From positions 186,001 to 250,000 of the forward strand of contig JBCCIS010000001.1 of assembly GCA_039028155.1 (NCBI GenBank): a stretch of 64,000 nucleotides of DNA, given 5' to 3'. Made by a program: the position numbers and the translations under genes. Origin of the DNA: Pseudomonadota bacterium. GTDB taxonomy: Bacteria > Pseudomonadota > Alphaproteobacteria > SP197. This document shows, in pieces, positions 1-64,000 of the stretch. A model generated the notes under the pieces. That model saw nothing but the letters and a program-made list of their open reading frames with translations. It did not search any database and was not told the origin of the DNA. Each line of letters starts with the position of its first letter. The stretch's first letter is position 1.

Positions 1-394
1 GCCCGAGCCTACTGGCGATGCCGCGTGGTGGCCGCACCTTCTCGATGCGGCCGGGCCATTGATTTTGATGAAGCTGCCCTTCATCGCGCTGGAGCGGCGG
101 GACACGCCGTCGACCACCGCCTATGTCGCCGGCCTAGTGCCGTCGGAGCCGAGCGACGACGACTTCACCGTGATCGCCTCGCGCGCCGCAGACGATCTTG
201 GCCCAGCGCTGCGCGGTCTCGACCTGGAGCCGCATGTGCTTCGTTCCTGGCCCGGGCTCGCCGTGGCCGAGGTGGCGGGTTTCCTGACCACCGATGACGA
301 CCGCGTGCGAGCCCTGCAACAGAGGTGCGCCGACGCGACCATTCTGGGCGCCTATCCCGTGCCCCTGACACCGTTTGCCGGAGACACGCCATGA
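1..394 (+). CDS. Chorismate mutase, C-terminal part (truncated by window start)
   Basis: The frame beginning at base 2 is open from the window edge to a TGA at 392-394 and encodes about 130 residues. It contains a WW pair, the stretch LMKLPFIALERR, and a C-terminal LGAYPVPL-like ending. This pattern resembles the C-terminal extension of the roughly 280-residue AroQ-type chorismate mutases found directly upstream of hisC-tyrA in Rhodospirillales. The catalytic AroQ helices would lie upstream and are not visible. The stop overlaps the hisC start as ATGA, which implies translational coupling in an aromatic amino acid operon. The assignment rests on context and remembered family pattern, so the function is probable rather than proven. 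Confidence 0.6.
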   Translation, partial: PEPTGDAAWWPHLLDAAGPLILMKLPFIALERRDTPSTTAYVAGLVPSEPSDDDFTVIASRAADDLGPALRGLDLEPHVLRSWPGLAVAEVAGFLTTDDDRVRALQQRCADATILGAYPVPLTPFAGDTP

Positions 395-1488
395 CCGCGC
401 CGACGCCGCGTCCCGGCATCATGGAGATCAATCCCTACGTCCCCGGCAAGAGTGGCCCGGCCGACGGTGACGATCGCCCGGTCATCAAACTCTCCTCGAA
501 CGAGTCCGCGCTTGGCCCCAGCCCCAAGGCGGTCGCGGCCGCCCAGGCGGCGGCGGAGACCATCGTGCGCTATCCCGACGGCGGTGCGACGGTGTTGCGC
601 GAGGCAATCGGCGCCCACCATGGCCTCGATCCCGCGCGGATCATCTGTGGCGCGGGCTCCGACGAGCTTCTGGAGATGATTCCGCGCGCCTATGCCGGTC
701 CGGGCGACGAGGTGCTGTTCAGCCAGTATGGCTTTGCCATGTATCCAATCGCCACCCACGCGGTCGGCGCGACGCCGGTGACGGCGCCGGAGACCAATTA
801 CCACACCGATGTCGACGCCATGCTGGAGCGTGTCAGCGAGAAGACAAAGATCGTCTTCCTGGCCAACCCGAACAACCCGACCGGCAGCTACATCAGCCGC
901 GACGAGGTCCACCGCTTGCGCGAGGGTCTGCCGGACGACGTGCTGCTGGTGCTCGACTCCGCCTATGCCGAGTTCGTCGACCATGACGACTACAGCGCCG
1001 GGCGCGAACTGGTCGATGCCGGCGACAACACGGTGATGACGCGGACGTTCTCGAAGATCTACGCGCTCGCCGGGTTGCGCATCGGCTGGCTCTACGGGCC
1101 GCCCGGTATCGTCGACGTGTTGAACCGGATCCGTTCGCCGTTCAACGTCTCCGCCGTCGCCATTGCCGCCGCGACAGCGGCCATCGACGATCACGAGCAT
1201 GTCGCCATGGCGCGTGAACACAACCGGCTGTGGCTGCCGCGCCTGACCCAGTCCCTGCGTGGTCTGGGGCTTGCCGTCCATCCCAGCGTCGTCAACTTCC
1301 TGCTCGTCCAATTTCCCGGCGGCGACGAACAGGCGAAGGCCGCAGAGGAGTTCCTGGCGGCGCGACGCATCTATGTCCGCAACCTCGTCGCCTACGGCCT
1401 GCCCGATTGCCTGCGCATCAACCTTGGCCTGGATCACGAAATGGCCGCCCTGATCGATGCGCTCGGCGACTTCATGGAGAACGCATGA
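391..1488 (+). CDS. hisC: Histidinol-phosphate/aromatic aminotransferase (HisC family)
   Basis: This 365-residue fold-type I PLP aminotransferase transfers an amino group to imidazole-acetol phosphate or to an aromatic keto acid. Visible motifs are KLSSNES near residue 33, the NPNNPTG substrate loop, and the PLP lysine K222 in TRTFSKIYALAGLRIGW. The ATG at 391 is chosen because it overlaps the preceding stop as ATGA and gives the usual family length; an in-frame ATG at 325 lies inside the preceding gene. Its place between a chorismate mutase and tyrA suggests that this copy (often called hisC2) works mainly in tyrosine/phenylalanine synthesis, although that substrate choice is inferred. Confidence 0.9.
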   Translation: MTAPTPRPGIMEINPYVPGKSGPADGDDRPVIKLSSNESALGPSPKAVAAAQAAAETIVRYPDGGATVLREAIGAHHGLDPARIICGAGSDELLEMIPRAYAGPGDEVLFSQYGFAMYPIATHAVGATPVTAPETNYHTDVDAMLERVSEKTKIVFLANPNNPTGSYISRDEVHRLREGLPDDVLLVLDSAYAEFVDHDDYSAGRELVDAGDNTVMTRTFSKIYALAGLRIGWLYGPPGIVDVLNRIRSPFNVSAVAIAAATAAIDDHEHVAMAREHNRLWLPRLTQSLRGLGLAVHPSVVNFLLVQFPGGDEQAKAAEEFLAARRIYVRNLVAYGLPDCLRINLGLDHEMAALIDALGDFMENA

Positions 1489-2372
1489 GCGACGAACCCT
1501 TGTTCGACACCGTCTGCCTGATCGGAATCGGCCTGATCGGCTCCTCCCTGGCGCGCGTCATGCGCCGCGAAGGTCTGGCCCGCCATATCATCGCCTGCGC
1601 GCGCACCGATGCGACACTGGCCAAGGTCGATGAGCTCGGCCTCGCTGACGAGACCTCCAAGGATCTCGGCAAGGCGGTCGAGAACGCCGACCTTGTCGTC
1701 ATCTCGACCCCCATTGGCACCAACGGCGCCATTGCCGAGACGATCAGCCCGCACCTGAAGCAAGGCGCGATCGTCACCGATGTCGGCTCGGTCAAGCAGG
1801 CGGTCATGGCCGCGATCGAACCGCACATTCCCGAAGGCGTTCATTTCGTACCCGGCCATCCGCTGGCCGGCACCGAGAATTCAGGGCCCGAGGCCGGCTT
1901 TGCCGAGTTGTTCGAAGGTCGCTGGTGCGTGCTGACACCTGACGAAAAGACCGATCCCGCCGCGATCGATCGGGTCGCCGAGCTGTGGCACCGCGCCGGA
2001 TCGAAAGTCGACATGCTGGACGCCGAACGCCACGATTCGATCCTCGCGCTTACCTCCCATCTGCCGACCCTGATCGCCTTCAACATCGTCGGCACGGTGG
2101 CGGACCTGGAGGACGACACCAAGGATGAGGTCATCAAGTACTCGGCCACCGGCTTCCGAGACTTCACCCGCATCGCCGCCCAGGACCCCGTCATGTGGCG
2201 CGACGTCTACCTGAACAACCGCGAGGCCGTGCTGGACATGCTGCAGCGGTTCAGCGAGGACCTGTCGCGCCTGCAGCGCGCCATCCGTTGGGGTGAGGCC
2301 GACATGCTGGAAGACCTGTTCCGCCGCAGCCGTGACGTGCGCCGCGGCATCATCGACGCCGGCCAGGCTTAG
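1485..2372 (+). CDS. tyrA: Prephenate/arogenate dehydrogenase
   Basis: This 295-residue enzyme oxidatively decarboxylates prephenate or arogenate, using NAD(P), in tyrosine synthesis. The N-terminal Rossmann motif GIGLIGSSLARVMRREG is clear, and the conserved PGHPLAGTENSGPEAG segment carries the substrate-binding histidine. The C-terminal half is helical as in the TyrA/TyrC family. The ATG overlaps the hisC stop as ATGA, so the two genes are translationally coupled. There is no ACT or chorismate mutase domain, so this is the monofunctional TyrC-like form. It is the last gene of the operon and is convergent with the next gene. Confidence 0.93.
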   Translation: MSDEPLFDTVCLIGIGLIGSSLARVMRREGLARHIIACARTDATLAKVDELGLADETSKDLGKAVENADLVVISTPIGTNGAIAETISPHLKQGAIVTDVGSVKQAVMAAIEPHIPEGVHFVPGHPLAGTENSGPEAGFAELFEGRWCVLTPDEKTDPAAIDRVAELWHRAGSKVDMLDAERHDSILALTSHLPTLIAFNIVGTVADLEDDTKDEVIKYSATGFRDFTRIAAQDPVMWRDVYLNNREAVLDMLQRFSEDLSRLQRAIRWGEADMLEDLFRRSRDVRRGIIDAGQA

Positions 2373-2411
2373 GGGTCTTTCTATCGATACGGCACCAGCC
2401 CGCGGCGCGCC

Positions 2412-3440
2412 CTACAGCAACATATCCGGCGGCAGCACCGGCGGGACCGGCATCAGCGGTACCGGGCCGACGAAGAGCGTGCCGTTCTGCACCGTCACCG
2501 GCACGGTCAAGCGGCGTTCGCCGGTCTCCGCGTCCTGTTCGGCCATGACGTCCAGCACGGTCGAGGCGATAGAGGCCTGGTTGCGCGAGACTGACCCAAC
2601 ATCGACGAGCGCGTCGATCAGATCATTGTAGCCGACGACATCGGCGGTAAAGGCGCCGACCGGACGAAAGCCCTGGTCAACCGCCACGCTGCCATCGGCC
2701 TCAATGTCGAGCGGCGGCCAATCGAGCTTGAACGAGAGGATGTCGAGCACGCCGCCGGCATCGCGCCAGACCGCCAGGCGATCGCGGACCGGTCCCCCCG
2801 ACGGCACCTGACCATTCAAACGAAAGGCGGCCGCCAGAAACGGGACCTCGCCAGCGAACGGTTCGGGCACCCGCGCCGCAAATCCCAGATCGTCGATCTG
2901 GACGAAGAGGTCGTGCGCCTGGCCGCCGCCGATCTGTTCGGCCTCGACCAGGATCCGGCCGGCGGTGATAGGCGCCTGGTTCTGTTCGACGGTGATGACG
3001 GCGTCCAGCGTCTCGGTCGTTATCTTGCTCGCCCGACCGTTGGCGATCTCCACCTGCCCAAGCGCCTTCGACGACTGCACGACCACCATGCGCGGCTGGT
3101 CGCCGGCATTGATGTAGATTCGCTGCTCCTCCGGCAAATCGAGCTGGATGCGGTCGAATTCCCAGGGCAGATAACGCGCGACCAGCCAGGCGCCGGACCA
3201 AGTCGCCGCCTGACCCTCGCCATGCCAAACGATCTCCGGAGTCGTGATCCGAATGTTCATGCCGAACGGGAAGCCGGATACCTCGGTCTCCCCATAGGTC
3301 GCATGCCAGTCCTTGTCCGGCTCGATCGCGGCCCAGGCGGCGATCCAATCCTGGGACCGGCCGGCCAGGACGAACCAGAAGACAGTATAGGCGACGGCCA
3401 ACAGGACCAGAACGGCGATGGGCCATTTCAACACGCGCAT
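2412..3440 (-). CDS. DUF2125 family membrane-anchored protein
   Basis: The 342-residue product begins with a single hydrophobic anchor (about residues 5-27, ending FWFVLAGRS). A long beta-rich periplasmic region follows, with the DUF2125 hallmarks SGFPFGMNIRITTPEI near residue 56 and a C-terminal DMLL. DUF2125 proteins are common in alphaproteobacteria and have no established function. The gene is monocistronic, convergent with tyrA (39-nt gap) and divergent from the ChaC gene (81-nt gap). The family assignment is from recognised motifs; no role can be given. Confidence 0.75.
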   Translation of the reverse strand: MRVLKWPIAVLVLLAVAYTVFWFVLAGRSQDWIAAWAAIEPDKDWHATYGETEVSGFPFGMNIRITTPEIVWHGEGQAATWSGAWLVARYLPWEFDRIQLDLPEEQRIYINAGDQPRMVVVQSSKALGQVEIANGRASKITTETLDAVITVEQNQAPITAGRILVEAEQIGGGQAHDLFVQIDDLGFAARVPEPFAGEVPFLAAAFRLNGQVPSGGPVRDRLAVWRDAGGVLDILSFKLDWPPLDIEADGSVAVDQGFRPVGAFTADVVGYNDLIDALVDVGSVSRNQASIASTVLDVMAEQDAETGERRLTVPVTVQNGTLFVGPVPLMPVPPVLPPDMLL

Positions 3441-3521
3441 GGCCCCTTATATCCCGCCGCCCCCTTGCCCGCGACCTTCATCGGCCTTATGTGGCGTGAC
3501 ACACGCCTGGAACTAGGGAAC

Positions 3522-4085
3522 ATGAGCGAACGTTGGACTGAGCCGAACGGCGACATATGGGTGTTCGGCTACGGTTCGCTGATCTGGCGGCCGGGGTTCG
3601 ATTTCATCTTGCGCCGCCAGGCGCTGATCCACGGCTACCACCGCTCGTTCTGCATCTTTTCTCACTATCACCGGGGGACGCCGGAAAAGCCCGGCCTGGT
3701 GCTGGGCCTGGACCGCGGCGGGTCTTGCCGTGGCGTGGTCTATCGGGTTGCCGCCCAGAACGCGTCCGACGTCATCGATTACCTGGACGCGCGCGAACGT
3801 GTGACAGACGTCTATCACCAGGCTTGGGTGACGGCGAAAACCGAACAGGGCGCGGTCAGGGCACTGACCTATGTGCCGCGCTTTCGCACCCACCCGCAAT
3901 ACGCCGGCAAGCTGGAGCCGGCGCGGGCGGCCAAGCTGATCGCCCACGGTGTCGGCAACTCAGGCCCCGGCTGGGAGTATCTGGAGCACACCGTGAGCCA
4001 CCTGAACGACCTGGGCATACGGGACCGGGGTCTGGACGACCTGCACCAGCGGGTCCGGTCGATTCGCAGGCGGACGCGTCCCTAA
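3522..4085 (+). CDS. chaC: Gamma-glutamylcyclotransferase, ChaC family (glutathione-specific)
   Basis: The 187-residue protein should cleave glutathione to 5-oxoproline and Cys-Gly in the cytoplasm. The family signature VFGYGSLIW is at residues 13-21, and the catalytic glutamate is expected at E92 in YLDARERV. The ATG at 3522 has a GGGA ribosome-binding sequence just upstream; a second in-frame ATG at 3489 would add 11 residues not typical of the family. The gene stands alone between two minus-strand genes, and its stop lies 10 nt from the end of the convergent SH3-domain gene. Confidence 0.85.
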   Translation: MSERWTEPNGDIWVFGYGSLIWRPGFDFILRRQALIHGYHRSFCIFSHYHRGTPEKPGLVLGLDRGGSCRGVVYRVAAQNASDVIDYLDARERVTDVYHQAWVTAKTEQGAVRALTYVPRFRTHPQYAGKLEPARAAKLIAHGVGNSGPGWEYLEHTVSHLNDLGIRDRGLDDLHQRVRSIRRRTRP

Positions 4086-4094
4086 AGCAGATCT

Positions 4095-4646
4095 TTATTC
4101 AGCGTTATCGGAATCGTAGACGCCCCACAGCGACACCATGGGCAGCCAGCCTTTGGCGCCATTCACGTCGACACGGCACCAATCGTCTTCGCAGGACAGA
4201 AGGATGCCCTGGACGCCCGGTTCAGCGCGAAAGACAGGATAGGCGCTCTCCGACGGATCATCGCGGGCGATGACCACATCGACTCCGTCCACCATGACCG
4301 TGCGTTGGCCGGACAGCATCACGCGATGGATCCAGCCCACCGTGCCCTCGATATCCTGGATCTTACGCCACTGGTCGTACTCGGCGATGATCTCGACCGG
4401 CAGGCCCTTGCGGGTATAGACCCACTCGACCGGATAAGACTGGCCGGGACCGGCGCGCATATTGACCTCATCGGCCTTCAGCGAGGCAAAACGGGGCAGC
4501 GGCAGGTCTTGCGCGACCGCGCCAGTCAAGCCGACCGTGCTGCTGACGAGAAAAACCGCTACGGCAGTGCTCAGGTTGCGTTGTCCGGCATAAACGTATT
4601 TGCTAAAGAACGCGCGCACGCCGGCCGACCAATAATTGACGCGCAT
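4095..4646 (-). CDS. Exported bacterial SH3-domain protein
   Basis: From ATG 4646 the product is 183 residues. A basic N-terminus and hydrophobic segment (STAVAVFLVSSTVGLTGAVAQ) form a likely signal peptide. The mature part has the bacterial SH3 pattern MRAGPGQSYPVEWVYTRKGLPVEI and ends with a second SH3-like repeat (GVQGILLSCEDDWCRVDV). Such domains usually bind cell-wall or periplasmic targets. An upstream ATG at 4667 is possible, but it would coincide with the start of the divergent dehydrogenase gene. The start at 4646 has an AGG in good position and leaves room for promoters. Function beyond the fold is unknown. Confidence 0.75.
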   Translation of the reverse strand: MRVNYWSAGVRAFFSKYVYAGQRNLSTAVAVFLVSSTVGLTGAVAQDLPLPRFASLKADEVNMRAGPGQSYPVEWVYTRKGLPVEIIAEYDQWRKIQDIEGTVGWIHRVMLSGQRTVMVDGVDVVIARDDPSESAYPVFRAEPGVQGILLSCEDDWCRVDVNGAKGWLPMVSLWGVYDSDNAE

Positions 4647-4665
4647 TCTGGTACCTGGGAGTGAC

Positions 4666-5652
4666 ATGTCCCGTAAACGTCCCCTTGTAATCGTGACCCG
4701 CAAATTGCCCGACGTCATCGAGACGCGGATGATGGAACTGTTTGATACGCGGCTCAACGATGACGATCATCCTATGAGCCGCGACGAACTGGTCGAGGCG
4801 GTCAAAACGGCGGATATCCTGGTGCCGACTCTGACCGACCGGATCGACAAGGGCATCCTGGCCCAGGCTGGCGAAAACCTGCGCCTGATCGCCAATTTCG
4901 CCACCGGCGTGGATCATATCGATTTGGCGGCCGCGCGTGAACGGGGCATTACCGTCACCAACACGCCGGGCGTACTGACCGAAGACACCGCCGACATGAC
5001 CATGGCGCTGATCCTGGCCGTGATCCGCCGGGTCAGCGAGGGCGAACGGCTGATCCGCGACGGCGAGTGGACGGGCTGGGGCCCCAACTTCATGCTCGGC
5101 CACCGGCTCTGGGGCAAGCGGCTGGGCATCATTGGCATGGGCCGCATCGGCTCGGCCGTGGCCAGGCGCGCCCGGGGCTTCGGCCTCTCGATCCACTATC
5201 ACAACCGGCGCCAGTTGCCGGAAGCCGCGGAGAACGCGCTGGAGGCGACCTATTGGGAAAGCCTCGACCAGATGCTGGCGCGCATGGACATCATCTCTGT
5301 CAATTGCCCGCACACGCCGGCGACTTTTCACCTGCTCTCCGCGCGCCGCCTGAAACTGTTGAAAGACACCGCCGTCGTCGTCAACACGTCGCGCGGCGAA
5401 GTCATCGACGAACAGGCGCTGACCCGGCTGTTGCGCGACAAGGCGATTGCCGGCGCCGGCCTCGACGTTTTCGAGCATGAACCGGCGGTCAATCCCAAGC
5501 TGCTCGCCCTCGATAACGTCGTCCTGTTGCCGCATATGGGTTCGGCCACCATCGAGGGCCGTATCGACATGGGCGAAAAGGTCATCATCAACATCAAGAC
5601 CTTCGTCGACGGCCATAAGCCCCCGGACCGCGTGATCGACACTCTGCTCTAG
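4666..5652 (+). CDS. D-2-hydroxyacid dehydrogenase (glyoxylate/hydroxypyruvate reductase type)
   Basis: This 328-residue NAD(P)-dependent enzyme reduces short 2-keto acids such as glyoxylate or hydroxypyruvate. The nucleotide-binding motif GIIGMGRIGSAVARRARGFG lies in the second half. The catalytic triad is readable as Arg in TSRGEVIDE, Glu in FEHEPAV and His in LLPHMGSAT. ATG 4666 is preceded by GGGAG at ideal spacing, so it is preferred over the in-frame ATG at 4636. The sequence looks like the GyaR/GhrB branch, but the substrate cannot be fixed from motifs alone. Confidence 0.88.
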   Translation: MSRKRPLVIVTRKLPDVIETRMMELFDTRLNDDDHPMSRDELVEAVKTADILVPTLTDRIDKGILAQAGENLRLIANFATGVDHIDLAAARERGITVTNTPGVLTEDTADMTMALILAVIRRVSEGERLIRDGEWTGWGPNFMLGHRLWGKRLGIIGMGRIGSAVARRARGFGLSIHYHNRRQLPEAAENALEATYWESLDQMLARMDIISVNCPHTPATFHLLSARRLKLLKDTAVVVNTSRGEVIDEQALTRLLRDKAIAGAGLDVFEHEPAVNPKLLALDNVVLLPHMGSATIEGRIDMGEKVIINIKTFVDGHKPPDRVIDTLL

Positions 5653-5664
5653 GCGGCTTCGGAC

Positions 5665-6081
5665 CTAAACGAACAGCGTCTGGCCTTCGGCCTCCGTCTG
5701 TCCGAAGAAGGTCACGAGGCCGCTGACCTCAATCGCAATATCGTCGCGCAAGTCTTCGGCGGACATGTCCTCGGCCTTCAGGCCGGCTTCGCAGACCATG
5801 AAGCCCACATCCATCGCGGCGCAGGACAACAACAACGTCTCGAAGTCGGCGATGTTGCGCTCCTTCAAGTGATCGTCCCATTCGGCGCCCGACAGGTTTA
5901 CCCAGCCGTCGGGTCGGCGCAGCGCCTGGGTCGCACCCATGGTGAAGAAGAGCGTCACGGGCCTGTCCACCGCCGCGGCCGCCGCCGCCATCATCAGCGC
6001 GTAATGAACGCGGTCGAACGCACCAGCGTGGACGACAATCGAAAGGCGGCCCTGGTTTTTCCCCAGATCAGCCATTGGCAT
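5665..6081 (-). CDS. DsrE/DsrF-like family protein
   Basis: This 138-residue cytoplasmic protein has the DsrE fold pattern: a first beta strand SIVVHAGAFDRVHYALMMAAAAAA, then FFTMGATQAL, and a C-terminal conserved cysteine region LLLSCAAMDVGFMVCEAGL. DsrE-type proteins take part in sulfur relay or persulfide handling. Its start overlaps the end of moeB by 14 nt (8 nt if ATG 6075 is used), so the two are probably translated together. Pairing with a sulfur-carrier adenylyltransferase fits a sulfur-transfer role, but this is inference. Confidence 0.75.
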   Translation of the reverse strand: MPMADLGKNQGRLSIVVHAGAFDRVHYALMMAAAAAAVDRPVTLFFTMGATQALRRPDGWVNLSGAEWDDHLKERNIADFETLLLSCAAMDVGFMVCEAGLKAEDMSAEDLRDDIAIEVSGLVTFFGQTEAEGQTLFV

Positions 6082-6874
6082 GCTCGGAGAGGTCTTTGAT
6101 CGTCGCCTGCGGCCCGCAGAGGGCGCAGTCGGGATCGGCGCCGTAGCTTACACGCCGGAACTCGGCGCCCAAGGCGTCATAGATCACCAGGGTGCCGTCC
6201 AAACGCTCACCGAGCTCCAGGATCTCCTTCAGGACCTCGACCGCCTGGAGCGAGCCCATAACGCCCGCAATGGCGCCCAGGATCCCGGCCTCCGAGCAAC
6301 TCGGGATAAGACCGTCGGGCGGCGGGTTGGGAAACAGACAGCGGTAGCAGGGGTGCTCGCCGTCCTCAAACGCGCGGAACGTGGTCAACTGACCGTCGAA
6401 GCGCAGCATGGCCGCGCTGACCAGAGGTTTTTTCGCCAGGAAGCAGGCGTCGTTGATCAGGTAGCGGGTCGCGAAGTTGTCGGTGCCGTCGCAGACAAGG
6501 TCGTATCCGGCAACGATGTCGAGGGCGTTGTGCGCCTCGAACCGCTCGTGATGCTGGATGACCTGGACCTCGGGATTGAGCGCTTCGACGGCCTGACGCG
6601 CGCTTTCGGTCTTGGCGACGCCGACCCGGTCGGTCGTATGGATGACCTGGCGCTGCAGGTTAGAGAAGTCGACGGCATCGTTGTCGACAATGCCCAGGGT
6701 GCCGACACCGGCGGCGGCAAGGTACATCAAAAGCGGCGCGCCGAGGCCGCCTGCGCCGATCACCAGGACCTTCGCCTGCATCAGCTTGGTCTGGCCGGCG
6801 CCACCGACCTCCGGCATCACGATATGGCGGGCGTAGCGCTGAAGCTGCTCTTCGGTGAAATCAGCGATGTCCAT
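6068..6874 (-). CDS. moeB: Molybdopterin-synthase/sulfur-carrier adenylyltransferase (MoeB/ThiF)
   Basis: The 268-residue E1-like enzyme adenylates the C-terminal glycine of a small sulfur-carrier protein (MoaD or ThiS). The ATP-binding GAGGLGAPL near residue 41, the conserved DNDAVDFSNLQRQ, and two zinc-binding CxxC pairs (CYRC near residue 174, CALC near residue 252) are all present. There is no rhodanese domain, so it is the short MoeB/ThiF form. It sits in the run coaBC-dut-moeB-dsrE; its start abuts the dut stop with a one-base overlap. MoeB versus ThiF cannot be separated without phylogeny. Confidence 0.88.
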   Translation of the reverse strand: MDIADFTEEQLQRYARHIVMPEVGGAGQTKLMQAKVLVIGAGGLGAPLLMYLAAAGVGTLGIVDNDAVDFSNLQRQVIHTTDRVGVAKTESARQAVEALNPEVQVIQHHERFEAHNALDIVAGYDLVCDGTDNFATRYLINDACFLAKKPLVSAAMLRFDGQLTTFRAFEDGEHPCYRCLFPNPPPDGLIPSCSEAGILGAIAGVMGSLQAVEVLKEILELGERLDGTLVIYDALGAEFRRVSYGADPDCALCGPQATIKDLSEHANG

Positions 6875-7323
6875 CAGCCCGTCCCCGTCGATCCGTGGCC
6901 ACCGGTACCCCGCGCCGTATCGTCGAGGACATCGACCTCGATGAACTCGGCCCGCGTCACCGGCGCGATTACCATCTGAGCAATCCGCATGCCCCGCTCG
7001 ATCACGAACGGCTCTTGGCCATGGTTGATCAGGATGACCATGACTTCCCCGCGATAGTCCGCGTCGATCGTGCCCGGACTGTTCAACACCGTCACGCCAT
7101 GTTTGGCGGCCAGGCCCGACCGCGGCCGCACCTGGGCCTCATAGCCCACGGGCAGGGCAATCGACAGGCCCGTCGGCACCATGAGGCGATCATGTGTCTT
7201 CAGATGGACTGGTTCGTCGACAGCCGCCCGCAGATCAAGACCGGCGGCATCCGCCGTCGCATAGGCCGGCAGATCGAGATCCCGGCCGTGAGCGAGACGG
7301 AGGACGTCGACCTTGAGGCTCAC
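6874..7323 (-). CDS. dut: dUTP diphosphatase
   Basis: The 149-residue trimeric dUTPase hydrolyses dUTP to dUMP and pyrophosphate, keeping uracil out of DNA. All five family motifs can be read: AGLDLRA (near residue 28), [10 protein letters not shown], the catalytic [11 protein letters not shown] with its Asp, RIAQMVI, and the glycine-rich C-terminal arm [10 protein letters not shown]. The ATG overlaps the coaBC stop as ATGA. The coaBC-dut linkage is common in bacteria and implies co-expression. Confidence 0.95.
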
Positions 7324-8537
7324 GCGGCGAGCCGCTGGGCGATACGCTGCGCGAGTTCCCGGGCGACGTCGGCCTTGGTCATGCGCGGCCAGTCCTCAAC
7401 ACCATCGGCGGAGACCAGGTGGACGCTGTTGTCGTCGCCGCCGAAGGTGCCGGTGCCCGCAGACACATCGTTGGCGACAATCCAGTCGCAGCCCTTGCTG
7501 GCCAGTTTCGATTGGGCGTAGGCAACGACATCGCCGGTTTCCGCGGCAAAGCCGATGACCAGGCGCGGCCGGCGGTCGTTGCGCCCCGCGAGCGTCGCCA
7601 GGATATCGGGGTTCTGGCTCATCTCCAGAACCGGCGCTCCAGCGCCCGATTTCTTTATCTTGTTCTGGGCCTCGATCGCCACGCGCCAGTCGGCGACGGC
7701 GGCGGCACAGATTGCCACGTCGGCCGGCAAGGCTTCCTCGCAGGCCGCCAGCATGTCGCGAGCGGTCTCGACACGGATTACATGCACACCGCATGGATCG
7801 GGTAGGACGGTCGGTCCTGAGACAAGCGTGACGTTCGCGCCCAGGTTGGCGCAGGCCGCGGCGATGGCGTGACCCTGCTTGCCGGACGACCGGTTCGCGA
7901 TATAGCGGACGGGATCGATGGGTTCGTGGGTCGGCCCGCTGGTGACAAGCGCGTGCAGGCCGGCGAGTGGACGCGTTGCGCCCTCTGGCCGGCCTTCACC
8001 GAAAAAATCGTCGATCGCCTCGATAATCATCGCCGGCTCGGCCATGCGGCCCTTGCCGACCTCACCGCAAGCCAGATCGCCCTCGCCGGAATCGACAAAC
8101 ATGACGCCGTCATCTTTAAGCTGCGCCATGTTGCGCTGGGTCGCCGGGTGCTCCCACATCGCCGTATTCATGGTCGGCGCGACCAGGACCGGTTTGTCGG
8201 TCGCCAGCAAGACCGTTGCGGCCAGATCGTCGGTCATGCCTGCGGCCATGCGCGCCATCAGATCGGCTGAAGCCGGCGCGACAACGATAAGGTCGGCCTC
8301 GCGCGACAGGCGGATATGGCCCATCTCGCTCTCGTCGGTCAGCGAAAAGAGATCCTGATAGACCTTGTCGCCGGAAAGCGCGGCGACCGAGAGCGGCGTC
8401 ACGAACTGCGCGCCGCCGGCCGTCAGGACGCAGCGCACAACCGCGCCGCGCTCACGCAGGCGTCTGATCAGCTCCAGCGACTTATAGGCCGCGATACCGC
8501 CGGAAATGATCAATAGAAGACGTTTGCCGTCCAGCAT
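7320..8537 (-). CDS. coaBC: Bifunctional phosphopantothenoylcysteine decarboxylase / phosphopantothenate-cysteine ligase
   Basis: This 405-residue enzyme carries out two steps of coenzyme A synthesis. The N-terminal FMN-dependent CoaC half shows [20 protein letters not shown], the [14 protein letters not shown] motif and [13 protein letters not shown]. The CoaB half starts near residue 190 with [19 protein letters not shown] and carries the KIKKSG substrate motif. AGGAGG lies 7 nt before the ATG at 8537, a strong initiation site. It heads the minus-strand run coaBC-dut-moeB-dsrE. Confidence 0.95.
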
Positions 8538-8849
8538 CGGGGCCTCCTCGGCTGATCGCCATGCTGCACCTGCGAAAAGGTAGGCGTGTGGCGAGGTTGG
8601 CGCAAGGGGTCGTCGTGGCGCCGAACATACACGTCACCTGTCCCGTTTTGGCACATACCTATGCGGCACGGCTCCCTTAGGCGGGATCTTTCGCGCGCAT
8701 CAACGCAGCAATCTGCCAAGCCCAGACAATCTGAGAACACCGGGATGGCTGGTGCCGGTCAGGGGCGCCAGGGCCGGCTGGGCGATACAACCGATACGAC
8801 GCCGTCCAACCCTCGCGGATCCAGCTGGCGCACCGGTGAAAGACGCCGG
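8538..8849. other. Intergenic region between ubiB and coaBC
   Basis: These 312 bases separate the 3' end of ubiB from the coaBC start, both on the minus strand, so they should hold the coaBC promoter. The only clear signal is the AGGAGG ribosome-binding sequence at the coaBC end. Short GC-rich inverted matches exist near the ubiB end, but none has a T-tract. The frames open here have no family resemblance and poor coding character. No terminator, repeat or RNA gene could be supported. Confidence 0.5.
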
Positions 8850-10406
8850 TCAATCAATCAGGGCGATCACCGCCATGAACAACGCGATTCCGGCGAGAAG
8901 CCACAACCAACGCAGCGTCCGGGACGTTCGCGCCGCCTGCTGACGGGCCATGTCATCGACGGTGTCGGGATGCAGTTTCAGGCCGCCGCTTGTCAGGTCG
9001 TTGACCAGCTTCTCCGCCTTCAGCGCCATACCCGGCATGCGTTGTACAAACTCACCCGCATCATTGGCGCCGTCCATGATCTTGGCCTGCGGGCCCAGGT
9101 TCGCGACGGACCATTCCTCGATCAGTGGCCGCGCGACCTCCCAGATATTGAGACCGGGCGTCAGCGCGCGCCCGATGCCTTCGGTCATCAGCATGGTCTT
9201 CTGCAACATCAGAAGTTGGGGTTGGGTCTCCATGCCAAACTGTTCGGTGACACGAAACAGTTGTGCCAGAAGACGCGCGAGCGAGATCTCATTAAGTGGC
9301 CGTTCGAAGATCGGTTCGCCGATCGATCGGCATGCCTGCATGAAGAGATCGCGCGACGACGACTTCGGCACATAACCGGCTTCGAAATGCACATCCGCGA
9401 CACGCCCATAATCGCGCGTCAGGAAACCGAGCAACATCTCCGCAAGCGTGCGCCTGGTCTGGCGGTCAAGTCGGCCCATGATGCCGAAGTCGACGGCGAC
9501 AATGATGCCGTCGTCATCAACGAACAGGTTGCCGGGGTGCATGTCGGCGTGAAAGAAGCCGTCGCGAAACACTTGGTTGAAGAACACCTCGGCGGCCTGT
9601 TCGACAATCCTTTCGGGGTCATGGCCGGCGGCAATCAGCGCATCGCGTTCGTCGATAGGAATGCCGTTGATCCGCTCGACCGTCATGACACGCCGGCCGG
9701 TGCGCTGCCAGTCGACGGCCGGCACCCTGAAACCGGCATCACCGGCGGTGTTCTCCGCCAGTTCCGATGCAGCCGCGGCTTCCAATCGCAGATCCATCTC
9801 AACCGCGACGGATTCGGCCAGCGTCCGCACCACCTCAACAGGCTTCAGGCGACGCAGACTGGGCTGCGTGCGTTCTACCCATTCCGCCAACCACTGCGCC
9901 AGCGACATATCGGCGGCAAAGACGTCCTCGATACCCGGACGCAACACCTTGACCGCCACATCGCGACCATCGGTGGTGGTGGCGAAGTGCACCTGCGCAA
10001 TGGATGCCGCGGCGACGGCCACGTCGTCGAAACTCTCAAAGAGACCTTCGACGCTTTCGTCGAACTCGTGCCTGATCGCGGCGCGGGCCGCGTCGCCTGA
10101 GAACGCCGGCAGACTGTCCTGAAGGTTGGAGAGGTCGTGCGCGATCTCATCACCGACAAGATCGGGCCGCACCGACAGCAGTTGTCCGACCTTGATGAAA
10201 CTGGGGCCGAGTTCCTGAAGCGCTGCGCCCAGCCGTTCACCACGCCGGCCCGGCACCTCTTGCCGCGACACCTGACGCGCAGCCCATGTCAGCGCCGGCG
10301 CAACGCCAAGCATCTCAAGCGGGAATAGCGCATCGTGGCGGGCGAGCGTTCGCGCGATGGCAAACAACCGCGCTAGATGGCGAACGCTTCCGATCACACC
10401 GGTCAT
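8850..10406 (-). CDS. ubiB: UbiB-family atypical kinase/ATPase for ubiquinone synthesis
   Basis: The 518-residue protein belongs to the UbiB/ABC1/ADCK atypical kinase family needed for ubiquinone production in the membrane. Visible hallmarks are the N-terminal KxGQ segment LGPSFIKVGQLLSVRPD, the Ala-rich loop AAASIAQVHFA, the HADMHPGN catalytic loop and the metal-binding VAVDFGIMGR. Two hydrophobic stretches at the C-terminus (WLWLLAGIALFMAVIALI) anchor it to the inner membrane. ATG 10406 is chosen because it follows the ubiE stop by 16 nt; a longer frame would overlap ubiE. It is co-directional with ubiE. Confidence 0.92.
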   Translation of the reverse strand: MTGVIGSVRHLARLFAIARTLARHDALFPLEMLGVAPALTWAARQVSRQEVPGRRGERLGAALQELGPSFIKVGQLLSVRPDLVGDEIAHDLSNLQDSLPAFSGDAARAAIRHEFDESVEGLFESFDDVAVAAASIAQVHFATTTDGRDVAVKVLRPGIEDVFAADMSLAQWLAEWVERTQPSLRRLKPVEVVRTLAESVAVEMDLRLEAAAASELAENTAGDAGFRVPAVDWQRTGRRVMTVERINGIPIDERDALIAAGHDPERIVEQAAEVFFNQVFRDGFFHADMHPGNLFVDDDGIIVAVDFGIMGRLDRQTRRTLAEMLLGFLTRDYGRVADVHFEAGYVPKSSSRDLFMQACRSIGEPIFERPLNEISLARLLAQLFRVTEQFGMETQPQLLMLQKTMLMTEGIGRALTPGLNIWEVARPLIEEWSVANLGPQAKIMDGANDAGEFVQRMPGMALKAEKLVNDLTSGGLKLHPDTVDDMARQQAARTSRTLRWLWLLAGIALFMAVIALID

Positions 10407-10422
10407 ATCTGCCGTGGTCGGC

Positions 10423-11187
10423 TTACAGTCGCCACGCCGTATGAAGCGCCGCGACACCGCCTGTCAGGTTGACAACCTTAACATGACCGAGACCCGCCTC
10501 GCTGATCATGTGTGCGAAGGCACGTTGATCAGGAAAGCGACGAATGCTCTCGACGAGATAACGATAGGAATCGGGGTCGCCCGCGACGATACCGCCGAGG
10601 CGCGGCAACACCGAATCGGAATAGACACGATAGGCCCGATCGAGAATCGGCAAAACAACCTGACTGAACTCAAGACAAGCAAAGCGACCGCCCGGCTTCA
10701 ACACACGGCGCGCTTCTTGAAGCGCGCGTTCAATGTGGGTGACGTTGCGAATGCCGAACGCAATTGTGTAGGCATCGGCCGCACCGTCGGTCACGGGCAG
10801 CGCTTCGGCATCGCCGCAGACCCATGTGAGGTTGTCGATCAAGCCGCGGTCGAAGGCACGGTCGCGCCCGACCTCCAACATGGCCGGATTGATATCGACC
10901 AGCGTGACGCCGGCGCCGTGTTCAATCAGGCGAAACGCGATGTCACCGGTACCGCCAGCCACGTCGACAACATGGTGGCCGGCTTTCGGTTTGACGGCCG
11001 CGACCATCTGACGTTTCCACAGGCGATGCACGCCGGCGCTCATAAGATCGTTCATCAGATCATAACGCGGCGCCACGCTCTCGAAGACGTCGCGAACCAA
11101 ACCGGCCTTTTCGTCTTCGCCGACGACACGATCGCCGTAGCGTGTGGCGTGGTCGTTGTTGCTGTCGCCCAACATGGCGGCGACCAT
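10423..11187 (-). CDS. ubiE: Ubiquinone/menaquinone C-methyltransferase
   Basis: This SAM-dependent enzyme of about 254 residues methylates the quinone ring (2-methoxy-6-polyprenyl-1,4-benzoquinol step). The signature [20 protein letters not shown] near residue 37, the SAM motif [15 protein letters not shown] and the second family signature [16 protein letters not shown] are intact. The start is uncertain: ATG 11187 and ATG 11175 are both possible, and a TTG at 11202 is less likely because it would leave only 22 nt to the divergent mutM. It is followed directly by ubiB. Confidence 0.93.
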
Positions 11188-11224
11188 AGCGCGCGTCCAC
11201 AAACGGCGCTAGTTTCGCCGCACC

Positions 11225-12058
11225 ATGCCGGAACTTCCCGAAGTCGAGACCGTAAGACGCGGTCTGCAGCCAATCTTGGAGCAACGCGTGCTGACGCGCG
11301 TTGAACAGCGGCGTCCCGATTTGCGCATTCCATTCCCCGACGACTTCGTCGCACGGCTTGAAGGACACCGTGTCGAATCGCTGCGGCGCCGCGCCAAGTA
11401 TCTCTTGTTGGATCTCGACGACGATACGGTGGTCATCGCGCATCTCGGGATGTCCGGGCGCATGGTTGTCAAACCAAAGGGCAACAACGCGCCGCTTGAA
11501 GCTCATGACCACGTCGTCTTGCACACCGATCAGGGAGAAAGTGTCGTCTTTAACGATGCCCGGCGATTCGGTTTGATGACATTGACCGATCGAAAGAGCG
11601 AAACGTCGCATCCGCTGTTGCGCCATCTGGCGCCCGATCCAACGGAACCGGCGTTCACCGGTCCCCATCTGGCAGACCGCCTGGCCGGCAAACGCACGCC
11701 GATCAAAGCAGCGCTTCTTGATCAGACCGTTATCGGTGGTGTCGGCAACATCTATGCATCCGAAGCGCTTTATCGCGCCGGCATTTCGCCACGACGCCTG
11801 GCGGCCAGCGTCAAACGCAAGCGCGCGGAACGCCTGGCAGACGCCGTGCGCGACGTTATTGCCGAAGCGATCGAGGCCGGTGGATCATCACTGCGCGATT
11901 ACGTGCAAGCTGATGGCGAGCTCGGCTACTTTCAGCACCGTTGGCGGGTCTATGACCGCGAAGGCCAGGCATGTCCAACACCGGGCTGCCATGGTTTGGT
12001 CAAACGGATCGTTCAATCGAACCGCTCGACATTCTATTGCGGTTTCTGCCAACGTTAG
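11225..12058 (+). CDS. mutM: Formamidopyrimidine-DNA glycosylase (Fpg/MutM)
   Basis: The 277-residue base-excision enzyme removes 8-oxoguanine and has AP-lyase activity. The mature N-terminus PELPEVETVRRGL supplies the catalytic Pro and Glu. The H2TH region GVGNIYASEALYRAGISP and the C-terminal zinc finger (four Cys around CPTPGC and CGFCQR) are complete. The usual mutM start and full length leave no doubt about the ATG. The stop is only two bases before the next ATG, suggesting co-transcription with the small secreted protein gene. Confidence 0.96.
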   Translation: MPELPEVETVRRGLQPILEQRVLTRVEQRRPDLRIPFPDDFVARLEGHRVESLRRRAKYLLLDLDDDTVVIAHLGMSGRMVVKPKGNNAPLEAHDHVVLHTDQGESVVFNDARRFGLMTLTDRKSETSHPLLRHLAPDPTEPAFTGPHLADRLAGKRTPIKAALLDQTVIGGVGNIYASEALYRAGISPRRLAASVKRKRAERLADAVRDVIAEAIEAGGSSLRDYVQADGELGYFQHRWRVYDREGQACPTPGCHGLVKRIVQSNRSTFYCGFCQR

Positions 12059-12060
12059 TC

Positions 12061-12423
12061 ATGGCTTCTCGACTCCTTATCGCGACCCTGCTTGTCATCG
12101 CGCTGTCTCATCCGATAAGCGCCGACAACGACGACACATTTGTTGCCGGTATCGGCGACCTGCCACTCATGGAAGGTCTGGTCGAGGATCCCGACGCCGC
12201 GATTATCTATGACAAGCCCGAAGGGCGTATCGTCGAAGCGATCGCCCATGGCAATGTCGCCGCCGAAGATGTCCGCACGTTTTATGGCGACACGCTGCTC
12301 CAACTTGGTTGGCAGGCAAGCGGTGAGGACATGGTCTTTACCCGCGAAGGCGAAGTGTTGACGATCGTCGTGGACGACGAAGGCAACACTGCGACGGTCA
12401 GTTTCTCGCTCGCGCCGCGTTAA
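12061..12423 (+). CDS. Small secreted protein of unknown function
   Basis: The 120-residue product has a clear signal peptide (MASRLLIATLLVIALSHPISA) followed by an acidic mature domain of about 98 residues. The motif PLMEGLVEDPDAAIIYDKPEGRIVEA resembles small alphaproteobacterial proteins of unknown function that commonly sit beside mutM. No catalytic motif is visible. It starts 2 nt after the mutM stop and probably shares its transcript. It is likely periplasmic. Confidence 0.7.
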   Translation: MASRLLIATLLVIALSHPISADNDDTFVAGIGDLPLMEGLVEDPDAAIIYDKPEGRIVEAIAHGNVAAEDVRTFYGDTLLQLGWQASGEDMVFTREGEVLTIVVDDEGNTATVSFSLAPR

Positions 12424-12548
12424 CTGTGCCGAGAGCTTGAGACCTGTCATGCGGGACGTCGCGAATCGCCGGATATGCTGCGATTGACGATGCACCAGCC
12501 CGCCGCTATAACCCGCCTCCCAATTTCACCAAGATGAACGAGACGATC

Positions 12549-12809
12549 ATGGCCAATTCGGCACAAGCCCGTAAGCGCGTTCGCCAGACGCAGCGCCGCA
12601 CTACTGTTAACCGCGTGCGCCTCAGCCGCATCCGTACCTATGTCAAAAAAGTCGAGACGGCGATTGCCACCGGCGACAAGGAAGCAGCGAAGGCCGCGTT
12701 GAAAGATGCGCAGCCCGAATTGATGCGTGGTGCGAAGGTCGGGGTGTTGCACAAAAACACCGCGTCGCGAAAAGTGTCACGCCTCGCGCGTCGCGTCGCT
12801 CAAATGTAA
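12549..12809 (+). CDS. rpsT: 30S ribosomal protein S20
   Basis: The 86-residue basic helical protein binds 16S rRNA in the small subunit. It starts [13 protein letters not shown], the usual S20 N-terminus, and contains the conserved [11 protein letters not shown] and the C-terminal [19 protein letters not shown] 12549 is chosen over the in-frame ATG 12534 on this basis. A 125-bp gap before the gene is enough for its own promoter, and an intrinsic terminator follows. Confidence 0.97.
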
Positions 12810-13389
12810 TCTTGCGCGCCAACGGGCGCGCACTCTTCACGTTTCCGAACGCGCCGGATGACATCGTCCGGCGCGTTTTTCTTTGCCATGACGCCGCAAA
12901 GATATACAACTTTCGATTGTTGTCTTTCGTGACGGTGTCATGTTCGCGTGATGACCCCATTGTCTGCGCTTCCGCGGTTGATTTAAGGTGCACCCAAGGT
13001 CGAGGGTTCCGGCCAACAAAAAATCCAAAGAACGGCAGGTCTGTTCGGCGAAAGCCTTCAACGGTGGGGTAGTCCACTATCCCCGGCGCGTGGGTTGTCG
13101 TCTCGAGATCTGGAGCCGCAGACTAAAATAGTCGTGATGCATCGCCCATAAGGGGATGCAGCAGGGGATGATACGAAGTCGTGCAAATCATTGATACCAA
13201 AAGAAAAATTCAAACACCGCAAGATTGTTGTTGGGCGCGGTGCAGAAGTGTCGATGCAAACGAAGCCGTCATGAACAACGCACACGTTTGGTTGTTGCGT
13301 TCACAGGAAACGGCCGACTCGTTGAGAATCCTTAGCGACTCGTTGCATGGCCACGTGACGTGGCGTTGACGCAGATGGGGAAAACATCG
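12810..13389. promoter_or_regulatory. rpsT-dnaA intergenic region: hairpins, AT-rich stretch, GANTC cluster
   Basis: This 580-bp gap holds the rpsT terminator and then three stem-loops: 13066-13084 (8 bp with one bulge), 13121-13133 (5 bp, AAA loop) and 13138-13160 (9 bp with one bulge). An AT-rich stretch lies at about 13186-13215. Closest to dnaA are three GANTC sites at 13316-13320, 13326-13330 and 13337-13341, a 10-bp direct repeat CGACTCGTTG at 13315 and 13336 (21-bp period), and an inverted repeat at 13350-13364. It must contain the dnaA promoter. No good DnaA box was found by eye, so a replication origin here is only a possibility. Small open frames look non-coding. Confidence 0.6.
12848..12882 (+). 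terminator. Rho-independent terminator of rpsT
   Basis: A perfect 11-bp GC-rich stem (arms 12848-12858 and 12867-12877, 8-nt loop) is followed directly by a run of T interrupted once by C. It lies 38 bases after the rpsT stop. A second, weaker stem-loop (arms 12814-12821 and 12826-12833) sits between the stop codon and the terminator. Confidence 0.88.
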
Positions 13390-14817
13390 ATGGCCGTTGA
13401 AGCCGTAACTCTTGATCATGATGTCGAGGAGCAATGGAAGCGCGTACGTGGTCGTTTAAGGGCCGAACTTGGCGAGGCAGCATTCAAGACATGGTTGCGC
13501 CCGCTATCGCTGGACGGTGTCGCCGATGGCGAGGTCGTCATGCGGGTGCCCAGCGGCAACATGCGCGAGTGGGTGATGTCGCGTTGCGGCCAGCGTTTGC
13601 GCGATCTGTGGCTGGGCGAGAACGACGGGATCACCGGGATCAGCATTCAGGTCGGCGCACCGCGCCAGGCGCCCGCGCGCCGATCGATGGCCAGCGCACG
13701 CGCCCAGGCCGCCACCACCGCCGTGCAGGCCAGTGACATGACCGGCAGCAATCGCTCCGCGACCGTTACCCACATCGATGACGTCAATGCCTTCGAAGCG
13801 ACGCTCGATTCGCGCTTTACGTTTGACGACTTCGTCGTCGGCAAGCCCAACGAGTTCGCCCATGCCGCCGCCCGCCGGGTCGCGGAGGCCGAGAAGGTCA
13901 CCTTCAACCCGCTGTTCCTCTATGGCGGTGTCGGCCTGGGCAAGACCCACCTGATGCATGCCATTGCCTGGCATATCCGCCGGACCACGCCCGAGCGCCG
14001 CGTGCTCTACATGTCGGCTGAGAAGTTCATGTACAAGTTCATCCGGGCGCTGCGCTTCAAGACCCAGGTGGACTTCAAGGAGCAGTTCCGCTCGGTCGAC
14101 GTCCTGATGATCGACGACATCCAGTTCATCGCCGGCAAGGAATCGACCCAGGAGGAGTTCTTCCACACCTTCAACGCCCTGGTCGACCAGAACCGCCAGG
14201 TGGTGATCTCCGGCGACCGCTCGCCGTCCGACCTGGATAACATGGAGGAGCGCCTGCGCTCGCGGCTGGGCTGGGGCCTGGTGGCCGACATCCACCCGAC
14301 CGACTATGAGCTCAGGCTCGGCATTCTGGAGGCCAAGAACGCCCAGATCAGCGATGTCGAGGTGCCGCGCCGGGTCATGGAGTTCCTGGCCCACAAGATC
14401 ACGTCCAACGTGCGTGAGCTGGAAGGGGCGCTTAACCGCATTACCGCGCACGCCCAGCTTGTCGGGCGCCCGGTATCGCTCGAATCCAGCCAGGAACTGC
14501 TGCGCGACCTCTTGCGGGCCCAGGATCGCCGGGTGACGATCGAGGAAATCCAGAAAAAGGTCGCCGAGCATTTCAACATCCGGATGGCCGATATGGTGTC
14601 GGCCCGCAAGCAGAGGGCGATCGCCCGGCCGCGCCAGATCGCCATGTATCTGGCCAAGCGACTGACCTCCCGGTCGCTGCCGGAAATAGGCCGAAAGTTC
14701 GGCGGCCGGGACCACACGACGGTCATGCATGGGGTGCGCAAGGTCGAACAATTGAAGAGCCAGGACCCCGCCTTCCGCGAGGATGTGGACCTTCTCGAGC
14801 GCATGCTGGAAAACTAA
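13390..14817 (+). CDS. dnaA: Chromosomal replication initiator protein DnaA
   Basis: The 475-residue AAA+ initiator has all four domains. They are an N-terminal oligomerisation domain (WKRVRGRLRAELGEAAFKTW), a variable linker rich in Ala/Gln, the ATPase core with Walker A GGVGLGKTH and Walker B VLMIDDIQFI, and the DNA-binding domain with the signature GGRDHTTVMHGVRK. ATG 13390 is chosen because GGGGA stands about 10 nt upstream; in-frame ATGs at 13375 and GTG-type options further up would add non-conserved residues. The packed GANTC sites upstream suggest methylation-linked control, as known for Caulobacter dnaA. Confidence 0.97.
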   Translation: MAVEAVTLDHDVEEQWKRVRGRLRAELGEAAFKTWLRPLSLDGVADGEVVMRVPSGNMREWVMSRCGQRLRDLWLGENDGITGISIQVGAPRQAPARRSMASARAQAATTAVQASDMTGSNRSATVTHIDDVNAFEATLDSRFTFDDFVVGKPNEFAHAAARRVAEAEKVTFNPLFLYGGVGLGKTHLMHAIAWHIRRTTPERRVLYMSAEKFMYKFIRALRFKTQVDFKEQFRSVDVLMIDDIQFIAGKESTQEEFFHTFNALVDQNRQVVISGDRSPSDLDNMEERLRSRLGWGLVADIHPTDYELRLGILEAKNAQISDVEVPRRVMEFLAHKITSNVRELEGALNRITAHAQLVGRPVSLESSQELLRDLLRAQDRRVTIEEIQKKVAEHFNIRMADMVSARKQRAIARPRQIAMYLAKRLTSRSLPEIGRKFGGRDHTTVMHGVRKVEQLKSQDPAFREDVDLLERMLEN

Positions 14818-14870
14818 GTTATTTCAATAACTTACGACACCGCCGCCAGGGCCGTAAAACTGGCGGCGGG
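14815..14870 (+). terminator. Two stem-loops just after dnaA
   Basis: The dnaA stop codon is the first part of an 8-bp perfect inverted repeat (14815-14822 and 14827-14834, loop TTCA). A second 10-bp GC-rich stem (14840-14849 and 14860-14869) follows. Neither has a true T-tract, so efficient intrinsic termination is uncertain. They could attenuate readthrough from dnaA into dnaN or protect the mRNA end. Confidence 0.4.
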
Positions 14871-15003
14871 CGTCCTTGTCTGCTAGTCTCATTCCATAGT
14901 TTCCGGCCCTGCCGTACGTCATCCGTTCGCGTCCAAATCCGGGCGCAGCGAACGGGTGGTTTGCGGGCAGCGGCGAACCATTAGCAACGCGCAGGTTTGT
15001 CCC

Positions 15004-16122
15004 ATGAAGTTGACCATCGAGCGCGCCGTCCTGTTGAGGGCGCTGGCCCATGTGCAGAGTGTTGTCGAGCGGCGCAACACCATCCCGATCCTGTCGAACG
15101 TGCGGCTGGAGGCCGAGGACGGCAACCTCCGCCTGACCGCCACCGACATGGATCTGGAGGTCGTTGAGGCGGTGCCTGCCGAGCTCGCCGTGGCCGGCGC
15201 GACAACGGCGCCCGCCCACACGCTCTACGACATCTGCCGCAAGCTGCCCGACGGCGCGGAGGTCGCGCTCGATACGACCGGCGACGCCGGCCGGCTGGAA
15301 ATCACCTGCGGGCGCATCAACTTCCGCCTGCCCTGCCTGCCGCCGGAGGACTTTCCGGTCATGTCGGGCGGTGAGCTCAGCCATCACTTTGCGCTACCGG
15401 CTAGCGAGCTGCGCCGCCTGATCGACAAAACGCGGTTCGCCGTCTCGACCGAGGAAACCCGCTATTACCTGAACGGTATCTATCTGCATTGCGCCGACGG
15501 TGAAGACGGCCAGGCGCTCCGCGCCGTCGCGACCGACGGGCATCGGCTGGCGCGCGTCGATTCCGACCTGCCTGACGGCGCCGACGGCATGCCCGGCGTG
15601 ATCGTGCCGCGCAAGGCGATCGGCGAACTTCGGAAGCTGATCGACGAGATGGACGGCGCGGTCCAGATCGACATGTCGGATACCAAGATCCGTTACACCT
15701 TCGACACCGTCGTTCTGACCACCAAGCTGATCGACGGCACGTTCCCGGATTACGAACGGGTGATCCCGCAAAACAACGACAAGATGCTGGAGATCGACAG
15801 CCGGCCCTTTATCGACGCGGTCGACCGCATGGCCGCGATCTCGACCGACAAGTCGCGCTCGATCAAGCTGGCGCTGGACAGCGACAAACTGATGCTCTCG
15901 GCCAACAGCCCCGACAGCGCGTCAGGCGAGGAAGAACTGCCCGTCGAATTCGCCGGGCCGGGTCTGGAGATCGGCTTCAACTCCCGCTATGTGCTTGATA
16001 TGACAAGCCATATCGATGGCGAGCGGATCCAGTTCTCGATGGCGGACGCGGTGTCGCCGACCATTGTGCGCGACACCAGCGACCCGACGACGCTGTTTGT
16101 GCTGATGCCGATGCGGGTTTAG
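15004..16122 (+). CDS. dnaN: DNA polymerase III sliding clamp (beta subunit)
   Basis: The 372-residue clamp tethers DNA polymerase III to DNA as a dimeric ring. It begins MKLTIERAVLLRALAHVQSVVERRNTIPILSNV, the standard first domain, and ends with the characteristic MPMRV. Three similar subdomains of about 120 residues fit the length. ATG 15004 is set by the conserved N-terminus; the upstream in-frame ATG at 14956 adds unrelated residues. It lies 186 nt after dnaA and 20 nt before recF. Confidence 0.97.
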   Translation: MKLTIERAVLLRALAHVQSVVERRNTIPILSNVRLEAEDGNLRLTATDMDLEVVEAVPAELAVAGATTAPAHTLYDICRKLPDGAEVALDTTGDAGRLEITCGRINFRLPCLPPEDFPVMSGGELSHHFALPASELRRLIDKTRFAVSTEETRYYLNGIYLHCADGEDGQALRAVATDGHRLARVDSDLPDGADGMPGVIVPRKAIGELRKLIDEMDGAVQIDMSDTKIRYTFDTVVLTTKLIDGTFPDYERVIPQNNDKMLEIDSRPFIDAVDRMAAISTDKSRSIKLALDSDKLMLSANSPDSASGEEELPVEFAGPGLEIGFNSRYVLDMTSHIDGERIQFSMADAVSPTIVRDTSDPTTLFVLMPMRV

Positions 16123-16142
16123 GCAACGGTTCAGCAGACCTT

Positions 16143-19729
<3,587 letters not shown>

Positions 19730-19778
19730 TCGGCGCGGTGGCGATCCTCTCTGCGTTCAACGAGCGGAACGCCATGAG

Positions 19779-19802
19779 GGCGTCATCGAAACGCCTTCTT
19801 TT
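19779..19802 (+). terminator. Possible weak terminator after gyrB
   Basis: A short 5-bp stem (19779-19783 with 19791-19795) is followed by TTCTTTT, 50 bases after the gyrB stop. A separate 6-bp inverted repeat precedes it at 19753-19772. The stem is short, so termination may be partial. Confidence 0.35.
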
Positions 19803-19855
19803 GCCCGTTGTTTCCGTGTCTTAGGTCCCAAACGCAGCCTTTGATGATCTGACTG

Positions 19856-21958
19856 ATGGCAAAAAAGCCGACCAAGAAGTCCGCGCGCGCCCGGCCGAAG
19901 GCGCCAGCAAAGAAGAAGGCGCCAGCGAAGAAATCCGCCGCCAAAAAGGCTGCACCAAAAAAGGCGCCAGCGAAAAAGTCAGGCGCCAAGAAGACGCCGC
20001 CAAAGAAAAACAGGAAACGCCGGTCGTTGCTCGGCCGCGTGCTGCGCGGCTTCCTGGTTGCCGGTATCTGGGGCGGCATCGCGCTTTGCCTCTTGCTGGG
20101 TTGGTACGCGCTTGACCTGCCCAACCCGTCGACGCTGGCGACCGATCGCCGGCCGGGCGTCACGGTTGTCGCCATCGACGGAACGGTGCTGGCCAATTAT
20201 GGCGAGCTGCATGGCGACGCGCTGCACTACGAAAACCTTCCCCAACATTTGATCGATGCGGTCATCGCAACCGAAGACCGGCGGTTCTTCGACCACGTTG
20301 GCATCGATCCGATCGGCATCGCGCGTGCCATGGTCGCCAACATTCGCGCCGGCGGCATCGTGCAGGGCGGCAGCACGATCAGCCAGCAAGTCGCCAAGAA
20401 CCTCTTCCTGACGCCGGAGCGTTCGTTCAAGCGCAAGGTGCAGGAAGCCATGCTGGCGATCTGGCTGGAGCGCCAGTTCACCAAGGAACAGATCCTCGCC
20501 ATCTATTTGAACAGGGTTTATCTGGGCGGCGGCGCCTTTGGTGTCGATGCGGCGGCCCAGCGCTATTTCGACAAACCGGCGGTCGAACTCACGCTGGCCG
20601 AGGCGGCCATGATCGCGGGCCTTCTGAAAGCGCCGTCACGTCTGGCGCCGATCAACGACCTGGAAGCAGCCCAGGCGCGCGCCGCCATTGTGCTGAACCG
20701 TATGGTGGCAACCGGCTACCTGGACGAAGAAAGCGCCGCCTTCGCGCTTGCCGAACCAGCCGAGCCCGCGGCTCTCGTCAGCCATGGCGACGACGTGCGC
20801 TATGCGACAGACTGGGTGATGGCGCGCGCCGCCGACTATGTCGGTCCGGCGCGCGAAGACCTGATCATCGTGACGACACTGGAGCCCGCGGCACAAAGCG
20901 CGGCCGAAGCGACGATCGTCGAAGCGCTGGCGGCTTCCGGTGAAGAGCGCGGTGTCAGCCAGGCCGCGCTCGTCGCCATGGCACCTGACGGTGCGGTGCG
21001 CGCCATGGTCGGCGGCCTCGACTATGGCACCAGCCAGTTCAACCGCACCACTCAGGCGCTGCGCCAACCCGGTTCCGCGTTCAAGCTCTTCGTTTATCTG
21101 GCGGCGCTTGAGGCCGGCCGGCAGCCCAACGATCAGGTGTTCGACGGTCCGGTCGAGATCGAGGGCTGGAGTCCTGGCAATTTTGGCGGCGAGTACGCCG
21201 GGCCGATGACACTGCGTGAGGCCATCGCCCAATCGGTCAACACGGTGGCCGCGCAGACGGCGTGGTCGACCGGCATGACCAACGTGGTCGCCATGGCGCA
21301 GCGGCTGGGCATCAAGGCCGACCTGCAGCCTCTGCCCAGCCTGGCCTTGGGCACCGCCGAGGTGACCGCCTTGGAACTGACGGCGGCCTACGCGACGCTC
21401 GCCAATCAGGGCCGGGAAGTCTGGCCCTACGCAATCCTGGAGATCCGCACCCGATCGGGCCAGGTGCTTTACAGCCGCTACAGTCTTTCCGGCAAACAGG
21501 TGCTGGAGCCGCAGACTGTCGCGGCGATGACCGACATGCTGACGGCGGTCGTGCAGAGCGGCACCGGCCGCGCCGCCCAACTGGACCGGCCGGTCGCCGG
21601 CAAGACCGGCACCTCAAGTGATTTCCGCGACGCCTGGTTCATCGGTCTGACCCGCGACATGGTGGCGGGCGTGTGGGTCGGCAACGACGACGGCTCGCCC
21701 ACTAACGATGTCACCGGCGGCGGCCTGCCGGCCCAGATCTGGGCCGGTTTCATGAATCGAAGCCTGACCGGTATGCCGTCGCGGCCCTTGGTCGACGCGT
21801 CGACGAGCGATGCCGTATCCGATGGCCTCGACATCTTCGAGGTCGGTGAGGAGGCATCGGAAGGATCCGGTTTCAACGATGTCATGCAGGGTCTGTTCGA
21901 CGAACTCGCCGGCGGCGGCGCCGCGAACCCGGATCGGCAGGGCGGCCGCGACCGTTGA
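19856..21958 (+). CDS. Class A penicillin-binding protein 1A with lysine-rich cytoplasmic tail
   Basis: The 700-residue bifunctional enzyme polymerises and cross-links peptidoglycan. Residues 1-55 are almost only Lys, Ala and Pro in KKAPAKK-type repeats, like a histone H1 tail. A single TM segment (about 63-85) follows. The glycosyltransferase domain shows ATEDRRFFDHVG and GGSTISQQVAKNLFL. The transpeptidase domain has the active serine S407 in PGSAFK, the SVN motif (AQSVNTVA) and KTGTSS. The stop codon abuts the convergent cobB stop (TGATCA). The tail would be cytoplasmic and could contact nucleic acid or acidic phospholipid; that is inference. Confidence 0.92.
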   Translation: MAKKPTKKSARARPKAPAKKKAPAKKSAAKKAAPKKAPAKKSGAKKTPPKKNRKRRSLLGRVLRGFLVAGIWGGIALCLLLGWYALDLPNPSTLATDRRPGVTVVAIDGTVLANYGELHGDALHYENLPQHLIDAVIATEDRRFFDHVGIDPIGIARAMVANIRAGGIVQGGSTISQQVAKNLFLTPERSFKRKVQEAMLAIWLERQFTKEQILAIYLNRVYLGGGAFGVDAAAQRYFDKPAVELTLAEAAMIAGLLKAPSRLAPINDLEAAQARAAIVLNRMVATGYLDEESAAFALAEPAEPAALVSHGDDVRYATDWVMARAADYVGPAREDLIIVTTLEPAAQSAAEATIVEALAASGEERGVSQAALVAMAPDGAVRAMVGGLDYGTSQFNRTTQALRQPGSAFKLFVYLAALEAGRQPNDQVFDGPVEIEGWSPGNFGGEYAGPMTLREAIAQSVNTVAAQTAWSTGMTNVVAMAQRLGIKADLQPLPSLALGTAEVTALELTAAYATLANQGREVWPYAILEIRTRSGQVLYSRYSLSGKQVLEPQTVAAMTDMLTAVVQSGTGRAAQLDRPVAGKTGTSSDFRDAWFIGLTRDMVAGVWVGNDDGSPTNDVTGGGLPAQIWAGFMNRSLTGMPSRPLVDASTSDAVSDGLDIFEVGEEASEGSGFNDVMQGLFDELAGGGAANPDRQGGRDR

Positions 21959-23269
21959 TCAGCCGCTGTCGCGGTCAATTAGATGCAAGAACGATCCAGC
22001 GACACTGCCAACGCGTGAGCCGGCTTCGCCCCGATCGATGCATCGCGCATCTTTGGTCGCAAAGAACGGATCACCGCCACGTCTGATCTCCGCGGCGTAG
22101 TGAAACTCATGGCCACGCAACCCGCCGCCCATTGCACCCAGTGGACATGCTGAGAGGAGGCTGAGTCGGCGATAGCCCAAGTGAAGCCTGGGCGCGGCGA
22201 ACGATGTCGCCACCGGAAGAAGGCCCGCCATCTTATGGTCCCTGCCGTCGCCATCTCTCAGCGTCTCGCCCAGCACCATGAAGCCGCCGCACTCGCCGAA
22301 CACAAAGGCCTGGCGCTCGCCCGCCTCTCGCAGTCCATGCATGAAGACGCCGTTGGCGGCAAGGCGAGCGCCATGCAGCTCGGGATAGCCGCCGGGCAGA
22401 TAGACGGCATCGGCGCTTCTATCGGGGGCCTGGTCAGCCAGCGGCGAAAAGAAGGTGAGATCCGCGCCAGCACGCCGCCATCCCTCCAATACGCCTGGAT
22501 AGGCAAACGCGAACGCCTCGTCCCGGGCAACCGCGATGCGCTGCCCAAGTGGTGGCAAGGCCGTGTTGTCGCCAGCCCCGGTCTCCAATGCCGGCCGCGC
22601 CGCAACGTCGACGAGTGCATCCAGATCGACCGCCTCGGTGATGATGTCGGCGGCCGTCTCGAGGAACCGCTCGAGGTCGCCGTGCTCGCCCGCCTGCACC
22701 AAACCGAGATGCCGCTCGGGGAGCTCGAGGCGCTGATCGCGCGGCACCGCGCCGATAACCGGCACCCGGTCCGCGACCGCATCGCGCAGCAGTTCCGCAT
22801 GGCTGTCGCCGCCAACGCGGTTGAAGATGACGCCGGCGATCCGGACGTCGGAGCGGAAGTTGACGAACCCTGTAAGGGTCGCGGCGGCAGAGGTGGCCTG
22901 CCCGCGCACGTCGATCACCAGGACGACGGGCCAGGCCAACCTGGCCGCCAGATCGGCGGTCGAGCCGGTACCGTCGAGCGCGCCGTCGAACAGGCCCATC
23001 ACCCCTTCGCCGACGATGATGTCGGCATCGTCGGACACACGCCGCGCCTCGGCCTGAAGCGTCACATCGCGCATCGCCCAGGGATCGAGGTTCGGCGCCG
23101 GCCTGCCGGTCGCGGCCGTATGAAAGGCCGGATCGATGTAGTCGGGCCCGGCCTTGAAGGAACGCACGTCGAGACCACGCCGTTTAAGCGCGCGCAGGAC
23201 AGCAAGCGTCATGACCGTTTTGCCGGAGCCCGACGCCGGGGCGGCGATGATCAGGCCCGGTGCGGTCAA
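21959..23269 (-). CDS. cobB: (Hydrogeno)cobyrinic acid a,c-diamide synthase
   Basis: This 436-residue glutamine amidotransferase amidates the a and c acetate side chains of the corrin ring, using ATP and glutamine. The N-terminal APASGSGKT P-loop, FKAGPDYIDPAFH and a class I-type GATase domain with the nucleophile Cys in FGECGGFMVLGE are visible. The start is a TTG at 23269: an in-frame TAA lies 12 nt upstream, the conserved GLIIAAP begins at residue 5, and AAGGG precedes the TTG. It follows cobA by 9 nt on the same strand. Confidence 0.92.
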   Translation of the reverse strand: MTAPGLIIAAPASGSGKTVMTLAVLRALKRRGLDVRSFKAGPDYIDPAFHTAATGRPAPNLDPWAMRDVTLQAEARRVSDDADIIVGEGVMGLFDGALDGTGSTADLAARLAWPVVLVIDVRGQATSAAATLTGFVNFRSDVRIAGVIFNRVGGDSHAELLRDAVADRVPVIGAVPRDQRLELPERHLGLVQAGEHGDLERFLETAADIITEAVDLDALVDVAARPALETGAGDNTALPPLGQRIAVARDEAFAFAYPGVLEGWRRAGADLTFFSPLADQAPDRSADAVYLPGGYPELHGARLAANGVFMHGLREAGERQAFVFGECGGFMVLGETLRDGDGRDHKMAGLLPVATSFAAPRLHLGYRRLSLLSACPLGAMGGGLRGHEFHYAAEIRRGGDPFFATKDARCIDRGEAGSRVGSVAGSFLHLIDRDSG

Positions 23270-23278
23270 GAGGGGCCC

Positions 23279-24133
23279 TTAGCCGACGCGGCGGTCGGCC
23301 TTCAGTCCCAGCGGATCGGGCTTCAGCACGCGGCCGTCGAGGGCGCCAAGCCAATCGAGACCGTCGCGCAACCGCACGATCTCACCGATCGCGACAATCG
23401 CCGGCGCCCTAATGTCATGCGCCACCACGTCATCGGCGGCATCAGACAACCGGGTCTCGAGGACGCGCTGGTCGGCGGTCGAAGCATTCGACACGACCGC
23501 GACCGGGGTATCCGCCGCCAACCCGCCGATCATGAGTTCGCCCGCGATGTGATCGAGATGCTTGAGCGCCATATAGAGCACGATCGCGCCCGAACCCCTG
23601 GCCAGCGCCGCCCAGTCGATGGTGTCCGGCACGTCACCGCCGGCGGCGTGACCGGTGACGAAGGTGACCGTGTGGTTAGTGTCGCGGTGGGTGGTCGGAA
23701 CGCCGGCATAGGCCAAGCCACCGATGCCGGCGGTGATGCCCGGCACGATCCTGAACGGCACCTCGGCAGCGACAAGTGCCAGTGCCTCCTCGCCGCCACG
23801 CCCGAAGACCAGAGGATCGCCGCCCTTCAGCCGCAGGACACGCTTGCCCTGGCGCGCCAATTGAATCAGCCGGTTGGAGATGTCCGGCTGCCTGGGCGAC
23901 GGCCTGCCGCCACGCTTGCCAGCATAAACCAACTCGGCCCCGGTCCGCGCCATCGCCAGGATGCGGTCATCGACCAGCGCGTCATAGACCACCACATCGG
24001 CCGTCATTAGGCCATGATGGGCAAGCAGCGTGATCAGACCGGGATCACCCGGACCGGCGCCAACAAGCCAAACCCAGCCGGGCTCAAAGGCCGGCAGGTC
24101 AAGCTCACGACGGGTTTCGGACACGTCTGTCAT
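23279..24133 (-). CDS. cobA: Uroporphyrinogen-III C-methyltransferase (SUMT)
   Basis: The 284-residue SAM-dependent enzyme makes precorrin-2 by methylating uroporphyrinogen III at C2 and C7. Conserved SUMT stretches VWLVGAGPGDPGLITL, VVYDALVD, the RLKGGDPLVFGRGGEE motif and VPFRIVPGITAGIGGLAYAG are present. It has no siroheme oxidase/chelatase domain, so it is the stand-alone CobA. ATG 24133 is the first ATG; a TTG three codons earlier is less likely. It starts the cobA-cobB pair and is divergent from cbiD. Confidence 0.93.
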   Translation of the reverse strand: MTDVSETRRELDLPAFEPGWVWLVGAGPGDPGLITLLAHHGLMTADVVVYDALVDDRILAMARTGAELVYAGKRGGRPSPRQPDISNRLIQLARQGKRVLRLKGGDPLVFGRGGEEALALVAAEVPFRIVPGITAGIGGLAYAGVPTTHRDTNHTVTFVTGHAAGGDVPDTIDWAALARGSGAIVLYMALKHLDHIAGELMIGGLAADTPVAVVSNASTADQRVLETRLSDAADDVVAHDIRAPAIVAIGEIVRLRDGLDWLGALDGRVLKPDPLGLKADRRVG

Positions 24134-24217
24134 ACCGGGCAACCTACTACGGGCGCTGATCGAAGCCTAGATATCCTGTTGCTTTCGCTCAGCACAAGCT
24201 GACCCTAAAATTGTCCC

Positions 24218-25303
24218 ATGCGCGACAAACCGGATCGTCCCCTAAAGCGCGGCTGGACCACCGGCGCCTGCGCGACGGCGGCCACGGCGGCGGCCTATGG
24301 CGCGCTGGTCACCGGGCGCTTCAGCGATCCCGTCGTCATCACGCTGCCGAAGGGCGAGCAGCCGCAATTCTCACTTAAACGACAGGAGCGCGACGACAAG
24401 AGCGCCACCGCCTCCGTCGTCAAGGACGCCGGCGACGATCCCGATGTCACCCATGGCGCCGAGGTCGTGGTGACCGTCTCTCCAGGCAATCCCGGCGCGG
24501 GGGTCACCTTTGTCGCCGGTCCGGGCGTCGGGACCATCACCAAGCCGGGTTTGCCGTTGCCGCCCGGCGAACCGGCGATCAACCCGAAACCACGCGAGAT
24601 GATGCGCCAGACCATCGCGGATCTCGCCGAACAACTGGGCGGACCTGAGGACGTCGCGATCGAGGTCGCGGTGCCCGGCGGCGAGACGCTCGCCGCTGAG
24701 ACGTGGAACCCCAGGCTCGGCATCGTCGGCGGCATCTCGATCCTTGGGACGACCGGTATCGTCATTCCCTATTCATGCTCGGCTTGGATCCACTCGATCC
24801 ACCGCGGCATCGACGTGGCGCGCGCCACCGGTATCGACCATGTGGCGGGCGCGACCGGCAAAGTCTCCGAGGCCACGGTTCAGGCGCGCTATGGCCTGGA
24901 CGACAGCGCGCTGATCGACATGGGCGACTTTGCCGGCGGCATGCTGAAGTATCTGCGCAACCACCCGGTGCCCCGGGTCACCATCGCCGGCGGTTTCGCC
25001 AAGCTGACCAAGCTCGCCGACGGCCATCTGGACCTGCACTCCAGCCGCAGCCAAGTCGATATCGCCGGTCTCGCCGACAGTCTGGCGACGGTGGGCGCTT
25101 CCGCCCAAATCGTCGAGCGCGCAAAAAGCGCCCATATGGCCGGCGAGGTGCTGCAGATCGCGGCGGAGAACGATCTGCCGATCGCCGATGTCATCGCCGG
25201 GCGGGCGCGGCAGACAGCCTTGGCGACACTTTCCGGCGGCATTGCCGTCGACGTGCTTGTGGTCGACCGGCAAGGCGCGGTGATCGGCGAAGCCGGTGGT
25301 TGA
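24218..25303 (+). CDS. cbiD: Cobalt-precorrin-5B (C1)-methyltransferase
   Basis: The 361-residue protein begins with the CbiD signature RGWTTGACATAATAAAYGAL and contains GIVGGISILGTTGIVIPYS and the C-terminal HMAGEVLQIAAENDLPIADVIAGRAR. CbiD methylates C1 in the early-cobalt route, the job done by the unrelated CobF in the oxygen-dependent route. No cobF is seen in this window, so CbiD probably fills that step. It overlaps cobK by 8 nt and is divergent from cobA. Confidence 0.93.
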   Translation: MRDKPDRPLKRGWTTGACATAATAAAYGALVTGRFSDPVVITLPKGEQPQFSLKRQERDDKSATASVVKDAGDDPDVTHGAEVVVTVSPGNPGAGVTFVAGPGVGTITKPGLPLPPGEPAINPKPREMMRQTIADLAEQLGGPEDVAIEVAVPGGETLAAETWNPRLGIVGGISILGTTGIVIPYSCSAWIHSIHRGIDVARATGIDHVAGATGKVSEATVQARYGLDDSALIDMGDFAGGMLKYLRNHPVPRVTIAGGFAKLTKLADGHLDLHSSRSQVDIAGLADSLATVGASAQIVERAKSAHMAGEVLQIAAENDLPIADVIAGRARQTALATLSGGIAVDVLVVDRQGAVIGEAGG

Positions 25304-26045
25304 GCGGCTGCTGATCCTAGGCGGCACCGGGGAGGCCATCGCGCTCGCCGAAGCACTCTCCAGGGCCCATCCAGAGCTACATCTCATCACATCGCTCGCC
25401 GGTGTCACACGCTCTCCGAGAGCCGTTCCGGGTGAAGTGCGTAGCGGCGGATTTGGCGGCACAATGGGCCTAAAACAATATCTATCGGACATGCATATAG
25501 ATTGCGTCGTCGATGCCACCCACCCGTTCGCCAGTCAGATCGCCGACCACGCGGCGCGCGCCTGCAGGGATCTCTGCGTGCCTCGCCTCAAGCTCGTGCG
25601 GCCGATGTGGCGGCGCATGCCGGGCGACAACTGGGTCGCGGTGGCCGATGCCGATGAGGCTGCCGAAGCCTTGTCGCGACAAGGCGCCGGGTCGGTCTTT
25701 TTGACACTCGGCATCCGCGACCTCGACCGGTTCGCCGGACTTGAGGACGTCCGGTTCGTGGTGCGACTGATCGAGCGCCCGGCAGAGCCCCTGCCCATCG
25801 CCGCCACCGTTGTCATCGGTCGCGGTCCGTTCCCGGCGGACGCCGAGCAGGCGCTGATGGTGCGTGAGGGAATTGACGCGATTGTCACCAAGGCCAGCGG
25901 CGGCAAAGCGACTGAGGGCAAGATCCTTGCCGCCCGTGCGCTTGGTCTGCCCGTTGTCATGATCACCAGGCCGCAGATGCCTGATGGCCCAACAGTTGAG
26001 AGCATTCACGAAGCGCTCAACTGGCTGACAGATCATATGACCTAG
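25296..26045 (+). CDS. cobK: Precorrin-6A (cobalt-precorrin-6A) reductase
   Basis: This 249-residue NADPH-dependent reductase reduces the C18-C19 double bond of (cobalt-)precorrin-6A. Family motifs are LLILGGTGEAIALAEAL at the N-terminus, VDATHPFA near residue 72 and TKASGGKATEGKILAARALGLPVVMI near the C-terminus. The start is GTG 25296, overlapping the cbiD stop by 8 nt, which suggests coupling. The reaction is shared by both B12 routes (CobK/CbiJ). Confidence 0.92.
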   Translation: MVERLLILGGTGEAIALAEALSRAHPELHLITSLAGVTRSPRAVPGEVRSGGFGGTMGLKQYLSDMHIDCVVDATHPFASQIADHAARACRDLCVPRLKLVRPMWRRMPGDNWVAVADADEAAEALSRQGAGSVFLTLGIRDLDRFAGLEDVRFVVRLIERPAEPLPIAATVVIGRGPFPADAEQALMVREGIDAIVTKASGGKATEGKILAARALGLPVVMITRPQMPDGPTVESIHEALNWLTDHMT

Positions 26046-26107
26046 CGCCCAGGACCGCTCTAGGATAAGAGCAGCCGTCGCATGTGCGTTCGCAATAGGA
26101 GGACAGT

Positions 26108-27832
26108 GTGGAGCGCAGACTTGCCGCCGTTCTGGCCGCCGACGTTGTCGGCTTTGCCCATTTGGTCGAAGCCGATGAGGCGGGTACGGAGGCGACATTG
26201 GCGGCGCACCGTTCGGAGCTTATAGAGCCGATGGTCTTGCACCATGGCGGGCGCATCATGAAACAGACGGGCGCCGGCGTCGTGATTGCGTTTGCCAATG
26301 TCGTTGATGCCGTCTCAACGGCCGTGACGGTGCAGCGGGGCATGGTCAGGCGCAACGCGGGCGTGCCGAAGAGCGCACGCATGGACCTCAGGATCGGCAT
26401 CGATCTGGCCGACATTTCCGCCAGCGACGACACCTTGGGTGGAGACATCATCAAGGTCGCCAAACGTCTGGAGGCGTTGGCCGAGCCCGGCAGTATCTGC
26501 ATTTCCGGTACGGTGCACGCGCAAATCGCCGGCAAGCTCAACCACCGCTTCGTCGAGGGTGGCGAACGATCCGACGCCGCCATGCCCGAACCGGTTCAGC
26601 TTTGGCACTGGTCCGATGAAATCGCGACGCCGACCGACAAGGCCCTGCCCTTGGCGTTGCCCGACAAGCCGTCGATTGCCGTTCTGCCCTTCGCCGACCG
26701 CTCGGGCGATCACCAGCAAGCCTTCCTCGCCGATGGCATTGCCGAGGACCTCATTACCGGTCTCAGCCGGCGCCGAGGCCTCTTCGTCATCGCCCGCAGT
26801 TCGTCCTTTGCCTACCAGGGCAAGAGCCCGAAGATCTGGGATGTCGGCCGTGAACTCGGCGTTGCCTATGTTGTTGAGGGCAGCATCAAACGCGACGGTG
26901 ACGCGATTGCCGTTAGTGCTCAGATGATCGACACACGCACGGGCAATCAAGTTTGGAACACGAGGCGCGATGGCGCCTTGGGCGACATCATCGCGATCGA
27001 GAGCGAGTTGGTCGAGGCTATCGCCACGACATTGTCGGTACCCTCGGACTCACCGCCTAAGGCCCTTGCAAACAGGCCGAACGTCGACGCCTTTGAGCTC
27101 GTCCTTCAGGCCCGCTGGCTGTGGTATCGCGATCAGGAGACTGTCGCACCCATCATCGAACTGCTCGAGAAGGCTCTCGCGCTGGAGCCCGCCTATGCCG
27201 AAGCCTTCGCGTTGCTGGCCGACGTTTACGCGACCAACATCTTTTCTGCGAACGTGTCGCTTGATCGCCATGCGGAATTGGCCCGTCACTATGCCCTAAA
27301 GGCTCTGGAGGCTGACGCCAAAGACACTTTTGTCCAGGCGGTTGCCGCCCTGACATTCTCCGTCCTCGGCGATTTCGATCTTGCCGAGACCCATTCCAGC
27401 GCCGCTGTCGTGCTCAATCCCAATGACTATCTCGCCGTCTATTCGCGTGGCACGACGCTGACCTATGCCGGTCACATGAATGCCGGCCTGATGTGGCTGG
27501 AGAAGGCGATGCGCCTTGATCCCCATGCCGCGCACCAGGACCTGGAGGTTGTCGTCGAATGCCACTACATGCGCCACGCCTATCTTGATGCGATCAAGAC
27601 CTTCAAGCGCTGGCAAAGCGCACCGCTGTACATGTACGACGTGCTGGCCGTGTGTTACGCGCAGCTAGGCAGACTCGAGGACGCCGCCGATGCGCTCGAC
27701 ATCTGGTTGAGCAATCAGCCCGACGGCTACAATTTCAATGACACCTTGGGAACGCACATGAACATGTGCAAACGCCAGGAAGACCGCGACCACTGGCTCG
27801 AAGGTTACCGCAAGGCCGGACTAGTGACCTGA
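26108..27832 (+). CDS. Class III cyclase-like/TPR protein with degenerate catalytic motifs
   Basis: The 574-residue protein has an N-terminal class III nucleotide cyclase homology domain (1-170), a middle domain beginning KPSIAVLPFADRSGD (about 195-310), and TPR-like repeats to the C-terminus. GTG 26108 is preceded by AGGAGG at 6-nt spacing. The first metal-binding Asp (LAADVVGF) is kept. The second, expected in TGDG, is Ala (KQTGAGV), and the expected Asn of the VNIAAR motif is Lys (IKVAKRLE). It is therefore likely inactive as a cyclase and may be a regulatory scaffold. It lies inside the B12 locus and is convergent with cobM (1-nt gap). Confidence 0.85.
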   Translation: MERRLAAVLAADVVGFAHLVEADEAGTEATLAAHRSELIEPMVLHHGGRIMKQTGAGVVIAFANVVDAVSTAVTVQRGMVRRNAGVPKSARMDLRIGIDLADISASDDTLGGDIIKVAKRLEALAEPGSICISGTVHAQIAGKLNHRFVEGGERSDAAMPEPVQLWHWSDEIATPTDKALPLALPDKPSIAVLPFADRSGDHQQAFLADGIAEDLITGLSRRRGLFVIARSSSFAYQGKSPKIWDVGRELGVAYVVEGSIKRDGDAIAVSAQMIDTRTGNQVWNTRRDGALGDIIAIESELVEAIATTLSVPSDSPPKALANRPNVDAFELVLQARWLWYRDQETVAPIIELLEKALALEPAYAEAFALLADVYATNIFSANVSLDRHAELARHYALKALEADAKDTFVQAVAALTFSVLGDFDLAETHSSAAVVLNPNDYLAVYSRGTTLTYAGHMNAGLMWLEKAMRLDPHAAHQDLEVVVECHYMRHAYLDAIKTFKRWQSAPLYMYDVLAVCYAQLGRLEDAADALDIWLSNQPDGYNFNDTLGTHMNMCKRQEDRDHWLEGYRKAGLVT

Positions 27833-27833
27833 G

Positions 27834-28595
27834 TCAATCTTGGCGCGGGCGCAAGACATGGTGGTGCGTGGCGTCGTAGAGACGACTGTCGCGGAAATCG
27901 GTGTCGGCGAGGACGCGCCCGACCAGGATCAGCGCCGTGCGCGTGAAGCCCGCCGCCTTCACCTTGGCGCGAATGTCGGCGAGCGTGCCGCGGATAATCT
28001 GCTGATCCGGCCACGTTACCCTGTATGCGACGACGCAGGGACAGTCCTCGCCATAGAGCGGCGTGAGTTCCCGCACGACCCGCGCCATGTTGGTCACCGA
28101 GAGGTGAATGGCGAGGGTCGCGCCGGATCGGCCCAGTGTCGTCAAGTCTTCGCCCTCCGGCATCGCCGTCGCGCGCACGGCGGTTCGGGTCGCGATCACG
28201 GTCTGGCTGATGTCGGGCAGCGTCAGTTCGGTCTTAAGCGCCGCCGCGGTGGCAGCAAAGGCCGGCACGCCGGGCGTCACGTCATAATCAATGCCGAGCA
28301 CATCCAGCCGGCGCATCTGTTCTGCGATGGCGCCATAGATCGAGGGATCGCCGGAATGAACCCGCGCGACATCCTGTCCCGCGCCATGGGCTTTTTCGAT
28401 CAGCGCGATGATCTCGTCGAGATGCAGCGGCGCCGTGTCGACGATCTCAGCGCCGTCTTGGGCTTCGGCGACGATCTCCGGCGGCACCAGGGAACCCGCA
28501 TAAAGAACCACGGGCGCCGCGCGGATCAGGTTGAGGCCGCGCACGGTAATCAGATCAGGCGCGCCGGGTCCGGCGCCGATGAAATGGACGGTCAC
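27834..28595 (-). CDS. cobM: Precorrin-4 (cobalt-precorrin-4) C11-methyltransferase
   Basis: The 253-residue SAM methyltransferase methylates C11. It starts TVHFIGAGPGAPDLITVRGL, then VVLYAGSLVPPEI and the RVHSGDPSIYGAIAEQM motif specific to CobM/CbiF. The GTG at 28595 overlaps the cbiG-cobJ stop as GTGA; the open frame continues upstream but that part lies within the previous gene. It is the last gene of the long cbiX-to-cobM operon. Confidence 0.93.
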   Translation of the reverse strand: MTVHFIGAGPGAPDLITVRGLNLIRAAPVVLYAGSLVPPEIVAEAQDGAEIVDTAPLHLDEIIALIEKAHGAGQDVARVHSGDPSIYGAIAEQMRRLDVLGIDYDVTPGVPAFAATAAALKTELTLPDISQTVIATRTAVRATAMPEGEDLTTLGRSGATLAIHLSVTNMARVVRELTPLYGEDCPCVVAYRVTWPDQQIIRGTLADIRAKVKAAGFTRTALILVGRVLADTDFRDSRLYDATHHHVLRPRQD

Positions 28596-30412
28596 GCGCC
28601 TTCCCCCCGCTTCGCCGCGTAGCCGCGCGGCGTGTAGACGACCGACTTCCCGGCCCACTCGAAACATCGCGTCTGACTGCTGCCGACCATCACCAGGCTC
28701 ATCATGTCGGCATCGTCGGGTGTCAACGCTGCCAGGGTTGTCACGCGCATGGCCTCGCCATCACGCCCGACATGACGCGCGATGACGACCGGCGTGTCGC
28801 CGGGCCGTTCCTTAAGCAGGATATCCCGGGCATCCGCCAGATGCTGGCGGCGTTTCTTGGAGACCGGGTTATAGAACGCGACGACAAAGTCACCGTCCGC
28901 GGCCGCCATGACCCGCCGCGCGATGACCTCCCACGGCGTCAGCAGATCGGAAAGCGAGATCGCACAGAAGTCATGGCCAAGCGGCGCGCCGGCCCGCGCC
29001 GCCGCACCCTGCAGCGCCGAGATGCCCGGCACCACCGCGATGTCGACCGCGCGCCACGCCGGGGTCGCTTCCTCCTCGGCCAGTTCCCAGGTCAGACTTG
29101 CCATGGCGTAGATGCCGGGGTCGCCCGAACACAGCAGCACTACCCGCTTGCCTTCGCCAGCCAGGTCGAGGGCGGCGCGGCAGCGCGCCTCCTCCTCGCC
29201 CAGCGCGAAGTCGTGGCGCGCCTTGCCGGCACCGAGAGAACCCGCGAGATCGAGGTAATAGCCATAACCGACCAGATCCGTCGCCGCCGCGATGGCGCGG
29301 CTGGCCTCCGGGCTGCGCATGGCGCTGCCACCCGGGCCCAAGCCGACCAGGACCAGGCTTCCCGGCTGATGGGGAGCGGCATCCAAGACCCTCGGCGCGC
29401 GTGCGACGGCACATGTTGCGCGTTTCGATTTCGTCTTAGCGACGATCAGCTCGCTGTCCGGACCTGCCGCCGCGAGCGCCGCGCCTTCGGCGACGCCGTG
29501 ACAGCCTACCTCGTTGAAGACGACGTCCGACGGGGTCGCCAGGCGCGGCGACTCCGCTTCCAGTGTCGCGGCATCAAAGACCGTCAGCGGCAAGCCGAAA
29601 CTGTCAGCGGCGGCCAGCACCGCCGGCTCATCGACCTTCAGGTCGATGGACGCGACAGCGGCCACCGCTTCTTCCGCCAGACCGTGGCGCGCGAGCACGT
29701 CGTGCACCAGACCCATCAGTTCGGCCGGTTCCGCGCCGCGCTCCGTGCCGACACCGATGGTCAACAGGCGGGGATGAAAAACGAGCTCGTTCGGGGCAGG
29801 GCGAACCCGGCGGTGGGTCAGGCGTATCGCATGACGGGCGTCCTTGTTGGCGAAGGCCGCATCGCTCTTCAGCAGCCACGCGGCATCGCCCGCTTCGACA
29901 TGAAGCGCGACGGGGTCGCCGGCGAGCAGGGCCGCGGTGACCGGCTTGACCGCCTCGGGATTCATGATGCTCCAACCGTCCGGTGGCTCATCCAGCGCTA
30001 AACCCAGCTTGAGATCGCCCGCCGTTGTCACGGCGGCGGCGGCCCCCAGTGTCTCCGCACAGATCTCCGCCAACCTGTTGGCGCCATGGTGACCGCCCAG
30101 CAGCGGCACAACGGCACTGCCATCCTCGGCAATGGCCAGCACCGGCGGCTCGCTGTGCTTGTCGGCGAGAAACGGTGCGACCGCGCGGATCAGAATGCCG
30201 GAGGCGCACAGGCCGACCACCGGTACACCGGCGACAAACAGGTCGCCGATATGCGCCACAGTGTCATTGAATGTTACGTCAGCCGAATCAGCCCGGCCGC
30301 CCAGACCGTGCACGTTTGATCGCGGCAGCACAGTTTGCAAGCGGCGCGCGGTCTCAAGACCGCCGGCGCTCAAACAGATAAGCGCCGTACCTTCGGGCGT
30401 TTTCAGCGCCAT
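28592..30412 (-). CDS. cobJ: CbiG-CobJ fusion: cobalt-precorrin-5A hydrolase / precorrin-3B C17-methyltransferase
   Basis: This 606-residue fusion has an N-terminal CbiG_N part (LICLSAGGLETARRL, VPLLGGHHGANRLAEI, about 1-130). A CbiG_C/CobE part follows (LLTIGVGTERGAEPAEL to KSKRATCAVARAP, about 215-335). The C-terminal part is a CobJ/CbiH methyltransferase (SLVLVGLGPGGSAMRSPEA, LLCSGDPGIYAMA, about 350-606). CbiG opens the delta-lactone in the early-cobalt route; CobJ methylates C17 with ring contraction. The fusion order is seen in other alphaproteobacteria. It overlaps cobI by 10 nt and cobM by 4 nt. Confidence 0.9.
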   Translation of the reverse strand: MALKTPEGTALICLSAGGLETARRLQTVLPRSNVHGLGGRADSADVTFNDTVAHIGDLFVAGVPVVGLCASGILIRAVAPFLADKHSEPPVLAIAEDGSAVVPLLGGHHGANRLAEICAETLGAAAAVTTAGDLKLGLALDEPPDGWSIMNPEAVKPVTAALLAGDPVALHVEAGDAAWLLKSDAAFANKDARHAIRLTHRRVRPAPNELVFHPRLLTIGVGTERGAEPAELMGLVHDVLARHGLAEEAVAAVASIDLKVDEPAVLAAADSFGLPLTVFDAATLEAESPRLATPSDVVFNEVGCHGVAEGAALAAAGPDSELIVAKTKSKRATCAVARAPRVLDAAPHQPGSLVLVGLGPGGSAMRSPEASRAIAAATDLVGYGYYLDLAGSLGAGKARHDFALGEEEARCRAALDLAGEGKRVVLLCSGDPGIYAMASLTWELAEEEATPAWRAVDIAVVPGISALQGAAARAGAPLGHDFCAISLSDLLTPWEVIARRVMAAADGDFVVAFYNPVSKKRRQHLADARDILLKERPGDTPVVIARHVGRDGEAMRVTTLAALTPDDADMMSLVMVGSSQTRCFEWAGKSVVYTPRGYAAKRGEGA

Positions 30413-31110
30413 GCCTCGCCCCGGCTGTGCACCAGCACCATCGAGAAATAGGGCGCCTTGGCTTCACCGAGTTCGGCCAGTGGCAGCGATTTCTGATCGG
30501 CCATGGTGGCGTGCTCGACGTAGCGCGCGCGGGCGACCATGCCGAGCCGTTCGATAACCGCTTTGATCTTCGGCATGTGGCGGCCGACCTTGATGATGGC
30601 GGCCGCCTCGACGTCCTTAAGCCGGCGCTCCAGCTCATCCTCGGCAAGGATCCCCGGCAGGACGGTCAGTACATCGTCGCGCGCGGCAAGCGGCGCGCCG
30701 GCGACGGCCGGACAGGCGACGAGCGACGAAACGCCGGGCACGACCTCGACCCGGTGACGATGGGCGAGCCGACCGAACAGATACATGAAGGAACCATAGA
30801 AGAACGGGTCGCCCTCGCAGATCGCCGCGACGTCGCGCCCGGCGGTGAGATGTCCGGCAATATCCGCGGCCGCCTGATCATAGACCGCCTCGACCGGAAA
30901 CCGGTTGAGGTCGAGCGGCATGCGAATGGCGATTTCCGTCTGGCCGCCCGGCAGGTGGCTTTCGACGATCGCGCGCGCCAGGCTTGGCCCCTCCTCCGGC
31001 GCCGGATAGGCGACGACCGGCGCGGCGCGCAGCAAGCGATGTGCCTTCAAGGTGATGAGGTCGGGATCGCCCGGACCGACACCGAGACCCCACAGCGTTC
31101 CCGGACTCAT
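30403..31110 (-). CDS. cobI: Precorrin-2 C20-methyltransferase
   Basis: The 235-residue SAM methyltransferase adds the C20 methyl to (cobalt-)precorrin-2. Motifs are LWGLGVGPGDPDLITLKAHRLL at the N-terminus and ICEGDPFFYGSFMYLF near residue 96, both typical of CobI/CbiL. ATG 31110 overlaps the cobL stop as ATGA; the frame is open further upstream but only inside cobL. Its stop overlaps the cbiG-cobJ start by 10 nt. Confidence 0.93.
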   Translation of the reverse strand: MSPGTLWGLGVGPGDPDLITLKAHRLLRAAPVVAYPAPEEGPSLARAIVESHLPGGQTEIAIRMPLDLNRFPVEAVYDQAAADIAGHLTAGRDVAAICEGDPFFYGSFMYLFGRLAHRHRVEVVPGVSSLVACPAVAGAPLAARDDVLTVLPGILAEDELERRLKDVEAAAIIKVGRHMPKIKAVIERLGMVARARYVEHATMADQKSLPLAELGEAKAPYFSMVLVHSRGEAWR

Positions 31111-32312
31111 GACTTCACCAGGGCAAGCTGGGTGACCGGCATCAGCGGACGCCAGCCCTCGAACGGTCCGACCGGATCTGCGCGGCTGATCGCAAGGCGC
31201 GTCATCGACCCGCCGTGGTCGCGATGCCAAGCCATCAAGACGGTCTCGCCTTCCAATGTCACCGCGTTGGCGACGAGCCGCCCGCCGGGCTTGAGCGCCT
31301 GCCAGGCGCGCTCCATCAGCCCGTCCGTCGTCAGACCGCCACCCACAAAGACCGCGTCCGGTTCATCAAGATCGGCCAGGGCTTCCGGCGCCGTGCCGGC
31401 GATGACATGGAGCAACGGCGTGCCGAGCTGGGCGGCGTTCTCGGCCATCATGGCACGCCGCTCGCCGTCACGTTCGACGGCGATAGCCCGTGAGCCATCG
31501 GCGGCGCGCATCCATTCGATGGCGACAGAGCCGCAACCGGCGCCGATATCCCACAAGAGCCCGCCGGGCACCGGCCCGAGCGCGGCGAGCGTCACCGCAC
31601 GGACCTCACGCTTGGTCATCTGGCCGTCATGACGAAAGGCATCGTCCGGCAGACCCGGCACGCGCGGCAGGATGGCTTGCCCCGCGTCAGCAACGACCTC
31701 GACGGCGGCGGTGTTAAGGTCGGGCACCTCTATGGCCACACCATCCGCGGCCGTTGTCACAAGGGATGTCTCCTTTTCACCGCCCATATGCGACAGGACG
31801 GTCATGCGGCTCGGTCCGAACCCCGCGTCTGCCAGCAGGTTGGCGAGCGCCGCCGGTGTCGTGGCGTCCTCCGACAGGATCAAGAGCCGATTGCCAGTGG
31901 TGAGATGGCCGCGCACGAGATCGAGCGGTCGGCCATGCACGGTCAAAAGCCGGCATTCTGCAAGCGGCCAGCCGAGCCGGGCGCAGGCCAGGCTGAACGC
32001 GCCGACACCGGGCAGGCAGACGATTTCGTCATGGGCGAACCGGCGCATCAGGGTGACGCCGATGCCATAGGCCATGGGATCGCCGCTGGCGAGCACCGTC
32101 ACCCGCTTGCCGCGCAGGCTCTCCAACCGCGCCACGGTCGCCTTCAAAGGGCTGTCCCAGGTGAGCTTTTCGGCGTCGTGGTCGGCGACCATGGCGAGAT
32201 GCCGTTCACCGCCGACCAGTACTTCCGCGTCGTCGACGAGGGCACGCGCCGGTGCCGCGAGTCCCGCTAAACCGTCCTCGCCGATACCGACAATGCGCAG
32301 CCAGGGCTTCAT
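31107..32312 (-). CDS. cobL: Precorrin-6Y C5,15-methyltransferase (decarboxylating), CbiE-CbiT fusion
   Basis: The 401-residue bifunctional enzyme methylates C5 and C15 and decarboxylates the C12 acetate. The N-terminal CbiE half shows VLASGDPMAYGIGVTLMRRF. The C-terminal CbiT half has the Rossmann methyltransferase motif LLWDIGAGCGSVAIEWMRA and DAVFVGGGLTTDGLME. Both halves are complete. It overlaps cobH and cobI by 4 nt each, consistent with one polycistronic, coupled operon. Confidence 0.94.
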   Translation of the reverse strand: MKPWLRIVGIGEDGLAGLAAPARALVDDAEVLVGGERHLAMVADHDAEKLTWDSPLKATVARLESLRGKRVTVLASGDPMAYGIGVTLMRRFAHDEIVCLPGVGAFSLACARLGWPLAECRLLTVHGRPLDLVRGHLTTGNRLLILSEDATTPAALANLLADAGFGPSRMTVLSHMGGEKETSLVTTAADGVAIEVPDLNTAAVEVVADAGQAILPRVPGLPDDAFRHDGQMTKREVRAVTLAALGPVPGGLLWDIGAGCGSVAIEWMRAADGSRAIAVERDGERRAMMAENAAQLGTPLLHVIAGTAPEALADLDEPDAVFVGGGLTTDGLMERAWQALKPGGRLVANAVTLEGETVLMAWHRDHGGSMTRLAISRADPVGPFEGWRPLMPVTQLALVKS

Positions 32313-32944
32313 GGGATTCCACCCATCAGCGCGTTGACGGCGGCGGCGGCAAGGGCGCTGCCGCCGCGCCGGCCATGCACAGTGATGAAGGGCAGACCGC
32401 TTTCGGCAAGCGCCAGCTTCGATTCCGCCGCGCCGACGAACCCGACGGGCATGCCGATGACCAGCGCCGGTCGGGCATCACCGTCCTCGATCTTCTCCAA
32501 CAGTCGGAACAACGCGGTCGGCGCGTTGCCGATGGCGACAACCGCGTTGTCGAGATGCCCGTCCCACAAGTCGACGGCCGCCGCGGAACGGGTCGTCGCC
32601 CGCGTCTTTGCCAGATCTGGCACGGCCGGATCGTTCAAACGGCAAACCACCGCGTTACCTGCCGGCAGACGACTGGCGATGACGCCGCGCGCGACCATCT
32701 CGACGTCGCAAAGGATGGCCGCGCCGGCTTCGAGCGCTTGGCGGCCACGGGCGACGGCGCCAGGCGACAACGCGAGATCGCCGACCAGATCAGTCATGCC
32801 GCAGGCGTGGATCAACCGCACCGCGAGCGGACGGGTGTCGTCGTCGAGCCGTGCGAGGTTGGCTTCGCTTTCTATGATACGCCGTGACTCCCGATAGATC
32901 GCGTCGGGGTCGCGCAGATAGTCCCCGGTTTCAGGCAGCGACAT
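32309..32944 (-). CDS. cobH: Precorrin-8X methylmutase
   Basis: This 211-residue enzyme moves the C11 methyl to C12, giving hydrogenobyrinate (or cobyrinate). The expected catalytic His is H46 in RLIHACGM, and the family stretches LDDDTRPLAVRL and GNAPTALFRLLEKIEDG are clear. ATG 32944 is selected because it gives the usual MSLPETGDYLRDPDAIYRES-type N-terminus, and the longer frame runs into the upstream gene. It overlaps that upstream gene by 14 nt and cobL by 4 nt. Confidence 0.93.
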   Translation of the reverse strand: MSLPETGDYLRDPDAIYRESRRIIESEANLARLDDDTRPLAVRLIHACGMTDLVGDLALSPGAVARGRQALEAGAAILCDVEMVARGVIASRLPAGNAVVCRLNDPAVPDLAKTRATTRSAAAVDLWDGHLDNAVVAIGNAPTALFRLLEKIEDGDARPALVIGMPVGFVGAAESKLALAESGLPFITVHGRRGGSALAAAAVNALMGGIP

Positions 32945-33896
32945 GGCCGCCCCCACGGAACAGGGCATCGACATCGACGGCGATGCGGCCGGCCTTCGTG
33001 CCCGGCTCGCTCACGCCCAGGATCCAGGCCTCCTCGGTCTCGATCGCCCGGCGTTCGGCGGCGCTCAAATCGTCCGCGCCGGCGAAGAGAGCGCCGAGCT
33101 CTCCGGCATCGTCGAGCGCTTTCAGATAGCCCACCATGGCCTGAACCTGCAGTGCGTCCTTAACCGCATCGCTGTTTGAACGGGGCGCGACAAGTGACGG
33201 GTAGATCTCCGCCAGCACGACGTCCAAGTCGCGCAAGTCACCCGTGGTCAGAGACTTAAGACCCGTCTCGAACGGCCAGATGCGCGCCTTGAACCGGCGA
33301 TCGCGGCGCAGCGCCTTGACCACCGGCAGACCCATGAGAACCTGGCTTCCGACCGAGCCGGTATAGGCGAGCTTCCAGACCGGCTGTGGACCGGTGATGT
33401 AACGTTCGCCGATGCGCCGCTCCGCAAGCCGTCCGCGACCATAGGCCTCGGGCCGCCGCGTCGTGAGCGTCGCGCGGGCCTGACCGGCCGGACAGCCCCA
33501 GAACGGACCGGGCCGGCCCAGCCTTCGGTTAAGCCCGGCGCCAACATCAAAACGGTTGTTGGTGTTGTCGTCGGCGTCCTCGATCAGCCGGTCGACCTCG
33601 TCCCATGCGGCGCGCCAGGCCGGCCCCTCAAGACCGAGTGTCCGGGCGAAACCCTTGGGGTAGCCGAAGGGGAAGTCGAAACCGGCGATGACCTTTTGGC
33701 CGGCGTCGCGGCAGCCGATAAAGAGTCCGGCGATGCTGTCACGCGCTGCCGCTCGTGTTGGCGGGTTCTCCAGAGCCACCAATCGCAGGCCACCGGCAGA
33801 ACGCGCGGCCAGGCAGACCCAGACCGAATCCTTGCCCGTGCGCGGCACCGCCGCCGCGCTCCAGTCGACCATCATGTAGGCGTCGAACAGCGCCAT
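32931..33896 (-). CDS. Conserved protein of unknown function inside the B12 operon (RNase H-like fold suspected)
   Basis: The 321-residue protein is not a recognised B12 enzyme. It begins AYMMVDWSAAAVPRTGKDSVWVCLA, and further on has IAGFDFPFGYPKGFA, FDVGAGLNRRLGRPGPFWGCP and a late acidic pair. The D-W-S strand and GFDFPFGYP recall DUF429-type RNase H-like proteins. I also recall database entries labelling similar proteins as molybdopterin guanine dinucleotide synthesis, a label I cannot verify. It is placed between cbiX (7-nt gap) and cobH (14-nt overlap), so it is clearly co-expressed with corrin ring genes. No signal peptide or TM segment is seen. Confidence 0.7.
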   Translation of the reverse strand: MALFDAYMMVDWSAAAVPRTGKDSVWVCLAARSAGGLRLVALENPPTRAAARDSIAGLFIGCRDAGQKVIAGFDFPFGYPKGFARTLGLEGPAWRAAWDEVDRLIEDADDNTNNRFDVGAGLNRRLGRPGPFWGCPAGQARATLTTRRPEAYGRGRLAERRIGERYITGPQPVWKLAYTGSVGSQVLMGLPVVKALRRDRRFKARIWPFETGLKSLTTGDLRDLDVVLAEIYPSLVAPRSNSDAVKDALQVQAMVGYLKALDDAGELGALFAGADDLSAAERRAIETEEAWILGVSEPGTKAGRIAVDVDALFRGGGHVAA

Positions 33897-33903
33897 CGTT
33901 GTC

Positions 33904-34986
33904 TCAGCCCTTCAGGGTACGCGGGCCCAGCGGGTGGTCGGCATGGGGATAGGGATGATGGCCGTGATCATGACTGTGCCCGTGCCCATGATCATGGCTG
34001 TGCCCGTGATCGTGGCTGTGGCCATGCCCGTGGTCATGACCGTCACCATGGTGGTGATGGTGATGATGGCTGTGATCGTGGCTATGACCGTCGTTATCCG
34101 CCGGACCGGTGCCAATACCCTCGACATGGTGGTGATGGCTTTCCTGGGCGAGACCGACTTCGTCCTCGAAACCCAAGACCTGCATGCGGTACTTGCAGGT
34201 CTGACAATTCATGTTGCCGGTGCCGCCTTCGATCTCCTGGATGCGGTCTAGGAAGGTATCGACCACCAGGGGATGGTCGTTCAGATAACCCGCCTTGACG
34301 AACTCCACGTCGGGAAACTCGGCCGCGACGATGTCGGTGTGATCGTAGATGCGACGCACCAGGATGCCGGTGAAGAGGAAGTACGGAAAGACGACGATGC
34401 GTTTGTAGCCGAGCCGCACCGCGTGGCGCAGTCCGGGCTGGACCAGCGGGAAGGTGACGCCGGAGTAGGCGACCTCGCCCCAGCCGAAACCCAGACCCTC
34501 CCACAACATGCGCCCGACCTTGGCAATGTTGGAGTTGGCGTCCGGATCCGACGCGCCGCGTCCGACCGTGACCAGCAGGGTGTCGTGCAGCGCCACCTCG
34601 CCATTCGCCTTGTTGGCGGCCTCGACGGCAGCCATGACCCGGTCGCCGGCGGCACGCACCATGCGCGTGTCGATGCCCAGATCCCGGCCGAACTTGATCG
34701 TCAACCCGTCATGCTGCGCCATATAGGTGTTCAAGACCGACGGCACGTCGTTCTTGACGTGGCCGGCGGCGAACAGCATGCCGGGCACGGCCAGGATGTT
34801 GCTGGCGCCGCCGGCGCGCAGCTTATCGAGCCCGTCGCGGATGATCGGCGTCGCGAACTCCAGGAAGCCGTGCTCCAAGGGTACGTCGACTCGTTCGCGC
34901 AGGCGCTCGGCGATGGCGCCGAACTCCGTGATGGCGCCCTCGTCGCGGCTGCCGTGGCCGCACAGCATGATAGCCGTCTCGCTCAT
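33904..34986 (-). CDS. cbiX: Sirohydrochlorin cobaltochelatase CbiX with Fe-S motif and His-rich tail
   Basis: The 360-residue protein inserts Co2+ into sirohydrochlorin at the start of the early-cobalt route. The N-terminal repeat has the catalytic His in MLCGHGSRDEGAI and the second in VPGMLFAAGHVKNDVPS. After residue 255 a cysteine cluster (MNCQTCKYRM) is a likely iron-sulfur ligand set. The last ~90 residues are extremely His/Asp/Gly-rich with repeated HGHSHDHG units, likely a metal-binding store. It is the first gene of the operon running to cobM and is divergent from cobD. Confidence 0.93.
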   Translation of the reverse strand: MSETAIMLCGHGSRDEGAITEFGAIAERLRERVDVPLEHGFLEFATPIIRDGLDKLRAGGASNILAVPGMLFAAGHVKNDVPSVLNTYMAQHDGLTIKFGRDLGIDTRMVRAAGDRVMAAVEAANKANGEVALHDTLLVTVGRGASDPDANSNIAKVGRMLWEGLGFGWGEVAYSGVTFPLVQPGLRHAVRLGYKRIVVFPYFLFTGILVRRIYDHTDIVAAEFPDVEFVKAGYLNDHPLVVDTFLDRIQEIEGGTGNMNCQTCKYRMQVLGFEDEVGLAQESHHHHVEGIGTGPADNDGHSHDHSHHHHHHHGDGHDHGHGHSHDHGHSHDHGHGHSHDHGHHPYPHADHPLGPRTLKG

Positions 34987-35060
34987 GATCGTGTCCTTTC
35001 ACCCATGGGACGCCGGTTGTTTCGATTGACGCCCGGGACCCTTCGTCCCATGTACGCGCC

Positions 35061-36026
35061 ATGTTGTTGGATCTCGCCGCGCCGTCGGTCCTGGCGGCGG
35101 CCCTGCTTCTGGATGCGCTGATCGGCGACCCCCGCTGGCTGTGGGGCCGCGTGCCCCACCCGATCGCGCTTCTGGGCGGTCTGATCGACTGGCTCGACAG
35201 GCGCCTGAACCGCCGCGATGCGGCGACCCGCCATCTGCGCGGCATTGTGGTGCTTGTCCTGGTGACAACGCTGGCCGCTTTCACCGGCTGGGTGATCGTC
35301 GCGATCACCGATCTCATCCCGTTCGGCTGGCTGATCGAGGCATTCTGCGCCTCCGTCCTGATCGCCCAGCGCGATCTCTATGTGCACGTCCGTCGCGTCG
35401 CCCAGGGACTGCGCGACGAGGGCCTGGACGGCGGACGCGCCGCCGTCGCACACATCGTCGGACGCGACCCCAAGAGGCTGGATGACCACGGCGTCGGACG
35501 CGCCACGATCGAGTCCTGCGCGGAGAATTTCGCCGACGGCGTGGTCGCGCCGGTGTTCTGGTTTTTGCTGTTCGGCCTGCCCGGCATGGCGGCCTACAAG
35601 GCCGTCAACACGCTGGACAGCATGCTGGGCCACAAGAGCGAATCCCACCGCGCATTCGGCGCGGCCTCGGCCCACTTCGACGACGTGGTTAACTGGATCC
35701 CGGCGCGCCTCTCGGCCTTCATCGTCGTCTTGGGCGCCTGCTTCATGACCGGCAGCCGCCCCGGCGAAGGTCTGAAGGCGGTCTTCCGTGACGCGCCGCA
35801 ACACAACTCGCCCAACGCCGGCTGGCCGGAAGCCGCGTTCGCCGGCGCGCTCGGCATCGCCATCGCAGGACCGCGCCAATACGGGCACGAAACCGTCGAC
35901 GGCGCCTGGATGGGCGACGGCCGCACGGACGTTACCGCGGAGGATATCGACCGCTCGCTGAAGCTCTATGTCAATGCGTGCATCATTCATGGGCTGATCG
36001 CCGTCACCTTGCTGACCTGGCTCTGA
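35061..36026 (+). CDS. cobD: Adenosylcobinamide-phosphate synthase (CobD/CbiB)
   Basis: The 321-residue inner membrane protein attaches the aminopropanol linker to adenosylcobyric acid. It has several TM helices, the N-terminal [21 protein letters not shown] and [22 protein letters not shown], both CbiB signatures. It is on the plus strand, divergent from cbiX. Its last 40 bases overlap the last 40 bases of the convergent cobQ, so both C-termini share DNA. Confidence 0.94.
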
Positions 36027-37498
36027 TCGCCGCTGGCGATCGCCAGCAGGCGATCCAGGTCGAGCGCCTGCTCCATACCGTCGGCGACACGGTCAAGCGC
36101 CTCGTCGACCGCGGCCTCGAAGGAGAGCCCTGAGACCGCGCGGTTCCTGATGCGCGCCAGGAACTGGTGGCGAAAATCGTCGGCGGCGAACAGTCCGTGC
36201 ACGTAGCAGCCCATGACGCGGCCTGACGGCGCGACCGCACCATCGGGCCGGCCGTCGATCTCGATCATCGGCCGCGCGATCCCGGCGCCCGTCGTCTCGC
36301 CGATATGCATCTCGTAGCCGGTGAAGACCGCGCCGGTCTCAACGTCGCGCGCGGCGACCTCGGTGAGCTGTTTGTCACCGGCCAGCACCGTCTCAACGTC
36401 GAGCAGACCGAGGCCCGGCTCCATGCCGGCGGCACCTTCGATGCCGTCGGGGTCTGAGACCCGCTGACCCAGCATCTGGTAACCCGCGCAGATGCCGAGC
36501 ACCCAGCCGCCACGTCGGATATGGGCGGCAAGGTCGATATCCCAACCCTGGTTCTTCAGATCACGCAGGTCCCCGACGGTCGCCTTGGAGCCCGGCAGGA
36601 TAATGAGATCCGCATCGCCCGGCAGCGGCTGTCCTGGTTCGACCACGGTGACCGCGACATCGGGCTCGGCGAGCAATGGGTCGAGGTCATCGAAATTGGC
36701 GATGCGTGCAAGCCGGGGCACCGCGATGCGGATGGTACCGCCGGTCCCATCTTCCGAGGCGAAACTGTCGAGCGCGACCGCATCCTCGGCCGGCAGTCGT
36801 TTGGCTTCGGCCAAGTGCGGCACGATCCCCAGACATTCCCACCCGGTGCGCGCGGCGATGATGGCGAGCGCATCGTCAAACAGCGCGGGATCGCCGCGAA
36901 ACTTGTTGATGATGTAGGCCCGGATGCGCGCCTTCTCGTCCGGCTCCAAGAGTGCCATGGTGCCGACAAGGCTCGCGATGACACCGCCCCGGTCGATATC
37001 GCCGACCAGCACCACCGGTACATCGGCGGCCTCGGCAAATCCCATGTTCGCGATGTCACCCTGGCGCAGGTTGACCTCCGCCGGACTGCCAGCGCCTTCG
37101 ATCAGCACCAGATCGGCATCCGCGCCCAGCCGATCGAAACTCTCGATGACCCGCGGCAACAGCTGCGGTTTGAGCGTGTGATAGTCGCGCGCCTGCGCCT
37201 CGCCGAACACGCGGCCCTGCACGACAACCTGGGCGCCTCGCTCCGACTGCGGCTTCAGCAAGACCGGGTTCATGTCGACCGAGGGCGCGATGCCAGCGGC
37301 ACGAGCCTGCAACATCTGGGCGCGGCCGATTTCACCGCCATCGGGGGTCACGCCCGCATTGTTCGACATGTTCTGCGGCTTGAACGGCCGCACCTTGAGG
37401 CCGCGGCGGGTATAGGCGCGCGCCAGACCGGCGACCAGCAGCGACTTGCCGACATCCGATCCGGTGCCCTGCAGCATGAGGGCGGGTGGGCGCGTCAC
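35987..37498 (-). CDS. cobQ: Cobyric acid synthase (CobQ/CbiP)
   Basis: The 503-residue glutamine amidotransferase amidates four side chains (b, d, e and g). The N-terminal [20 protein letters not shown]-loop, [11 protein letters not shown], the GATase nucleophile Cys in [10 protein letters not shown] and the His in MGCYVHGLF are intact. GTG 37498 is preferred: it follows the upstream stop by 7 nt and has AGGG in position, while the upstream alternative is a TTG overlapping the previous gene. It forms a probable operon with the two Ysc84 genes. Confidence 0.93.
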
Positions 37499-37505
37499 AA
37501 CCGCC

Positions 37506-38195
37506 CTACTCCGGGTCAATGCCGGTCAGCGCGGCGCGCAGGCCATCGGCATCATCGTTCGACACGGTGCCAGCCTGCACGATCTCGCGGGTCGTCGCGG
37601 CCTCACCATAGTAGAGCTGGTTGGTGTCCTCGTCGGGGATCAGGATCGCGCCTTCGACGGCAACGCCGGCGAACAGGCCCTGTCCGGTGCCGTAAGCATA
37701 GATGTCTTGATCGAACTCGGTACTGGTGGTCGCCGCCTTGGCGTTGACGCCGACCGGCCCAGCGGCGACGGACGCATCGCCGCCGATCTCAATCTTGTCG
37801 GCCAGCATCGCCTCCATGCCGTCATCGGTCATGATGACCAGGACGACCTGGTTCACCGAGGCGCCGATCTGCAGGCCGACGCTGCCCGACGCCATGGTCA
37901 TGAACGCCGGGTAGCTCCACGCGCCGGTGTTCAGATCGTGGGCCAGCAGAACCGCCTCGCCCACCTCGCCCCCGATGATCAGGCCGGCCTTGTACAGCGC
38001 CGGCACGACGACCACGCCGCGGGCGCGGGTCAAGAGGCCGCGCAGATTCTCGAAGTCCGGATCGGTGATCAGCTGTTCGACCGTGGCCTGGGCGTCGCCG
38101 ACCAGATCCTGCGGCGAGTCCGCATGGGCCGGCGTGGCGGCGAACAATGCCGCCGCCACAACCCAACCCATGAACCATTGCCGCAGAATCGACAT
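37506..38195 (-). CDS. Secreted Ysc84-domain lipid-binding-like protein, copy 1
   Basis: The 229-residue protein has a signal peptide ([25 protein letters not shown]) and the Ysc84/SYLF core with [44 protein letters not shown] and [12 protein letters not shown]. Ysc84 domains bind phosphoinositides in eukaryotes; bacterial members are periplasmic and mostly uncharacterised. It is a tandem paralogue of the next upstream gene (16-nt gap) and lies 7 nt before cobQ. No link to B12 chemistry is apparent. Confidence 0.82.
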
Positions 38196-38211
38196 CGTCG
38201 ATCAACCCCGA

Positions 38212-38880
38212 TCAGAAGCCGGAGAGGCGCGCCCGCAGGGGGTTCGCGCCGGCATTGTCGACAACGCGGTTGATCATGATGTCGCGCAGCGAGACCGAAC
38301 GGCCGTAATACTCGGCATTGCGCTTGCTGTCCGGCTCGATGACCGCGCCTTCCAGCGAGGCGCCGACAAAGAGGCCTTGCGCCTTGGTGTAGGAATAGAC
38401 ATCGGCGCCAATATCCGTCGTGGTCTGCGCGGCAACACCCGCGCCAACCGGGCCGGCGGCGACGGACGCATCGCCACCCAGGGTGACCTTGTTGGAGAGG
38501 ATTGCCTCCAGACCGCCATCGGTCATGACCATCAGCACGACCTTGGAAACCTGGGCGCCAATCTGCAGGCCGACGCTGCCGGCACCCATCTGCAAGAACC
38601 CGACCGGGCTCCAGGTGCCGTCCTCGCCGCGCACCAGCATGACCGCGTTACCGAACTGGCCGCCGATGATGAAGCCGGCCTTGAACATGTCGGGCACGAT
38701 GATGATCGCCTTGGCGCGGTCGACCAGGGTGTTGAGGTTCCTGAAGTTGGGATCGGCGCTCATGTTGTTGAAGGTGACGAGCGCGGAATCGACGATGTTT
38801 TGCGGTGAGTCCGCGGCTTTCGGCGATGCCGCCGGGATCGCCAGAGCGAACACGAATACGGCTGCGATCAGATGTTTCAT
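38212..38880 (-). CDS. Secreted Ysc84-domain lipid-binding-like protein, copy 2
   Basis: The 222-residue protein starts with a signal peptide (MKHLIAAVFVFALAIPAASPKA). It shares with copy 1 the core stretches [44 protein letters not shown] and [13 protein letters not shown]. By eye the two are clearly paralogous along the full length. ATG 38880 is chosen because the signal peptide begins there and AGGAA lies 11 nt upstream; an in-frame start at 38904 is possible. It sits 79 nt from the convergent-free end of cobO on the same strand. Confidence 0.82.
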   Translation of the reverse strand: MKHLIAAVFVFALAIPAASPKAADSPQNIVDSALVTFNNMSADPNFRNLNTLVDRAKAIIIVPDMFKAGFIIGGQFGNAVMLVRGEDGTWSPVGFLQMGAGSVGLQIGAQVSKVVLMVMTDGGLEAILSNKVTLGGDASVAAGPVGAGVAAQTTTDIGADVYSYTKAQGLFVGASLEGAVIEPDSKRNAEYYGRSVSLRDIMINRVVDNAGANPLRARLSGF

Positions 38881-38959
38881 GGCTGCAAGTTCCTTTCCAG
38901 GCATTCCTGAACGGGTGGAAGGAGTTCGGTGCGCCTCATGGTCCTATTGGTTTCTTCGC

Positions 38960-39586
38960 TTAGAACTCCACCCCGGGCTGGCCGCGAACACCGTCGCGGA
39001 AGGGGTGTTTGACAAGCGTCATTTCGGTCACCAGGTCCGCCATGTCAATGAGCTCGGGTTTAGCATTGCGCCCGGTGATCACGACATGCAGATCGGGCCG
39101 CTTTGTGGCAAGCGTGTCCAGGATCTCGTCCAGATCGACGTATTCGTAGCGCAGCGCGACATTCAGCTCGTCCAGGATCACCATGCGGATCTCCGGATCG
39201 GCCATCATCACCTTCGATGCCTCCCAGGCGGCGGTCGCCGCGGCTATATCGCGCTCGCGGTCCTGGGTTTCCCAGGTGAAGCCCTCGCCCATGATCTTGT
39301 GGCTCACGAGGTCGGGAAACTGCGCGAACAGCATGTGTTCGCCGGTCTCGCGTCTGCCCTTGATGTACTGGACAACACCGATCTTGTAGCCGTGGCCCAG
39401 GCATCGAAGCGCCATGCCCCAGGCGGCCGACGATTTGCCCTTGCCCTTGCCAGTGTGGACGATGATCAGGCCCCGCTCCTCGGTCTTCGACGCCATCATC
39501 TTGTCGCGCGCAGCCTTGCGCTTCTTCATCTTTTCGCGATGACGCTCGTTGACCTCTTCGGTTGCGGCGGTGGTGTCTTCGCTCAT
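38960..39586 (-). CDS. cobO: Cob(I)yrinic acid a,c-diamide adenosyltransferase (CobO/BtuR type)
   Basis: The 208-residue corrinoid adenosyltransferase transfers the adenosyl group from ATP to Co(I). The P-loop IIVHTGKGKGKSSAAWG near residue 42, YIKGRRETGEH and VILDELNVALRYEYVD are CobA/CobO signatures. The highly charged N-terminus is typical of the alphaproteobacterial form. ATG 39586 overlaps the cobN stop as ATGA, so cobN and cobO are coupled. It is the last gene of the riboswitch-controlled operon. Confidence 0.94.
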   Translation of the reverse strand: MSEDTTAATEEVNERHREKMKKRKAARDKMMASKTEERGLIIVHTGKGKGKSSAAWGMALRCLGHGYKIGVVQYIKGRRETGEHMLFAQFPDLVSHKIMGEGFTWETQDRERDIAAATAAWEASKVMMADPEIRMVILDELNVALRYEYVDLDEILDTLATKRPDLHVVITGRNAKPELIDMADLVTEMTLVKHPFRDGVRGQPGVEF

Positions 39587-42500
39587 GCGACATCCTCCTC
39601 GGCATTGCCTGCCAGCGTGTTCAACAGCGGCATGGTGGAATTGCGGCGCGGTCGCCACAGGCCACGCGCCTCGGCCTCCGCCAACCGGCGTGCGATGTCA
39701 CCCAGCGCGGCCGGATTGGCGCGCTCGAGGAAACTTCGGACATCGGGATCCAGAAGATAGGCCTCGAAAACGGCATCAAAGTGGTGATGGGCGACGCAGC
39801 GCGCCGACGCGGCGAAGCCGAACAGATAGTCGACCGTCGCCGCCATTTCGAACGCGCCCTTGTAGCCGTGGCGCATGACGCCGGCGATCCACTTGGGGTT
39901 GACCACACGCGCCCGGACGACGCGGGCGATTTCCTCTTCCAGGCGCCGGATCGCGGGGTTTTCCGGACGGCTGGTGTCGTTGTGGTAGACGACGGGCTGA
40001 CGGCCGGAAAGCTGCCTTACGGCGGCGGTGATACCGCCCTCGAACTGGTAGTAGTCATCGCTGTCGAGCAGGTCGTGCTCGCGGTTGTCCTGGTTGTGCA
40101 ACACCGCTTCGACCTGTTTGAGCCGGTCGCGGAACAGGTTGTGCTGGGCCTCACCCTCGGCGCCGTCACCATAGGCATAGCCGGACCAGGCGAGATAGGC
40201 ATCGGCCAGATCGCCTTCGCTCTCCCAGATGCCCTCGTCGATCAGCGCCTGCAGACCGGCGCCATAGGCGCCCGGCTTGGATCCGAAGACGCGATGCCCC
40301 GCCATCTGGCGCGCCCTTTCGGGATCGACACCATCCGACACAAGTCGCGACACCTCTTGCGCGGCGCTGGCCGCCAGCGGGTTGACGTCGGCAGGTTCGT
40401 CGAGTGCGGCGACGGCGCGCGCGGCGCTGTCGACCAGATCAATCAGATTGGGAAAGGCATCACGGAAGAAACCGGAGACGCGCAGCGTGACATCGACGCG
40501 CGGCCGACCCAGCACGCCGGCGGGCATGACCTCGAAGCCGGTGACCCGTCCGCTTCGGGGTTCCCATTGCGGCTGCACGCCCATCAACGCCAGCGCCTGG
40601 GCGATGTCGTCGCCACCGGTACGCATATTGGCGGTGCCCCAACAGCTCAACGCGACGGCGCGTGGCCAATCGCCGTGGTCCTGAACATGGCGTTCCAGCA
40701 ACAGCGTCGCCGACTTCCAGCCCAGCGTCCACGCCGCCGGCGTCGGCACCGCGCGGGTATCGACCGAATAGAAATTGCGGCCGGTGGGCAGCACATCAGG
40801 GCGTCCGCGCGATGGCGCGCCGGACGGTCCAGGCGCCACGAAACGCCCGTCGAGCCCGGTCAGAAGCCCGTCGATTTCGGCAGCGCCCGACCCCGCGATG
40901 GCGGGCGCCAAACGGCTCTCGATTTCGTCGAGAACAGCACGCGTCGCCGGCCAACCAGCGGGGCATTCTTTGGCCCCGGCAACAAGACCGAGGGCCAACA
41001 GTTCGATGCGTTCGACCGTGTCGCCCGTCGTGCGCCAGGGATCATCAGTCTGTCCGACCAGGACGTCTGGACGCAAACCGGACCATGGCGCCGCCATGTC
41101 GGCGTTTAGGGGATCGACGTCCAGATTCAAGTCGGTGGCGATGGCGCGGGTCAGCGAGGCATCGCCGCCTTCACCGGCACGACGCGGCACGCGGGCAAGC
41201 GCCACCAGCAGTGCATCGCGCAGACCATCGACCGGCGCGCTGCCGAAGATATGCAGGCCATCGCGGATCTGCATCTCCTTGAGCTCACAGAGATAGCCGT
41301 CGAGCTTTTGCAACTTGTCGGCTTCCGTGTCGCCGGCGCCGATGCCGCAGTCAGCGTCCAGGCCCGTCGTCGCGCACAGCTCCAGGATGTCGCGGGCGAG
41401 TACGGTAAGACGGCGCGGATCGGTTTGGCTGGCCTCAAAATACTCATCAACCAGGGCCTCCAGCTCGCGCAGGGGACCATAGGACTCCGCGCGCGCCAGG
41501 GGTGGCGTCAGATGGTCAATGATGACGGCGGCGGTGCGCCGCTTGGCCTGGGTGCCCTCGCCTGGATCGTTGACGATGAAGGGGTAGAGATGCGGCAAGG
41601 GCGCGAAGGCAGCCTCGGGGAAACACGTCTCCGACAGCGCCAGCGCCTTGCCCGGCAGCCATTCGAGATTGCCGTGCTTGCCCATGTGGACGACCGCATG
41701 CGCCCCGAACGTCACGGCGATCCAGGCATAGAAGGCGAGATAGCCGTGCGGCGGGACCAGATCGGGATCGTGATAGGTCGCTTTCGGGTCGATGTTGTAG
41801 CCGCGCGCCGGCTGCACGCCGACGGCGATGTTGCCGAACATCAGGACGCTCAGGTGAAAGCCGCCCTCAGCGACAAAGGGATCCGTCTCCGGCGCGCCCC
41901 ACCGTTTGGTGACCTGGTCGCGGACGTCCCGTGGCAGACCGTCGAAGACATCGCGATAAGCCTCGAGCGGAAGCACGACATCGGATCGCTTCCAGGCGCG
42001 CGCCGTCAGGTCGTTGGTCGGCCCGGCCAGAAGCTGTTCGATCAGGTCGGCGCCGTCGTCGGGCGCGCCGGTCGCGTCGTAACCAGCACCGCGCAGGGCC
42101 GTCAGCACGGCGGCCGCGCTGGCGGGTGTGTCGAGCCCGACGCCGTTACCGATCCGCGCGTCACGGTTTGGATAGTTGGCGAGCACCAAGGCGACCTTAC
42201 GTTCGCCGGCGGCGGCGGCGCGCAGCCGCGCCCAGCTTGCCGCCAGCCGCGCGACCCAGCGCGCGCGGTCGGGCAGCGGCTGGTAGGCGACGATATTGGT
42301 CTGGGTCCTCTCGTCGAAGCGCGCGGCTTCCTTGAACGACACCGCGCGGGTCATCAGCCGGCCGTCGACCTCCGGCAGCGCGACGTTCATGGCGATGTCG
42401 CGCGGCGCAAGCCCACGCATGCCGTCGCGCCAAGCCGCCTCGGTGCCGCCAGAGAAAACGACCTGCAGTACCGGACAGTCGGCCCCGTCGAACGGCGTCG

Positions 42501-43335
42501 GCGTGCGCGCCGCCCCGGGGCTCGAAAGCGCAAATCCGGTGCCGTTCAGGATGACCGATGGTCCGGCCTCATCGAGGAAGGACGCGACCGCTTCGGCGGC
42601 CAGGGGTTCCTTCAAACTCTGGCTGAAGATCGGCAGGGCGTTCAGACCGTCTTTATCGAGCGCCGCGATCAAGGCGTCGAGCGCCGCCAGGTTCGCCGCA
42701 TGGACCAGCGCACGGTAGAAGACGATGGCGGCGACCGGGCGACCGGCATGCCAGTGGGTCCTCAACGCATCGACCGAGCCCGGTGTTTCGCCGGGCCAGT
42801 AGAGGCCGAAGCGGGGCAGCGGCTCCGGCTCGACCCATACTGACGCAAATCCAGCCAGCGACGCCGCGTAGTCGAGAAATGCGCCGGCATTGGCGAGGCC
42901 GCCATGGATAAGGTAGGTCCACAGGCGGTCATAGGTCTCGCCCTCCAGGGTCGAGAGCGTGCGCAGCTCCGGATCGTCTTTGTCGTCACCGGGCAGCAGT
43001 GCCAAAGCAACACCCTGGCGACGGCACAAGGCGCTCACCTGCTCGGCGCCATAGGACCAATAGGCCGCGCCGCCCAGCAGACGGACAACAACCAGCTTCG
43101 CCTCGGCAATCACCGTCTCGACATAGGTGTCGACGGACAGGTGATGGGATAGCTGCATGGGATTGGCGAGGCGCAGGCTTGGTCCGCCCTCTGCGCGCGC
43201 GCCGTACGCATTGGCGAGACAGGCGAGTTCCGTGTCGGCGGCCGACAGCACGACGATGTCGCCCGGCGTCTGGCCGAGATCAATCGCCTCCGAACCGTCG
43301 GAGATGGTGCCGGGCTGTGCCGCCAGCAGGTGCAT
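39583..43335 (-). CDS. cobN: Cobaltochelatase large subunit CobN
   Basis: The 1250-residue protein is the porphyrin-binding subunit of the ATP-dependent, late-acting cobalt chelatase (with CobS and CobT), homologous to BchH. Hallmarks include HMGKHGNLEWLPGKALALSE near residue 555, the CWGTANMRTGGDDIAQALALMG segment and HNQDNREHDLLDSDDYYQFEGG. It is full length. The partner ATPase subunits CobS and CobT of the chelatase are not in this window. It overlaps cobW by 1 nt (TGATG) and cobO by 4 nt. Confidence 0.95.
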   Translation of the reverse strand: MHLLAAQPGTISDGSEAIDLGQTPGDIVVLSAADTELACLANAYGARAEGGPSLRLANPMQLSHHLSVDTYVETVIAEAKLVVVRLLGGAAYWSYGAEQVSALCRRQGVALALLPGDDKDDPELRTLSTLEGETYDRLWTYLIHGGLANAGAFLDYAASLAGFASVWVEPEPLPRFGLYWPGETPGSVDALRTHWHAGRPVAAIVFYRALVHAANLAALDALIAALDKDGLNALPIFSQSLKEPLAAEAVASFLDEAGPSVILNGTGFALSSPGAARTPTPFDGADCPVLQVVFSGGTEAAWRDGMRGLAPRDIAMNVALPEVDGRLMTRAVSFKEAARFDERTQTNIVAYQPLPDRARWVARLAASWARLRAAAAGERKVALVLANYPNRDARIGNGVGLDTPASAAAVLTALRGAGYDATGAPDDGADLIEQLLAGPTNDLTARAWKRSDVVLPLEAYRDVFDGLPRDVRDQVTKRWGAPETDPFVAEGGFHLSVLMFGNIAVGVQPARGYNIDPKATYHDPDLVPPHGYLAFYAWIAVTFGAHAVVHMGKHGNLEWLPGKALALSETCFPEAAFAPLPHLYPFIVNDPGEGTQAKRRTAAVIIDHLTPPLARAESYGPLRELEALVDEYFEASQTDPRRLTVLARDILELCATTGLDADCGIGAGDTEADKLQKLDGYLCELKEMQIRDGLHIFGSAPVDGLRDALLVALARVPRRAGEGGDASLTRAIATDLNLDVDPLNADMAAPWSGLRPDVLVGQTDDPWRTTGDTVERIELLALGLVAGAKECPAGWPATRAVLDEIESRLAPAIAGSGAAEIDGLLTGLDGRFVAPGPSGAPSRGRPDVLPTGRNFYSVDTRAVPTPAAWTLGWKSATLLLERHVQDHGDWPRAVALSCWGTANMRTGGDDIAQALALMGVQPQWEPRSGRVTGFEVMPAGVLGRPRVDVTLRVSGFFRDAFPNLIDLVDSAARAVAALDEPADVNPLAASAAQEVSRLVSDGVDPERARQMAGHRVFGSKPGAYGAGLQALIDEGIWESEGDLADAYLAWSGYAYGDGAEGEAQHNLFRDRLKQVEAVLHNQDNREHDLLDSDDYYQFEGGITAAVRQLSGRQPVVYHNDTSRPENPAIRRLEEEIARVVRARVVNPKWIAGVMRHGYKGAFEMAATVDYLFGFAASARCVAHHHFDAVFEAYLLDPDVRSFLERANPAALGDIARRLAEAEARGLWRPRRNSTMPLLNTLAGNAEEDVA

Positions 43336-44378
43336 CAGGCAGAGTCCGCCAAGGCAGCGGTGATAGCGTCGCGGTCGAGGCCTTTGAGGCCGATCACGAC
43401 GAGTTCGCTACGCCGCACTTCGTCATCGCCCCAGGGCCGGTCGTAATGGCGCGCGAAACGGCCGCCGACCCCCTGCACGACATGGCGCATGGGTTTGCCG
43501 GGGATGTCGAGAAAACCCTTGATACGCAGCACGTCATGGTCGGCAACGGTCTCGATCAGGCGTGCTTCCAGCGCTTCTGGATCGGTGATCGGGCCGAGCG
43601 TCAGCGTGAACGTGTCGAAGTCGTCGTGATCGTGATCGTCGTCCAGATCGTCGTGATGGGAGTGCCGGCTGTCGAGATCGTCCTCGGCGGCGGCGGCCAT
43701 GCCCAGGACCGCGACCGGATCGACGGCGCCGGACCGCGCTTTGACGATCTTGACGGCGTCGCGCCGGTGCGGGCCGACCGCCGCTTGCACCGCATTCAGC
43801 CCGTCCTCGTCCAACAGATCCGTCTTGTTGATGATGATCATGTCGGCGCAGGCGACCTGCTCCTCGAACACCTCTTCCAGCGGGTTTTCGTGATCCAGGT
43901 TGTCATCGGCCTCGCGCTGGGCCTGGACGGCATCGGGGTCGGCGGCGAAACGGCCGTCTGCAACGGCGCGCCCGTCGATCACAGCGACAACGCCGTCGAC
44001 CGTGACCCGGCTCCTGACCTCCGGCCAGGTGAACGCCTTGACCAGCGGTTTCGGCAAGGCCAGCCCCGAGGTCTCGATGACGATATGTTCGGGCGGATCG
44101 TCGCGGTCGATCAGCGTCTGGATTGTCGGCAGAAAGTCGTCGGCCACGGTGCAGCAGATGCAGCCATTGGTCAGCTCAACGATATCCTCGTCTTCGCAGC
44201 CCTCGACACCGCAGCCCTTGATCAGCTCGCGGTCGACGCCGAGATCGCCGAACTCGTTGATGATGAACGCGAAACGGCGGCCGCCGGATCGCTCGATCAG
44301 GTGCCGGATCAAGGTCGTTTTGCCGGCGCCCAGAAAACCGGTCACGACCGTGGCGGGGATTTTTGTCGGAAGGCTCAT
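43335..44378 (-). CDS. cobW: CobW-type GTP-dependent metallochaperone
   Basis: This 347-residue COG0523 GTPase probably delivers cobalt to the chelatase. It has the P-loop TGFLGAGKTTLIRHLI, the metal-binding ELTNGCICCTV (CxCC), the NKTD guanine-recognition motif, and an acidic His-rich stretch with alternating H and D near residue 240. The C-terminal CobW domain ends with MRHVVQGVGGRF and RRSELVVIG. It lies directly before cobN with a TGATG overlap, the classical pairing. Confidence 0.95.
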   Translation of the reverse strand: MSLPTKIPATVVTGFLGAGKTTLIRHLIERSGGRRFAFIINEFGDLGVDRELIKGCGVEGCEDEDIVELTNGCICCTVADDFLPTIQTLIDRDDPPEHIVIETSGLALPKPLVKAFTWPEVRSRVTVDGVVAVIDGRAVADGRFAADPDAVQAQREADDNLDHENPLEEVFEEQVACADMIIINKTDLLDEDGLNAVQAAVGPHRRDAVKIVKARSGAVDPVAVLGMAAAAEDDLDSRHSHHDDLDDDHDHDDFDTFTLTLGPITDPEALEARLIETVADHDVLRIKGFLDIPGKPMRHVVQGVGGRFARHYDRPWGDDEVRRSELVVIGLKGLDRDAITAALADSA

Positions 44379-44396
44379 GGAGGCAATAAACTCCGT

Positions 44397-45302
44397 TCAA
44401 GATGTCAGCGACCGCCAGCCGCGGCCTTCGTGACCGAAACTGGCGACGGCGGGATGCAGGATTTCGGCCATGATCTCGATTGAATCGACGAGACCGGGAC
44501 CGGGGCGCGTGAAGTAACGGTTGGCGTCGACGGCGACCGCCGGCATGGCAAGCCCTGCCCAAAGCGGTTCGCTGAGCGCGTTGCGGGTTTCCGACGACGC
44601 GCGGTCCAGATCGAAACCGCAGGGCATGAAGACGGCGACATCGGCCTCGGCGGCGGCAATCTCATCGGCGCTCAATAACCGCGCCTTCTCGCCAGGTTGC
44701 GCCAGCACGGGGTCGCCGCCGGCGGCTTCCACGACATCGCTGATCCAATGGCCGGATGCCATCGGCGGATCGCACCACTCGACCGCGAAGACAGGTTTGG
44801 ACGGCTGACCGAACAGAACGCCACGAATGGCACCGATGCGTGCCTCCAGCTCGTCGACAACCAACGCATCACCGCCCAGCGCGGATGCGACCCGGCGCAT
44901 GTCGGCGAAGACATCGCCCAACCGGGCCGGCGACAGCGAGAGGATCTGCGGCCGCTGCCCGGCCATCTCACCGACGACCCGCTCGACCGACGCAAGATCG
45001 ATCGCGCAGGCCGCGCACCGGTCCTGGGTCACTATGTGGGTCGGGCGCAATGCGGCCAGCGCCTCAAGATCGAGATCGTAGAGCGTCAGCGCCCGACGCG
45101 CCCGCTCGCGCACGGTGTGGTCGATCTCGGCGCTTGGCTTCGATGAATCGATGCTGCTCGATGTTAGAACCGCCCGATCACGGATCGAGGCCGGCTGGTC
45201 GCACTCGTGGCTGATCCCGACGATTTGGTCGGCCAGGCCCACGGCCGCGACGATTTCGGTTGCCGCCGGCAGCAGGCAGACGATGCGCAGCGCGCCGGTC
45301 AC
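44397..45302 (-). CDS. BtuF-like cobalamin-binding protein without signal peptide
   Basis: The 301-residue protein has the helical-backbone substrate-binding fold of BtuF. It shows VCLLPAATEIVAAVGLADQIVGIS, the SHECDQP motif and THIVTQDRCAACAID. The start is GTG 45302, overlapping the cobU stop as GTGA. The first residues directly enter the fold core, so no signal peptide exists and the protein should be cytoplasmic unless exported in another way. No BtuC or BtuD gene is adjacent. It may act as a cytoplasmic corrinoid binder rather than as a transporter part; this is inference. Confidence 0.8.
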   Translation of the reverse strand: MTGALRIVCLLPAATEIVAAVGLADQIVGISHECDQPASIRDRAVLTSSSIDSSKPSAEIDHTVRERARRALTLYDLDLEALAALRPTHIVTQDRCAACAIDLASVERVVGEMAGQRPQILSLSPARLGDVFADMRRVASALGGDALVVDELEARIGAIRGVLFGQPSKPVFAVEWCDPPMASGHWISDVVEAAGGDPVLAQPGEKARLLSADEIAAAEADVAVFMPCGFDLDRASSETRNALSEPLWAGLAMPAVAVDANRYFTRPGPGLVDSIEIMAEILHPAVASFGHEGRGWRSLTS

Positions 45303-45868
45303 GAACGGCCCTCGCCCTTGAGCACCTGAGCCAGCCCGGCGGTGACAAAGACGACCTTGCCGGAAAGCGCCGCGACCTGTTGGTGCAGCCGCCCGGCGTG
45401 GTCGCGGAATTCCCGCGCCACCTTGTTGGCGGGCACGATGCCCTGGCCGACTTCGTTCGAGACGACCGTCACGTGGCCACCGATGGTACCGAGTACGCGG
45501 CAGACGGCTTCGGCCTCCTTGATGACATCGCGTTCGGCGGCCATCAGGTTGGCGAGCCACAGCGTCAGGCAGTCGACAAGAACAGCGCGTCCTTCGCCGG
45601 CGTTCTCCTTGAGCGCGCGCGCCAGATCGAGCGGTTCCTCGACGGTCGTCCAGTGTTCGTCGCGCTGGGCCCGGTGCTGGGCGATGCGCCGCTGCATCTC
45701 CTCGTCATGGGCTTCCGCAGTCGCCAGGTAGACCGGCGCCAGACGCGATTCCAGCACGTGGTTTTCCGCCCACAGGCTTTTGCCCGAGCGCGCGCCGCCC
45801 AGCACAAAGGTCACGGCGGCGTTGCCGGCCGCGTCGGGTCGGGGAATATCGGGACGAGGAACACTCAC
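45299..45868 (-). CDS. cobU: Adenosylcobinamide kinase / adenosylcobinamide-phosphate guanylyltransferase
   Basis: The 189-residue bifunctional enzyme (CobU in Salmonella, CobP in Pseudomonas) phosphorylates adenosylcobinamide and then adds GMP. The P-loop FVLGGARSGKSLWAE is near residue 22, and HRAQRDEHWTTVEEP carries the guanylylated His. VDCLTLWLANLM and SNEVGQGIVPAN are family signatures. The start is GTG 45868; a GGAGGGAGG tract lies 14-22 nt upstream. It is the first gene after the cobalamin riboswitch. Confidence 0.94.
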   Translation of the reverse strand: MSVPRPDIPRPDAAGNAAVTFVLGGARSGKSLWAENHVLESRLAPVYLATAEAHDEEMQRRIAQHRAQRDEHWTTVEEPLDLARALKENAGEGRAVLVDCLTLWLANLMAAERDVIKEAEAVCRVLGTIGGHVTVVSNEVGQGIVPANKVAREFRDHAGRLHQQVAALSGKVVFVTAGLAQVLKGEGRS

Positions 45869-45914
45869 CGGGTCGCTTGCCTCCCTCCGAGGTCGTGACT
45901 GGCCCTAGTTGCCG

Positions 45915-46078
45915 CGCGAGGAGGTCTCCTGGCTCCGGGTCACCGGCTGGAAGGCCCCTTCCCGGCTCTCGAAAGAACCAGTGGGATCAAGCCTTCGGCC
46001 TCGCCGTCACAGTTGCGGGGGCAGCGCCGGTCTGGCGGACGGTCCGCGTCACCGGCTTCCCTCTTCTCACGTGCATCG
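45915..46078 (-). ncRNA. Cobalamin (AdoCbl) riboswitch upstream of cobU operon
   Basis: Reading the minus strand from about 46075 to 45920, the conserved blocks appear in order. They are the GGAAGCCGGTGA block (complement of 46049-46060), the GCCCCCGCAACTGT core (46009-46022), GATCCCACTGGTTC (45975-45988), and the 3' B12 box AGCCAGGAGACC (45923-45934). This matches the class I cobalamin riboswitch consensus. It lies 50-200 nt before the cobU GTG. A CCTCC stretch just after the B12 box could pair with the GGAGGGAGG before cobU, so translational repression by B12 is plausible but inferred. Confidence 0.92.
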
Positions 46079-46107
46079 ACGAACCTAGCAGACGATAGGG
46101 GCGAGCG

Positions 46108-46749
46108 CTATGCCGGTTGTCCGAGGATCAAGTCACCGGCCGGCGGCCGGTTCATCCAGGTGACACACCAGGTCGGCGGGTGTCCGCCGGACGCCGCGTG
46201 GTGGTCAAGGCGGGTCAAAGAGAGGTTCTCGGTCGCGAACTTCAACGCGTCTTCGGGCGTCAGCTCGAGCGCGACGCCAAGGGCCGCGCGAATGCTGCCG
46301 CCGTGCGCCACGGCGATGATGTCGCGGCCCGCATTCTCGTCGGTCAGGCGGTGGATCACGCGGCTGACCCGGATCGTGAGATCGGCGAAACTCTCACCGT
46401 CCGGCGGGCGGTGAGTCGCCGGCGCCAGCCAGAACCGATGGCTGTCGGCAAAGGCGTTAACCTCGTCATACGTCAGGCCGTGCCAGGCGCCGAAGCTCTG
46501 TTCACCGAGATCGGGCTCCTCGAGCGGCGCGATCTGGCGGCCGCCGGCCTTAGCGATCGCGGCGGCCGTCTGTTTGGTGCGCTTCAGGTGGCTGGTTACC
46601 CAGACGGCGTCGTCGGGCAGCATGGCGTCGAGTGCGCGATACGCCTCCGGACTTTCGATCGTGGCGTTGGGATCGGTGGCGCCGTAAATGCGACCGTTGG
46701 TCTCGGTTACCGGCGCGTGGCGGATCCACCACCAACGGGTGACGGTCAT
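46108..46749 (-). CDS. cobC: Histidine phosphatase, probable alpha-ribazole-5'-phosphate phosphatase
   Basis: The 213-residue phosphoglycerate-mutase-like phosphatase has the catalytic RHA motif (R10-H11) at WWWIRHAPVTETNGRIYG, the LKRTKQTAAAI stretch, EPDLGEQSFGAWHG and the second His in AVAHGGSIRAALG. The family removes phosphate late in nucleotide loop assembly. Its coupling to cobS (ATGA overlap) supports the CobC role; the substrate is not proven by motifs alone. It lies just upstream of the riboswitch element but ends before it. Confidence 0.88.
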   Translation of the reverse strand: MTVTRWWWIRHAPVTETNGRIYGATDPNATIESPEAYRALDAMLPDDAVWVTSHLKRTKQTAAAIAKAGGRQIAPLEEPDLGEQSFGAWHGLTYDEVNAFADSHRFWLAPATHRPPDGESFADLTIRVSRVIHRLTDENAGRDIIAVAHGGSIRAALGVALELTPEDALKFATENLSLTRLDHHAASGGHPPTWCVTWMNRPPAGDLILGQPA

Positions 46750-47525
46750 GTCACCATCGCCACGGCGACCAGGACCGCGATCTCGGTCGCCTGCTGCATG
46801 GCGCCCAAAACGTCGCCGGTCTGACCACCGATCTGCCGGCCGGCGACATAGATGACGACCGCCGCCGCAGCCGTGGCCAGAAGGAGCGCCAGCACCCAGG
46901 TCCAGGGCAGCAGCAGGACGAGCGTCAAGAGCGCGGCGATACCCAGCGCCATGATCGTCGCTTCGAAGCCAGGCGTGCCGGCGTCAGCGCCAAGGCCGTC
47001 GGTTCGCGCCCTGGGCATCATGCGCATGGCGACCACGAGCACCGCGCGCGACACCGCGCCCGCGGCGATCAGCGTCGCCAGCACTTCATAGGGATTGCCG
47101 ATGCCAGCCAGGGCACCGATGCGCGCGGCGATGACCAGCACCAGAGCGATCACGCCGTAGCTGCCGATCCGGCTGTCGCGCATGATATCGAGCTTCGACT
47201 CGCGGTCGCCGCCGCCGCCGAACCCATCGGCGACGTCGGCCAGGCCATCCTCGTGCAACGCGCCGGTGATCAAGACCGCCGCGCCGACCGCCATGCAGGC
47301 GGCGAGCCACGGTCCGGTGCCAAGGCCGTGCGCGATGACGTAGACGACGCCCGCCGCCAGGCCGACAACAGCGCCGACGATCGGGAACAAGGCAGCCGCC
47401 TGGGCCAGGGGTGCCGACACGCCGCGACCACCCACCGGCAGGCGGGTCAGAAAGCCAAACGCCAGACGCAGCCGGTCGATCCAGTCGAGATCGGTATCGT
47501 GCTGCCCGCTATCATCGTGGGACAT
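46746..47525 (-). CDS. cobS: Adenosylcobinamide-GDP ribazoletransferase (cobalamin synthase CobS/CobV)
   Basis: The 259-residue multi-spanning membrane enzyme joins adenosylcobinamide-GDP to alpha-ribazole. The motif HEDGLADVADGFGGGGDRESKLDIMRDSRIGSYG (47235 down to 47155) carries the acidic active-site residues. Five to seven hydrophobic segments are visible. It starts at ATG 47525 and overlaps cobC. The name here follows the Salmonella convention and is not the CobS chelatase subunit. Its 5' end faces the repeat element before cobT. Confidence 0.94.
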   Translation of the reverse strand: MSHDDSGQHDTDLDWIDRLRLAFGFLTRLPVGGRGVSAPLAQAAALFPIVGAVVGLAAGVVYVIAHGLGTGPWLAACMAVGAAVLITGALHEDGLADVADGFGGGGDRESKLDIMRDSRIGSYGVIALVLVIAARIGALAGIGNPYEVLATLIAAGAVSRAVLVVAMRMMPRARTDGLGADAGTPGFEATIMALGIAALLTLVLLLPWTWVLALLLATAAAAVVIYVAGRQIGGQTGDVLGAMQQATEIAVLVAVAMVT

Positions 47526-47600
47526 GAGCGATCTAGGGTTGCGTTGCAGGACGTTCTCGTGCTTATCCCGCGCCCTCCCCTAGCCGTCAAGGCAAGTCCT

Positions 47601-47735
47601 GGAGCAGATCTCATGTTGATTGAATCGCTTGGCGATTCAGCCAATGTGAGTGAATCTGCTCCATGCATTGATAGAGAGCGGATTCACGTCTTCTGGTGGA
47701 ACCGTTCAACGGTCCCACCAGAAGACGATCCGCTC
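47601..47735. repeat. Two-hairpin dispersed repeat R1, copy a
   Basis: Two palindromes lie side by side. Hairpin 2 has outer arms GGAGCAGAT (47601-47609) and ATCTGCTCC (47654-47662). Hairpin 1 has outer arms GAGCGGAT (47676-47683) and ATCCGCTC (47728-47735), an inner 12-bp perfect stem (47688-47699 and 47714?-47725) and a 5-bp tip ACCGT/ACGGT. The hairpin order is opposite to copies b and c, so this copy is inverted. Its last base touches the cobT start codon. Confidence 0.85.
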
Positions 47736-48746
47736 ATGATGCCAACATCCTTCGACGATATCCGCGCCTTGATGGCGGATTTGCCCCAACCCGATACCGG
47801 CGCCCTTAAAGCCGCCGAGACACGCGACGCGGTGCTGACCAAACCACCGGGCGCGTTGGGCAAGCTGGAGACGATCGCGCGCTGGCTGGCCGGCTGGCAG
47901 GGCCATCCGCCGCGCGCCGACAAGCCGGCGATCCTGGTCTTTGCCGGCAACCACGGCGTGACGGCCCAGGGCATCTCGGCGTTTCCCGCTGATGTGACGC
48001 ACCAGATGGTGGCGAACTTCGAGTCGGGCGGCGCGGCGATCAACCAGCTCGCCAGGCGCGCCGGCGCCAGCCTGTCGGTCACCGCGCTGGATCTGGACCG
48101 ACCGACCGGCGACTTCACCCAGGGCCCTGCCATGGACGAGGCGGCGACCGTCGACGCCTTCGTCACCGGTATGGCGGCTATTGGCGAGGCCGATATCGTG
48201 ATCCCCGGCGACATGGGTATCGGCAACACCACGGTTTCGGCGGCGCTCGCGGCGGCCCTTTTGGGCGGCAGCGGCGCCGATTGGGCGGGGCCGGGCACTG
48301 GCCTGGACGCCGCTGGTGTCAGCCACAAGGCCGCTGTCATCGATCGGGCCCTCGCCTTCCACGGCGACACGCTGAAGGATCCTTTGATCGCGCTGGCAAG
48401 CGTCGGCGGTCGCGAGCAGGCCGCCATCGCCGGCGCGATCCTGGCCGCGCGGCTGAACCGGGTCCCGGTCATCCTGGACGGCTATGTCGCGACCGCCAGC
48501 GCGGCGGTCCTGAAGCAACTGCGCGACGACGCGCTCGATCACTGCCTGCTCGGCCATCTGAGCGCCGAACATGGCCACGGCCCGCTCGCCGAGAAACTTG
48601 GTCTGGACCCCGTCCTCGATCTGGGCATGCGCCTGGGCGAAGGCTCCGGCGCGGCGGTCGCGCTCCTGACCGTCCAGGCTGCCGCCGATTGCCACAACGG
48701 CATGGCGACCTTCGCCGAAGCCGGGGTCAGTGGAAAAAGCGACTGA
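47736..48746 (+). CDS. cobT: Nicotinate-nucleotide-dimethylbenzimidazole phosphoribosyltransferase
   Basis: The 336-residue enzyme makes alpha-ribazole phosphate for the lower ligand of B12. Signatures include LTKPPGALGKLETIARWLAG near the N-terminus, VFAGNHGVTAQGISAFP, GDMGIGNTTVSAALAAALLG and the C-terminal LGMRLGEGSGAAVALL with the catalytic Glu region. ATG 47736 (or the adjacent ATG 47739) follows directly after repeat R1-a, and no Shine-Dalgarno sequence is seen outside the repeat. An internal ATG at 47772 would shorten the conserved N-terminus. Confidence 0.93.
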   Translation: MMPTSFDDIRALMADLPQPDTGALKAAETRDAVLTKPPGALGKLETIARWLAGWQGHPPRADKPAILVFAGNHGVTAQGISAFPADVTHQMVANFESGGAAINQLARRAGASLSVTALDLDRPTGDFTQGPAMDEAATVDAFVTGMAAIGEADIVIPGDMGIGNTTVSAALAAALLGGSGADWAGPGTGLDAAGVSHKAAVIDRALAFHGDTLKDPLIALASVGGREQAAIAGAILAARLNRVPVILDGYVATASAAVLKQLRDDALDHCLLGHLSAEHGHGPLAEKLGLDPVLDLGMRLGEGSGAAVALLTVQAAADCHNGMATFAEAGVSGKSD

Positions 48747-48797
48747 CAACGCAAAGGTCCCCTTTTGTTCGCAGGCCGCCACCGCTAAGCTTCTGTC

Positions 48798-49265
48798 ATG
48801 GCGGATGTGATTCGGGACGGGTTGGAAGACGTCGGCGGGCGCAACGTGGCGCCGCTGCTGGCGCGCGGCATCGGGCGCTTGTTCGACGCCATGGCCGTGG
48901 CATCGCTGACCGAGTTCAGCCTGAAGAACGGACGGCGCGCGGATCTGCTGGCGCTGGACGGCGACGGCCGCTTCACGATCGTCGAAATCAAGAGTTCGCT
49001 GGCGGATTTTCGTGCCGATTCGAAGTGGCCGGATTATCTTGAGTTTTGTGACGACTTCTATTTCGCCGTGCCGCAGGGATTCCCCATCGATGTCTTGCCC
49101 GAAGACGAAGGCCTGATGATCGCCGACCGCTGGGACGCTACCATCATCCGGCCATCGGTAGAGCGCACCATGCATGCCTCGCGACGCAAGGCGCTGACGT
49201 TGCGCTTCGCGCGTCAGGCCGCGCAACGCCTGCAACGGCTGAACGACCCCCCAACACCTGGATGA
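48798..49265 (+). CDS. mmcB: MmcB-family DNA repair protein (PD-(D/E)XK-like)
   Basis: The 155-residue protein matches the MmcB family linked to mitomycin C resistance in Caulobacter. The nuclease-like motif is RRADLLALDGDGRFTIVEIKSSLADF, giving the D...E-x-K arrangement, followed by SKWPDYLEFCDDFYFAVP. It is a stand-alone plus-strand gene between cobT and repeat R1-b. No SOS-type operator with two half-sites was found upstream. Confidence 0.85.
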   Translation: MADVIRDGLEDVGGRNVAPLLARGIGRLFDAMAVASLTEFSLKNGRRADLLALDGDGRFTIVEIKSSLADFRADSKWPDYLEFCDDFYFAVPQGFPIDVLPEDEGLMIADRWDATIIRPSVERTMHASRRKALTLRFARQAAQRLQRLNDPPTPG

Positions 49266-49283
49266 CGGCGCCCAAGCCGGGTC

Positions 49284-49421
49284 GAGAGCGGGTCATGGTT
49301 CGGTGGAACCTTCTGGCGGTTCAATCGAACCATATGAATCCGTTCTCCATTCAAAACGTAGAGCAGGTTCACCTGCCTTGACGGAAACGCGGAGCGATAC
49401 CACCAAGCCGGGACCTGCTCT
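49284..49421. repeat. Two-hairpin dispersed repeat R1, copy b
   Basis: Hairpin 1 runs from GAGCGG (49286-49291) to CCGTTCTC (49340-49347), with inner arms ATGGTTCG (49295-49302) and CGAACCAT (49326-49333). Hairpin 2 has arms GAGCAGGT (49361-49368) and ACCTGCTC (49413-49420). The outer arm sequences match copies a and c, while the inner arms differ but stay complementary. It covers the gap between mmcB and the permease and also the first ~40 codons of the permease frame. Confidence 0.8.
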
Positions 49422-50619
49422 AAGGCGGCGCCTGGGTTTCTGGCTACTGACGCTCTATGGCCTCGGCGTCACCATCGGCGCCGGGATCTACGTGCTGATC
49501 GGCAAGGTCGCGGGCGAAACCGGCGCCCTGATGCCGTTGGCGTTCCTGGCCGCCGCCGTCCTGGCCGGCCTGACCGCGCTGTCGTTCGCCGAACTCGCGG
49601 CGCGGTTTCCCAGAAGCGCCGGCGAGGCGATCTATATCCGCGAGGGGTTCGGCTCCAAGGCCCTGTCGCTGATCGCCGGCCTGGCGGTCGCCCTGGTCGG
49701 CATGGTGTCGTCAGCTGCCATCGCCATCGGCGCCGCCGGCTACATCGGCGAGATCGTGCCGCTGCCGCGCTGGGCCTTGATCACCATCGTCATTGTCGCA
49801 CTGACCGCGCTGGCGTGCTGGGGCATCAAGGAATCGGTGCTGGTCGCCGGCATCGTGACCGTCCTGGAGATCGCCGGCCTGCTCTTGGTCGTCGGCGTCG
49901 CGCTGCCTGAGTTTTCCGAACTCGGCAATAACCTTACCGTCGCCACGCCCGGCGACGGCTTCGTCTGGGCCGGCTTCATGGGCGCCATGATGCTCGCCTT
50001 CTTCGCCTTTGTCGGCTTCGAGGACATGGTCAACGTGATCGAGGAGGTGAAGGAACCGCGCCGTATCATGCCCTATGCCATCATCGCGACGCTGATCGGC
50101 TCGACCGTGATCTATGTCCTCGTTGCGCTGGCCGCGCTGGCCGTCGTGCCGCCGGCGGAGCTTGCGGCAAGCGACGCGCCACTGGCGCTTGTTTACGAAA
50201 AGGCGAGCGGCGTGTCGCCCGTCCTCTTGATCGCGATCGCCAGCTTCGCCACGTTAAATGGTATTGTGATTCAGACCGTCATGGCGTCTCGCGTTCTCTA
50301 CGGGTTGAGCTGGCAGGGCTCGATCCCCGCGGTTTTTTGCCGCATCAACCCGCGCACCCACACTCCGATCATCGCGACGGTCAGCGTCGGGGCCTTGATC
50401 TTGGTCATGGCGCTCGCGCTGCCCATCGAGGCACTCGCCGAAGCGACGGCCTTGATCGTGCTGGCCATCTTCACCGCCGTGAACCTGGCGCTTGGCCTGA
50501 TCAAACGGCGCGATCCGGTCGGCCCGTCAAGCTTCGCCGTGCCCGCTTTCTGGCCCTGGCTCGCCTTTGCGGTCAGCCTGGCAATCCTCACTGCTGACGC
50601 GGCTAGGCGGCTTCTATGA
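49303..50619 (+). CDS. APC-superfamily amino acid permease
   Basis: The transporter has about 12 hydrophobic segments from residue 45 onward. It shows the APC first-helix motif GLGVTIGAGIYVLIGKVAGETG, then FAELAARFPRSAGEAIYIREGFG, and FFAFVGFEDMVNVIEEVKEPRRIMP. Substrate is unknown, probably a cationic or small neutral amino acid. The N-terminus is unusual. No ATG lies before the first helix. The only start choices are GTG 49303 (438 residues) and TTG 49378 (413 residues), and both are inside repeat R1-b. The first 25-40 residues are therefore repeat-derived and may not be translated from the upstream start. Confidence 0.85.
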   Translation: MEPSGGSIEPYESVLHSKRRAGSPALTETRSDTTKPGPALRRRLGFWLLTLYGLGVTIGAGIYVLIGKVAGETGALMPLAFLAAAVLAGLTALSFAELAARFPRSAGEAIYIREGFGSKALSLIAGLAVALVGMVSSAAIAIGAAGYIGEIVPLPRWALITIVIVALTALACWGIKESVLVAGIVTVLEIAGLLLVVGVALPEFSELGNNLTVATPGDGFVWAGFMGAMMLAFFAFVGFEDMVNVIEEVKEPRRIMPYAIIATLIGSTVIYVLVALAALAVVPPAELAASDAPLALVYEKASGVSPVLLIAIASFATLNGIVIQTVMASRVLYGLSWQGSIPAVFCRINPRTHTPIIATVSVGALILVMALALPIEALAEATALIVLAIFTAVNLALGLIKRRDPVGPSSFAVPAFWPWLAFAVSLAILTADAARRLL

Positions 50620-50667
50620 CCGCCAGCCGACAACAAGACCTGGTTCAACACCGTACGGAGGACCACC

Positions 50668-51126
50668 ATGAAGTCGAAACGGTTGTGGCTCGTCGTCGCC
50701 GATGGATCACGCGCGCGGATTCTCGCCCGCAACGGGGCGAACGGCGCCCTGGCTGAACTGGAGCATCTCGACCACGCGGCGGCGCGCGCGCATGTCCGCG
50801 ATCTCGTGACCGACGGCCAGGGCCGCACCTTCGACAGCGGCGGCCAGGGCCGCCATGCGGTGGAACCCACGACCGATCCCAAGGATCACGAGAAGGCCGA
50901 CTTCCTGGACCACCTGGCCGAGCGCATCAACGCCGCGGTCGCCAAGAACAAGCTCGACGAGCTGGTCGTGATGGCGCCGGCACAGGCCTTGGGGCGCCTA
51001 CGCGACAAGCTTTCCAAACAGGCCAGCCAGCGCGTCGCCGCCGATCTGGGCAAGGACCTGACCGGCCATACCGTGCGCGAGTTGGAGGCGCGGCTAAACG
51101 AACTCACCCGCCCCTGGAAGGACTGA
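50668..51126 (+). CDS. Host attachment family protein (baeRF12-like)
   Basis: The 152-residue protein begins KRLWLVVADGSRARILARNG, continues with a Gly-rich middle (GQGRTFDSGGQGRHAVEPTTDPKDHEKADFL), and has ELVVMAPAQALGRLRDKL. This is the pattern of the host attachment family first named in Agrobacterium and related to archaeal release-factor-like domains. The family's biochemical role is not settled. ATG 50668 is preceded by ACGGAGGACC. It lies 48 nt after the permease and 10 nt before the NUDIX gene, likely one transcript. Confidence 0.85.
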   Translation: MKSKRLWLVVADGSRARILARNGANGALAELEHLDHAAARAHVRDLVTDGQGRTFDSGGQGRHAVEPTTDPKDHEKADFLDHLAERINAAVAKNKLDELVVMAPAQALGRLRDKLSKQASQRVAADLGKDLTGHTVRELEARLNELTRPWKD

Positions 51127-51136
51127 GGAGCGCGGC

Positions 51137-51556
51137 GTGACCGCGGGCGACCCGCCGGTCTTCGAATGCGCGGTCGCCCTGATCGTCGCCGACGGCCGCG
51201 TCCTGCTCGGCCACCGGTCGAAGGACCGGCCGACCTATCCGGACGTCTGGGATCTCTTCGGCGGCCATGTCGAAAAGGGCGAGACCGTTGAGGACGCGCT
51301 TGCGCGCGAACTCGACGAGGAACTCGCGATCACGCCGACCGCGTTCGAACGCTTCACCGAACTCGCCGAACCGGAAGCCGGCCCCTATGGCCGCAAGCGC
51401 TATACCATCTTCAAGGTGACCGCATGGGAGGGCGCCGGCCCGCGCCTGACCGGCGACGAACACACCGAGATCGCCTGGTTCACCCCCGACGAAGCCCGCC
51501 AGGCCGACCTCGCCCACCGCGTCTACCGCACCCTGATCGCCGACGCGGTGGGGTGA
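51137..51556 (+). CDS. NUDIX hydrolase
   Basis: The 139-residue protein has a near-canonical Nudix box GGHVEKGETVEDALARELDEELAI, where the usual Gly late in the box is Ala. Upstream is VFECAVALIVADGRVLLGHRS, suggesting a MutT-like clean-up enzyme for oxidised or non-canonical nucleotides. The start is GTG 51137 with GAGGAG just upstream. The stop lies 8 nt from the end of the convergent membrane-protein operon. Substrate unknown. Confidence 0.85.
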   Translation: MTAGDPPVFECAVALIVADGRVLLGHRSKDRPTYPDVWDLFGGHVEKGETVEDALARELDEELAITPTAFERFTELAEPEAGPYGRKRYTIFKVTAWEGAGPRLTGDEHTEIAWFTPDEARQADLAHRVYRTLIADAVG

Positions 51557-51564
51557 GGCCGCAC

Positions 51565-52329
51565 TCACGCATCCTCGTAGAGGCTGCGAAGCCAGCGGGC
51601 GAACGAGCCGTCGTCGTGGATTGTGTTCCACGGCCACAAGCCCCAGCCTGCCCGCCATAGCACGGCCCGACGGCCAACAAGGGCATTGCGTTCGATGGCG
51701 CGACATACGCCGTACTTGGTGCCGGCTAGGTCCGCCGGCATCGGCTTAGCGCCGATGTGTTCGGAGATCCGTTCGACCCGCTGGCTCTCTAGCAAGCCGA
51801 AGATGGGTCTGATCAAAATCGTGTGGTCCTCCGAACGGTGGACGGCATGACCGCCCAAGCTCTCGATGAGTTTCCGCTCGAACTGATCGGCATAGCCTGA
51901 TTCCAGTTGTCCAACGAGTGTGTGTTGGTCGTTCGTGCCGCCCACGCCCGCCTTGTGTCGACAGATCGGGTAGAACGTCGTCCAGCCGACCAGGAACCAG
52001 CTGGTGTGCAGAACGACGACGACGGACAACACAATGGAGGCCCTCTTCCAGGCCGCGAGCCTCGCCATGCCGCACGGTAGCGGCAGGTACCAGCCGACCG
52101 CGAAAACAACCGCCGCGACAGTGGCGAAGGCCGTCACCGGGAAGTTCAGGTAAGCCCACAGATAGAACAGATAGAGGATCACGCCCTTCACCATGTCGAG
52201 CCAAAACAAGGCAAGAAGCGGGGCGACAACGACGGCAGCAATCAGCAGACGCCGGAACAGGCGAGCATGACTCGGATCGGGCGGTCGTCGACCTCCCTTG
52301 ATGCCCGGCAAAAGATTGAACCAGATCAT
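51565..52329 (-). CDS. Membrane protein, tandem paralogue A (last gene of six-gene operon)
   Basis: The 254-residue protein has three or four hydrophobic segments in residues 20-120 and then a soluble C-terminal domain with two Cys (in YPICRH and YGVCRAI). It ends AGWGLWPWNTIHDDGSFARWLRSLYEDA. ATG 52329 overlaps the stop of the upstream gene by one base (TGATG); the frame is open further up but out of register with family length. Its membrane half is about 85% identical by eye to paralogue D, whereas the C-terminal domain is much more diverged. I do not recognise the family. Confidence 0.8.
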   Translation of the reverse strand: MIWFNLLPGIKGGRRPPDPSHARLFRRLLIAAVVVAPLLALFWLDMVKGVILYLFYLWAYLNFPVTAFATVAAVVFAVGWYLPLPCGMARLAAWKRASIVLSVVVVLHTSWFLVGWTTFYPICRHKAGVGGTNDQHTLVGQLESGYADQFERKLIESLGGHAVHRSEDHTILIRPIFGLLESQRVERISEHIGAKPMPADLAGTKYGVCRAIERNALVGRRAVLWRAGWGLWPWNTIHDDGSFARWLRSLYEDA

Positions 52330-52823
52330 CAGTCGCCTCGACCCGGGGGCACCGCCCGAGACTTTGCACTTCGTCGCCGAAACCGATCGACGACAAACCG
52401 TATGGGCCCGATGACGAGAGCGGCGCCGGCCATCAGCCAGCCGGCAAGTCCAACCATGACGACCAGCGCGCGAGCCCAGTCGTCGGGCGTGGCTGCCGAC
52501 TGTACTTTCAGGAGAGACCACGCCCAGAAAGGATGACTGAGTGTTAAGCCGGTTGTCACCGCTAAGGCAACGATCATGGTCCGCCTTACGCCGAACCAGA
52601 CGATGAATTTCCAGACACCGAGGACGCAGACGAAGGGCGTCGCCGGTAGCAACAGGATGGGCCAGCTTTCGTCATACGGACGTGCAACCCACAGAACCGG
52701 CAAGGCGACGAGGCCGTACACGACAATGAATGCGATCACCGTTAGTCCGAATAACCTGTCGTGCCCAGGCGGCGGTTCTCCATCGCCGCCCGGGCAAGCA
52801 CTGGTCCAATTGAAGCCGAACAC
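52329..52823 (-). CDS. Small multi-spanning membrane protein of unknown function
   Basis: The 164-residue protein has four hydrophobic segments (around residues 25-45, 52-72, 80-100 and 120-142) and a basic C-terminus (RFRRRSAKSRAVPPGRGD). It is unlike the four paralogues around it and lacks their WPW motif and paired Cys. The start is GTG 52823; its stop is coupled to paralogue A by TGATG. Function unknown; its fixed place in the operon suggests an accessory role. Confidence 0.65.
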   Translation of the reverse strand: MFGFNWTSACPGGDGEPPPGHDRLFGLTVIAFIVVYGLVALPVLWVARPYDESWPILLLPATPFVCVLGVWKFIVWFGVRRTMIVALAVTTGLTLSHPFWAWSLLKVQSAATPDDWARALVVMVGLAGWLMAGAALVIGPIRFVVDRFRRRSAKSRAVPPGRGD

Positions 52824-52873
52824 CGTTTATCGCCCGACCAAACTCATGACGATGACATGAACGCCGCGCACTA

Positions 52874-53647
52874 TCATCGCGCGACGTCACGAAGCCAGGG
52901 AACGACGAGACCGCGTTCATCAAACGTGTTCCACGGCCACGTGCCCCAGCCATTTGCGCGCGACTCCGCCTTGCCGCCGACCATGATGATGCGTTCGAGC
53001 TCGGCGCACTGGTCGCTCTGATCAAAGTCAGGAGGCGGCAGGCCTTGCTCTTGCGCCAAGGCCGTCGCGATCTTCATCGTGTTGTTCCAGACGCCGCCGT
53101 CATCGAACAGCGCCATCGCCGGACGCGCGACAACGGTATTCGGTCCCGACAACCAGGCGACCTCGCGGTCCCGATAGTTCAGCGTGTCGGCAAACGCCTT
53201 TGCCGCCTCAGGCGTCATCGGACCGACAAGAGCGTATCGGCCACCGAGCGACAACGGGCCATCACCCGTGCTGCAAGGCGGCCGAAACGACACCCAGCCG
53301 AACTGGAACCAGATGCCATGCGCGACAACGATAATCGCCAAGACCGCGAAGCCGCGTCGCACCGGCGACAAACGCGCCATGACAGGCGGCCAGCGCAGAT
53401 ACGTGCCCAACGCAAATATGACCGCCGCCAGCGTGCCGAAGGCGACAACAGGCGATAGAGCCAGCAGCAGGACGGGAAGAAAAAGCATGCTGATGACGAG
53501 GAGAGGGTTGTTGCCCGGCCACATCCACACTGCGACCAGGCTGCCGATGAGCAATACAACGACAGCTATGTTGAACAGCGAACTTGACGGGAGAGCCCGA
53601 CGGCTATGCTTCACTTCTTCACAGCTCGTCGGTTCACGCCACGCCAT
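52874..53647 (-). CDS. Membrane protein, tandem paralogue B
   Basis: The 257-residue protein has a hydrophobic N-terminal half (VVVLLIGSLVAVWMW, VISMLFLPVLLLALSPVVAFGTLAAVIFALG, FAVLAIIVVAHGIWFQFGW) and a C-terminal soluble domain with paired Cys (RPPCST, DQCAEL). It has VARPAMALFDDG and the terminal family motif NGWGTWPWNTFDERGLVVPWLR. It is closest to paralogue C by eye. ATG 53647 follows the paralogue C stop by 18 nt. Unknown function. Confidence 0.78.
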   Translation of the reverse strand: MAWREPTSCEEVKHSRRALPSSSLFNIAVVVLLIGSLVAVWMWPGNNPLLVISMLFLPVLLLALSPVVAFGTLAAVIFALGTYLRWPPVMARLSPVRRGFAVLAIIVVAHGIWFQFGWVSFRPPCSTGDGPLSLGGRYALVGPMTPEAAKAFADTLNYRDREVAWLSGPNTVVARPAMALFDDGGVWNNTMKIATALAQEQGLPPPDFDQSDQCAELERIIMVGGKAESRANGWGTWPWNTFDERGLVVPWLRDVAR

Positions 53648-53665
53648 ATCCGCTTCCGCCCCACT

Positions 53666-54436
53666 CTAGTCCTTGTGGAGGCCGAGCAGCCACTGAACGA
53701 CGGCACCCTCTTCATCGAACGTGTTCCATGGCCAGTAGCCCCAACCGCGGCCCCAAGATGCGGCGCGTCCGTCTGCCATGATGGCTTGTTCCACCAACTC
53801 ACAGCTATCCGATGCATCGGCGCCATCGAGATCTTCGGCAATTCTGGAGGTGTAGTTCCAGTGAAGTCCGCTATCTAAAAGAGCGATTGCTGGACGGACC
53901 ATCACATACTCCGTGCCTGAAGGCTGCACCGCATCGTCGCTGTATTGGCGCTGCAGAACGTCCACAAAGCTCGACGCCGCCTCCGGTGTCATTGGGCCGT
54001 CGAGCGAATAGTTCGAGAACAGGATGAACGGTCCGCCCCCGGATACACACAGCGGCTGGAATGACATCCATCCGAACTGGAACCAGACGCCGTGCATGAC
54101 GAACACAACGGCCAGCAGTGCCAAACCGCGCATCGCCGGTGAAAGACGCGCCATTTCGGGCGGCCAACGCACATAACAACCCAGCACGAAGATGATTGCC
54201 GCCACGGATCCGAAGGCGACATGAGGTAGCTCGATGAACACCCCAATGACGAACAGCGCGATCAAGAGCACGGGCGGATAGAACGAGTTGGACCAGTACG
54301 CACTTGCCACAACGCTGGCGACGATAAGCAATAGCCCACAGACAAGACCGATCCAGTCGCGTTTGGACAGCCAGCAACTGCGTGACCGACGACTTGGGCG
54401 ATCATCGTTGCCAGGGGGATGTACGGGACTGATCAT
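53666..54436 (-). CDS. Membrane protein, tandem paralogue C
   Basis: The 256-residue protein has a charged N-terminus, three or four TM segments (WIGLVCGLLLIVASVVASAY to VHGVWFQFGWMSF region), and a C-terminal domain with the two conserved Cys (QPLCVS, DSCELV). It has MVRPAIALLDSG and the end motif RGWGYWPWNTFDEEGAVVQWLL. It shares GPMTPEAA and the MARLSP-type loop with paralogue B. It starts 15 nt after the stop of D and belongs to the same operon. Function unknown. Confidence 0.78.
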   Translation of the reverse strand: MISPVHPPGNDDRPSRRSRSCWLSKRDWIGLVCGLLLIVASVVASAYWSNSFYPPVLLIALFVIGVFIELPHVAFGSVAAIIFVLGCYVRWPPEMARLSPAMRGLALLAVVFVMHGVWFQFGWMSFQPLCVSGGGPFILFSNYSLDGPMTPEAASSFVDVLQRQYSDDAVQPSGTEYVMVRPAIALLDSGLHWNYTSRIAEDLDGADASDSCELVEQAIMADGRAASWGRGWGYWPWNTFDEEGAVVQWLLGLHKD

Positions 54437-54451
54437 GACTGCGCCAGCCCC

Positions 54452-55216
54452 TTATGAGTCCTTGTAGAGACCACGCAGCCAGCGGGCGAAGCCTTCGTCC
54501 TCGTTGATCGTATCCCACGGCCAAAGACCCCAGCCTGGCCGCCACGATTCCGCTTTGCCGCCCCGCATGGCGTTTTGTTCTATGGCAAGACAGTCGGCGT
54601 CCTTGCGCTCGGCAAGCTGCGGTGGCAAGGCGCTCGATGCGACGAGATAGGACATGTTCCAATTCCACTCGTTTTCGAGCAAAGCGAAAGCCGGCCGCAC
54701 AAGAACGGTGTACGGATCGGTTCGTTGCACCGCGGCCTCGCCCCAACTACCGGCAAGGCCACGTTTCAAGAGACCAGCGCTGTAAGGGTCGAGTTCGCCG
54801 ATCAATGCGCGCTGGCCAGTGCTGCCGCCTATGCCAACGTCTATGCGGCACAAGGGGTGAAAGGTGACCCAACCAAACAAGAACCAGCCGGTGTGCAGAA
54901 CGACGACGACGGCCAAGACAATGGAGGCCCGCTTCCAGGCCGCAAGCCTCGCCATGCCGAGCGGCAGCGGCAGGTACCAACCGACCGCGAAGACAATCGC
55001 CGCGACGGTGGCAAAGGCCGTCACCGGGAAGTTCAGGTATCCCCAAAGGTAGAACAGATAGAGGATCAGACCCTTCACCACGTCGTGCCAGAACAAGGCA
55101 AGGAGCGGGGCGGCAACGAGGGCAACGATCAGCAGACGCCGGAAAAGGCGGGCGTGGTTTGGATCGGACGGTCGTCGATCCCCGTTGCAACTTGGCGACC
55201 GGCAGATTGGGATCAT
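54452..55216 (-). CDS. Membrane protein, tandem paralogue D (directly after the modular protein gene)
   Basis: The 254-residue protein has TM segments at about 27-45, 50-85 and 98-118, and a C-terminal domain with paired Cys (HPLCRI, ADCLAI). It shows VLVRPAFALLENEWNW and PGWGLWPWDTINEDEGFARWLRGLYKDS. Its membrane part is nearly the same as in paralogue A. It starts at ATG 55216, 45 nt after the stop of the 459-residue protein gene. In an effector-immunity reading it would be the cognate immunity protein; that is untested. Confidence 0.8.
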   Translation of the reverse strand: MIPICRSPSCNGDRRPSDPNHARLFRRLLIVALVAAPLLALFWHDVVKGLILYLFYLWGYLNFPVTAFATVAAIVFAVGWYLPLPLGMARLAAWKRASIVLAVVVVLHTGWFLFGWVTFHPLCRIDVGIGGSTGQRALIGELDPYSAGLLKRGLAGSWGEAAVQRTDPYTVLVRPAFALLENEWNWNMSYLVASSALPPQLAERKDADCLAIEQNAMRGGKAESWRPGWGLWPWDTINEDEGFARWLRGLYKDS

Positions 55217-55261
55217 GTGAGTCGGATCTGCGGAGACGCCTCGACAACCTCTGCAGCAATC

Positions 55262-56641
55262 CTAGGCCTCATCGCCTGCCTCCTCGCGGTCAGCTTCCGA
55301 CCAGAAGAGAACGGTCTCTCTTAGATCGGGTGTCCCATCGTCGCGAAGAACGATCCGGCCGGAGACTTGCCAGATTTTTCGGCTGGTCGACAAAAACTCT
55401 TTGGCCGGACCAAGTGTCTCGTACTCCTCCAAATCTTCGTTCGAAACACTTGGACCGTCCGAGCTAATCAACGAGTCCAGCCATGGGAGGAACCCCGGTT
55501 CGAAATTGAACATTTCGTTCAATCTCATGTCGACAGTGCCGGAGACGAAAATCATCTCGCCATGGCGTGTGAATGTTAGATCGCCGAAGCTCTCGATCTT
55601 GCCTTCACCAACTGCACGGGCGAAATCTCGGTCCTTTCCGTCGTTTAGATCCAAGACAGACCCGGCGTTGAAGGGACCCCAATCGACGACGAGTCTGAGA
55701 GGATCTCCTTTTCTGTTTGTCGACACGCGAATGCTCTCGCCGTCGTCTAGCTCCATGAACGGCCTCCAGAGATCGTCGTCGAGTTCACCTCGAACCCAGT
55801 TCAAGTAGTGTCCTTTGAGCCGGCCTTGCTCGTACCGAAACTTGGAGTAGGTCATGAGTTTGCCCCACGAGATCGGGTGAACGCCGCCCACTCCGTCCCG
55901 GTAACGCTCAAGAAACTCCGCCCCGAGGACACTGCCGTCGCGCCGCCAGCTTGCGATCATGGCGTCGATCGCCTCGCCTGTTCGTTTCAGTCTTCGAGAG
56001 ATTTGGCCACGATTGAAATCATCGTTTCGAACACCGTCCTTTTGCCTTGCAAGTTCCTCGTCGAGAGTGCGGCGCAGATCGTCTTGTTCCCGTTTCAAGC
56101 GCTCGTCACGAGCACGACGTGCGTCTTCTGGATCAGGGCCATCTCGCCGGGCATTGCCCTCCAGTTCACCAAGCGCCCTTTCACTGGGCGGGATGATGTC
56201 GAAGTCTTGAGCGGAAGCAGATGGATCGACGGCGCCACTGGTTTTGCGAGTCGATGGTGAAGTCGGCGGCGTCTCGGTCTGACGAAGTCGAGGGCCTCGC
56301 CCCCCACCCGTAAGGATCGTGCCCTGCCGCAGCGGCGGGCCCTCCTTCTCCTGCCCCAGGCGCAGGCGGCGTTCGCGGGCGGGGTCGAAGGGTTCGAGTT
56401 CGTCGACGAAGGGTTTGGGGCGGCCGATGCGCAAGGTCTTCGGCTTGCCGCTGGGGTCGTCGTAGACGCGGCGGAACTGGCGGTGGATGTAGGCGCGGTA
56501 GTCGGGGTCGCCGTCCAGATAGCGGGGATCGCGCATCAAGTGCGCGAGCTGGCCGCTGAGGCGCTTTTCAATCTCGTCCTCGATGTCTTCCCGGTTTTTG
56601 GCGTGGGGCCAGCGTTTCAGCGGATCGTCACGATTAGGCAT
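55262..56641 (-). CDS. Modular 459-residue protein, candidate effector/polymorphic toxin
   Basis: Residues 1-115 are charged and include DPRYLDGDPDYRAYIHRQFRRVYDDP. Residues 116-155 are a low-complexity linker (TETPPTSPSTRKTSGAVDPSASAQ). Residues 160-230 are a charged helical, possibly coiled-coil stretch, and 245-459 form a mixed alpha/beta C-terminal domain ending FWSEADREEAGDEA. It has no signal peptide or TM segment. GC is about 68% over the first ~100 codons but about 45-57% in several 60-base blocks of the C-terminal part. This break, plus the downstream array of four membrane paralogues, suggests a swapped effector tip; I recognise no known toxin family. Confidence 0.75.
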   Translation of the reverse strand: MPNRDDPLKRWPHAKNREDIEDEIEKRLSGQLAHLMRDPRYLDGDPDYRAYIHRQFRRVYDDPSGKPKTLRIGRPKPFVDELEPFDPARERRLRLGQEKEGPPLRQGTILTGGGRGPRLRQTETPPTSPSTRKTSGAVDPSASAQDFDIIPPSERALGELEGNARRDGPDPEDARRARDERLKREQDDLRRTLDEELARQKDGVRNDDFNRGQISRRLKRTGEAIDAMIASWRRDGSVLGAEFLERYRDGVGGVHPISWGKLMTYSKFRYEQGRLKGHYLNWVRGELDDDLWRPFMELDDGESIRVSTNRKGDPLRLVVDWGPFNAGSVLDLNDGKDRDFARAVGEGKIESFGDLTFTRHGEMIFVSGTVDMRLNEMFNFEPGFLPWLDSLISSDGPSVSNEDLEEYETLGPAKEFLSTSRKIWQVSGRIVLRDDGTPDLRETVLFWSEADREEAGDEA

Positions 56642-56862
56642 GTTTCACACCAGAGTAAGTTCGCACTCTGTTCCCTTAACGCGAAAAAGCAGGTGAAGAT
56701 AGAGTAAAATGACCATGACTTCCCTCTATGCGTGTCTAGAACCAGAATGCTCGAGTTCGCGCTAAAGTTTAGTCAGGCTGCGCGTCGATTGGGGCGATGG
56801 CGCGGCCATTCGGGGGAAATGTCGTGGCGCGCCGACGGCGCGCGGACGCACGCGTCAGGTGT
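56642..56862. promoter_or_regulatory. Promoter region of the six-gene operon, with inverted repeat
   Basis: This 221-bp gap separates the operon from the next minus-strand gene. Nine bases before the ATG is an inverted repeat CAGAGT (56651-56656)/ACTCTG (56665-56670) with 8-nt spacing, a possible operator or 5' hairpin. The stretch 56671-56760 is AT-rich compared with the rest of the window and likely holds the promoter. Near the other end a 7-bp GC-rich hairpin (56827-56833 and 56837-56843) may end the NUDIX transcript, although no T-tract follows. Confidence 0.45.
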
Positions 56863-57462
56863 TCAAGCCCAGGCGGCGCGCACGGCCTCGCGGTGGCGGG
56901 CGAGCCACAGAAGCGCAATCACCGTGTGGGAGGCGATCAGGCGGCCGTCATCGGCCATGGCGATGGCGTCGTCGGCCACCATGACGTGGACGCGGATATC
57001 TTCGCCCTCATCATCCAGGCCGTGGATGCCGCCGGCGCCCGCGGCGTCGACCTCGCCGAGGAAGACGTCGATCGCCTCGGTCACCGCGCCCGGCGACGGC
57101 AGGAAGCGGGTGATGGTCTTGAGCCGCTTGAGTTCGAGCCCCGCCTCCTCCACGACCTCACGGCGGACGGTGGTCTCCGCGTCCTCCCCCGCGTCGATGA
57201 TCCCGGCGGGGATCTCGATCAGCCAGGGCGGGTCGACGGTCGGGATGGCGGCGACACGGAACTGTTCGACCAGGACAACTTCATCCGTCTTCGGGTCATA
57301 GGGCAGGACGGCGGCGGCGTGGCCGCGCTCGAACACCTCCAGCGCGCGCTCCTTGCCCCAGCCGCCGGCGAAGAGCGTGTGGCGCACATGCCAGCGGTCG
57401 AGCTCGAAATAGCCGCGATGGCAAGGCTCGACCTTCAGCACCTCATACTTCTTCTCGCCCAT
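56863..57462 (-). CDS. NUDIX hydrolase, ADP-ribose pyrophosphatase type
   Basis: The 199-residue protein has the N-terminal strand pattern and FRVAAIPTVDPPWLIEIPAGIIDAGE of ADP-ribose pyrophosphatases, and a full Nudix box (GIIDAGEDAETTVRREVVEEAGLEL). A proline-rich SPGAVTEAI loop follows, as in NudF. ATG 57462 is chosen because the conserved MGEKKYEVLKVE start lies there; 14 more residues are open upstream. It neighbours a macrodomain protein that also acts on ADP-ribose derivatives, separated by repeat R2-1. Confidence 0.87.
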   Translation of the reverse strand: MGEKKYEVLKVEPCHRGYFELDRWHVRHTLFAGGWGKERALEVFERGHAAAVLPYDPKTDEVVLVEQFRVAAIPTVDPPWLIEIPAGIIDAGEDAETTVRREVVEEAGLELKRLKTITRFLPSPGAVTEAIDVFLGEVDAAGAGGIHGLDDEGEDIRVHVMVADDAIAMADDGRLIASHTVIALLWLARHREAVRAAWA

Positions 57463-57540
57463 GGATCCCGTTCCCCGTGGCAACCGGCGCGCGCTGCTTA
57501 GCACGGTTCGGGCGATACTGCTGTTTTATCCCATGGCATC

Positions 57541-57645
57541 ACCGGCCCACGCCCCCTCCCTCCGGGGCAAAACGCCGAGAGGCGTTTTCGCCGAGGCCAC
57601 CCCGAGGATGCTGCCATGGGTGGCCGGGAGGGGGCGTGGGCCGGT
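57541..57645. repeat. Palindromic repeat R2, copy 1 (three nested stems)
   Basis: A 20-bp perfect inverted repeat (57541-57560 with 57626-57645) encloses two smaller hairpins. Hairpin a has AAAACGCC (57569-57576) and GGCGTTTT (57581-57588). Hairpin b has GGCCACCC (57595-57602) and GGGTGGCC (57618-57625) with the 15-nt loop CGAGGATGCTGCCAT. It could form a cruciform or an RNA three-way junction and may act as a terminator between the two minus-strand genes. Confidence 0.85.
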
Positions 57646-57668
57646 GCCGATGGCGCGAGCGATAACGA

Positions 57669-58199
57669 TCAGACAGAGATCCCCGCCGCGCTGAGCGCGG
57701 TGCGGTAGACGCCGGTATCGGCGTCGCCGAAGCAGCAGAAGATGACCTCGCGCGGCTTCTCGTGGATCGCCAAGAAGTCGGTGACCTCGTGGACCGCGAT
57801 GCGGGCGGCGCGCTCGATCGGAAAGCCGAAGATGCCGGTGCTGATCGAGGGGAAGGCAACCGTGGCGAGACGGTTCTGGTTGGCGATCTCCAGCACCGAG
57901 CGGTAGCAGTTGGCGAGCAGTTGCGGCTCGTTCCGGCCACCGCCATGCCAGACCGGTCCGGCGGTGTGGATGATGTAGTCGGCGGCCAGATCGTAGCCGC
58001 CGGTCAGAACCGCGGTACCGGTCGGACAGCCGCCGATGGCGCGGCATTCCTCGTCCAGCTTCGGCCCGGCGGCGCGCCGGATGGCGCCGTCGACACCGCC
58101 GCCCGGCGCCAGCGCCTCGTTCGCCGCGTTGACGATCGCCGAAACCTCCAGCGTTGTGATATCGCCGTCGATCAGCCTGATGCGCTGGCTGAGATCCAT
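57669..58199 (-). CDS. Macrodomain protein (O-acetyl-ADP-ribose deacetylase type)
   Basis: The 176-residue single-domain protein has all macrodomain signatures: DITTLEVSAIVNAANEALAPGGGVDGAI, GGCPTGTAVLTGGYDL and FPSISTGIFGFP. It should hydrolyse O-acetyl-ADP-ribose or ADP-ribosyl groups. ATG 58199 gives the standard MDLSQRIRLIDGDIT start and is used instead of the longer open frame. It is co-directional with the ADP-ribose NUDIX gene, and both would serve ADP-ribose turnover. Confidence 0.92.
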   Translation of the reverse strand: MDLSQRIRLIDGDITTLEVSAIVNAANEALAPGGGVDGAIRRAAGPKLDEECRAIGGCPTGTAVLTGGYDLAADYIIHTAGPVWHGGGRNEPQLLANCYRSVLEIANQNRLATVAFPSISTGIFGFPIERAARIAVHEVTDFLAIHEKPREVIFCCFGDADTGVYRTALSAAGISV

Positions 58200-58336
58200 G
58201 CCCCTTCTCCCGAAAGGCAGTCTAACGGCTCGCGGCGGACCGTGCACGCGCGGGACAGCGCGGGCTTTCGCGACGCCGCGCTTATGCTTAGAGTCCCGCG
58301 CCCGCCCCGCGTCACGCCAACAAGAACAGGACCCCC

Positions 58337-59926
58337 ATGCGTCACTTCTATTCGCCGCCCCGTTCCGTCGCCTATGCCGAGAACGGCATGGCCGCGACTT
58401 CCCATCCCCACGCCACCCTGGCGGCGCTGGATTGTCTGCGCGCCGGCGGCACGGCAATGGACGCGGCGGTATCCGCGGCGGCCGTGCTGGCGGTGGTCGA
58501 GCCGATGTCGACCGGCATAGGTGGCGACGTCTTCTGCCTTTACGCGCCCAAGGGATCGGCGGATATCATCGCCTATAACGGGTCTGGCCGCGCGCCGGCG
58601 GCCGCGGAGGCCAACTGGTTCCTGGAGCAAGGCATCACGGCGATCGACGCCAACACCGCGCACGCGGTGACCGTCCCCGGCGCGATCGATGCGTGGTGCC
58701 GGCTCGCCGGCGATCACGGTGTCAAGGGCATGGACGAAATCCTGGCGCCGGCCATTGGCTATGCCGAGAACGGCTACACCATTCATCCGGTGGTCGGTGA
58801 GATGTGGCGCGAGTGCGCGGCCCGGCTGCGCGGCGACGACAACGCGCGGACCATCCTGCTGGTCGACGGTGAGGCGCCGGCGGAGGGCGCCGTTCACCGC
58901 CAGCCGCTGCTCGCGAAGACTTTGAAGGAAGTCGCGGCCAAGGGACGCGCCGGTTTCTATGAAGGCGGCGTCGCCGAGGACATCGTGGGCTATCTCAAGA
59001 GCCTTGGCGGCCTGCACACCCTGGACGACTTCGCCGGGGCCGCCGGCGAATACGTCACGCCCATCGCGACCGACTACGGCGACTACCGCGTGCATGAGTG
59101 TCCGCCCAACGGTCAGGGCGTCATTGCGCTCTTGATGATGAACATCCTGAACGGCTACGACATCGCATCGATGGACCCGCTGGGGCCTGAGCGCCTGCAC
59201 CTGACGTTGGAGGCGGGCCGGCTCGCGTTCCGCGACCGCGCCGCCTATGTCGCGGATCCCGCCATGGCCGACGTGCCGGTCAAGACTTTGCTGTCGGAAG
59301 CCTACGCCGCCGAGCAGCGCGCCCAGATCGACCCCGAACGCGCCATGGTCGACGTGCCGCCGCCATCGCTGCCCAAACACAAGGACACGGTCTACCTGAC
59401 CGTCGTTGACAAGGACCGCAATGCCGCGAGCTTCATCAACTCGCTCTATTACGGTTTCGGCAGCGCGCGCGTCGCGCCCCAATCCGGTGTCTGCCTGCAG
59501 AACCGGGGCTCCGGCTTCGTCATCGAGCCCGGCCACCCCAACTGCATCGCGCCCGGCAAGCGGCCGATGCACACCATCATCCCGGCGATGCTGACCAAGG
59601 CTGAGCGCGCGGTCATGCCGTTCGGCGTCATGGGCGGCGATTATCAGCCCTGGGGCCACACCCACTTCCTGCAGAACGTGCTGACCTACGGCATGGACGT
59701 GCAGGAAGCGTTCGACCTGCCGCGCTTCATGGTCGATGGTGACGTGGCGGTGCTGGAAGCCGGCGTGCCGAGCCCGACCGCCCGGGCGCTGGCCGGCATG
59801 GGGCACGCGGTGGCAATCGCCGGCGACGATCACGGCGGCGGCCAGGCGATCTGGATCGACTGGGAACGCGGCACCCTTGCCGGCGGCACCGAGCCGCGCA
59901 AGGACGGCATTGCGATGGGATACTGA
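58337..59926 (+). CDS. ggt: Gamma-glutamyltransferase family protein
   Basis: The 529-residue Ntn-hydrolase proenzyme self-cleaves before the catalytic threonine, T351 in KHKDTVYLTVVDKDRNA. Family motifs AAAVLAVVEPMSTGIGGDVFCL, NGSGRAP and PPNGQGVIALLMM are present, as is RPMHTIIPAM in the small subunit. No clear signal peptide is seen, unlike periplasmic GGTs, so it may be cytoplasmic and act on gamma-glutamyl metabolites or related amides. It lies 2 nt before the aldo/keto reductase gene. Confidence 0.9.
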   Translation: MRHFYSPPRSVAYAENGMAATSHPHATLAALDCLRAGGTAMDAAVSAAAVLAVVEPMSTGIGGDVFCLYAPKGSADIIAYNGSGRAPAAAEANWFLEQGITAIDANTAHAVTVPGAIDAWCRLAGDHGVKGMDEILAPAIGYAENGYTIHPVVGEMWRECAARLRGDDNARTILLVDGEAPAEGAVHRQPLLAKTLKEVAAKGRAGFYEGGVAEDIVGYLKSLGGLHTLDDFAGAAGEYVTPIATDYGDYRVHECPPNGQGVIALLMMNILNGYDIASMDPLGPERLHLTLEAGRLAFRDRAAYVADPAMADVPVKTLLSEAYAAEQRAQIDPERAMVDVPPPSLPKHKDTVYLTVVDKDRNAASFINSLYYGFGSARVAPQSGVCLQNRGSGFVIEPGHPNCIAPGKRPMHTIIPAMLTKAERAVMPFGVMGGDYQPWGHTHFLQNVLTYGMDVQEAFDLPRFMVDGDVAVLEAGVPSPTARALAGMGHAVAIAGDDHGGGQAIWIDWERGTLAGGTEPRKDGIAMGY

Positions 59927-59928
59927 CC

Positions 59929-60762
59929 ATGCGCACGGTGACGCTGCCCGGCGGCGAGACGGTGCCCGCGCTTGGGCTCGGCACCTGGCGCATGGGCGAG
60001 AACCGCAAGGCCTGGGCAGACGAGATCAAGGCGCTGCACTACGGCCTCGACCTCGGCATGACCCTGATCGACACGGCGGAGATGTATGGCGAAGGCGGCG
60101 CCGAACGGGTCGTCGGCGAGATACTGAAGACACGCCGCGACGAGGTCTTCCTGGTCTCCAAGGTCTACCCGCACAACGCGACCTATGACGGCGTGCAGGA
60201 CGCCTGCGCGCGCAGCCTGAAGCGTCTGGCGACCGACCGCATCGATCTCTACCTGCTGCACTGGCCGGGCTCGACGCCGATCGCCGAGACGGTCGAGGGG
60301 TTCGAGCGTCTGGTCGAAATCGGCGATGTCCGCCACTGGGGCGTCAGCAATTTCGACACCGCCGATATGGACGGCCTGTGGAACACGGCCGACGGGCGCA
60401 ACTGCGCGACCAACCAGGTGCTCTACAATCTCGCCCGGCGCGGCATCGAACACGATCTGTTGCCGTGGAGCCAGAGCCACGACCTACCGGTGATGGCCTA
60501 TTCGCCGCTGGAACAGGGCAGGCGCCTGGGCAGCGGCGCGCTGGAGACCATCGCCAAGCGCCACGGCGCCACACCGCTGCAGATCGCGCTTGCCTGGTGC
60601 CTGCGCCGCAAGGACATCATCGCCATTCCAAAGGCCGTGCGCACCGAGCACCTGGATGAGAACCGTGCGGCGCTGGACATCACCTTGACCACCGACGACC
60701 TCAACACGCTCGACGCCGCCTTTCCGCCACCGGACGACAAGCAGCCGCTGGCGATCCTTTAG
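59929..60762 (+). CDS. Aldo/keto reductase
   Basis: The 277-residue NADPH-dependent reductase has the tetrad Asp and Tyr (LIDTAEMYGEGGAE), Lys (FLVSKVYP) and His (LYLLHWPG). The cofactor-binding IPKAVRTEHLDEN is near residue 228. It has the compact AKR5-like length. It begins 2 nt after the gamma-glutamyltransferase stop and is certainly co-transcribed. The physiological substrate is unknown. Confidence 0.92.
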   Translation: MRTVTLPGGETVPALGLGTWRMGENRKAWADEIKALHYGLDLGMTLIDTAEMYGEGGAERVVGEILKTRRDEVFLVSKVYPHNATYDGVQDACARSLKRLATDRIDLYLLHWPGSTPIAETVEGFERLVEIGDVRHWGVSNFDTADMDGLWNTADGRNCATNQVLYNLARRGIEHDLLPWSQSHDLPVMAYSPLEQGRRLGSGALETIAKRHGATPLQIALAWCLRRKDIIAIPKAVRTEHLDENRAALDITLTTDDLNTLDAAFPPPDDKQPLAIL

Positions 60763-60800
60763 GTGCGTTACGAGTCTTGCTCGGCATCACCACCCCACCC

Positions 60801-60875
60801 GGCCACCCCGAGGATGCTGACATGGGTGGCCTCGACGAAAACGCCTCTCGGCGTTTTGCCCCGGAGGCGGGGGAG
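60801..60875. repeat. Palindromic repeat R2, copy 2
   Basis: Hairpin b has GGCCACCC (60801-60808) and GGGTGGCC (60824-60831), with loop CGAGGATGCTGACAT. Hairpin a has AAAACGCC (60838-60845) and GGCGTTTT (60850-60857). The order of hairpins is reversed relative to copy 1, and the flanking arms are only imperfectly complementary. It lies between two convergent genes, where it may act as a bidirectional terminator. Confidence 0.82.
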
Positions 60876-60919
60876 TGGGCTGGCCCCGGCTAAGCGCAAG
60901 CGGCTCGAACGCTAGAGAC

Positions 60920-61537
60920 CTACATCAAGACCTCGACATGAGCGTCCTGGGGCGTGCCGTCGTCGCCGTTGGTCGGGTAGACGTCATCGGGACAGGCGGA
61001 GAACGCCATCACGCAGTCGGCTTCGGCCATGACCTCGACATAGGCGCCGGGCTCTGACGTCGGGCGTACGTAGTCGATGGTGCGGCCGTCGGCGACCGGG
61101 GCCAGCATGAAAAGGTTCCAGGGACTGGGCGTGAAGGAGAAGCTGCGGTCGTGCGGCGCGAGCACGCCCGCCAGGTTGTCGGCGCAGTTGGCGTGATCGT
61201 CGCCGGCGCCAGCATGAATGTACATCGCCCGGCTGCAGGCGGCGATCAGGGTGTCGTGGCCGCCCGGCGAGGTGTCGGCGGTCATCGTCAGAAGCGGACG
61301 GTAGCGGTTGTCGATCAACGTGTCGCCGGGCTCGAACACGATACGCTGCAGAACCTCGCGACAGTGCTCCATCGACAGGAAGGCGGCGGGATCGCCGTCG
61401 GGAAACGCCCAGGTATCGACAACCTGGGTGCCGGTGGTGTTGATGACCCGCAACGACGCGCCCTTGGCAAGTGGCACGGCGAGGCCATGGCGCGCCGGGA
61501 TCGTTAACCGTTCCCTGATTTCACCAGGCTGCACCAT
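60920..61537 (-). CDS. DUF1989 (urea carboxylase-associated) family protein
   Basis: The 205-residue protein has the DUF1989 pattern: LAVPLAKGASLRVINTTGTQVVDTWAF, MEHCREVLQRIVFEPGDTLIDNRYRPLLTM, and the Cys/His-rich CADNLAGVLAPHDRSF and PSPWNLFM. Such proteins accompany urea carboxylase or guanidine/nitrogen pathways and likely bind a metal. ATG 61537 is preceded by GGAGAG. No urea carboxylase gene is adjacent. The divergent aminotransferase gene may be functionally linked, but this is unproven. Confidence 0.85.
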   Translation of the reverse strand: MVQPGEIRERLTIPARHGLAVPLAKGASLRVINTTGTQVVDTWAFPDGDPAAFLSMEHCREVLQRIVFEPGDTLIDNRYRPLLTMTADTSPGGHDTLIAACSRAMYIHAGAGDDHANCADNLAGVLAPHDRSFSFTPSPWNLFMLAPVADGRTIDYVRPTSEPGAYVEVMAEADCVMAFSACPDDVYPTNGDDGTPQDAHVEVLM

Positions 61538-61606
61538 GGTTTCGCTCTCCGTTTGTCGATCAGGCGTGTAACGGCCGGTTGTTCTCAACCCTTCGGCCGC
61601 ATGCTA

Positions 61607-61741
61607 GAGCGGATCATGGTTAGCCGGAACCGCTTGACGGTTCCAGCTAACCATTTGAATCCGCTCTTTATCTAGGAGTAGAGCAGATTCACCTGTTTTG
61701 ATTTCATCGCGAAGCGATTCCATCAAATCAGGATCTGCTCT
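61607..61741. repeat. Two-hairpin dispersed repeat R1, copy c
   Basis: Hairpin 1 has outer arms GAGCGGAT (61607-61614) and ATCCGCTC (61659-61666), inner arms ATGGTTAGC (61616-61624) and GCTAACCAT (61646-61654), and a tip GGAACCG/CGGTTCC. Hairpin 2 has arms GAGCAGAT (61681-61688) and ATCTGCTC (61733-61740) with further internal pairing (ATCGC/GCGAT). It lies in the divergent gap before the aminotransferase gene, 43 nt from its start. Confidence 0.87.
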
Positions 61742-61783
61742 AGGTTGGCGATCACGCTTTGGCTCCAAATTTCAGGAAATCTG

Positions 61784-63121
61784 ATGGATAACGATTCCTT
61801 CAACTACCCCGACCGGCCCAACGATCTGTCGTCCTATTGGATGCCGTTCACGGCCAACCAGGCCTACAAACAGGCGCCGCGCCTGATGGTTGGGGCCAAG
61901 GACATGCATTACACGACCGTTGACGGCCGCAAGATCCTGGATGGCACGGCCGGTCTTTGGTGCTGCAACGCCGGCCACGGACGCGGCAAGATCGCCGAGG
62001 CGGTCAAGAAACAGGTCGACCGCATGGATTTCGCGCCGTCGTTCCAGCTGGGCCACCCCGCGGCTTTCGAGTTCGCGAACCGGCTGGCCGACCTGATGCC
62101 TGGCGATCTGGACCACGTGTTCTTCACCAATTCCGGTTCGGAATCAGCCGATACGGCGCTCAAAATCGCGCTGGGCTACCACTACGTCCGGGGCAAGGGC
62201 TCCAAGACCCGGCTGATTGGGCGCGAGCGCGGTTATCACGGCACCAATTTCGGTGGCACGTCGGTCGGCGGTATCGTCAAAAACCGCATGTTCTATGGCA
62301 GCCTTTTGGCCGGCACCGACCACATCCGCCACACCCACGACATCGAACACAACGCGTTCTCGAAGGGCGAACCCGAGTGGGGAGCCCATCTGGCCGACGA
62401 CCTGGAGCGGCTGGTCCAACTGCATGACGCCTCGACCATCGCCGCGGTCATTGTCGAGCCGGTCGCCGGTTCCACCGGTGTCCTGATCCCGCCCAAGGGG
62501 TATCTGAAACGCCTGCGAGAGATCTGCGATAAGCACGACATCCTGCTGATCTTCGATGAGGTGATCACCGGGTTCGGACGCCTGGGCTCCAGTTTCGCGA
62601 CCGAGTATTTCGGCGTCGAACCGGACATCGCCACCACGGCCAAGGGCCTGACCAACGCGGTCGTGCCGATGGGTGCGGTATTCTGTAAGAAAAAGATCTA
62701 CGACGCCTACATGGAGAACACCAAGTCGGGCATCGAGCTTTTCCACGGCTACACCTATTCCGGTCACCCGCTTGCCGCCGTCGCCGGCCTGGCGACGCTT
62801 GACGTCTATAAGGAAGAGGGTCTCTTCGAGCGGGCCGCCGAACTCTCAGACTACTGGGAAGACGCATTGTGGTCACTTAAGGGTGGGCACCATGTCATTG
62901 ATCTGCGCAATCTCGGCCTGATTGCCGGCATTGAATTGGAGCCGCGTCCCGGCGCGCCGACGGCGCGCGCCATGGAGGCCTTCCAGAAATGTTTCGACGA
63001 TGGCGTTTTGATCCGCGTTACCGGCGACATCATCGCGCTATCGCCACCGCTGATTGTCCAAAAGAATCAGATTGATCAGATGTTTGATACAATCGGCAAC
63101 GCGTTGAAGGCGGTCGATTGA
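61784..63121 (+). CDS. Class III omega-aminotransferase (beta-alanine:pyruvate type)
   Basis: The 445-residue PLP enzyme transfers amino groups from omega-amino acids or amines to pyruvate. It has SSYWMPFTANQAYKQAPRLM near the start, FFTNSGSESADTALKIAL, the DEVITGFGRLG Asp motif and the PLP lysine K287 in TTAKGLTN. The sequence is closest by memory to beta-alanine-pyruvate transaminases. ATG 61784 has AGGAA upstream and gives the usual N-terminus; an earlier in-frame start at 61745 is unlikely. Confidence 0.92.
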   Translation: MDNDSFNYPDRPNDLSSYWMPFTANQAYKQAPRLMVGAKDMHYTTVDGRKILDGTAGLWCCNAGHGRGKIAEAVKKQVDRMDFAPSFQLGHPAAFEFANRLADLMPGDLDHVFFTNSGSESADTALKIALGYHYVRGKGSKTRLIGRERGYHGTNFGGTSVGGIVKNRMFYGSLLAGTDHIRHTHDIEHNAFSKGEPEWGAHLADDLERLVQLHDASTIAAVIVEPVAGSTGVLIPPKGYLKRLREICDKHDILLIFDEVITGFGRLGSSFATEYFGVEPDIATTAKGLTNAVVPMGAVFCKKKIYDAYMENTKSGIELFHGYTYSGHPLAAVAGLATLDVYKEEGLFERAAELSDYWEDALWSLKGGHHVIDLRNLGLIAGIELEPRPGAPTARAMEAFQKCFDDGVLIRVTGDIIALSPPLIVQKNQIDQMFDTIGNALKAVD

Positions 63122-63170
63122 TCGGTATAGTAGCCGTGGATCGGGGCCACTGAAAAAAGTACCCAACGCG

Positions 63171-64000
63171 ATGGCGCAGCGAACCATCAAGGCAGAAGTC
63201 TGCCGTTACGTTGCCGCATGTTTTGTTGCGACGTCGTTGCTGGCCGCGTGCGACGACGGGGATCAGGCGCAGTCGACCGCCACCGCGGCGCCTGCGCCAT
63301 CGGTTGTCGTCGCACCCGTTGTAGAGCGCGATGTCAAAAGCCATTCGACCTTTGTCGGCCGCACGGTCGCGGTCGACTATGTCGAACTGTCGGCGCAGGT
63401 CGAAGGCTATCTCGAGGAGCGTCTGTTTACCGAAGGTCAGCTGGTCGTGCCCGGCGATCTACTGTTTACCATTGATCCCAGAACGTTCGCGGCAGCGGTT
63501 GAGTCGGCCGAGGCGTCAGTCGCCAAGGCCCAGGCCAGCGTGACCGAAAACAGCAGCCAGTTGGAACGCACCAAGGAACTTTATTCCACACAGGACGTCA
63601 GCAAGGCCAGGCTTGACCAAGACACCGCCTCCTTCCTGCAAGCGCAAGCCGACCTTCAGGTTGCGCAGGCTGAATTGAAACAGGCACAGGTCGATCTCGA
63701 TTTCACCCGCATCACAGCGCCCATCACCGGACAGATAGGCGAAGCCACCTACTCGATCGGCAATCTCATCACCTCCAGCAGTGATCCGCTGGCGACGATT
63801 ACAAGTCTGGATCCCATCTATGTCAGCTTCACGGTAAGCGAGCGCGACATCTTGCAGGTCAAGCGTCTTCGCCTGGCGAACGGCGAGGACGCGACGTTCG
63901 ATACCCTGGACGGCCTCGAAACGATGGTGGTCCCCATGGTCGAGCTGCCCGACGGCAAGATGTACGAACATCCGGGCGTGATCGACTTTGTCGATAACAC
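63171..64000 (+). CDS. RND efflux periplasmic adaptor (membrane fusion protein), truncated at window end
   Basis: The open frame from ATG 63171 to the window edge gives 276 residues without a stop. It starts with a lipoprotein signal (TSLLAAC, lipidated C27), then the barrel-sandwich half motif VGRTVAVDYVELSAQVEGYL. A coiled-coil hairpin spans about residues 105-170, and DFTRITAPITGQIGEA and DPIYVSFTVSERD follow. This is an AcrA/MexA-like adaptor; the RND pump gene probably follows outside the window. It starts 49 nt after the aminotransferase. Confidence 0.88.
   Translation, partial: MAQRTIKAEVCRYVAACFVATSLLAACDDGDQAQSTATAAPAPSVVVAPVVERDVKSHSTFVGRTVAVDYVELSAQVEGYLEERLFTEGQLVVPGDLLFTIDPRTFAAAVESAEASVAKAQASVTENSSQLERTKELYSTQDVSKARLDQDTASFLQAQADLQVAQAELKQAQVDLDFTRITAPITGQIGEATYSIGNLITSSSDPLATITSLDPIYVSFTVSERDILQVKRLRLANGEDATFDTLDGLETMVVPMVELPDGKMYEHPGVIDFVDN

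Follow-up and report, generated by a model that had tools for sequence, protein, structure and literature searches.

Sequence comparison makes it close to certain that a mobile element has inserted exactly at the start of cobT in the 64,000-nt stretch of DNA analysed here (hereafter the window). In the account that we consider the best, to which we give not quite an even chance, this 134-nt TA-targeting miniature element with two hairpins split the conserved cobT ATG from the leader of the gene, so that the native Shine-Dalgarno (SD) sequence no longer adjoins that ATG and a hairpin arm stands in its place. The working start would then have moved to ATG 47613 in the first hairpin, from which the frame is open through the element, and CobT would have gained an element-encoded N-terminal extension of 41 residues (predicted peptide MLIESLGDSANVSESAPCIDR). 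This relocation is slightly favoured over continued use of the native start at 47736, with hairpin processing or without an SD. Coordinates of the features are given in Table 1.

Table 1. Features of the cobT region and of the other element copies in the window.
Feature	Position	Strand	Basis or remark
Promoter-like cobS site, TTGACG-N17-GATAAG	47562..47590	-	Undisturbed by the insertion, which lies about 10 bp away
End of ancestral cobT leader with SD-like AAGGCAAG	47586..47599	+	Aligned to the empty site of the sister genome (G001)
Candidate new start: GGAG 47601-47604, 8 nt, ATG 47613-47615	47601..47615	+	In frame with cobT
Whole composite (A-type hairpin, linker, G-type hairpin)	47602..47735	+	Profile match, model positions 1-134, E 2e-33 (to be read knowing that this copy is among those used to build the profile)
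A-type hairpin, GAGCAGATTCAC...ATCTGCTC on the minus strand	47602..47661	-	Pattern and folding
14-nt linker	47662..47675	+	Sequence
G-type hairpin, the one first reported; 3' arm adjoins cobT upstream	47676..47735	+	Sequence, folding and pattern
cobT, conserved native start ATG 47736	47736..48746	+	SD now -1.0 kcal/mol
Third copy in the window, more diverged, common to both species	49286..49420	-	Profile search
Amino-acid permease, candidate start TTG 49378 within the element	49378..50619	+	SD -5.8 kcal/mol
Second copy, TA on both sides	61607..61740	-	Sister: one TA, without the element

The initial annotation described a long, near-perfect hairpin of 60 nt at 47676-47735, with the cobT ATG following its 3' arm without any spacer. 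The sequence confirms the junction (arm end at 47735, ATG at 47736), and sequence and folding together confirm the hairpin, which has 26 bp arranged as 8 + 13 + 5 bp, interrupted by a TCA bulge of 3 nt and a single 1x1 mismatch and closed by a loop of 3 nt. Folding of positions 47590-47790 gave -105.7 kcal/mol (z = -10.6), and none of 200 shuffled sequences folded equally well. This hairpin forms the right-hand half of a composite of 134 nt, in which two 60-nt hairpins stand head to head with the linker between them. An intrinsic terminator (a T run after a stem) was searched for in 47400-47850 and none was found. The only known RNA family reaching its gathering score in the window was a cobalamin riboswitch on the minus strand (45902-46104). 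It lies downstream of a histidine-phosphatase-like gene (46108-46749) and upstream of a gene at 45299-45868, both read by eye, and not before cobS or cobT. The window also holds a separate repeat (57553-57625 and 60801-60873), with 94% similarity between its inverted arms and 97% between its direct copies, which lie some 3.2 kb from each other.

The element belongs to an abundant family. A strict pattern (GAGCRGATTCA-N20..50-ATCYGCTC) matched 77 hairpins in the genome carrying the window, against none for the reversed-pattern control, and 116 in the only congener listed (hereafter the sister genome). The 14 other genomes of the taxonomic family had 0 to 31 matches and 45 genomes outside it had none. 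In a larger draw of 385 genomes of the class, 11 had at least one hairpin: our own genome, two of the family and eight from outside it, several of them with a single match. The outer part of the hairpin sequence thus turns up again in distant families, where the inner stem is different. A looser pattern found four matches in the window and none in 100 shuffles; together with the genome matches set against the reversed pattern, this indicates that the hairpin pattern is not due to chance. A slightly looser pattern recovered the partner hairpin for 34 of the 77 strict matches in our genome; for the remaining 43, the inner end of the partner was present with at most three mismatches in 37 and not in six. 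The 77 hairpins were treated as 61 composites. The 18 inner pairs were canonical in 87% of cases across 63 distinct hairpins of 60 nt; 300 shufflings of the 3' halves gave a mean of 71% and a maximum of 75%. This control mixes two subtypes and ignores relatedness and so overstates the support for pairing; the outer eight pairs are fixed by the strict pattern and hence uninformative. A profile search of 1.65 Mb retrieved 37 copies, 22 of them near full length. In these 22, GANTC sites reach 18.6 per kb as compared with 1.6 per kb in the 1.65 Mb (about 11 times), an enrichment that arises partly by choice, since the strict pattern collecting the training copies includes one GATTC.

The initial annotation had proposed that the element inserted next to cobT, and a comparison with a relative lacking it upholds this: the cobS-cobT gap of the sister genome is an empty site. 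It reads ...CAAGGCAGGGTCC/ATGAAGCC, where our genome has ...CAAGGCAAGTCC/TG(element)/ATGATGCC. The element is missing there, and the same cobT ATG stands directly behind a strong SD, so that the insertion is specific to our lineage. Among 106 cobT loci examined by profile search (26 + 80, some genomes being represented twice), an element lies directly before cobT only in our own locus. In another genus, the same gap upstream of cobT (L035) holds what by eye may be a decayed similar hairpin, for which the profile search gave no match.

Other copies have also moved. The copy at 61607 is absent from the sister genome, where a single TA stands in place of the TA on both sides of the filled site. 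Conversely, 40 loci of the sister genome were taken and eight copies could be placed on the examined part of ours: four sites were empty with a small gap (L103, L114, L118 and L123), one was filled in both genomes (L119) and three were partial or unclear (L122, L125 and L132). The filled counterparts of three of these four empty sites carry GA instead of TA at the left flank. TA flanks the A side of 40 of our 61 copies, the G side of 35 and both sides of 23. At the cobT copy, flanked by TG on the left and AT on the right, a clean target duplication was not recognisable.

Candidate sources of mobility were considered in turn. No Y1 transposase (PF01797) was detected in our genome, for which reason a RAYT-driven REPIN was rejected; among 16 family genomes the only Y1 transposase is in one (G004) with no strict-pattern hairpins. 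An IS630-type source was likewise rejected, with no DDE_3 transposase in our genome or the sister genome and one in a genome of another genus (G002). A longer autonomous relative with the same ends was not found either, no pair of outer ends lying 200-3500 nt apart in 1.65 Mb searched with exact motifs.

By analogy, the closest known kinds appear to be the alphaproteobacterial CIR elements (Caulobacter CcrM-associated intergenic repeats) and TA-target MITEs. CIR elements, in the part of PMC2229807 consulted, share with our element two long inverted-repeat arms and a linker, a location mostly between genes and an alphaproteobacterial host, and GANTC likewise lies inside the element. In contrast, our element measures 134 nt rather than about 110 nt (compared by description), it also has GANTC at the bulge at the stem base, and one of its frames is usually open (39 of 61 copies), whereas the consulted part of PMC2229807 gives, as an unpublished observation, stops in all six frames of CIR. 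The RAMA domain, the only part of CcrM searched for, was not found in our genome or the sister genome, with a positive Caulobacter control. Like TA-target MITEs (RUP/IS630 type), our element is small and dispersed and has terminal repeats; many of its filled sites are bordered by TA on either side, and the 61607 empty site has one TA. The differences are two separate hairpins instead of one end-to-end hairpin and the lack of a DDE_3 transposase in both genomes. REPINs and REP dimers also consist of two head-to-head palindromes in high copy number that often touch stop codons. However, each palindrome here has 60 nt and about 26 bp, compared with the 20-40 bp of REPs and the 8-9 bp stem with a CGTC tag of CGTC REPs (both from the portion of PMC3733652 consulted), and the Y1 transposase of a REPIN with RAYT is missing from our genome. 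Rickettsia palindromic elements, according to the portions of PMC2229807 and PMC3733652 consulted, are similarly palindromic repeats that can be read in frame as part of proteins, N-termini included; unlike them, as far as descriptions can be compared, our element is mainly intergenic. A search of the open-licence literature with sequence words of the element gave no published description among the matches listed; one match, in PMC2817692, concerned a Pseudomonas REP, from the part of that paper seen. A search of the same literature for start codons supplied by such elements gave unrelated papers only.

The gene behind the element was identified as cobT, a vitamin B12 gene, by TIGR03160 (359.4 bits, cut-off 319.3) and Pfam DBI_PRT, and the sister and family homologues align at the native start, 47736. 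Initiation at 47772, which the initial annotation had raised, was not supported: its SD is 0.3 kcal/mol and it lies downstream of the aligned homologue starts. The ribosome-binding region of cobT does fall within the hairpin, as had been claimed, the 3' arm being the region just upstream of the ATG. At this ATG the SD amounts to -8.1 kcal/mol in the sister and to -1.0 kcal/mol in our genome, where 89% of 975 ATG-start genes have one at least as strong; it is the weakest among 15 family cobT starts. By alignment, the insertion removed the native SD of cobT, and the SD-like AAGGCAAG of the ancestral leader has been moved away from the ATG by 134 nt plus flank. For an mRNA whose 5' end lies at 47560-47600, opening the region from -20 to +15 of 47736 is predicted to take about 31-32 kcal/mol. 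The corresponding values in the sister are 19-21 kcal/mol with leaders of 20-60 nt and 8.7 kcal/mol with a 12-nt leader, and 60 genes of the window with 40-nt leaders require 16.8 ± 5.6 kcal/mol (maximum 30.2). The earlier proposal that the element limits translation from 47736 thus agrees with computation, in which the loss of the SD and the opening cost amount to a predicted penalty at this start.

Several observations are consistent with the relocation of the start to 47613, an option beyond those listed in the initial annotation. The cobT frame is open through the element back to this codon, the first in-frame ATG, and the SD there reaches -5.6 kcal/mol, near the median (48% of 975 genes have one at least as strong). 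The first base of the GGAG at 47601-47604 belongs to the flank; the motif owes its existence to a left flank of TG, seen in one of 61 copies, the cobT copy. The order of transcription may also matter: the SD and ATG of 47613 would be transcribed ahead of the arm that covers them, whereas the region before 47736, being itself a 3' arm, would be able to pair at once during co-transcriptional folding. ATG 47613 is nevertheless predicted to lie in a stem, with an opening cost of 33.7 kcal/mol for a 5' end at 47590 and 24.7 kcal/mol for one at 47600. The cobT frame is the usual open frame of the element in this orientation, each of the other five being open in 0-5 of the 61 copies; as a property of the family, the open frame is weak evidence of selection at cobT. 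The hexamer coding score of the 41 extension codons is -6.4, compared with +9.3 for the next 41, and lower than all but one of 451 gene windows. Such non-coding hexamer use argues against a long coding history, and a recent insertion would give the same score. The native ATG 47736, present and conserved, also speaks against relocation.

Its conserved position among homologues is one point in favour of the main alternative, in which cobT still starts at 47736. Either the hairpin would be cleaved, for example by RNase III, or melted, or initiation would not depend on an SD, and the element would mainly lower or tune expression. We regard this as a real possibility, a step further below an even chance than relocation. 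Many cobT genes of the family have a weak SD, 10 of the 14 other loci being weaker than -5 kcal/mol and two loci without any element having -1.7 kcal/mol, which favours SD-independent initiation and weakens the case for a relocated start. The opening cost at 47736 does not exceed 5.5 kcal/mol if the 5' end of the mRNA lies at or after 47700, and a precedent exists in the Correia elements, whose mRNA hairpins are cut by RNase III according to the parts of PMC10969869 and PMC2229807 consulted. This alternative has to accommodate the lost SD and an intact leader that is predicted to be very closed.

Transcription starting inside or just after the element, which would yield a leaderless or very short-leader cobT mRNA, appears improbable. 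It would remove the fold and leave an opening cost of 2.0-5.5 kcal/mol (5' ends from 47700 to 47736). However, the upstream leader is conserved with the sister, and a stricter consensus scan of 47400-47850 found no sigma-70-like site, a scan that leaves other promoter types outside its reach and also missed the conserved cobS site. The promoter-like cobS pattern occurs in 11 of the 16 cobT loci examined, our own and the sister locus included. Silencing of cobT by the element, with the gene being lost, would fit the predicted loss of the ribosome site and is very unlikely, as the frame is intact, the TIGR03160 score exceeds the cut-off and dN/dS is 0.17 for cobT, close to the 0.13 of cobS (0.09 for the MmcB-like gene), values that average the whole time since the split, so that a very recent relaxation could escape them. 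From its dN/dS, cobT appears to be under selection and so is probably still expressed.

The position of the element at cobT is unusual for the family. Gene calls for copy placement came from an ad hoc hexamer gene finder, and all starts are predictions. Of the 61 composites of our genome, 28 lie between co-oriented, 17 between divergent and 10 between convergent genes; five overlap a predicted gene and one lies at an edge. Distances to gene ends are exactly -1 in 18 of 49 cases in our genome; in these 18 cases the flanking TA, followed by the first G of the element, forms the TAG stop. Copies overlapping predicted genes (five in our genome, two in the sister) were left out of the lists of start distances, which comprise 62 values in our genome and 38 in the sister. 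The value for cobT is 0, and all the others are at least 11 nt. Extrapolating the density at 11-60 nt to the range of 0-10 nt gives an expectation of about 10.6; one or none has P = 0.0003, or P = 0.007 when non-independence is allowed for by discounting a third of the sites. TA is not rarer within 0-10 nt upstream of starts (1284 genes). The start distances from the profile search also include 9 nt for a decayed copy, -25 for a mis-extended one and -43 for that at the permease gene. Two apparent gene starts inside the element (L146 and L169) were rejected as over-extended or decayed copies, and a sister locus (L132) has several possible gene starts.

The permease copy, two genes downstream of cobT, suggests that a start has moved into the element before. 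This copy (49286-49420), present in the two species alike, lies over the position of the native permease start. TTG 49378, inside the element, is the only ATG, GTG or TTG start common to our genome and the sister, GTG 49303 being present in our genome only. In other genera of the family, all six permease homologues have an ATG 9-10 codons before a conserved L-R/Q/H-RRLG block, two of them (L312 and L313) with stops inside the matched gene. At a further locus (L085, 1686-1820 of contig C52 of our genome), the downstream gene, which looks TPR-like on a reading of its sequence, has its only in-frame ATG, GTG or TTG in the linker of the element. The SD of this codon is poor (0.4 kcal/mol), and a rarer start codon such as CTG is possible there; in the sister, an ATG is present and the element absent. 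The L085 gene, cobT and, in two species, the permease are candidate start fusions. On this reading the family might act as a portable translation-start cassette: a copy landing at the 5' end of a gene would bring a new start codon, an open frame and sometimes an SD, and the fusions would be retained, an idea that we hold as doubtful.

At cobT, a stable mobile hairpin has landed exactly on a start codon, and the two species provide a natural pair with and without it. The locus offers a testable case of a gene that either tolerates a closed ribosome site or shifts its start into a mobile element. Near such repeats, automatic start calls may be wrong.
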